Assembly: GCF_028707975.1 (NCBI RefSeq)
Contig: NZ_JAQVZX010000017.1
Location: 917 to 33,358, forward strand
DNA: 32,442 bases
Reading direction: 5' to 3'
From: Syntrophomonas sp.
GTDB taxonomy: Bacteria > Bacillota > Syntrophomonadia > Syntrophomonadales > Syntrophomonadaceae
The notes beneath the pieces are model-generated. The model was not told where the DNA came from and made no database searches. It worked only from the letters and a program-made list of their open reading frames with translations. Positions 1 through 32,442 of this stretch are shown here, in pieces (within the stretch, counting starts at the first letter, position 1; each line of letters begins with the position of its first letter). The position numbers were made by a program, and so were the translations under genes.

Positions 1-121
1 CAATGTACAGATGGCAATAGAGCTAATAACCCCGATAGCGGCAGAAGAGGGCTTGAGATTCGCCATTCGTGAAGGCGGCAGAACCGTAGGTGCCGGTGTG
101 GTCACCAGTTTGAACGAGTAA
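1..121 (+). CDS. tuf: Elongation factor Tu, first copy, 3' end only (partial)
   Basis: The last 39 codons of EF-Tu enter from the left edge; the reading frame begins at base 2 and stops with TAA at 119-121. EF-Tu carries aminoacyl-tRNA to the ribosome as a GTP complex. The visible part is the end of the third beta-barrel domain, finishing VVTSLNE. Bases 1-127 are identical to 16517-16643, the end of the complete tuf gene in this window, including six bases past the stop. This is therefore one of two tuf copies, probably kept identical by gene conversion. The N-terminal part lies outside the window, so nothing can be said about its start or promoter. Confidence 0.98.
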
Positions 122-158
122 ACAGGGGGAATAATCCCATAACCCTATTATGGATAGC

Positions 159-185
159 ACAGCAGGGGTTTCGATCCCCTGCTGT
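159..185 (+). terminator. GC-rich hairpin after the first tuf copy
   Basis: A perfect 10-bp stem (159-168 with 176-185) closes a 7-base loop shortly after the tuf stop. It is strong enough to end or pause transcription, or to protect the tuf mRNA 3' end. No run of T follows, so it is not a textbook intrinsic terminator. Confidence 0.45.
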
Positions 186-212
186 ATTGACTGATAAAGA
201 AAAAAGGGCTAT

Positions 213-242
213 TTGACATAAGGAATAGCCTTGTGATAGATT
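213..242 (+). promoter_or_regulatory. Probable sigma-A promoter for rpmG-secE-nusG
   Basis: A perfect -35 box TTGACA (213-218) is followed after 18 bases by TAGATT (237-242, 4 of 6 matches to TATAAT). It lies about 40 bases upstream of rpmG and downstream of the tuf hairpin, so it would start the rif cluster independently of tuf. The -35 box lies partly inside a 7-bp inverted repeat (207-213 with 224-230). Confidence 0.6.
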
Positions 243-282
243 ATTATAGGATTTTTGCGCACAGGATGGAGGTGTCATTGCG

Positions 283-432
283 GTGAGGGTTGGAGTAACA
301 CTGGCATGCAGCGAATGTAAACAACGCAATTATACGACTACCAGAGACAAGAAAAAGCAAGGCGAAAAACTCGAGAAGAAAAAATATTGCAGGTTTTGTA
401 ATACGCATACAGTTCATAAAGAAATCAAGTAA
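283..432 (+). CDS. rpmG: 50S ribosomal protein L33, zinc-binding form
   Basis: This 49-residue basic protein of the large ribosomal subunit sits near the E site. It shows the zinc-ribbon cysteine pairs C9/C12 and C36/C39, making it the C+ form, and has the usual L33 length. The start is GTG, with a GGAGGT ribosome binding site nine bases upstream (268-273). It is the first gene after the promoter at 213-242 and is followed after 19 bases by secE, the common order rpmG-secE-nusG in Firmicutes. Some bacteria keep a cysteine-free L33 for zinc shortage; none is seen here. Confidence 0.95.
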
Positions 433-451
433 GCTCGGGGATGTGAATTAG

Positions 452-694
452 ATGGCAAAAAACAATATCCCGGCAGTAAAGGAGTCAGCTCTAAAACTGC
501 GCTGGGAGAGTGGAAAACAATTCTTCTTAAATGTATATAGTGAGCTTAAAAAGGTACATTGGCCTAATAGACAGCAGATGCTGGCTTATACTGGAGTGGT
601 ATTAGTTGCTGTAACCCTGGTAGCTATAATAATCTGGTTATTTGATTCAGGACTCTCGTTTTTATTGGCGAAGTTATTTGAAGCCTTTGCTTAG
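452..694 (+). CDS. secE: Preprotein translocase subunit SecE
   Basis: SecE is the clamp subunit of the SecYEG protein-export channel in the cytoplasmic membrane. The 80-residue protein has the short single-span form found in Firmicutes. A basic N-terminus leads into the conserved amphipathic segment at about residues 25-44, containing SELKKVHWP, and then one membrane span at about residues 45-65. The start is ATG with only a weak GGGGATG-like ribosome binding site. It lies directly upstream of nusG, its usual partner, while secY lies far downstream in the same super-cluster at 26061. Confidence 0.96.
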   Translation: MAKNNIPAVKESALKLRWESGKQFFLNVYSELKKVHWPNRQQMLAYTGVVLVAVTLVAIIIWLFDSGLSFLLAKLFEAFA

Positions 695-711
695 ACAAGG
701 AGGTGGTTCTA

Positions 712-1314
712 ATTAACGACCAGCAAGCAGGTGTCACGGAAGCTCTTGAAAGAGAGCAGAGTGCTGAGCCCGCTGAGGAAATGAGGAATCAGGGTGATTG
801 GTATGTGGTACATACCTATTCGGGATATGAAAACAAAATCAAGGTTGATCTGTCTAAAAGAGTTGAATCAATGAATATGCAGGATAAAATTTTTGAGGTT
901 ATTATTCCCGAGGAACAGGAAGTAGAATACAAAAATGGCAAGCGCAAGGTTACCAATAAGAGGATTTTTCCTGGATATGTCATTGTAAACATGATTATGG
1001 ATGATGATTCCTGGTATGTGGTACGTCATACTCCTGGAGTAACTGGTTTTGTAGGAAGTGGAAGCAAGCCCATCCCTCTCCATCAGGAAGAAATAGACAA
1101 GATTCGCCGCCAGATGGGATTGATGGAAAAGAAGACCATGATTATTGATATTGAAATTGGGGAGAGTATCCGGGTCAAATCCGGGCCTTTTGCCAATTTT
1201 GAGGGAGTAGTCCGGGAATTATTGCCGGAAAAAGGAAAGATAAGGGTCAATATTTCCATGTTCGGCAGGGAGACACCTGTAGAACTGGATTATGAACAAA
1301 TAGAAAAGATATAA
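712..1314 (+). CDS. nusG: Transcription elongation/antitermination factor NusG, probable ATT start
   Basis: NusG binds RNA polymerase and modulates pausing, Rho action and coupling to ribosomes. The NGN domain begins at DWYVVHTYSGYEN, and the C-terminal KOW domain carries VKSGPFANFEGVV and MFGRETPVEL. The start is uncertain. A near-perfect ribosome binding site, AAGGAGGTG (697-705), lies eight bases before an in-frame ATT at 712. The in-frame GTG at 703 lies inside that site, and ATG 781 has only GAGG two bases away. Starting at 712 gives 200 residues with an acidic N-terminal extension. Starting at 781 gives 177, close to the length I recall for the Bacillus protein. The gene identity is certain; the start is not. 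Confidence 0.96.
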   Translation: MNDQQAGVTEALEREQSAEPAEEMRNQGDWYVVHTYSGYENKIKVDLSKRVESMNMQDKIFEVIIPEEQEVEYKNGKRKVTNKRIFPGYVIVNMIMDDDSWYVVRHTPGVTGFVGSGSKPIPLHQEEIDKIRRQMGLMEKKTMIIDIEIGESIRVKSGPFANFEGVVRELLPEKGKIRVNISMFGRETPVELDYEQIEKI

Positions 1315-1353
1315 GCTATTTAAGTTTATTATGAAAAAAGGAGGTGTAGGGAA

Positions 1354-1779
1354 ATGGCACGAAAAGTCTTGGGTAAAATATCACTACAGATTGCTGCAGG
1401 AAAAGCTACGCCAGCACCACCGGTAGGACCCGCCCTGGGCCAATACGGGGTTAATATAATGGGATTTTGCAAAGAGTACAATGCCCGAACCGCCAATCAA
1501 GCCGGGTATATTGTACCGGTAGAAATAACTGTATTCGAAGACCGATCTTTTACTTTTGTGATTAAATCACCCCCGGCTTCTGATTTACTTAAAAAGGCCG
1601 CCAATGTAGACAAAGGATCTGGCGAACCAAATAAGAAGAAGATTGGCAAAGTTCCCCGGGCCAAGTTGCTGGAAATAGCGGAAACCAAAAAAGAAGACCT
1701 TAATGCCAGCGACATTGATGCGGCGGTAAAAATGATAGAAGGAACCGCCCGCAGTATGGGATTGGAAGTAATCGATTAA
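1354..1779 (+). CDS. rplK: 50S ribosomal protein L11
   Basis: L11 binds the GTPase-associated region of 23S rRNA at the base of the L7/L12 stalk and is the thiostrepton site. The 141-residue length is standard. The N-terminal domain carries the proline-rich helix segment around [11 protein letters not shown], the part implicated in thiostrepton binding and in RelA response. The C-terminal RNA-binding domain ends in [11 protein letters not shown] strong AAAGGAGGTG ribosome binding site precedes the ATG. An apparent L1 operator lies between this gene and rplA. Confidence 0.98.
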
Positions 1780-1804
1780 GCCCCATAATTGCTAAAATAG
1801 AACC

Positions 1805-1835
1805 ATGGTGGGAGGCCTGAAGCCGAATTACCACA
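1805..1835 (+). promoter_or_regulatory. Probable L1-binding translational operator before rplA
   Basis: The rplK-rplA gap folds as an outer stem GTGG (1808-1811) with CCAC (1831-1834), an asymmetric internal loop, and an inner stem GGC (1814-1816) with GCC (1822-1824). This shape mimics the L1 site on 23S rRNA. It abuts the rplA ribosome binding site (1835-1841), so bound L1 would block rplA translation. It is recognised from the general pattern and was not computed. Confidence 0.55.
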
Positions 1836-1850
1836 AGGAGGATGAAGGAA

Positions 1851-2552
1851 ATGAAAAGAGGAAAGAACTACCAACAAGCCAGTGAAAAATTAGATCGCGT
1901 TGCACTTTATGAGCCCAGAGAAGCTCTGGAACTGGTTAAAGAGATAGCCAAGGCCAAATTTGATGAAACCGTAGAGGTTCACATTAGACTGGGAGTGGAT
2001 CCGCGGCATGCCGACCAACAAGTAAGAGGTACGGTCAGTCTACCCAATGGAACCGGGAAAACCCGTAAGGTTTTGGTATTTGCCAAAGGAGAGAAAATTA
2101 AAGAGGCTGAACTGGCGGGTGCTGATTATGCCGGTGGCGAAGACCTGGCCGAAAAAATCCAGGGAGGCTGGTTTGATTTTGATGTGGCGGTAGCCACACC
2201 TGACATGATGGCGGTAGTGGGAAAATTAGGTAAAATCCTGGGACCTCGCGGATTGATGCCAAATCCCAAAGCAGGAACAGTAACTTTTGATATTGAGCGT
2301 ACTATTAAGGAATTAAAAGCCGGTCGGATAGAGTACCGGGTGGACAAAAGCGCTATTGTGCATGCACCCATTGGGAGGATTTCCTTTGAGGCGGAAAAAC
2401 TGCATGAAAACCTGAATGCCTTCGCTGAGGCCTTGCTCAAAGCCCGGCCAGCAGCTGCTAAAGGGCAGTATATGCGCTCAGTGACCATATGCTCTACTAT
2501 GAGCCCGGGGATAAAAATTAACCCGCTGGTTTTAATGGCGGCCAACAAATAA
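1851..2552 (+). CDS. rplA: 50S ribosomal protein L1
   Basis: L1 forms the mobile L1 stalk that helps release deacylated tRNA from the E site, and it often represses its own mRNA. The protein has 233 residues from this start, typical for bacteria. It shows the L1 signature region [21 protein letters not shown] and a C-terminal region ending [12 protein letters not shown]. The ATG at 1851 is preferred because the ribosome binding site AAGGAGG (1835-1841) stands nine bases away. The earlier in-frame ATG at 1842 touches that site directly and would have no spacing. Confidence 0.97.
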
Positions 2553-2570
2553 AGTAAAAGTGAAAAACAG

Positions 2571-2695
2571 GAACCATAGACAGCCGGTGGCGGAAGCCTT
2601 AAAGAACAGTAGTTCACCTGCCGAGGGATTTGATATAAAACTGTATTATCCAATGCAGTCTATTAACCTCTGCAGGTCACTAGCAGAGGTTTTTT
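2571..2695 (+). ncRNA. L10 leader (autoregulatory mRNA leader of rplJ-rplL)
   Basis: The rplA-rplJ gap contains the sequence hallmarks of the Firmicute L10 leader: CAGCCGGTGGCGGAAGCC from 2581, followed later by CCTGCCGAGG. The leader ends in an intrinsic terminator just before rplJ. In this family the L10(L12)4 complex binds the leader and promotes termination, so excess protein shuts off rplJ and rplL. Identification rests on memory of the consensus and on the position. Confidence 0.8.
2665..2695 (+). terminator. Attenuator terminator of the L10 leader
   Basis: A perfect 9-bp stem (2665-2673 with 2683-2691), a 9-base loop and a T run through 2695 stand 31 bases before rplJ. This is a regulated intrinsic terminator at the end of the L10 leader. 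Confidence 0.85.
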
Positions 2696-2726
2696 AATGG
2701 ATTTAATTAAGAGGGGGTGAAAATGA

Positions 2727-3248
2727 ATGCCCAAAATTGAAGAAAAACAAAAGATAGTGAAAGAAATTGAGGGAAAGCTACAGGATTCCATGCTGGTTGT
2801 TTTTGCTGACTATCGGGGGATAAAGGTTGAGGAAATTACCGATTTAAGGAATAAACTGCGCTTGCCCGGGGTAGAATTCAAGGTACTTAAAAACACCTTG
2901 ACCGAATTTGCCCTGCAAAATACGGGGAATCCCGAAGTAATACCGTATATTGCCGGCCCCAACGCCGTGCTTTTTAGCCAGGAAGATCCCATTGGCCCTA
3001 CCAAAGTTATTTATGACTTTATCAAGCAGTATAAAAAACTGGAGGTTAAAGTCGCTATACTCGAAGGACAGATGGTTTTATCCGATAGGGTAAAAGCCCT
3101 GTCTGAATTACCACCGCGGGAAGCACTGCTGGCCCAGGTGCTTGGTACCATGCAGGCCCCAATTACCAGCCTGGTATATGTACTTAATGCTAATATTGGC
3201 GGATTGGTAAATGTATTGGATCAGATCCGGGAACAAAAGGCGGGTTAA
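2727..3248 (+). CDS. rplJ: 50S ribosomal protein L10
   Basis: L10 anchors the L7/L12 dimers to the ribosome at the factor-binding stalk. At 173 residues the length is normal. The N-terminal rRNA-binding domain includes DYRGI and FKVLKNTL, and the C-terminal helix that binds L12 dimers ends near IREQKAG. The start is ATG 2727 after GAGGGGGTGA. An overlapping ATG at 2723 in another frame stops after five codons. The gene is controlled by the L10 leader and terminator upstream, and rplL follows after 67 bases. Confidence 0.98.
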   Translation: MPKIEEKQKIVKEIEGKLQDSMLVVFADYRGIKVEEITDLRNKLRLPGVEFKVLKNTLTEFALQNTGNPEVIPYIAGPNAVLFSQEDPIGPTKVIYDFIKQYKKLEVKVAILEGQMVLSDRVKALSELPPREALLAQVLGTMQAPITSLVYVLNANIGGLVNVLDQIREQKAG

Positions 3249-3315
3249 GAATCTTCAGTAACAAGAGAGTAAGAGAACAAATAAATAATTATATTAAATT
3301 TGGGAGGTAATTATA

Positions 3316-3693
3316 ATGAGTAAAGTACAGGAAGTTATTGATATCGTCAAGCAATTGACCGTTTTGGAGTTATCTGAACTGGTAAAGGCCCTGGAGGAAG
3401 AATTTGGAGTTAGTGCCGCCGCCCCCGTAGCCGTTGCCGCCGCCCCTGCAGCCGGTGCCGCTGCAGAAGCCGCAGAAGAGCAATATGAGTTTGATGTTAT
3501 ACTCACTTCATCTGGTGAAAAGAAAATTAATGTCATTAAGGTTGTAAGAGAGATTACCGGATTAGGACTTAAAGAAGCCAAGACCCTCGTGGATGAATGC
3601 CCCAATCCGGTAAAAGAAAAAATCACTAAAGATGAGGCCAACGAAATCAAAACCAAGATTGAAGAGGCCGGTGGCAGTGTAGAAGTAAAATAG
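3316..3693 (+). CDS. rplL: 50S ribosomal protein L7/L12
   Basis: L7/L12 is the multi-copy stalk protein that recruits and activates EF-Tu, EF-G and IF2. The 125 residues show the N-terminal dimerisation domain (residues 1-30), an alanine-rich flexible hinge (about 32-56), and the C-terminal factor-binding domain with [13 protein letters not shown]. The ribosome binding site GGGAGG precedes the ATG. The gene closes the first rif transcription unit, with a strong terminator 64 bases downstream. Its high need relative to L10 is usually met by more efficient translation. Confidence 0.98.
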
Positions 3694-3756
3694 GCCATCT
3701 CTATAGTAAAGTAGGGCAAGTTTGTGCTTTATTTACAAGAAGTTCAATAAAAGAAC

Positions 3757-3787
3757 AAAAAAAGTGCTGCCAGGCAGCACTTTTTTT
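3757..3787 (+). terminator. Strong terminator after rplL
   Basis: An A-rich 5' flank (3757-3763), a GC stem GTGCTG with CAGCAC centred at 3772, and seven T (3781-3787) form a classic intrinsic terminator. It could work in both directions. It separates rplL from the next gene and from rpoB. Confidence 0.9.
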
Positions 3788-3859
3788 ATTGCCCAAAACA
3801 ATTATATGTTATAACCTTAGTTCAAGTTTATTTTGGGTAAGGAAGGGGCATGATAGATA

Positions 3860-4513
3860 ATGAAGAAGTTTCTTCCATTAATCTTAAGTCTCCTCTTTAT
3901 AATTATGTTTTGTCCCCAGCCGGTTCAGGCGGCTAATGTATACTGGCAAATAGATTTACGAGATGATGGCTCCATTTATGAAAGCCTGACTTTGGATCAG
4001 CCGCTTAACTTGGATACCCAGGAGTGGAAGCAAATAGAGGGAGGAAAAGAGTACAAGTTAGAGCGCAAGCTAGATAGCTGGCAGGCTTACCAGGCTCTAT
4101 CGCAAAGCTTGCCCATAAAGGCAGAGGTCAAGAATTACGTAGTATTCCAGAGGACATCATTATTCCTGGAAAAGGAGTCGGCCGGTTTTCTACAAGAAGT
4201 AGCCGCTTTAAACGAGGGGCAGCTTAGAATTAGGATTCCCGGCGCCATTGGCGAAAACTCCGCCGATGAAGTTAAAGATATGACTGCTAGCTGGGAATTG
4301 AAACGCCTCGTAGTCATGGAAGACGGGCATAAGCTTTTAACGGCAACTATTTTGGATGGGTTCATGCTGGCTGTGGTACTGTTTGGAATGGGTTTTCTGA
4401 TAATAATAATCTGGTTTATAAGCAGGATGAAACGGGTAAATGATCTTATTCAAGAAAGATATTCTCTGGAGAACATTGGGCAGGAAGAAAATCTGGATGA
4501 AGATGATGATTGA
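3860..4513 (+). CDS. Unrecognised exported membrane-anchored protein between rplL and rpoB
   Basis: I do not recognise this 217-residue protein. Residues 1-24 look like a signal peptide with likely cleavage after PVQA. Residues 25-165 form a polar extracytoplasmic domain with alternating strand-like segments (for example NVYWQIDLRDDGS). Residues 166-188 form one membrane span, followed by a short cytoplasmic tail ending in an acidic run (EEN to DDD). C18 lacks a good lipobox, so lipoprotein processing is unlikely. Topology loosely recalls LppM/DUF3153-type proteins, but that is a guess. The start is ATG with GGAAGGGG 12 bases upstream. Terminators lie on both sides, so it appears to be its own transcription unit. 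Many Firmicutes have an rRNA methyltransferase gene (ybxB) at this place instead. Confidence 0.85.
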   Translation: MKKFLPLILSLLFIIMFCPQPVQAANVYWQIDLRDDGSIYESLTLDQPLNLDTQEWKQIEGGKEYKLERKLDSWQAYQALSQSLPIKAEVKNYVVFQRTSLFLEKESAGFLQEVAALNEGQLRIRIPGAIGENSADEVKDMTASWELKRLVVMEDGHKLLTATILDGFMLAVVLFGMGFLIIIIWFISRMKRVNDLIQERYSLENIGQEENLDEDDD

Positions 4514-4520
4514 TTCATGC

Positions 4521-4548
4521 AACCCTTATGCAACAAAAAGGGTTTTTT
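4521..4548 (+). terminator. Terminator after the unknown membrane protein gene
   Basis: A 7-bp stem AACCCTT (4521-4527) with AAGGGTT (4538-4544) and a T run (to 4548) start eight bases after the stop codon. It fits an intrinsic terminator that insulates this gene from rpoB. Confidence 0.75.
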
Positions 4549-4595
4549 GCAGTGGAATCATGATTGGTAATAACAAAAAAATCTGGATTTTATTC

Positions 4596-4624
4596 TTGAC
4601 TGCATATGGCATGTATGATAATAT
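4596..4624 (+). promoter_or_regulatory. Possible promoter for rpoB-rpoC
   Basis: A -35 box TTGACT (4596-4601, 5 of 6) is followed by GATAAT (4617-4622, 5 of 6, 15-base spacing) or TAATAT (4619-4624, 4 of 6, 17-base spacing). It lies between the terminator at 4521-4548 and rpoB, where a promoter is needed. The rest of the 4514-4760 gap holds the leader hairpin listed separately. Confidence 0.5.
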
Positions 4625-4690
4625 TAATAATTGCCATTTGTAGTAAAAGTGAAATTTTTATTAAATAGATGGTATAGTTAGCTTGGAAAT

Positions 4691-4727
4691 AAAGCGAGGT
4701 TTAAGGTTAGGCCTTGCTTTTCACTTC
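4691..4727 (+). promoter_or_regulatory. Possible rpoB leader hairpin (attenuator-like)
   Basis: In the untranslated leader of rpoB, AAAGCGAGG (4691-4699) can pair with CCTTGCTTT (4712-4720) as nine pairs with one G-U. A pyrimidine-rich stretch follows. It could attenuate rpoBC transcription, but the T tract is imperfect and no trigger is visible. Confidence 0.35.
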
Positions 4728-4760
4728 TTTTGGGAAATTTTTAAAGGGGTGAATTATTGG

Positions 4761-7700
4761 ATGGCTCATCTTGAACAATACGGACGTGTCAATAGGCTTA
4801 GTTATTCCCGCATTAAGGAACCTGTCGAATTACCCAACCTTATTCAGATTCAAAAAAACTCCTATAATTGGTTTTTGGAACAAGGCTTGAGAGATGCTTT
4901 GCAGGAGGTTTTCCCTATATTTGACTTTACTGGAAACCTGGAGTTAGGTTTTTTGGATTATGGTATGGGTGAACCCAAATATTCCATTAACGAGTGCAAA
5001 GAGAGAGATGTTAGTTACCAGGCTCCATTGAAACTCAAAGTTAGGCTAACGGACAAAGAGAATGGAGAAATCAAGGAATCTGAGGTTTATATGGGGGATC
5101 TACCCCTGATGACGGAAAAAGGAACTTTTATTATTAACGGAGCGGAAAGAGTCGTGGTCAGCCAATTGGTTAAATCGCCCGGGGTATATTTTAATGAACG
5201 TATGGATGTGGCCGGGCATCCCCTTTTTGGGGCCACGATTATTCCCAATCGGGGGGCCTGGTTTGAACTGGAGATGGACAGCGCTGGTCTGGTTTACACC
5301 AGAATAGACAAAACCCGCAAAATACCGGTGACTGTTTTACTCCGGGCTCTGGGTTATGAGAGCAATGAAGTGATCCTCGAAATGTACGACGGAGACGAGA
5401 CCATTGCTCGTACTATGGATAAAGATACCAGCACCAATAAAAAAGAAGCGTTGATTGAGTTTTATCGCAGGTTGAGGCCGGGTGAATTGGCTACCGAAGA
5501 CGCAGCCGAGCAATTGATTAAAAACCTGTTTTTTGACCCACGTCGTTATGATATGGCTGCAGTAGGTCGTTATAAGGTTAACAAGAAACTGGGTCTTAAT
5601 ATCCCTGCCGATAACAGACACCTGACCCTGGAGGATATTACGGCAACCATTGGTTACCTTTTGAAACTGATAAAGGGTGAAGGCAAGACCGATGTTATAG
5701 ATCACCTGGGCAACAGGAGACTCCGTTCTATTGGAGAGCTGCTGCAAAACCAGTTTAGAACTGGCTTGGTAAGAATGGAACGTGTGGTAAGGGAGAGGAT
5801 GAGTATCCATGATGTGGAAACCCTAACTCCTCAGGTTCTAATAAATATTCGTCCGATTACGGCGGCGGTAAAAGAATTTTTCGGCAGCTCCCAGTTATCC
5901 CAATTTATGGACCAAACCAACCCGCTGGCGGAGTTAACCCACAAGCGCCGTCTCAGCGCTCTGGGACCGGGCGGGCTAACTCGGGAAAGAGCTGGTTTTC
6001 AGGTTCGCGATGTTCATCATTCCCACTATGGCAGGATTTGTCCCATTGAAACCCCAGAAGGCCCCAATATCGGTTTGATTGGATCCCTGGCTACCTTTGG
6101 ACAGGTTAATGATTTTGGTTTCATTGAAACCCCGTACCGCAAAGTGGACAAGAAGTTAGGGCGGGTTTTAAATGAGATCGTATATCTCTCGGCCGATGAA
6201 GAAGATGAATATTATGTGGCCCAGGCCAATGCGCCCCTGGATGAAGAAGGTTATTTTATTGATGAAAAGGTTGAAGCCCGCTATTTTGAAGAAATCCTGG
6301 AGATTCCCAAAAGCAAGGTCGATTACATGGACGTTTCCCCCAAACAGGTTTTCAGTGTGGCCACAGCCTTGATACCATTCCTGGAAAATGATGATGCTAA
6401 CCGGGCTTTAATGGGAGCCAACATGCAAAGGCAGGCTGTACCCTTGATTAAGGCCGAGGCTCCGATTGTGGGTACCGGTTTGGAACATAAGGCTGCCCAA
6501 GATTCTGGAGCGGTAGTAATAGCTAAAAAGGCAGGAACGGTAAAAAAAGTCAGCGCCAGCCGGATAACTATAGAAAATGATGATGGGATTCGAGATAATT
6601 ATGAGCTTTTGAAATTCATGCGCTCCAACCAGGGTACCTGCTATAATCAGAGGCCGATAGTAAAAGTGGGTGAAAGGGTGGAAGCAAATGAGGTTATAGC
6701 TGACGGCCCCAGTACAGACCAGGGTGAATTGGCGCTGGGACGTAATGTTATGGTGGCTTTTATGCCCTGGGAGGGCTATAACTATGAGGACGCTATTCTA
6801 ATTTCCGAGAAATTGGTTAAAGACGATGTGTTTACTTCTATTCATATTGAAGAATATGAATGTGAAGCCCGGGATACCAAGCTGGGCTCAGAAGAGATTA
6901 CCCGTGATATACCTAATGTATCCGAAGATATGTTGAAAAACCTGGATGAGCAGGGTGTAATTAGAGTTGGGGCCGAAGTGCGGCCTGACGATATTTTGGT
7001 CGGGAAGGTCACCCCCAAGGGTGAAACCGAGCTGACACCGGAAGAAAGATTGTTAAGGGCTATATTTGGCGAAAAGGCACGCGAAGTCCGCGATTCATCA
7101 CTGCGTGTTCCTCACGGGGAAGCAGGCAAGGTAGTAGCGGTGAAACGTTTTTCCCGGGAAAAAGGGGATGAGCTTCCTCCTGGTGTTAATCAACTGGTCA
7201 GGGTCTATATCGCCCAAAAGAGAAAAATCTCCGAGGGGGATAAAATGGCTGGGCGTCACGGTAATAAAGGAGTAATATCATGTATTCTCCCCGAGGAAGA
7301 TATGCCTTTCCTGGAAGACGGAACCCCGGTGGAGATAGTACTCAATCCTCTGGGAGTCCCCTCCCGCATGAATATTGGACAAATCCTGGAGTGTCATATG
7401 GGCTTGGCCGCCAGGGCCCTGGGTGTCAATATTGCTACCCCGGTTTTTGACGGGGCCAACGAAGAAGATATCTTTACCAAGCTGCGGGAATCAGACCTGC
7501 CGGAAAGCGGGAAAACCGTACTTTATGATGGGAGAACCGGAGAGAAATTTGATCACGAAATAACTGTGGGCTATGTATATATGTTGAAACTGGCGCACCT
7601 GGTGGATGACAAGATTCATGCCCGTTCTATCGGACCCTATTCCCTGGTTACCCAGCAACCGCTGGGAGGAAAAGCCCAATTTGGAGGACAGAGGTTCGGG

Positions 7701-8105
7701 GAAATGGAGGTTTGGGCTCTGGAAGCCTATGGTGCTTCTTATACTTTGCAGGAAATTCTAACGGTTAAATCAGATGATGTGGCGGGGCGATTAAAGACCT
7801 ATGAATCCATTGTCAAAGGGGAAAATATACCAGAGCCGGGAGTACCTGAAGGTTTTAAAGTACTGATAAAGGAGCTCCAGAGCCTGGCTCTTGATGTTAG
7901 AATTTTGGCTGGAGATGACCATGAAATACTGATTAAGGATAATGAGAACGAAGTCAATGAAAAGGTAAAAGCCCGGGAGTTGGGCTTGGATCTACCAGAT
8001 AATCCCGTAGGAAGAATGCTGGCGATTAGCCAACCCTTGAAGAATGCAGATAATGACCAGGATGTGGAAGTTAAATCCAATTCTGAAAAGGAAGATAATA
8101 AGTAA
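4761..8105 (+). CDS. rpoB: DNA-directed RNA polymerase subunit beta
   Basis: The beta subunit forms one claw and much of the active centre of RNA polymerase. From ATG 4761 it has 1114 residues, the compact Firmicute form. The rifampicin pocket is intact at about residues 375-425 ([17 protein letters not shown], then [19 protein letters not shown]). Other landmarks are [13 protein letters not shown] near residue 677, GRHGNKGVI near 831, and [20 protein letters not shown] near 967, which contacts beta'. The frame stays open upstream to 4683, but ATG 4761 with AAAGGGG 11 bases before it gives the conserved start, whereas the GTG at 4749 overlaps that site. The acidic tail SEKEDNK is typical of variable Firmicute C-termini. 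Confidence 0.98.
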
Positions 8106-8243
8106 CTGCCTGGGGGAATGCTTGAATGCCGGGTCGCTATTATGGTAGTTGAGTGAGTATATCTATACAAGCAGTTGCAGTGACATCATTAGTTGGCTTG
8201 CTGGAGACGGGCATAAAATTATCTTCTGAAGGGAGAGAACGAT

Positions 8244-11200
8244 TTGTCAGAAAACTTTGATCGGATCAAAATATCCCTGGCTTCCCCAGAGCAGATCAGA
8301 TCATGGAGCAGCGGAGAGGTTAAGAAACCGGAAACCATAAACTACCGCACTCTAAGGCCAGAGAAGGAAGGCCTGTTCTGTGAGAAGATTTTTGGACCGG
8401 TAAAAGATTGGGAGTGCCATTGCGGGAAATACAAGCGGGTACGCCATAAAGGAATAGTCTGTGATCGTTGTGGTGTGGAGGTTACCACTTCCAAGGTAAG
8501 AAGAGAGCGGATGGGGCACATAGAACTGGCCGCTCCGGTTTGTCATATCTGGTACCTTAAAGGAATTCCCAGTCGTATGGGTTTGCTCCTGGATATGTCT
8601 CCCAAGGTTCTGGAAAAAGTAATATATTTCGTAAGTTATATTGTTCTGGATCCCGGTGATACCCCGCTGTTAAAAAAACAGCTGCTAAACGAGCGGGAGT
8701 ACCGGGAGAATCGGGATAGATATGGAGAAGCTTTTAAGGCTGGAATAGGGGCGGAAGCAGTAAAATCCTTGCTCTACGGAGTTGAACTGGATAAAATGTC
8801 ATCGGAGTTAAAAGAAGAAATATCTACTACTACCGGACAAAGAAAGAGCCGGGCTATAAAACGCTTGGAAGTAGTAGAGTCTTTCCGCCTATCAGGTAAT
8901 GAACCGGTGTGGATGATTTTAGATGTTTTGCCGGTTATTCCTCCAGATCTCAGGCCGATGGTACAACTGGATGGCGGTCGCTTTGCTACCTCTGACCTGA
9001 ATGACCTGTACCGCCGGGTGATAAACCGTAACAATCGCTTGAAAAGACTGCTTGACCTGGGGGCGCCAGACATTATTGTCCGTAATGAGAAAAGAATGTT
9101 GCAGGAAGCGGTGGATGCCCTGGTAGATAATGGACGGAGAGGAAGACCGGTTACCGGACCAGGCAATCGCCCGCTTAAATCGCTAAGTGATATGCTCAAA
9201 GGAAAGCAGGGACGTTTTCGTCAGAACCTTCTGGGTAAACGGGTGGATTATTCCGGCAGATCCGTAATTGTGGTAGGACCCAACCTGAAGATGCACCAGT
9301 GCGGGCTGCCCAAGGAAATGGCCCTGGAGCTTTTTAAACCCTTCGTAATGAAAAAACTGGTGGATAAGGCCATCGCCTCTAATATCAAGAGTGCCAAGAA
9401 GATGGTGGAAAGAGGCCGGGAAGAGGTGTGGGATATCCTGGATGATGTCATAAAAGAGCATCCGGTACTGTTGAACCGTGCTCCCACCTTGCATCGCCTG
9501 GGCATACAGGCTTTTGAACCAGTACTGGTGGAAGGACGTGCTCTGCAGCTTCATCCCCTGGTTTGTACCGCCTATAATGCTGACTTTGATGGAGACCAGA
9601 TGGCCGTACATGTACCCCTGTCCGCTGAGGCCCAGACCGAAGCCCGGCTATTGATGCTGGCCAGTAATAATATTTTGAACCCCAAAGATGGCAAACCGGT
9701 GGTGACTCCAACTCAGGACATGGTCATAGGCCTATACTACCTTACATTTATCAGTGCGGAAGCTTTCAGCAAGACGAATACCCGGGGCTTTAGCAGCCCG
9801 GACGAGGCTAGGATGGCATTTCAACTGGGGCAGATTGATTTACATGAAAAAATTCGTGTAAAGATGAATATGCCGCAAAAGACCGGTCGGGAAATACTGA
9901 AAAGCCATGAAGCCCAGACTTTCCTGGAGGAAATAGTGGATACCTCCGTGGGAAGGATTATTTTCAATGATACTATCCCGTCTAGTCTAGGATTCTACAA
10001 TGAAATAATAGATAAGAAAAAGTTGGGCAATATAGTCTACGAATGTTACCGTCTGGAAGGCAATGCCCGTACCGCTGACATGTTGGATGGACTTAAGAGG
10101 TTGGGCTATGAGTTCAGTACCAGGGCCGGTATCACCGTGGGCGTGACTGATTTTGAAACCCCCCCCGCCAAGTATGACATTCTTAAGGAGGCAGACCAGG
10201 AAGTAGAGTCTATCGAGAGTGATTATGAGGTAGGCTTAATTACCGATGAAGAAAGGCATGCCCAGGTGGTGGAGATCTGGAACCAGGCTACTGATGATGT
10301 AACCGAGGTTTTGAAAAATTCTTTATCGGAAGACAATCCCGTATATATGATGGCTACCTCCGGTGCACGCGGAAATTTCCAGCAGATTCGCCAACTGGCT
10401 GGAATGCGAGGACTTATGGCGGATCCTTCCGGTAAGATTATTGACCTTCCTATCAAGGCCAATTTCCGTGAAGGTTTAACCGTTCTAGAGTATTTTATTT
10501 CTACTCACGGCGCCAGGAAAGGCCTGGCTGACACAGCTTTGCGTACAGCTGATTCAGGTTACTTGACCCGCCGTCTGGTGGATGTATCACAGGATGTAAT
10601 TGTCCGCGAAGATGATTGTGAATCGGTGGAGGGCATTTGGGTAGGAAGGATAATGGAAGGCTCCCAACTTATTGAACCCTTGCACCAGCGAATCATTGGG
10701 CGGGTATCGGTTGACAGCATCATCCATCCTGATACTGGTGAGGTTCTGGTGGCGGAAAACCAGATGATTGATGATGATACCGGTTATGAAATTGAAATGG
10801 CCGGCATTGAAAAAGTAAAAATAAGAAGCGTTTTGACCTGCAAGACCCGGCATGGGGTTTGTAAGAAATGCTATGGGCGCAATCTGGCTACCGGCTATGA
10901 TGTAGAAATTGGTGAAGCCGTAGGAATATTGGCAGCACAGTCTATCGGGGAACCCGGTACCCAGCTTACCATGCGTACTTTCCATACCGGTGGAGTGGCT
11001 GGGGACGATATAACCCGCGGTCTACCCCGAGTGGAAGAGCTTTTCGAGGTGCGGAAGCCGAAAGGGCAGGCCGTAGTGGTAGAAGCAAACGGTAAAGTGA
11101 GATTTGGAGAGAACAAAGGACGACGGGAGGTAGAAGTACTGGGGGAAAAAGAAGAAGTCCTGGGAACCTACCCAGTTCATTATGGTTCGCGTTTGAAGGT

Positions 11201-11759
11201 GGGAGAAGGAGACTATGTTGAAATTGGTGATGCCCTGACCGAGGGCCCCCTGAACCCACATGATATTTTGAAGACCAAGGGTATGCAAGAAGTTCAGAGA
11301 TACCTTTTGCAGGAGGTGCAAAAAGTTTATCGATCCCAGGGGGTTGATATCAGTGATAAACACATAGAAATAATGATTCGCCAGATGCTCAAAAAGGTTA
11401 AGATAGAAGACCCGGGAGACACAGCACTTTTACCGGGAGCTTTTGTCGATATATCCAGCTTTGAAGATGAGAATAATCGTGAGATTAAAGCGAGGGGATT
11501 GCCGGCTACCTGTTCTCCTATGCTCCTGGGGATAACCAAGGCATCGTTGAATACGGATTCTTTCCTTTCGGCGGCTTCTTTCCAGGAGACCACCAAGGTG
11601 TTAACCGAAGCGGCTATAAAAGGGAAAGTAGACCATCTAATCGGTTTAAAAGAAAATGTTATAATTGGCAAATTGATTCCGGCCGGAACCGGTTATTCAG
11701 CTTACCGGGAAACCGGTATCATTGAGCCCGTGGAAGTCGAGAAGATGCTCTCAGAATAA
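8244..11759 (+). CDS. rpoC: DNA-directed RNA polymerase subunit beta'
   Basis: The beta' subunit holds the catalytic magnesium and the DNA clamp. The protein has 1171 residues from a TTG start preceded by GAAGGGAGAG. The N-terminal zinc finger uses C58, C60, C73 and C76. The active-site loop [12 protein letters not shown] supplies D447, D449 and D451. The second zinc site is C792, C866, C873 and C876. [10 protein letters not shown] in the trigger-loop region is present. A 138-base gap separates it from rpoB; I see no terminator or clear promoter in the gap, so rpoB and rpoC are probably cotranscribed. The next unit has its own promoter at 11778-11806. Confidence 0.98.
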
Positions 11760-11777
11760 ACTGCTCCAAGAAACTAT

Positions 11778-11806
11778 TTGACGGGGCTCCCACCAGGTGC
11801 TAAAAT
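11778..11806 (+). promoter_or_regulatory. Sigma-A type promoter for the str operon (ybxF-rpsL-rpsG-fusA)
   Basis: TTGACG (11778-11783, 5 of 6) and TAAAAT (11801-11806, 5 of 6) are separated by exactly 17 bases. It lies 19 bases after the rpoC stop and 70 bases before ybxF, where the str operon would begin. This is the best promoter match in the window. Confidence 0.75.
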
Positions 11807-11875
11807 ATTTAAGTGCGTGGCAAATTCGCCGGATTGGTCTGGTGAGCGGCTTGTTTTAAGGAGGAGGGTTAGCCT

Positions 11876-12127
11876 TTGCCACTGGAAAAGATCAGGGATT
11901 ATCCCAAGGTAATTGGAAGCAAGCAAGTTAAGAAAGCACTTAGCCGGGATGAGGCCAGGAAAGTATTTATTGCCGCTGATGCCGAACCCCACATTGTGGA
12001 AGCCATAAAAAGGCTTTGCCAGGGAAAAGAAGTGGAAGTCGAAATGGTGGAGACTATGGAAAAACTCGGCAAATCCTGTGGGATCGATGTGGGCTCAGCA
12101 ACGGTAGCCCTCTTGAAAGACCACTAA
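11876..12127 (+). CDS. ybxF: L7Ae-family ribosome-associated protein (YbxF/L7Ae-like)
   Basis: This 83-residue protein belongs to the L7Ae/L30e/S12e family, whose members bind kink-turn RNA. Family features include the segment SRDEARKVFIAADAEPHIVEAIKRLC and the later KLGKSCGIDVGSATVALL. The position between rpoC and rpsL is that of Bacillus ybxF. Its exact role in bacteria is not settled; kink-turn binding is known for the family. The start is TTG with AAGGAGGAGG 9-11 bases upstream. It is the first gene after the promoter at 11778-11806. Confidence 0.92.
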   Translation: MPLEKIRDYPKVIGSKQVKKALSRDEARKVFIAADAEPHIVEAIKRLCQGKEVEVEMVETMEKLGKSCGIDVGSATVALLKDH

Positions 12128-12223
12128 AGGGTGCTTCATTACTGAAGGAGAGAAGTACCCATGGAAATTGAGTGAGGGGAAGTAAAGTTGGCTCCTCTAT
12201 TACTGCCCATAATGAAATAAAAA

Positions 12224-12257
12224 GAAATGCGAAGCATTTCGCTAAATTATTTATAAT
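12224..12257 (+). promoter_or_regulatory. Hairpin and perfect TATAAT before rpsL
   Basis: In the 169-base gap before rpsL, GAAATGC (12224-12230) pairs perfectly with GCATTTC (12234-12240) around a GAA loop. A perfect TATAAT follows at 12252-12257. No -35 box is seen at the right distance, so a second, possibly activated, promoter or a processing hairpin are both possible. Confidence 0.35.
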
Positions 12258-12296
12258 CATCAAAGTATAGCCAAGCAGTAGAAGGGAGGTGCAGAA

Positions 12297-13159
<863 letters not shown>

Positions 13160-13177
13160 GTCGAAAAGAGGAATTCA

Positions 13178-15262
13178 ATGGCTGACGGCTTAGATTTAAC
13201 TGCTATTAGAAATATTGGCATTATGGCTCATATTGATGCCGGGAAAACAACCACTACGGAAAGAATATTGTTTTATTCCGGACGGGTTCATAAGATGGGT
13301 GAAGTCGATAAAGGTACCGCTACAATGGACTGGATGAGCCAGGAGCAGGAAAGAGGAATAACTATAACCTCAGCTGCTACAGCCTGTAAATGGAAGGATT
13401 ACTTTGTCAACATCATCGACACGCCCGGCCATGTGGACTTTACCGTTGAGGTAGAGCGCTCATTAAGAGTGCTTGATGGGTCTATAGGTATTTTTTGCGC
13501 GGTAGCTGGCGTACAACCACAATCAGAGACCGTATGGAGACAGGCCGATCGCTACCAAGTTCCTCGCATTGCCTATGTAAATAAAATGGATCGTGTGGGG
13601 GCGGACTTTTTCCGGGTAATTGAAATGATTAGGAAAAACCTGGGTAGCGACGCAGTGGCCATACAATTACCCATCGGGGTGGAGGAATCATTCTCTGGCG
13701 TTATTGATTTGATCGAATTTAAAGCCTACATCTATGAAGATGATAGCGGTGAGCAATACCAGGAGAGGGAATTAAACGTTAACGAAAGGGCAGAAGCCCA
13801 GGAGTTTAGGAATATTCTTCTGGAGAGATTATCCGAATACGATGACATTATACTGGAAAAATACCTGGAGGCTCAGGAGATTTCCCCGGCGGAAATTAAA
13901 AGTTCTTTGAGAAGAAATTGCATCGCCAACCAAATAGTACCTGTACTTTGCGGGTCTTCTTTTAAGAACAAGGGAGTGCAGATGCTGCTGGATGCGGTGG
14001 TGAACTACCTGCCTTCCCCCCTTGATATACCTGCAATCGAGGCGATGGATATAGCCAGTGGCGAAAGCATAAAAATAAAGCCTGAAGTTGAAGCTCCTCT
14101 TTGTGCTCTGGCGTTCAAACTAGCCAGTGACCCTTATGTGGGAAAATTAACCTACTTTCGGATTTATTCCGGTCACATAAAGGCAGGAAGCTCTCTTTTC
14201 AACAGTCGTCAGGATAGAAAAGAGCGCTTTAGCAGAATACTGAAAATGCATGCCAACCACCGCGAGGAAATAGAGGAAGCTTATGCTGGTGATATTGTTG
14301 CCGGGGTAGGTTTGAAAAACACGGTAACCGGCGACACACTCTGCAGTGAGAACCATCCCGTCTTGTTGGAAACGATTGATTTTCCGGAACCGGTAATTGA
14401 TGTAGCCATCGAGGCCAAAACCAGAGCTGACCAGGAAAGAATTGAAGAAAGCCTGCGGCGGTTAGCGGAAGAAGACCCTACATTCCAAACCAGGCAGGAT
14501 GAAGAAAGCGGCCAGACAATAATATCCGGTATGGGGGAATTACACCTGGAGATTATTATTGACCGCATGCTTAGAGAATTTAAGGTTAATGCAAACATAG
14601 GCAAGCCACAGGTGGCCTACAAAGAAACGCCCAAGAAAAAGGCCGCTGCAGAAGTCAAGTTTGACCGGCAAGCTGGTGGGCGCGGGCAATATGCCCATGT
14701 AATACTGGAAATCTTACCCCTTGCTGAGGGCCAGGGCAAGAAGTTTGTAGATAGATCCAGCCCCGAAGCTATTCCCCGCGATTATGTACCTGCGGTGGAA
14801 ATGGGGGCGCGGGAAGCATTACAGGCCGGCATCCTGGCCGGATACCCGGTAGATGACGTGGAAGTGGTTCTAAAGGGTGGTTCCTATCATGAGGTCGATT
14901 CCAATGAACCAGCCTTTAAGATTGCCGCCAGCATGGCTCTAAAGGAAGCCCTGGGTAATGCCCAATCAGTTTTCCTGGAGCCGGTCATGGATTTGGAGAT
15001 AATCTCTCCTGAGGAATACCTGGGAGATGTAATTTCCGATTTAAATGCCCGTCGGGGAAGGATAATGGCTCTGGAAGAGAACCGTGAGGCTAAAGTGGTA
15101 AAAGGGCTGGTACCACTGGCAGAAACCTTTGGTTATGCTACCAGCTTAAGGTCACTCAGTCAGGGCCGTGCAAGTTTTTCCATGAAGATAAAGAATTATG
15201 CCGAGGTTCCAGAATCAAAGAGCCGGGAGATAATAGCACGAAGATATGGGCTGCCGGTGTAA
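13178..15262 (+). CDS. fusA: Elongation factor G
   Basis: EF-G is the GTPase that drives tRNA-mRNA translocation and ribosome recycling. The 694 residues give the full five-domain form. The P-loop is [12 protein letters not shown] (from residue 17), the switch I region ends [10 protein letters not shown], and DTPGH, NKMD and GSSF are the remaining G motifs. Domain IV contains the [11 protein letters not shown] segment. The start ATG has an AAAAGAGGA site. It lies in its usual place after rpsG. The next gene, tuf, is separated by 172 bases with repeats and a promoter. Confidence 0.98.
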
Positions 15263-15266
15263 GGCG

Positions 15267-15298
15267 GAAGACGGATGCTGGAAGACAGAAGACGGATG
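15267..15298 (+). repeat. Short direct repeats after fusA
   Basis: GAAGACGGATG occurs at 15267-15277 and again at 15288-15298, with a partial copy GAAGACAG at 15281-15288 between them. It starts five bases after the fusA stop. Similar GACG/CGTC-rich sequence occurs after rplQ. Confidence 0.6.
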
Positions 15299-15330
15299 AC
15301 AGATGAGGTAAGGGTCGTGCGAGCGGTATA

Positions 15331-15358
15331 TTTATACAAGCTAATGTACAATTATAAT
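15331..15358 (+). promoter_or_regulatory. Probable promoter for the second tuf gene
   Basis: A perfect -10 box TATAAT (15353-15358) is preceded by TTTATA (15331-15336, 4 of 6) at 16 bases. It lies 77 bases upstream of the tuf start. An inverted repeat GTATA-TT-TATAC overlaps the -35 box. The 15263-15434 gap otherwise holds only the direct repeats. Confidence 0.55.
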
Positions 15359-15434
15359 TTTTTACATCCAAAGGTAACTAGGTGCCTGGCACTAATAATA
15401 AAAAACAAATTCAAAAGGAAAGGTGAGAGAAAGG

Positions 15435-16637
15435 ATGGCAAAGGCAAAATACGAGAGGACGAAACCTCATCTTAACATTGGAACCATAGGTCACATAGAC
15501 CATGGCAAGACCACATTGACAGCAGCCATAACCCAGACCCTGTCCAAAGTGGGAGGAGCCAAGGCTACGTCCTATGAAGAGATTGACAAAGCCCCGGAAG
15601 AGCGGGAAAGAGGCATAACCATCAACACCTCGCATGTTGAATATCAAACCGAAACCCGTCACTACGCTCATGTAGACTGCCCTGGTCATGCTGACTACAT
15701 AAAGAACATGATCACCGGAGCAGCGCAGATGGACGGATCCATACTGGTAGTATCATCTGCGGATGGCCCCATGCCACAGACCCGGGAGCATATACTGCTG
15801 TCCCGTCAGGTAGGGGTACCATATATAGTAGTATTTATGAACAAGACCGACATGGTCGACGACCCCGAACTATTAGAGCTGGTAGAAATGGAAGTGAGAG
15901 AACTCTTAAGTTTCTACGAATTTCCCGGAGACGACATACCCGTAGTAATGGGTTCAGCCCTGAAAGCCCTGGAATGCGGCTGTGGCACCCGGGAATGTGA
16001 GTGGTGCAAGCATATATGGGAACTGATGGATGCCGTTGACAGCTATATACCCATGCCCGAAAGAGCAGTTGACAAGCCCTTCCTGATGCCGATAGAAGAC
16101 GTATTCACCATAACCGGAAGAGGCACCGTAACCACGGGAAGAGTAGAGAGAGGGCAGGTAAAAGTAGGAGACGAAGTAGAAATAGTAGGGATGAGAGAAG
16201 CCACCAGAAAGACCGTATGCACCGGAGTAGAAATGTTCCGCAAGCTTCTTGACTATGCCGAAGCCGGAGACAATATCGGCACCCTGTTAAGAGGAGTAGA
16301 CCGCAAAGAAGTAGAGAGAGGCATGGTGTTGGCCAAGCCCGGCAGCATCAAGCCCCTGACCGCATTCAATGCTGAAGTATATGTCCTGACCAAAGAAGAA
16401 GGCGGGAGACACACCCCGTTCTTTGGTGGTTACAGACCGCAGTTCTACTTCCGGACCACAGACGTAACCGGAATAATCCAGTTACCCGAAGGAGTAGAGA
16501 TGGTAATGCCCGGGGACAATGTACAGATGGCAATAGAGCTAATAACCCCGATAGCGGCAGAAGAGGGCTTGAGATTCGCCATTCGTGAAGGCGGCAGAAC
16601 CGTAGGTGCCGGTGTGGTCACCAGTTTGAACGAGTAA
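15435..16637 (+). CDS. tuf: Elongation factor Tu, second (complete) copy
   Basis: EF-Tu delivers aminoacyl-tRNA to the ribosomal A site. The 400-residue protein shows G19-HIDHGKT, the switch I end RGITIN, DCPGH, NKTD and GSAL motifs, then two beta-barrel domains. The G domain has a cysteine-rich insert with C181, C183, C188 and C191 (spacing C-x-C-x4-C-x2-C) where many EF-Tu have a short acidic loop. Isoleucine is coded mainly by ATA (18 of 26 by my count), unlike its neighbours. ATG 15435 is preferred over the in-frame GTG 15423 because AAAGGTGAG lies just before it. Its end is identical to the partial tuf at 1-121. Confidence 0.98.
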
Positions 16638-16650
16638 ACAGGGTGATAAA

Positions 16651-16677
16651 GGGCAGGGGATAAAACGGCCCTTGCCC
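16651..16677 (+). terminator. GC-rich hairpin after the second tuf copy
   Basis: GGGCAGGGG (16651-16659) pairs with CCCTTGCCC (16669-16677), nine pairs with one G-U, 13 bases after the tuf stop. As with the first tuf, no T run follows. It may partly end transcription or protect the mRNA end before rpsJ. Confidence 0.45.
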
Positions 16678-16732
16678 CCGAACGCCCGGACGCGTGTATT
16701 ATTGAAGCCAGTCTAAGGAGGTTTAACAGAGA

Positions 16733-17044
16733 GTGAATGGCCAGCAAAAAGTAAGAATTAGACTAAAGGCGTTTGACCATAAGCTTCTGGATCAGTCTTC
16801 ACAAAAGATTGTGGAGACAGCCAGGAAGAATGGTTCCAGTGTTTCCGGTCCGATTCCGTTACCGACGGGAAAAAGTATCTACACTGTACTGCGCTCTCCC
16901 CATGTAAATAAGGATTCACGGGAACAGTTTGAAATGAGAACCCATAAACGCCTGATAGATATACTTGATCCTAACCCCAAGACCATAGATGCTCTGATGC
17001 ACCTGGATTTACCTTCAGGAGTAGATATAGAGATCAAGCTGTAG
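16733..17044 (+). CDS. rpsJ: 30S ribosomal protein S10 (NusE)
   Basis: S10 is part of the 30S head and also acts as NusE in antitermination, contacting NusG. It has 103 residues beginning at GTG, with an AAGGAGG site 11 bases upstream. It contains [15 protein letters not shown] and [24 protein letters not shown] in pieces typical of the family. It opens the S10 cluster; no clear promoter is seen in the 95-base gap after tuf, so read-through from tuf is likely. Confidence 0.98.
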
Positions 17045-17112
17045 TCCAAAAACTGCTTAAGAGACCAGTGGGAATACGGGGCCTCGCGAGCCAGGGAAGA
17101 TTTCTGAAAAAA

Positions 17113-17141
17113 GAAGTGACGTTGGAGCTCCCACTTCCAAC
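17113..17141 (+). promoter_or_regulatory. Two mutually exclusive hairpins before rplC
   Basis: In the 126-base rpsJ-rplC gap, GAAGTG (17113-17118) can pair with CACTTC (17132-17137), and GTTGGA (17121-17126) can pair with TCCAAC (17136-17141). The two helices compete for the same bases. A control role is only a suggestion. Confidence 0.3.
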
Positions 17142-17170
17142 CTATCACCAAGAAGACGGAGGTAATTAAG

Positions 17171-17809
17171 GTGACTACTAGCAAGAAATCCATAATGGGA
17201 ATCAAAATTGGAATGACACAAATATTTGATGAGAACGATAAAGCTGTACCAGTGAGCATTATTGAAGCTGGTCCCTGTACAGTTTTGCAGAAGAAAAAGT
17301 TGGAGAGCGATGGTTATGAGTCCATTCAGGTAGGCTTTTACAACCTGAAAGAAAAACTGGCCAATAAGCCAGCCAGAGGGCACTTCAAAAAAGCCAATGT
17401 GAAACCGCTGCGCTACATCAGGGAATTCCGTATTGATAATGTAGATGAATATGATGTGGGGCAGGAAATAACGGCGGAAATTTTCGCGGCAGGAGATCTG
17501 GTAGATGTAATTGGTATTTCAAAGGGTAAAGGTTTTGCCGGCGGTGTTAAAAGACATAACTTTGCTCGTGGCTCCATGGGTCATGGCTCCAAATATCACC
17601 GGCGCCCCGGTTCCCTGGGAGCAAAGGGACCGGCCCGCGTTTTTAAGGGAAGAAAGCTCCCGGGTCGACTTGGGGGAGGAAGAGTTACGGTTCAGGGCTT
17701 GAAGGTAGTAAAAGTCTATCCGGATAGGAATCTCATTCTTATCAAAGGTTCAATTCCAGGGCCCAAGAGAGGTTTTGTCATTATAAAGAATTCAGTTAAG
17801 GAAAAATAG
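17171..17809 (+). CDS. rplC: 50S ribosomal protein L3
   Basis: L3 is an early-assembly protein whose extension reaches the peptidyl-transferase centre. At 212 residues the length is normal. The long loop contains GSMGHGSKYHRRPGSLG and the following RKLPGRLGGGRVTVQGL, which are diagnostic. The start is GTG after a GGAGGT site. It leads the L3-L4-L23-L2 run in the usual order, with 55 bases to rplD. Confidence 0.98.
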   Translation: MTTSKKSIMGIKIGMTQIFDENDKAVPVSIIEAGPCTVLQKKKLESDGYESIQVGFYNLKEKLANKPARGHFKKANVKPLRYIREFRIDNVDEYDVGQEITAEIFAAGDLVDVIGISKGKGFAGGVKRHNFARGSMGHGSKYHRRPGSLGAKGPARVFKGRKLPGRLGGGRVTVQGLKVVKVYPDRNLILIKGSIPGPKRGFVIIKNSVKEK

Positions 17810-17864
17810 TAGAATAGCAAAATAAATTGAGCTTTTCACTATTTAAGAGGAGGTAGGCAAAAAA

Positions 17865-18488
17865 ATGCCCAAGGTTGCGTTGTATGATATGAGCGGGGCC
17901 CAGATTGGAGAAATAGAACTAAATGACAGCGTTTTCGGTATTAAGCCCAACCAGGCGGTTTTGTTTGATTTCGTAAAAATGCAACTGGCCAATAAGCGAG
18001 CGGGTACTGCCTCGAGCAAGACCAGAGCTGAAGTCAGGGGCGGAGGCAAGAAACCCTGGCGGCAAAAAGGTACCGGTCGGGCTCGCGTAGGTAGCAGCAG
18101 AAACCCGGTATGGACTAAAGGGGGAGTCGCCTTTGGGCCCAGGCCCAGAGACTTTTCCTATAGATTACCGCGTAAAGTCAGAAGATTGGCTATGAAATCA
18201 GCACTATCCAGCAAGGTGATCGATAACAATATTATTGTAGTTGATTCCCTCACTTTTGATGAACCCAAAACCAGGCTTATGGTACAGACACTGAAGTCAT
18301 TGCCGGTAGGAAAGAAAACCCTGGTGGTTACCGCTTATGGTGATCCCAACTTAGTCAAATCAGCGCGTAACATCCCCGGGGTAAAACCCTTAAGAGCAGA
18401 TTTTATTAATGTTTATGATTTGCTGCATTACGATACTTTGCTCATTACCCGCGAGGCAGTAGCCCGGGTAGAGGAGGTGTTTGCCTAA
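17865..18488 (+). CDS. rplD: 50S ribosomal protein L4
   Basis: L4 lines the nascent-peptide exit tunnel near the macrolide site and in E. coli represses the S10 operon. The 207 residues include the tunnel loop [20 protein letters not shown]. This loop appears intact, with no sign of a macrolide-resistance deletion. The start ATG follows AGAGGAGGTAG. The stop TAA is directly followed by the rplW ATG with no spacer, so translation is probably coupled; the rplW ribosome binding site GAGGAGG lies within the end of rplD. Confidence 0.98.
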
Positions 18489-18776
18489 ATGAAAGACTAC
18501 CGAGACATTATAATCAAGCCGGTGGTAACCGAAAAATCTATGAATATGCTGGCCGATAACAAATACACTTTTATTGTCGACAAGCGCGCCAATAAAACGG
18601 AAATAAAAAACGCTATTGAGAATATTTTTGAAGTTAGAGTAGAGAGCATAAATACTATTAATGTAAAAGGCAAACCCAAACGGATGGGCCGCTTTGAGGG
18701 CAAAAAACCCGACCGTAAAAAGGCTGTAATTAGTCTTAAACCTGGTCAGAAGATACGTTTGTTTGAAGGCATGTAA
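18489..18776 (+). CDS. rplW: 50S ribosomal protein L23
   Basis: L23 sits at the tunnel exit and is the docking site for trigger factor and the signal recognition particle. The 95-residue length is standard. Recognisable segments are [11 protein letters not shown] at the N-terminus and [20 protein letters not shown] in the middle. The ATG abuts the rplD stop and uses a GAGGAGG site inside rplD. Confidence 0.98.
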
Positions 18777-18844
18777 ATTAATTCTTAGATTATATAGATT
18801 ATTGCCAGATAAATTTACTGTCGTAGTAAGGAGTGAAACGATAG

Positions 18845-19672
18845 ATGGGTATAAAGAAATTCAAGCCTACGACACCCAGCAGAAGGCATATGACCACTAT
18901 GAGTTTTGAAGAAATCACCAAGCAGGAACCTGATAAAGCGCTAACTGCACCGCTAAAAAGGAAAGCCGGCAGAAATGCCAAGGGTCGTATGACAGTAAGA
19001 CATCGGGGTGGCGGGCACAAACGCCTGTATCGTGTGGTTGATTTCAAGAGGGTTAAAGATAACGTACCGGCCCGGGTGGCAGCTATTGAATATGATCCCA
19101 ATCGCTCGGCTAATATTGCCTTGTTGCATTATTTTGACGGGCATAAGGCTTATATCATAGCACCCCATAATTTGAAGGTGGGCGATGTGATAGAATCAGG
19201 CCCCAACGCCGATATAAAGACAGGTAATACCCTGCCGTTGAAGGACATACCAGTGGGTTCGTTGATTCACAATATTGAATTAAGGCCGGGTAAAGGCGCT
19301 CAATTGGTACGTTCGGCAGGAGTGGTAGCGCAGTTGATGGCCAAAGAAGGAGCCTATGCGCATGTACGCTTACCCTCCGGAGAGGTAAGGCTTATTCACG
19401 TAAGTTGCCGGGCTACTTTAGGTCAGGTAGGGAACCTGGAGCATGAGAATATGACTCTGGGTAAAGCCGGACGTACTCGCTGGTTGGGTATTAGGCCGAC
19501 CGTAAGAGGATCAGTAATGAATCCGACCGATCATCCACATGGTGGTGGAGAAGGACGTGCTCCTATTGGTAGGAAATACCCGGTATCTCCCTGGGGTAAG
19601 ATAGCCATAGGGGGTAAAACCCGCAAGAAAAAACCATCTGACAATATGATTGTCAGAAAGCGCAAGCCCTAA
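18845..19672 (+). CDS. rplB: 50S ribosomal protein L2
   Basis: L2 is among the most conserved ribosomal proteins; it helps subunit joining and peptidyl-transferase function. The 275 residues are the usual length. Diagnostic pieces are [19 protein letters not shown] near the N-terminus and [18 protein letters not shown] near the C-terminus, which carries the conserved histidine. The ATG follows AAGGAGTGA. The 68-base gap before it shows no clear signal. Confidence 0.98.
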
Positions 19673-19758
19673 GGAGAACGTTTAAGCTTAAAGAGAAGCA
19701 TAATTTGGGTTAACGCCCGCTTAAGGTAAATCTCTAGCAGAAAAAAGGAGGTCTTTAG

Positions 19759-20043
19759 ATGGGCAGGTCACTGAAAAAAGGGCCTTATTGTGAAGATAAA
19801 TTGCTAAAAAGAATTGAACAGATGAATCAATCCGGCCAGAAAAGAGTAATCAAAACCTGGTCCCGGCGTTCCACTGTAATGCCGGATATGATCGGGCATA
19901 CTTTTGCGGTACATGACGGGCGCAGGCATATACCAGTCTATGTAACCGAAGATATGGTAGGCATGAAACTGGGTGAATTTGCACCCACCCGGACTTACCG
20001 AGGGCATGCCGGCAAATCCGAGAAAACAAGCAGAGCGCGGTAA
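19759..20043 (+). CDS. rpsS: 30S ribosomal protein S19
   Basis: S19 lies in the 30S head, where it contacts S13 and 16S rRNA. The 94 residues begin [10 protein letters not shown] and include [20 protein letters not shown] and [12 protein letters not shown], all family marks. The ATG has an AAAAGGAGG site. rplV starts 16 bases after the stop. Confidence 0.98.
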
Positions 20044-20059
20044 GGAAGGAGGATGGAAA

Positions 20060-20401
20060 ATGGAAGCCAGAGCTATTGCTCGTCATATTCGCGTATCTCC
20101 TTTTAAAGCCCGCCAGGTAGCTGATCTGGTTAGAGGCAAGGATACTGGCGAAGCTATGGCGATTTTGAGGTATACCAATAAAAAATCTGCCCCCCTGATA
20201 AGGAAAGTACTGCAGTCTGCTATCGCCAATGCAGAACACAATTTCGATATGGATTCCAATGCCCTGGTGGTTTCCCAGATATTCATTGATGAAGGGCCAA
20301 CCGCAAAACGAATGCGGCCTCGAGCTTATGGCCGAGCAGATGTCAGGCGCCACAGAACCAGTCACATTACCGTGGTGCTAAGGGAAAGGGAGGTAAGATA
20401 G
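20060..20401 (+). CDS. rplV: 50S ribosomal protein L22
   Basis: L22 contributes a beta-hairpin to the exit tunnel. From ATG 20060 it has 113 residues starting [20 protein letters not shown], the normal N-terminus. The frame is open back into rpsS, but the GGAAGGAGG site just before 20060 fixes the start. The tunnel-hairpin region [19 protein letters not shown] is complete. Its TAG stop overlaps the GTG of rpsC by one base, which suggests coupled translation. Confidence 0.97.
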
Positions 20402-21084
20402 TGGGTCAAAAGGTTCATCCTAAAGGGTTTAGAATCGGTATTATTAGGGATTGGGATTCCAACTGGTATGCTGACCGGGATTATAGCGAACTCTTACATG
20501 AAGACTTCAAGCTCAGAAAATTCATAAAGGATCGCTTTTATGCCGCCGGTATATCCAAGGTAGAAATACAGCGTACAGGCAACCGGATAAGAGTAACCAT
20601 CCATACCGCCAAGCCTGGGATTATTATTGGTCGTGGTGGTGTCGAAGTAGAAAGGCTCAAGGTCAACCTGGCTCAGATGACCAAAAAGAATGTAAATATC
20701 AATATTCAGGAGATCAGGAGACCGGAATATGATGCTCAGATTGTAGCTGAAAATGTAGCCCAGCAGCTGGAAAAAAGGATATCATTCCGGCGGGCCATGA
20801 AACAGACCGTTGGGCGCACCATGCGCTCGGGTGGAATAGGCATAAAGATTGCTATTTCCGGAAGACTGGGCGGAGCCGAAATAGCCCGGACGGAATGGTA
20901 TGCTGAAGGCAAAGTACCCCTGCATACTCTACGGGCAGATATTGACTATGGTTTTGCCGAGGCCAATACCACCTACGGAAAGATCGGGATTAAAGTCTGG
21001 ATCAACCGGGGTGAGATTTTACCCGAGGCCAAACAAAGACCCAAAGAGCCCAAACAGAAAGAAATGGAGGAGGCAGGTAAATAA
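20401..21084 (+). CDS. rpsC: 30S ribosomal protein S3
   Basis: S3 forms part of the mRNA entry channel and its helicase function. The 227-residue protein begins at GTG with [14 protein letters not shown]. The KH RNA-binding domain includes the GRGG loop in [16 protein letters not shown]. The C-terminal domain contains the [13 protein letters not shown] segment. It overlaps rplV by one base at the start and rplP by one base at the end (TAATG). Confidence 0.98.
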
Positions 21085-21518
21085 TGCTTACCCCAAAAAG
21101 AGTAAAACACAGAAAACAACATCGTCCCAGTCTGGCGGGAAAGGCTAACAAGGGCAATGCCGTTACTTACGGGGATTATGGCCTGCAGGCTCTGGAGCCT
21201 GCCTGGATAACCAACCGGCAAATAGAAGCGGCAAGAATAGCCATTAATCGCTATGTCAAGAGAGGCGGCAAGTTGTGGATCAAGATATTCCCTGATCGGC
21301 CGTTGACCGTAAAGCCCGCTGAAACCAGAATGGGAAAAGGCAAGGGTTCTCCCGAGCACTGGGTGGCAGTGGTTAAGCCCGGGCGAGTGATGTTTGAGCT
21401 ATCCGGAGTTAGTGAAGAAGTTGCACGTGAAGCCATGAGACTTGCGGCACACAAGCTTCCAGTCAAGTGTAAATTCGCAAAAAGAGAAGAAATGGGTGGT
21501 GAGGTTAGTGAAAGCTGA
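21084..21518 (+). CDS. rplP: 50S ribosomal protein L16
   Basis: L16 organises the A-site tRNA elbow region of the 50S. The 144 residues begin [14 protein letters not shown] and contain [20 protein letters not shown], which is characteristic. The ATG overlaps the rpsC stop by one base, and GGAGGAGGC at the end of rpsC serves as ribosome binding site. The end of the gene overlaps rpmC by 11 bases. Confidence 0.98.
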
Positions 21519-21708
21519 AAAGATTAGGGAGCTAACCGATGAGGAGTTAAACCAGAAAGTATCCAGTTGCAAGGAGGAATTATTCAACCTCAGATTTCAG
21601 CTGGCTACAGGACAACTGGATAACCATAAGAGAATCAAGGATGTAAAAAAGGATATTGCCCGCTGCAAGACCATATTGAGGCAAAGAGAAATTGCCGCAA
21701 GCAGGTAA
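21508..21708 (+). CDS. rpmC: 50S ribosomal protein L29
   Basis: L29 is a small helical protein at the tunnel exit beside L23. From GTG 21508 it has 66 residues beginning [14 protein letters not shown], the normal start; [15 protein letters not shown] is the family signature. The frame is open further upstream inside rplP, but that part reads as a shadow of rplP. GTG codons at 21496 and 21499 are less likely. The ribosome binding site GGTGGTGAGG is weak, as expected for a start coupled to the overlapping rplP. Confidence 0.95.
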
Positions 21709-21732
21709 TCAGAAGGAAGGAGGTTTTAAAGG

Positions 21733-22002
21733 GTGACTGAGAACCGCGCTAACCGGAAAAACAGAATAGGCACCGTAAGCAGTGACAAGATGGATAAGAC
21801 TATAACAGTAAGCGTGGAAACCGTAAAACAGCATCCTCTTTATAAAAAGACGATTAAAACCAGTAAGAAGTACAAAGCACACGATGAGAACAATGAAGCC
21901 AAAACCGGGGATATTGTTAAAATAATGGAGACCCGCCCCTTAAGTAAAGACAAAAGATGGCGACTAGTAGAAATAGTTCAGAAAGCCAAGACTTTGCAAT
22001 AA
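21733..22002 (+). CDS. rpsQ: 30S ribosomal protein S17
   Basis: S17 is a primary 16S-binding protein with an OB-fold. The 89 residues contain [18 protein letters not shown] and [19 protein letters not shown], which are diagnostic. The start is GTG after GAAGGAGG. It is followed by rplN after 28 bases, in the standard L29-S17-L14 order. Confidence 0.98.
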
Positions 22003-22030
22003 GTTTGGTTTTTGGCAGGGAGGTTAAGTT

Positions 22031-22399
22031 GTGATTCAACAGGAAACAATGCTTCAAGTTGGCGATAATACCGGGGCGAAAAAAGTGCTTTGTATCAAGG
22101 TTTTAGGTGGATCTACCCGCAGGTATGCTGGGGTAGGAGATGTCATTGTGGCTTCAGTTAAGGAAGCATCGCCTGGTGGAGTAGTTAAGAAAGGTGAACT
22201 GGTTAAAGCAGTTGTAGTACGCACCAAGAAAGAAATTAGACGGGCGGATGGATCCTATATTGCTTTTTCCGAGAATGCTGCTGTTATCATAGATGACAAC
22301 AATAATCCCAAAGGCACTCGTATTTTTGGACCGGTGGCCCGGGAACTTCGGGAAAAGAACTTTATGAAAATCATATCCCTGGCGCCAGAAGTACTTTAG
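22031..22399 (+). CDS. rplN: 50S ribosomal protein L14
   Basis: L14 lies on the intersubunit face and is the docking site of the silencing factor RsfS. The 122 residues begin [18 protein letters not shown], the family signature, and end in [18 protein letters not shown]. The start is GTG after GGGAGG. Length and order are standard. Confidence 0.98.
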
Positions 22400-22418
22400 G
22401 CTGTGGGAGGTGTAGTAG

Positions 22419-22730
22419 ATGCGAATCAAAAAAGGTGACACGGTTCTGGTCACAACCGGCAAAGATGCTGGCAAGAAGGGCAAAGTGCTTCGGGTAATAC
22501 CCGACAAGAATCGGGTGGTAATTGAAGGCGTGAATCGAGTTAAGAAACACCAAAAACCCAGTCGCGCCATTCCCCAGGGTGGTATCTTGAAAATTGAATC
22601 ACCCCTTAATGCAACCAATGTAATGTTGGTTTGCAGCCGGTGCAACAAGCCTACCCGGATAGCCCATAAATTAATGGAAAATGGCGAAAAGGCTAGAATA
22701 TGCAAGCAATGCGGAGAGGCTTTAGATTAA
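22419..22730 (+). CDS. rplX: 50S ribosomal protein L24, four-cysteine form
   Basis: L24 starts 50S assembly and sits at the tunnel exit. The N-terminal KOW motif is KKGDTVLVTTGKDAGKKGKV. The C-terminal part has two CxxC pairs, C72/C75 and C95/C98, which probably bind zinc; some relatives, such as Bacillus as I recall, lack them. The protein has 103 residues. The ATG follows GGGAGGTG. Confidence 0.98.
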   Translation: MRIKKGDTVLVTTGKDAGKKGKVLRVIPDKNRVVIEGVNRVKKHQKPSRAIPQGGILKIESPLNATNVMLVCSRCNKPTRIAHKLMENGEKARICKQCGEALD

Positions 22731-22757
22731 AACTCCAGAAGGGAGGCCAGCACTTTA

Positions 22758-23294
22758 ATGGCCAGGTTATATGAGATATATAAGAATGACATTGTGCCAA
22801 AGATGATGGAAAAGTTCCAGTATGGAAATATTATGCAGGTTCCCAAAGTAGAACGGGTGGTCATAAATATCGGGGTGGGAGAGGCCATTCAAAATCCCAA
22901 GGCTCTTGATGGAGCTGTAAATGATCTAAGCATTATATCCGGCCAAAAGCCGGTTATAACCAGAGCGCGGAAATCAATAGCTGGATTTAAATTAAGGGAA
23001 GGTATGGCCATAGGCTGTAAAGTCACTCTGCGGGGGGAGAGAATGTATGATTTTTTGGATCGACTGATCAATCTAGCTCTTCCTCGGGTTCGCGACTTCA
23101 GGGGAGTATCTCCCCAGGCCTTTGATGGAAGGGGAAATTATTCCCTGGGCATAAAGGAACAGACCATCTTTCCTGAAATCGACTACGACAAGATTGATAA
23201 AATCAGGGGCTTGGAGGTAGTAATTGTTAGTACCGCCAAAAGTGATGAAGAAGCCAGAGAATTATTGAAAAGTATGGGAATGCCATTTAGATAG
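22758..23294 (+). CDS. rplE: 50S ribosomal protein L5
   Basis: L5 binds 5S rRNA and contacts the P-site tRNA and S13. The 178 residues contain [14 protein letters not shown], the conserved region [19 protein letters not shown], and [19 protein letters not shown]. The ATG follows AGGGAGGCC. The gene is followed after 15 bases by rpsN. Confidence 0.98.
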
Positions 23295-23309
23295 GGGGAA
23301 TTAGGAGCA

Positions 23310-23495
23310 ATGGCCAAAAAAGCTATGATAGCCAAGCAAAAAAGAATGCCGAAATTTTCTGTTCGTGGATATAACCGCTGCAAAATTTGCGGAAGACCCC
23401 GGGCTTATATGCGGAAATTCGGCATGTGCCGGATTTGCTTCAGAGCGATGGCCCATAAGGGAGAAATCCCCGGCGTTACAAAATCTAGCTGGTAG
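23310..23495 (+). CDS. rpsN: 30S ribosomal protein S14, zinc-binding (type Z)
   Basis: S14 is a 30S head protein. This 61-residue short form has the zinc-binding cysteines C24, C27, C40 and C43, as in Firmicutes and thermophiles. It ends with the typical [11 protein letters not shown]. The ribosome binding site is GGGGGAATTAGGAG. No long cysteine-free S14 is present in the window. Confidence 0.98.
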
Positions 23496-23523
23496 ACGCT
23501 TTTATGTAAAGGAGGTATACACC

Positions 23524-23922
23524 ATGGTCATGACTGATCCCGTAGCCGATTTACTTACCCGGATTCGAAACGGCAATATGGTCATGCACGAAACCGTTGA
23601 AGTACCCGGTTCCAGAATCAAACTGTCCATAGCCCAGATAATGCAGGAAGAAGGGTACATCAAGGATTATGAATTCGTCGAAGACGGAAAACAGGGGATT
23701 ATCAGAATATACCTCAAATATGGACCGGATAAAAAGAAGGTAATTACCGGGATAAAGAGGATTTCAAAACCCGGCTTGAGGGTATATGTGAAAAAAGATG
23801 AGATTCCCAGGGTCTTGGGAGGATTGGGGACCGCTGTGATCTCCACCTCAAAAGGACTTATGACCGATAAAAAAGCCCGCAAAGAAGGTCTTGGCGGGGA
23901 AGTAGTTTGTTACATCTGGTAG
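23524..23922 (+). CDS. rpsH: 30S ribosomal protein S8
   Basis: S8 is a primary 16S rRNA-binding protein and, in E. coli, the repressor of the spc operon. ATG 23524 has AAAGGAGG at eight bases and gives 132 residues; [14 protein letters not shown] follows two codons later, so ATG 23530 is a possible alternative. The open frame extending upstream is a shadow of rpsN. The C-terminal signature [20 protein letters not shown] is complete. No clear S8 operator copy is seen near rplE. Confidence 0.97.
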
Positions 23923-23939
23923 CTGAAGGAGGGTACGTA

Positions 23940-24479
23940 GTGTCAAGAATAGGGAAAAAACCTATCAGCCTACCCGCAGGCGTAGAAGTTGCAATGAATG
24001 GCAATGCACTTTCAGTGAAAGGACCCAAAGGGGTTCTGGACTGGGAGTTGCCTGCAGACATAACGGTGGCTCAGGAAGGCAATGAACTAGTAGTAAAAAG
24101 GCCCAGTGACATTAAGAAACATCGTGCATTGCACGGCCTTTCTCGTGCTTTGATTGCCAATATGGTTCAAGGGGTTAGCGCAGGTTTTGAAAAGAAGCTG
24201 GAACTGGTAGGTGTTGGATACCGGGCCCAAATGCAGGGGAAAAAGCTGGTTATAAGTATCGGTTTCTCCCACCCGGTAGAGGTGGATCCACCGGCGGGCA
24301 TCGAATTTGAGGTTCCAACCGTCACCCGCATTACCGTAAGGGGTATAGATAAACAACTGGTGGGAAATACTGCGGCTCATATCCGGGCCATAAGGAAGCC
24401 TGAGCCTTACAAAGGGAAAGGTATTAAATACGAAAACGAAGTAATCAGGCGTAAGGCAGGTAAAGCAGGCGGTAAATAA
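23940..24479 (+). CDS. rplF: 50S ribosomal protein L6
   Basis: L6 lies near the factor-binding centre by the sarcin-ricin loop. From GTG 23940 it has 179 residues starting [17 protein letters not shown], the normal N-terminus. GAAGGAGGG before this GTG supports it over the open frame further upstream, which overlaps rpsH. The C-terminal signature [20 protein letters not shown] is present. Confidence 0.97.
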
Positions 24480-24500
24480 AGCAGGAAAGGAGTGTTTTCG

Positions 24501-24866
24501 TTGATTAAGAAGCCCGACAAAAAGACACTTCGGCAGGGAAAACATAAAAGGGTTCGTAGAAAAGTTGCAGGTACCGGCGATAGGCCACGTTTGTGTATAT
24601 TCAAGAGCCTTCACCATATATATGCCCAGATAATAGATGACGAAAAAGGAGTAACTTTGGTGGCAGCATCCACCCTGGAAGAAGGCCTTAAAGGATTCGA
24701 ATCCAAAAACAATATTGCTGCAGCCATAGAAGTGGGGGCCAATATTGCAGAAAGAGCCAGGGAAAAAGGCATTACGATGGTGGTTTTTGACCGCAACGGT
24801 TACAAGTATCACGGCTCTATAGCGGCCCTGGCCGACGCGGCCAGGGAAAAGGGACTTGTATTTTAG
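24501..24866 (+). CDS. rplR: 50S ribosomal protein L18
   Basis: L18 binds 5S rRNA with L5 in the central protuberance. The TTG at 24501 gives 121 residues ([19 protein letters not shown]). The AAAGGAG site at 24486-24492 stands eight bases before it. The in-frame GTG at 24492 overlaps that site. The segment [20 protein letters not shown] and the ending [13 protein letters not shown] are characteristic. Confidence 0.96.
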
Positions 24867-24896
24867 CGATTATTTCCGTAAGTAAGGAGGGAAATG

Positions 24897-25400
24897 ATGA
24901 GAGATAAAGAGCAAGCTGCCCCGGAAATGATAGAAAAGGTTGTAACAATTAGAAGGGTAGCCAAGGTGGTTAAAGGTGGACGCAGGTTTAGTTTCAGCGC
25001 TCTGGTAGTAGTGGGCGATGGTGAAGGTAAAGTAGGTACCGGCAAAGGGAAAGCCACGGAAGTTCCGGAAGCTATTCGCAAAGCCGTAGAAAATGCCAAG
25101 AAGAATATGCTTTCCGTTCCTTTGATTGACGGCAGAACCATTCCGCACGAAATTGTCGGCATTTTCGGTGCTGGGCAGGTTCTCTTGAAACCAGCCTCAG
25201 AGGGTACTGGTGTTATTGCTGGCGGACCGGTAAGAGCTGTACTAGAAGCTGCCGGGATTAAGGATATCCTCACTAAATCATTGGGGTCAGACAATGCAAC
25301 CAATATAGTACATGCTACCATGGAAGGTTTAAGAGGCCTTAAAAGAGTTGAGGATGTTGCCAGGCAGAGGGGCAAGACCATAGATGAGATCATGAACTAG
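24897..25400 (+). CDS. rpsE: 30S ribosomal protein S5
   Basis: S5 shapes the mRNA entry channel and decoding accuracy; its changes can give spectinomycin resistance. ATG 24897, six bases after AAGGAGG, gives 167 residues; the adjoining ATG at 24894 is only three bases away. The double-stranded RNA-binding-like domain has [20 protein letters not shown], including the spectinomycin-loop region, which looks wild type. [20 protein letters not shown] follows. Confidence 0.97.
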
Positions 25401-25413
25401 GGAGGGATACGAC

Positions 25414-25599
25414 TTGGCCAAGCAGTTGAAGTTGACCTGGACTAAGAGTTTCATCGGCTGCCCTGAAACCCAGAGAGCAACGATTAAGAGTCTAGGATTC
25501 AAAAAGTTGCAACAGAGCGTTATCAAAGAGGATTGCCCGCAAATACGGGGTCAGATTAACAAAGTACAACACCTGCTGATGGTGGAAGAACTTGATTAG
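25414..25599 (+). CDS. rpmD: 50S ribosomal protein L30
   Basis: L30 is a small protein of the large subunit, not found in all bacteria. The 61 residues carry [20 protein letters not shown] and [14 protein letters not shown] in pieces typical of the family. The start is TTG with GGGAGGGA upstream. It occupies its usual place between rpsE and rplO. Confidence 0.97.
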
Positions 25600-25620
25600 T
25601 TAGTACAAGGAGGTTCAATT

Positions 25621-26061
25621 GTGAGACTGGAAGAACTTAAAGCTCCAGCCGGTGCGAATAAGCATACGAAAAGAGTAGGCCGAGGAACTGGATCCGGCCA
25701 CGGCAAAACTTCCACCCGGGGGCATAAAGGACAAAAATCCCGTTCCGGCGCTGGAGTGCGCCCTGGCTTTGAAGGTGGACAAATGCCTTTACAGAGACGC
25801 TTGCCCAAACGCGGTTTCAACAATATTTTCAAGAAGGTTTATGCTATTGTCAATGTAGAGGATTTGAATATTTTCCCTGATGGCAGTGAAGTCACCCCGG
25901 ATACTCTACAGGAGGCCGGTTTAGTAAAAGCTTTCAAAGATGGTGTAAAAATACTCGGGAACGGAGTATTGGAAAAGAAATTGGAAGTTAAAGCTCATAA
26001 AATTAGCAAGCAAGCGGAAGAAAAGATCACGGCCAAAGGTGGAAAAGTAGAGGTGATATAA
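25621..26061 (+). CDS. rplO: 50S ribosomal protein L15
   Basis: L15 is a late-assembly 50S protein. The 146 residues have the glycine-rich N-terminal extension [20 protein letters not shown] and [20 protein letters not shown], both diagnostic. The start is GTG after AAGGAGG. The stop overlaps the secY ATG by one base (TAATG), so SecY production is tied to ribosomal protein synthesis. Confidence 0.98.
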
Positions 26062-27326
26062 TGCTCGATTCGTTTCAACAGGCCTTTAAGGTGGGAGACT
26101 TAAGAAAGAAACTCCTGTTTACTCTTTTCATGCTGCTGGTTTTCCGCTTAGGGGCACACATAGCCGTTCCCGGGGTCAATCCTGGGGCTATGGAAAAGTT
26201 ATTAAGCGGTCAGTTATTTGGATTTTTCGACATAATATCCGGTGGCGCTTTTAAACGCTTTAGTATTTTTGCTATGAGCATCACCCCATATATCAACGCC
26301 TCCATAATTATGCAGCTCCTAACCGTAGTGGTGCCTAGATTAGAGGAACTGCAAAAGGAAGGCGACGAAGGAAGAAAAGTAATAGTCCAGTATACTCGTT
26401 ATGGAACCGTTGTCCTTGGTTTTATCCAGGCCATGGGGATGTCCATAGCCTTGGGCAGAAGCGGAGCTTTGATGTATACCGGTTTTGCTCATTACCTTAT
26501 TATTGCTATTTCCCTGACTGCAGGTACCGCTTTGCTGATGTGGATAGGGGAGATGATTACCGAAAAGGGAATAGGGAATGGAATATCATTAATTATTTTT
26601 GCTGGAATAGTATCCCGCCTACCTGGACAAATAGCTGGAGTAGGACAGGAATTGTCCGGGGGAATAATTGGTTATTTAAATATACTTCTATTTATTGTAC
26701 TGGCATTGGCGATAATCGCGTCTATCATTGCGGTGAATGAAGGTCAGAGAAGACTGCCGGTTCAATATGCCAAGCGGGTAGTAGGACGTAAAGTCTATGG
26801 AGGGCAGAGTACCTTTTTACCCCTCAGGGTCAATGCCGGCGGAGTCATCCCCATTATTTTCGCCATGTCCTTGATGATGTTTCCGGCTACTATAGGTTCC
26901 TGGACGAATCCCGCTTCTGGATTAAACCGTTTTCTTCAAGAGTACTTTAGTTTTAGCAGCGTTCCCTACAACCTGGTCTATGCTGCTTTGATTGTCTTTT
27001 TTACTTATTTCTACGTTGCCATTATCTTTAATCCTATGGATGTGGCCGACAATATTAAGAAGTACGGCGGATTCATCCCCGGTATAAGGCCGGGTCGCCC
27101 TACCGCCGAGTATATTGATCGGGTTTTGTCCCGCCTGACCCTGGCCGGGGGAGTATTTCTGGCATTGATTGCCATTATGCCCAACTTTATAATTGGTTTG
27201 ACCGGAATTACCAGTCTCTGGTTTGGCGGTACGGCCTTGCTGATTGTGGTGGGTGTGGCCCTGGATACCATGAAGCAGATTGAGTCGCATTTACTGCTCC
27301 GCAGTTACGAGGGTTTTGTTAAATAG
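26061..27326 (+). CDS. secY: Preprotein translocase subunit SecY
   Basis: SecY is the channel of the general secretion system. The 421 residues give the standard ten-span form. Landmarks are the early span region LFTLFMLLVFRLGAHIAVPG, the plug-containing loop GFFDIISGGAFKRFSIFAMS, ITPYINASIIMQL, GIGNGISLIIFAGI, and the cytosolic loop VQYAKRVVGRKVYGGQ. The ATG overlaps the rplO stop. Its partner SecE is encoded at 452-694; SecG is not in the window. Confidence 0.98.
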   Translation: MLDSFQQAFKVGDLRKKLLFTLFMLLVFRLGAHIAVPGVNPGAMEKLLSGQLFGFFDIISGGAFKRFSIFAMSITPYINASIIMQLLTVVVPRLEELQKEGDEGRKVIVQYTRYGTVVLGFIQAMGMSIALGRSGALMYTGFAHYLIIAISLTAGTALLMWIGEMITEKGIGNGISLIIFAGIVSRLPGQIAGVGQELSGGIIGYLNILLFIVLALAIIASIIAVNEGQRRLPVQYAKRVVGRKVYGGQSTFLPLRVNAGGVIPIIFAMSLMMFPATIGSWTNPASGLNRFLQEYFSFSSVPYNLVYAALIVFFTYFYVAIIFNPMDVADNIKKYGGFIPGIRPGRPTAEYIDRVLSRLTLAGGVFLALIAIMPNFIIGLTGITSLWFGGTALLIVVGVALDTMKQIESHLLLRSYEGFVK

Positions 27327-27338
27327 GAGATGAGGCCA

Positions 27339-27986
27339 ATGAATATCATACTGATGGGTCCCCCTGGTGCTGGAAAAGGCACCCAGGCGGAAATGATAAA
27401 AGACCGCTTCCCCATCCCGCATATTTCCACCGGGGATATCTTCCGGGATGCGGTAGACAAGGGAAGCGAACTGGGCCAGGAGGCTCAGAAATATATGAGC
27501 AGCGGGCAACTGGTTCCGGATGAAATTACTACCGGCATAGTTGAAGAAAGAATAGCCCAATCCGACTGTGAGCAGGGTTTTCTACTGGACGGATTTCCCC
27601 GTACTACGGCTCAAGCTCAGGCTCTGGATCAGTCCTTGTCCCGCCTGGGTAAAAAAATAGATCTGGCGATTAATATTGATGTACCCAATGAACTTCTGAT
27701 TGAGCGGCTATCGGGAAGAATAAGCTGTCAGGAATGCAAACGGGTATACAACCTTAGTTATAATCCTCCGCAGGAGCAAGGAAAGTGTGATAGCTGCGGG
27801 GGGGAACTGGTTCAGCGCAGTGACGATCGGGGAGAAACCGTGGCCAAACGGCTGGAAGTATATAGCCAGCAAACTCGCCCTCTGCTTCAATATTACGGAA
27901 AGCAAGGTCTCTTGTTCAATATTGAAGGAAGCTGCGGCAGTAGCCAGGTTTTTACCGATATCCAAAAAAAGCTGGAGAGCCTTTAA
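27339..27986 (+). CDS. adk: Adenylate kinase, zinc-LID form
   Basis: Adenylate kinase converts ATP and AMP to two ADP. ATG 27339 gives 215 residues, the usual size; it is nine bases after AGGAG. The earlier in-frame ATG at 27330 touches that site. The P-loop is GPPGAGKGT (residues 7-15), the AMP-binding segment includes HISTGDIFR, and DGFPRT is present. The LID domain holds four cysteines, C130, C133, C150 and C153, which bind structural zinc in Gram-positive enzymes. It follows secY, as in Bacillus, and map begins right after its stop. Confidence 0.98.
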   Translation: MNIILMGPPGAGKGTQAEMIKDRFPIPHISTGDIFRDAVDKGSELGQEAQKYMSSGQLVPDEITTGIVEERIAQSDCEQGFLLDGFPRTTAQAQALDQSLSRLGKKIDLAINIDVPNELLIERLSGRISCQECKRVYNLSYNPPQEQGKCDSCGGELVQRSDDRGETVAKRLEVYSQQTRPLLQYYGKQGLLFNIEGSCGSSQVFTDIQKKLESL

Positions 27987-28751
27987 ATGATTAGCCTAAA
28001 AAATCGAAATGAGATAGGCAAAATGAGAAGAGCCGGGCGCCTGGTTGGCCGGGTGCTAAAAATGCTGGAGAATATAATAGAACCAGGTATTAGTACCGGG
28101 CGACTAAATGCCCTGGCGGAAGAAGAATGCAGACGAAACGGTGCCCTACCGGTATTTAGAAATTATCCTCACCCTAGGGGAGGAAGAGCGTTTCCTGCTG
28201 CTATCTGCACTTCACTAAACGAGGAGGTTGTTCATGGTATCCCCGGTTCCAGGCTTCTTAAGGAGGGGGATATCATAAGCATTGATTTTGGGGTTATACT
28301 GGACGGATTTGCTGGCGATGCAGCAATTACAGTTCCAGTGGGCCAGGTTGATTCCAGGGTAAGGAAATTGATTACTACTACCGAAGAATCTCTTATGAGG
28401 GGTATAGAACAGGCCCAGGCCGGCAGAAGATTAGGTGGGGTATCCCAGGCCATTCAGGAACATGCTGAGAAAAATTGCTTTTCCGTTGTGAGAGATTTTG
28501 TTGGGCATGGTATTGGTCGGGATATGCATGAACAACCTCCTGTACCTAATTATGGAAAACGTGATCGAGGACCGGTCTTAAAGGAAGGAATGACAATTGC
28601 TATTGAACCGATGCTCAATATAGGTAGTTACCAGGTATATACCAGGTCCGATGAGTGGACAGTGGTAACCCGCGATGGAAGCTGGTCTGCACACTTTGAG
28701 CATAGCATTGCCATTACTGCCGGGGAACCGGAGATCCTTACCTTAAGGTAA
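27987..28751 (+). CDS. map: Methionine aminopeptidase, type I
   Basis: This metalloprotease removes the initiator methionine from nascent proteins. The 254 residues show all five metal ligands: D100, D111, H174, E207 and E238, in IDFGVILDGFAGDA, GHGIGRDMHE, AIEPML and FEHSIAIT. No N-terminal zinc-finger extension is present, so it is the short class Ia form. It starts directly after the adk stop. The stop at 28749-28751 is just before the ribosome binding site of the KOW gene. Confidence 0.98.
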   Translation: MISLKNRNEIGKMRRAGRLVGRVLKMLENIIEPGISTGRLNALAEEECRRNGALPVFRNYPHPRGGRAFPAAICTSLNEEVVHGIPGSRLLKEGDIISIDFGVILDGFAGDAAITVPVGQVDSRVRKLITTTEESLMRGIEQAQAGRRLGGVSQAIQEHAEKNCFSVVRDFVGHGIGRDMHEQPPVPNYGKRDRGPVLKEGMTIAIEPMLNIGSYQVYTRSDEWTVVTRDGSWSAHFEHSIAITAGEPEILTLR

Positions 28752-28766
28752 CGGGGGTGATCGGTC

Positions 28767-29060
28767 ATTTATGATGATGATGTAGGAAAAGTAGTTTATT
28801 CCAAATCAGGTCGGGATAAAGGCAGGATGTTTGTGGTTATAAAGCTGGTAAACGATCGATTTGTATTAGTGGCTGACGGTGATCAACGTAAAATCGAAAA
28901 TCCCAAGCTCAAAAACATCAAACACCTGCAATGGACCAGGCTCAAGGCGGAGGAAGTTGAAAGCTACCTGGCGAGAGGCGAAATTCCCGGGAACCATATT
29001 ATTAGAAAAAACCTGAAGAGAATACAGGACGGAGGGGAAGGGGGTCTAATTGATGGCTAA
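28767..29060 (+). CDS. KOW-domain RNA-binding protein (L14e-like), apparent ATT start
   Basis: This is a 97-residue basic protein of the small KOW/L14e-like family found between map and infA in Firmicutes (Bacillus ybzG position). The KOW motif is [20 protein letters not shown], followed by [15 protein letters not shown]. The first in-frame ATG (28827) falls inside the motif, so it cannot be the true start. No ATG, GTG or TTG lies between there and the in-frame stop at 28758. The only plausible codon is ATT 28767, nine bases after the GGGGG of GGGGGTGATC, a close match to the 16S tail complement. Four tandem ATG codons and TAG in another frame follow at 28771-28785. Function beyond RNA binding is not known to me. 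Confidence 0.85.
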
Positions 29061-29271
29061 GGAAGATGTCATTGAGCTCGAGGGGACGGTGGTGGAACCG
29101 TTGCCCAATACCATGTTTAAAGTCGAACTGGATAATGGCCACAAAGTCCTCGCCCACATATCTGGAAAGATGCGCATGAATTTTATTAGGATATTACCCG
29201 GAGACCGGGTGATGGTGGAATTGTCGCCTTATGATTTAAACCGGGGAAGAATTATATATCGTTTTAAATAA
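29053..29271 (+). CDS. infA: Translation initiation factor IF-1
   Basis: IF-1 occupies the A site during initiation and helps IF2 and IF3. ATG 29053 gives the exact family length of 72 residues, [15 protein letters not shown] onward, with the OB-fold pieces [20 protein letters not shown] and [20 protein letters not shown] lies eight bases before it. The upstream in-frame TTG 29050 is less likely. The start overlaps the last eight bases of the KOW gene, which suggests coupled translation. Confidence 0.98.
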
Positions 29272-29305
29272 GGAACTTGGCAAGGGCTAAGAGGAGGTAA
29301 TCGTT

Positions 29306-29419
29306 TTGAAGGTAAAACCATCGGTAAAGCCTATCTGTGAAAAATGTAAGATTATCAAACGCAAGGGAAAAGTCATGGTTATTTGTGAAAACCCCAAGCA
29401 TAAGCAAGTGCAGGGCTAA
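29306..29419 (+). CDS. rpmJ: 50S ribosomal protein L36, zinc-binding form
   Basis: L36 is the smallest ribosomal protein and finishes 50S assembly. The 37 residues read [14 protein letters not shown] and then [20 protein letters not shown], with zinc ligands C11, C14, C27 and H32. The start is TTG, eight bases after GGAGG (29293-29297). It lies between infA and rpsM as expected. Confidence 0.97.
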
Positions 29420-29440
29420 TAAACAGGGAGGTGAGCGAAT

Positions 29441-29809
29441 TTGGCAAGAATAGCAGGTGTTGATTTACCCCGGGATAAGAGAATTGAAGTATCCCTTACC
29501 TATATATTCGGGATAGGAAGGCCTTCATCCCGGAAAATACTGGCGGATGCGGGTATAAATCCCGATACAAGAGTAAAAGATTTAACCGAGGAAGAAATTT
29601 CCAGGTTAAGAGAAATTATCGAGAAAGAATACCATGTTGAAGGAGACCTGCGTCGTCAGGTAAATATGGATATTAAGAGGTTGATGGACCTGGGTTGCTA
29701 CCGAGGAATCCGTCACCGTCGCGGTTTGCCGGTAAGAGGACAGAAAACCAAGACCAATGCCCGTACCCGCAAGGGACCCAAACGTACCGCCGGCGGGAAG
29801 AAAAAATAA
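29441..29809 (+). CDS. rpsM: 30S ribosomal protein S13
   Basis: S13 forms intersubunit bridges and touches the P-site tRNA. The 122 residues begin [20 protein letters not shown] and end with the basic tail [16 protein letters not shown]. The start is TTG after GGGAGGTGA. The order L36-S13-S11-S4-RpoA-L17 is the standard alpha operon. Confidence 0.98.
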
Positions 29810-29830
29810 TCTACAAAGGGGGAAGAATCA

Positions 29831-30223
29831 GTGGCACGCAGGACTACTACAAGAGTCAAGAGACGGGAAAAAAAGAATATCGAACATGGTATAGCACATA
29901 TAAAATCGACCTTTAACAATACCATTATTTCCATTACGGACCGGCATGGTAATGCCATATCCTGGTCCAGTGCTGGAACCATTGGCTTCAAGGGATCGAG
30001 AAAAAGCACGCCTTTTGCCGCTCAGCAGGCAGCGGAGAACGCGGCTAAAGCAGCTATGGAACATGGACTTAAAGAGGTGGAGTGCTATGTTAAGGGACCC
30101 GGAGCAGGGCGTGAAGCTGCTATTCGCTCGCTGCAGGCGGCCGGCCTGGAAGTAAGCGTTATTAAAGATGTTACTCCTATTCCACATAATGGCTGTAGAC
30201 CGCCCAAGAGAAGAAGAGTTTAA
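29831..30223 (+). CDS. rpsK: 30S ribosomal protein S11
   Basis: S11 lines the platform near the mRNA exit. The 130 residues include [20 protein letters not shown] and the conserved ending [16 protein letters not shown]. The start is GTG, with an AAAGGGGGAAG site. rpsD begins 17 bases after its stop. Confidence 0.98.
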
Positions 30224-30239
30224 GGAGGTAATGGTTTAA

Positions 30240-30869
30240 GTGGGAAGATATACTGATTCAGTCTGCCGCCAGTGCCGCCGGGAAGGGGAAAAGCTGTTTC
30301 TCAAAGGCGACCGGTGTTATTCGGAAAAATGTTCGATTAGCAGAAGAGCTTACCCGCCAGGTGCCCACGGGCAGGGACGCCGGCAGAAGCCCAGTGAGTA
30401 TGGGATTCAATTACGCGAAAAGCAAAAAACCCGTAGAATATATGGGATTCTGGAAAAGCAGTTCCGCAATTATTTTCGGAAGGCTGATCGCAAGCAGGGA
30501 ATAACCGGCGAAAACTTACTGGTAATTTTAGAAAGACGTTTGGATAATGTAGTCTACCGATTGGGTTTTGCCTCCTCCCGGAAAGAGGCCCGGCAACTGG
30601 TTAATCACGGTCACTTTTTTGTAAACGGCCACAAAGCCAACATTCCTTCGTTGCTGGTTAGGATAGGGGATACTATTGAAGTTAGGGAAGGCAGTAGAGA
30701 ATCCAACAAATTTCAAGAAATGAAAGAACAAGCTGCCTATAAGACCCCACCCGAGTGGTTGAGTGTGGATGCGGAGAAAATGACCGGTACAGTTCTGACC
30801 TATCCGAGGAGAGATCAGATTGATACACTGGTAAATGAGCAGCTTATTGTTGAACTTTATTCCAGATAG
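30240..30869 (+). CDS. rpsD: 30S ribosomal protein S4, zinc-binding form
   Basis: S4 starts 30S assembly and affects decoding accuracy. The 209 residues have an N-terminal zinc site (C9, C12, C26, C31), then the S4 RNA-binding domain with [20 protein letters not shown] and [17 protein letters not shown]. The start is GTG after AAGGAGG. Its place between rpsK and rpoA is the ancestral arrangement; in Bacillus subtilis rpsD lies elsewhere. Confidence 0.98.
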
Positions 30870-30923
30870 AACACCTCTAAGCCAGTACTCAGGTTTTTAG
30901 GAAAAGGTCGAGGCTGGTTGGAT

Positions 30924-30948
30924 GGCCAGGCAATAGCTTAAACTGGCC
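30924..30948 (+). promoter_or_regulatory. Hairpin in the rpsD-rpoA gap
   Basis: GGCCAG (30924-30929) pairs with CTGGCC (30943-30948) around a 13-base loop in the 112-base gap. A competing pairing CTGGTT with GGCCAG is possible just upstream. No T run follows. A control site for the rpoA-rplQ part is possible but unsupported. Confidence 0.3.
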
Positions 30949-30981
30949 TGGTTCCGCCCAATAAAAGGAGGGGATATAAAA

Positions 30982-31932
30982 ATGCTGGAGATGGAAAAAC
31001 CACGTATAGAATGTGTGGAAAAGAATTCAAGCAACAATTATGGAAGATTTGTTATTGAACCCCTGGAAAGAGGGTATGGAACTACTCTGGGGAATTCACT
31101 GCGCCGAGTTCTTCTTTCTTCTCTGCCAGGAGCTGCAGTTACATCCATAAAAATTGATGGAGTACTCCATGAGTTTTCCACCATTCCCGGTGTTTTGGAA
31201 GACACCACCGAGATTATTCTTAACATCAAAAAGCTGGTTCTAAGTTATGCCGGCAACGAGCGCAAAATTATCCGTCTGGAGCTGCAGGGACCGAAGGAAG
31301 TAAAGGCTGCTGATATTACGCCTGATGCCGAAGTAGACATATTGAATCCAGATTTGCATATTGCCAGTTTGGATGAGGACGGGAAAGTGGAGATCGAAAT
31401 GATGGTGGAGCGGGGTCGGGGTTATGTAAGCGCTGACCAGCAGCCTCAGAAAAATGATGAAATTGTAGGCCTGGTTCCTATAGACTCCATATTCACACCG
31501 GTGACCCGGGTCAATTATACAGTAGAGAATGCCCGGGTGGGAAAAAGGACGGACTATGATCGTCTGAACCTGGAAGTATGGACCAACGGCAGTATAAACC
31601 CGGAGGAAGCTATCAGCCTTTCTGCTCAAATACTGATTGAATATTTGAAGCTCTTCACGGAAATAGATGATACCTATGCCGAGGTAGAAATCCTGGTCGA
31701 AAAGGAAGAGGAAAAGAAAGATAAGGTTCTGGAAATGTCCATAGAGGAACTGGAGCTTTCGGTAAGAGCATCCAACGGCCTGAAGAGAGCCAGTATCAAC
31801 ACGGTAGGAGACTTGATTGCTAAAAACCGTGAGGAAATGAGCAAGATAAGGAATCTAGGACAGAAATCACTTGAGGAAATTGAAAGAAAGCTCAAGGAAT
31901 TAAATCTATCTTTTAAGAAGTCAGAAGATTAG
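30982..31932 (+). CDS. rpoA: DNA-directed RNA polymerase subunit alpha
   Basis: Alpha dimers nucleate RNA polymerase assembly and contact activators and UP elements. The 316 residues show the N-terminal domain with [21 protein letters not shown] and the C-terminal domain with [20 protein letters not shown] and [24 protein letters not shown] lies nine bases before the ATG. It follows rpsD and precedes rplQ by 15 bases, so it is made with ribosomal proteins. Confidence 0.98.
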
Positions 31933-31947
31933 AAAGGAGGGGCCCCC

Positions 31948-32289
31948 GTGAGTTATCGCAGGTTAGGGCTCAGGAGTGATCACAGAAGGTCAGTGCTCAG
32001 GAACTCGGTGACCTCTCTGCTGAAACAAGAAAAAATCAGCACCACTGAAACCAGGGCCAAAGAAATTAAGAGATTGACGGAGAAAATGATTACCCTGGGC
32101 AAAAGAGGAGATTTACATGCTCGCAGGCAAGCTGCTGCCTATATTATGAGCGATGAGGTAGTACAGAAGCTTTTCAGTGACATTGCTGGCCGTTATGAGG
32201 ATCGGAATGGTGGTTATACCCGATTGATAAAAGCTGGCTATCGCAAGGGTGACGGCGCACCCATGGTTATTCTTGAACTAGTGGAATAA
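31948..32289 (+). CDS. rplQ: 50S ribosomal protein L17
   Basis: L17 is a tunnel-exit protein of the 50S. The 113 residues begin [20 protein letters not shown] and end [17 protein letters not shown], both typical of the family. The start is GTG, with GAAAGGAGGGG upstream. It is the last gene I can support in the window. No terminator follows, only repeats. Confidence 0.98.
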
Positions 32290-32298
32290 AGGGAATAA

Positions 32299-32328
32299 GT
32301 CGTCGGTCGTCAGGCGTCGGGAGACGGA
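32299..32328 (+). repeat. CGTC/GACG-rich degenerate repeat after rplQ
   Basis: CGTCGG occurs at 32301-32306 and 32315-32320, with further CGTC and GACG copies nearby. It begins ten bases after the rplQ stop and resembles the GACG-rich repeats after fusA. Confidence 0.5.
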
Positions 32329-32342
32329 ACAGTAGTTTAGCG

Positions 32343-32374
32343 ATTGTTCAACTATTGTTTAACCATTGTATTAG
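32343..32374 (+). repeat. Three imperfect 11-base tandem repeats
   Basis: ATTGTTCAAC (32343), ATTGTTTAAC (32354) and ATTGTATTAG (32365) recur every 11 bases, close to one helical turn. They may be an operator for a gene beyond the window. The rest of 32290-32442 shows no supported gene. Confidence 0.5.
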
Positions 32375-32442
32375 TAACGTGAGGGGTTTAAGTTATTTCC
32401 CGCCAGGTCTTACTATCCAAGCCCCTAATAACTCACCTTTCA

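Follow-up and report, generated by a model that had tools for sequence, protein, structure and literature searches.

A probable AUU start codon for the OLE-associated protein gene oapB in Syntrophomonas, and AUH starts in other genes of the Syntrophomonadaceae

In a 32,442-nucleotide stretch of a Syntrophomonas genome (hereafter the window), a KOW-protein gene that sequence comparison identifies as a homologue of oapB (ybzG) very probably starts translation at the ATT codon at position 28767. We consider it quite probable that this AUU start, placed under a strong extended Shine-Dalgarno (SD) sequence, gives a low and IF3-sensitive yield of OapB, and that this kind of start has been kept in the family Syntrophomonadaceae; of this proposal, sequence comparison shows where translation starts, that the start is conserved, and that few genes have one of this kind. 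Throughout, AUH denotes an AUU, AUA or AUC start codon. The source genome (G000) belongs to the Syntrophomonas wolfei clade of this family of fatty-acid-eating bacteria. Its assembly is incomplete (177 contigs), and it was compared among others with two Syntrophomonas congeners, G001 (a single contig of 2.9 Mb) and G002. The features of the locus, together with a second OLE-partner homologue in the window, are as follows.

Positions 11876-12127, plus strand: L7Ae-family gene, presumably oapC-like from its resemblance to YbxF, with an ordinary TTG start
Positions 27987-28751, plus strand: upstream neighbour in the open reading frame list, which we take from its resemblance to be map (methionine aminopeptidase); TAA stop at 28749-28751
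Positions 28753-28762, plus strand: extended Shine-Dalgarno sequence of oapB, GGGGGTGATC, as read in the sequence
Positions 28758-28760, plus strand: TGA stop in the oapB frame, within the SD; it bounds the open frame 9 nt before the ATT
Positions 28767-28769, plus strand: probable ATT start codon of oapB, conserved in G001 and G002, with AUH at a like SD distance in the family
Positions 28767-29060, plus strand: oapB (ybzG) coding sequence of 97 codons, a predicted KOW, eL14-like RNA-binding protein (from alignment and PDB match)
Positions 28771-28785, plus strand: out-of-frame ATG ATG ATG ATG TAG, a by-product of Tyr-Asp-Asp-Asp-Val-Gly codons and not a conserved element
Positions 29053-29271, plus strand: infA (IF1), whose first 8 nt are shared with oapB

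Several of these readings had already been made in the initial annotation and agree with the sequence: the frame is closed at the TGA and holds no ATG, GTG or TTG before the ATG at 28827, the ATT stands nine bases after GGGGG, the four ATG codons (28771-28782) and the TAG (28783-28785) lie in another frame, and oapB overlaps infA. After the TGA, the oapB frame reads TCG GTC ATT (28767-28769) TAT GAT GAT GAT GTA GGA; it is open over 28761-29060, and its TAA stop (29058-29060) overlaps the infA gene that begins with ATG at 29053. The SD GGGGGTGATC pairs, with one G-U, with the 16S tail of the genus, GGATCACCTCCT, which occurs twice in the assembly of G001 and in neither that of G000 nor that of G002. 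The ATT stands at a spacing of 9 from this SD, and the nearest canonical in-frame codon is 69 nt from it. In a survey of 45 window genes, oapB had no canonical start at its SD, and the only other accepted case was nusG. RNA structure predicted across the oapB start was nothing unusual (z 0.32 and -0.24).

The identification of the gene draws on structure matches and genomic context. A profile of 14 family members gave OLE-associated protein B (7k9b_A, E 1.9e-16) as the best PDB match, the first of 14 hits, with archaeal eL14 proteins ranking after it. The alignment runs from profile positions 5-90 to residues 5-90 and covers the KOW domain and the C-terminal part; once it is extended, the ATT falls opposite residue 1 of OapB. 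In Pfam and NCBIfam no family matched the protein above cut-off, and NCBIfam L14e matched below it. The gene order map-oapB-infA is that of a translation operon, and in 41 of the 50 family loci a script found infA as the neighbour of oapB; we presume the same map-infA neighbourhood for ybzG/oapB in Bacillus. OLE RNA (RF01071), whose co-occurrence favours the identification without being a requirement for it, is present in G000, G001 and G002 and in 44 of 54 Syntrophomonadaceae genomes. According to the available portions of the literature, OapB is a KOW protein of 11 kDa, its gene belongs to a translation operon and its ligand is OLE RNA (PMC9723947, PMC12054373), and Bacillus subtilis has an L14e-like gene (PMC2885750, available portion). 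The Syntrophomonas protein thus resembles OapB/YbzG of Halalkalibacterium halodurans in being a KOW protein of a translation operon in a genome with OLE RNA (available portions of PMC9723947, PMC12054373 and PMC11332333), from which it differs as a putative OLE partner known from its sequence match. The same portions of these three papers do not mention start codons for the H. halodurans gene.

The assignment of the start to the ATT, which the initial annotation had proposed, agrees with the comparison of relatives. The ATT and its SD are identical in all three Syntrophomonas genomes (G000, G001 and G002), and the family alignment of OapB begins at this codon, which aligns with Met1 of relatives. 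We found oapB in 58 of 61 genomes in a search of relatives and in 51 of 54 in a search of the Syntrophomonadaceae, and read the start regions of 50 Syntrophomonadaceae, G077 being left out where a contig end cuts the gene. Syntrophomonas zehnderi (G003) gave two oapB matches with equal scores on two contigs (L022, G003:C4 and G003:C18; L097 and L098), and one of these copies was counted. Starts were grouped by hand from the start-region table, the AUH class being defined by ATT, ATA or ATC at an SD spacing of 8-10 and by the absence of any canonical codon in frame at spacings from 2 to 19. AUH starts were present in 24 of the 50 genomes and in 11 of 23 genera (ATT 15, ATA 4, ATC 5; G000, G001, G002, G003, G005, G006, G010, G015, G018, G019, G021, G023, G026, G028, G033, G036, G064, G065, G066, G067, G068, G070, G072, G075). 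Five genomes (G004, G020, G025, G071, G073) were ambiguous, with ATG or TTG 3 nt from the AUH codon, and 21 had canonical starts (TTG 14, ATG 5, GTG 2); in the relatives G030, G016 and G012, ATG or GTG stands at the oapB start position. Since these 21 genomes start canonically, the function of oapB does not need the weak AUH start.

The neighbouring infA never starts at AUH in the same loci (ATG 36, GTG 4, TTG 1 among the 41 of 50 loci read), and 38 of these 41 starts lie 6-8 nt from an SD. The oapB stop and the infA start overlap or stand no more than 3 nt apart in 39 of the 41; through this overlap, it is possible that oapB is coupled to IF1 synthesis or feeds back on initiation. Outside the family, no clear AUH start of oapB appeared among 59 loci read (61 found): a script flagged seven, of which five show an in-frame ATG or TTG by eye and the remaining two (L067, L132) were left out of the clear AUH cases. 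As judged from these sequences, the AUH start of oapB is a trait of the Syntrophomonadaceae that was gained or lost several times, with at least nine changes between AUH and canonical starts and at least four third-base changes within AUH on a tree of 59 rows built from map, oapB and infA.

The same device in nusG of the window and in genes elsewhere escaped the initial annotation. The nusG features of the window are as follows.

Positions 697-705, plus strand: SD of nusG, AAGGAGGTG, containing GTG at 703-705, the start that a gene caller would take
Positions 712-1314, plus strand: nusG coding sequence with a probable ATT start at 712, at SD spacing 8 (family comparison)

At a spacing of 8, an in-frame GTG within the SD is always present by construction. 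We judge this GTG not to be the nusG start, because, in the cases read, no separate SD stands at a suitable distance from it, and because in nusG of G007 a stop falls between the GTG and the ATT. In 21 of 30 family loci, nusG has ATT or ATC without a canonical alternative at spacing 4-13. The start position is canonical in five (ATG in G064, G026 and G063, GTG in G004, TTG in G003), is GTT in two (L266 in G074, L282 in G005), and in G062 and G013 an ATG stands one codon downstream of the ATT. Beyond the family, ten regions were fetched and nusG was found in seven: a canonical codon is available in four, ATT is the only candidate in G040, a member of the order, and G038 has ATA with a TTG six nt later. 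The seventh (L403 in G054, same phylum) has CTG at SD spacing 8 and no ATG, GTG or TTG before the conserved core, so that a CUG start is possible there. For nusG, judging by these loci, the AUH device may be older than the Syntrophomonadaceae.

In the family, infC starts at AUH in all 30 loci read (ATC 27, ATT 2, ATA 1), in keeping with the earlier remark that the oapB start belongs to the codon class against which IF3 discriminates, as in infC; read from this start, InfC aligns 3 to 3 with its model. For rny (RNase Y), 30 loci were fetched and 25 read, and AUH starts occur in 21 of the 25, among them the ATA of Syntrophomonas (L341 / L367, G000:C175, about 22580). An ATG stands at the same spacing in G031, G061 and G062, and G010 was misplaced by the script. 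Such ATG codons in relatives, exactly where others have ATA or ATT, offer what we regard as the best internal proof of these starts. Three further genes of G000 have strong SDs and apparent AUH starts. The ribE gene (ATT, IFTGLIEEVG; L342, G000:C175), read from the ATT, aligns residue 1 to model position 1, and rimP (ATA; L323, G000:C61) aligns 2 to 2 in one model. The third (ATT; L343, G000:C177) is presumably a GntR-type regulator by its resemblance; its available 38 aa had no NCBIfam match.

These genes emerged from screens of G000 for an SD followed by ATH. With GGRGGTG at spacings of 9 and 10, 32 sites were read, and a long gene lacking a canonical start followed the ATH at two of them, oapB and infC; a frame of 53 codons on the strand opposite rpsL was disregarded. 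A screen at spacing 8 (35 sites, all read) added rny, ribE, rimP and the GntR-type gene. Against a reversed control, the pattern was not enriched at spacing 9 and 10 and was slightly enriched at 8. The notion that oapB and infC are the sole AUH genes was dropped once nusG, rny, ribE, rimP and the GntR-type gene appeared. The opposite notion, that this genome uses AUH starts generally, is not supported by a 431 kb sample of G000, in which a home-made codon-usage finder made 381 gene calls. Of these, 156 had no SD above threshold, 21 had no frame, 165 had a canonical start and 39 had none; among the 39, an SD score of at least 14 combined with AUH occurred only in nusG and oapB. An FtsA-like gene, so named by resemblance (minus strand, G000:C164, L357-L359), has an ATT that a weaker SD (INRNIVVALDVGTSFIKA) precedes at spacing 8 and that is a possible AUH start. 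An altered initiator tRNA was also considered; the sampled stretches hold five tRNA genes, none of them for Met.

IF3 discriminates against AUU, AUA and AUC starts, as established in the literature. An altered IF3 was considered as a cause of the AUH starts and rejected, the IF3 sequence of G000 looking ordinary. An ordinary IF3 and the strong SD lead us to expect weak, IF3-sensitive translation of oapB. In the proposed mechanism, the extended SD would select AUU 28767 as the start, rejection of such codons by IF3 would hold the output of OapB below that of the neighbouring genes, and, as with infC, a shortage of IF3 or a relaxed initiation would increase it; the run of ATG codons would have no part in oapB initiation. 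The Syntrophomonadaceae keep AUH starts in oapB and, to a wider extent, in infC, nusG and rny.

The main alternative is that AUU is merely a weak start tolerated under strong SDs, AUH codons drifting in and out without any regulatory role. We regard this as possible, if on balance somewhat doubtful. It would accommodate the AUH starts of ribE, rimP and the GntR-type gene, which have no obvious common role, as well as the repeated exchange between AUH and canonical codons in oapB; the exact SD+ATH sequences of rimP and ribE in G000 are also absent among the sites listed for the two congeners. Drift fits less well with the constancy of AUH in infC and its prevalence in rny, or with the pattern of substitution: AUG is only one mutation away, yet it is rarely taken. 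Third-base changes within AUH number at least four in oapB, five in rny, three in nusG and three in infC (at least 15 in sum), whereas rny and nusG show a single change between AUH and AUG apiece, a comparison that is not a formal test and in which oapB often turns to TTG. This turnover of the third base with few changes to AUG suggests that the weakness of the start is what is kept.

The initial annotation gave the ATG run a role of its own: initiation would be split between the AUU, yielding OapB, and the out-of-frame AUGs, yielding a dead-end peptide, so that the gene would sense initiation fidelity. We consider this very improbable. Members of the genus do retain two to four such AUGs plus the TAG, and where synonymous shuffles would lead one to expect 4.8 AUH genomes with a mini-ORF, 11 of the 24 have one, all of them within three genera of close relatives. 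The number of out-of-frame ATGs nevertheless follows the number of GAT (Asp) codons (four in G000, three in G001, two in G002), and 13 of the 24 AUH genomes have none in the first codons. The run in G000 is not beyond chance, because at least four ATGs arise in 27% of synonymous shuffles of its oapB (P = 0.27), and it stands at least 13 nt from the SD, in contrast to the 6-8 nt of most infA starts in the family. On the shuffles and the family comparison together, the run was rejected as a conserved decoy element. Of the two features that the initial annotation proposed to check for conservation, the AUH start was conserved in nearly half of the family and the ATG run was not.

An internal start at ATG 28827 or GTG 28833, which would leave the upstream part untranslated, is more improbable still. 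The ATG is the first in-frame one, and a gene caller restricted to ATG, GTG and TTG yields 77 aa from this frame; against this, the conserved KOW core G-x-V-V-x-S-K-x-G-R-D, invariant in many columns, precedes that ATG as first noted, the alignment to PDB OapB already runs from residue 5, and both internal codons have only weak SD scores. That an assembly or sequencing error removed an ATG or TTG start, a concern raised at the outset and natural for an incomplete genome, has a negligible probability, because both congeners, one of them a single contig, carry the same ATT and SD, and 21 further family genomes have ATT, ATA or ATC.

The most defensible reading therefore remains an AUU start kept weak under a strong SD, and AUH starts in general are an already known kind of start. 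In Escherichia coli, pcnB has an AUU start, is translationally limited and is the second AUU gene of that genome besides infC; it encodes an unrelated protein and is a single gene, unlike the set of genes here. With infC itself, which has an AUU or AUC start and is autoregulated, oapB shares the combination of an AUH codon and a strong SD; the product of infC is the discriminating factor, whereas oapB would be a target and not a self-regulator, with a putative IF3 response. That response was proved for E. coli infC, and in Streptomyces a GTC start was shown by experiment to make sigR IF3-repressed (PMC5472188, available portion). There too a noncanonical start is conserved in a taxon (GTC in 32 of 34 species, GTT in 2) together with an extensive ribosome-binding site, and the sigR start sets a protein ratio; the codon is GTC instead of AUH, and the product is an oxidative stress regulator (same portion of PMC5472188). 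The two family nusG loci with GTT recall these sigR starts. In Staphylococcus aureus, the available part of PMC13009471 reports that, in poor medium, expression from AUU and AUA starts with extended SDs is about 10% of that from AUG. Its genes cvfC1 (AUU) and ccpN (AUA) resemble oapB in combining a conserved AUH with an extended SD, with reduced yield there; they are other genes of another Firmicutes class, and their starts were mapped by Ribo-Ret whereas ours come from sequence (PMC13009471, same part). The available portions of the literature name infC, cvfC1, ccpN, citZ and, in a cited title, pcnB as AUH-start genes, so documented cases are few. Our literature search, mostly outside subscription journals, returned no report of AUH starts for oapB, nusG or rny, and nothing linking Syntrophomonas to AUU starts or S. 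wolfei to OLE RNA.

For annotation, callers limited to ATG, GTG and TTG would predict an OapB that lacks its KOW core and misplace the N-termini of NusG, RNase Y and RibE. For the OLE field, the start suggests that initiation is the step which limits how much OapB is supplied; initiation is also the concern of bS21, which is reported as a further OLE partner (PMC12054373, available portion). Tentatively, and with some reserve, the AUH starts of infC, nusG, rny and oapB might form an initiation-stringency regulon in which IF3 activity would jointly determine how much is made of IF3, NusG, RNase Y and an OLE-RNP protein; were this so, the state of initiation would be linked to mRNA decay, to the OLE particle and to the coupling of transcription with translation. 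With AUH starts across many species of the Syntrophomonadaceae, these four genes make a natural candidate set of IF3-sensitive genes, and the family would let one ask whether IF3 controls more than itself.
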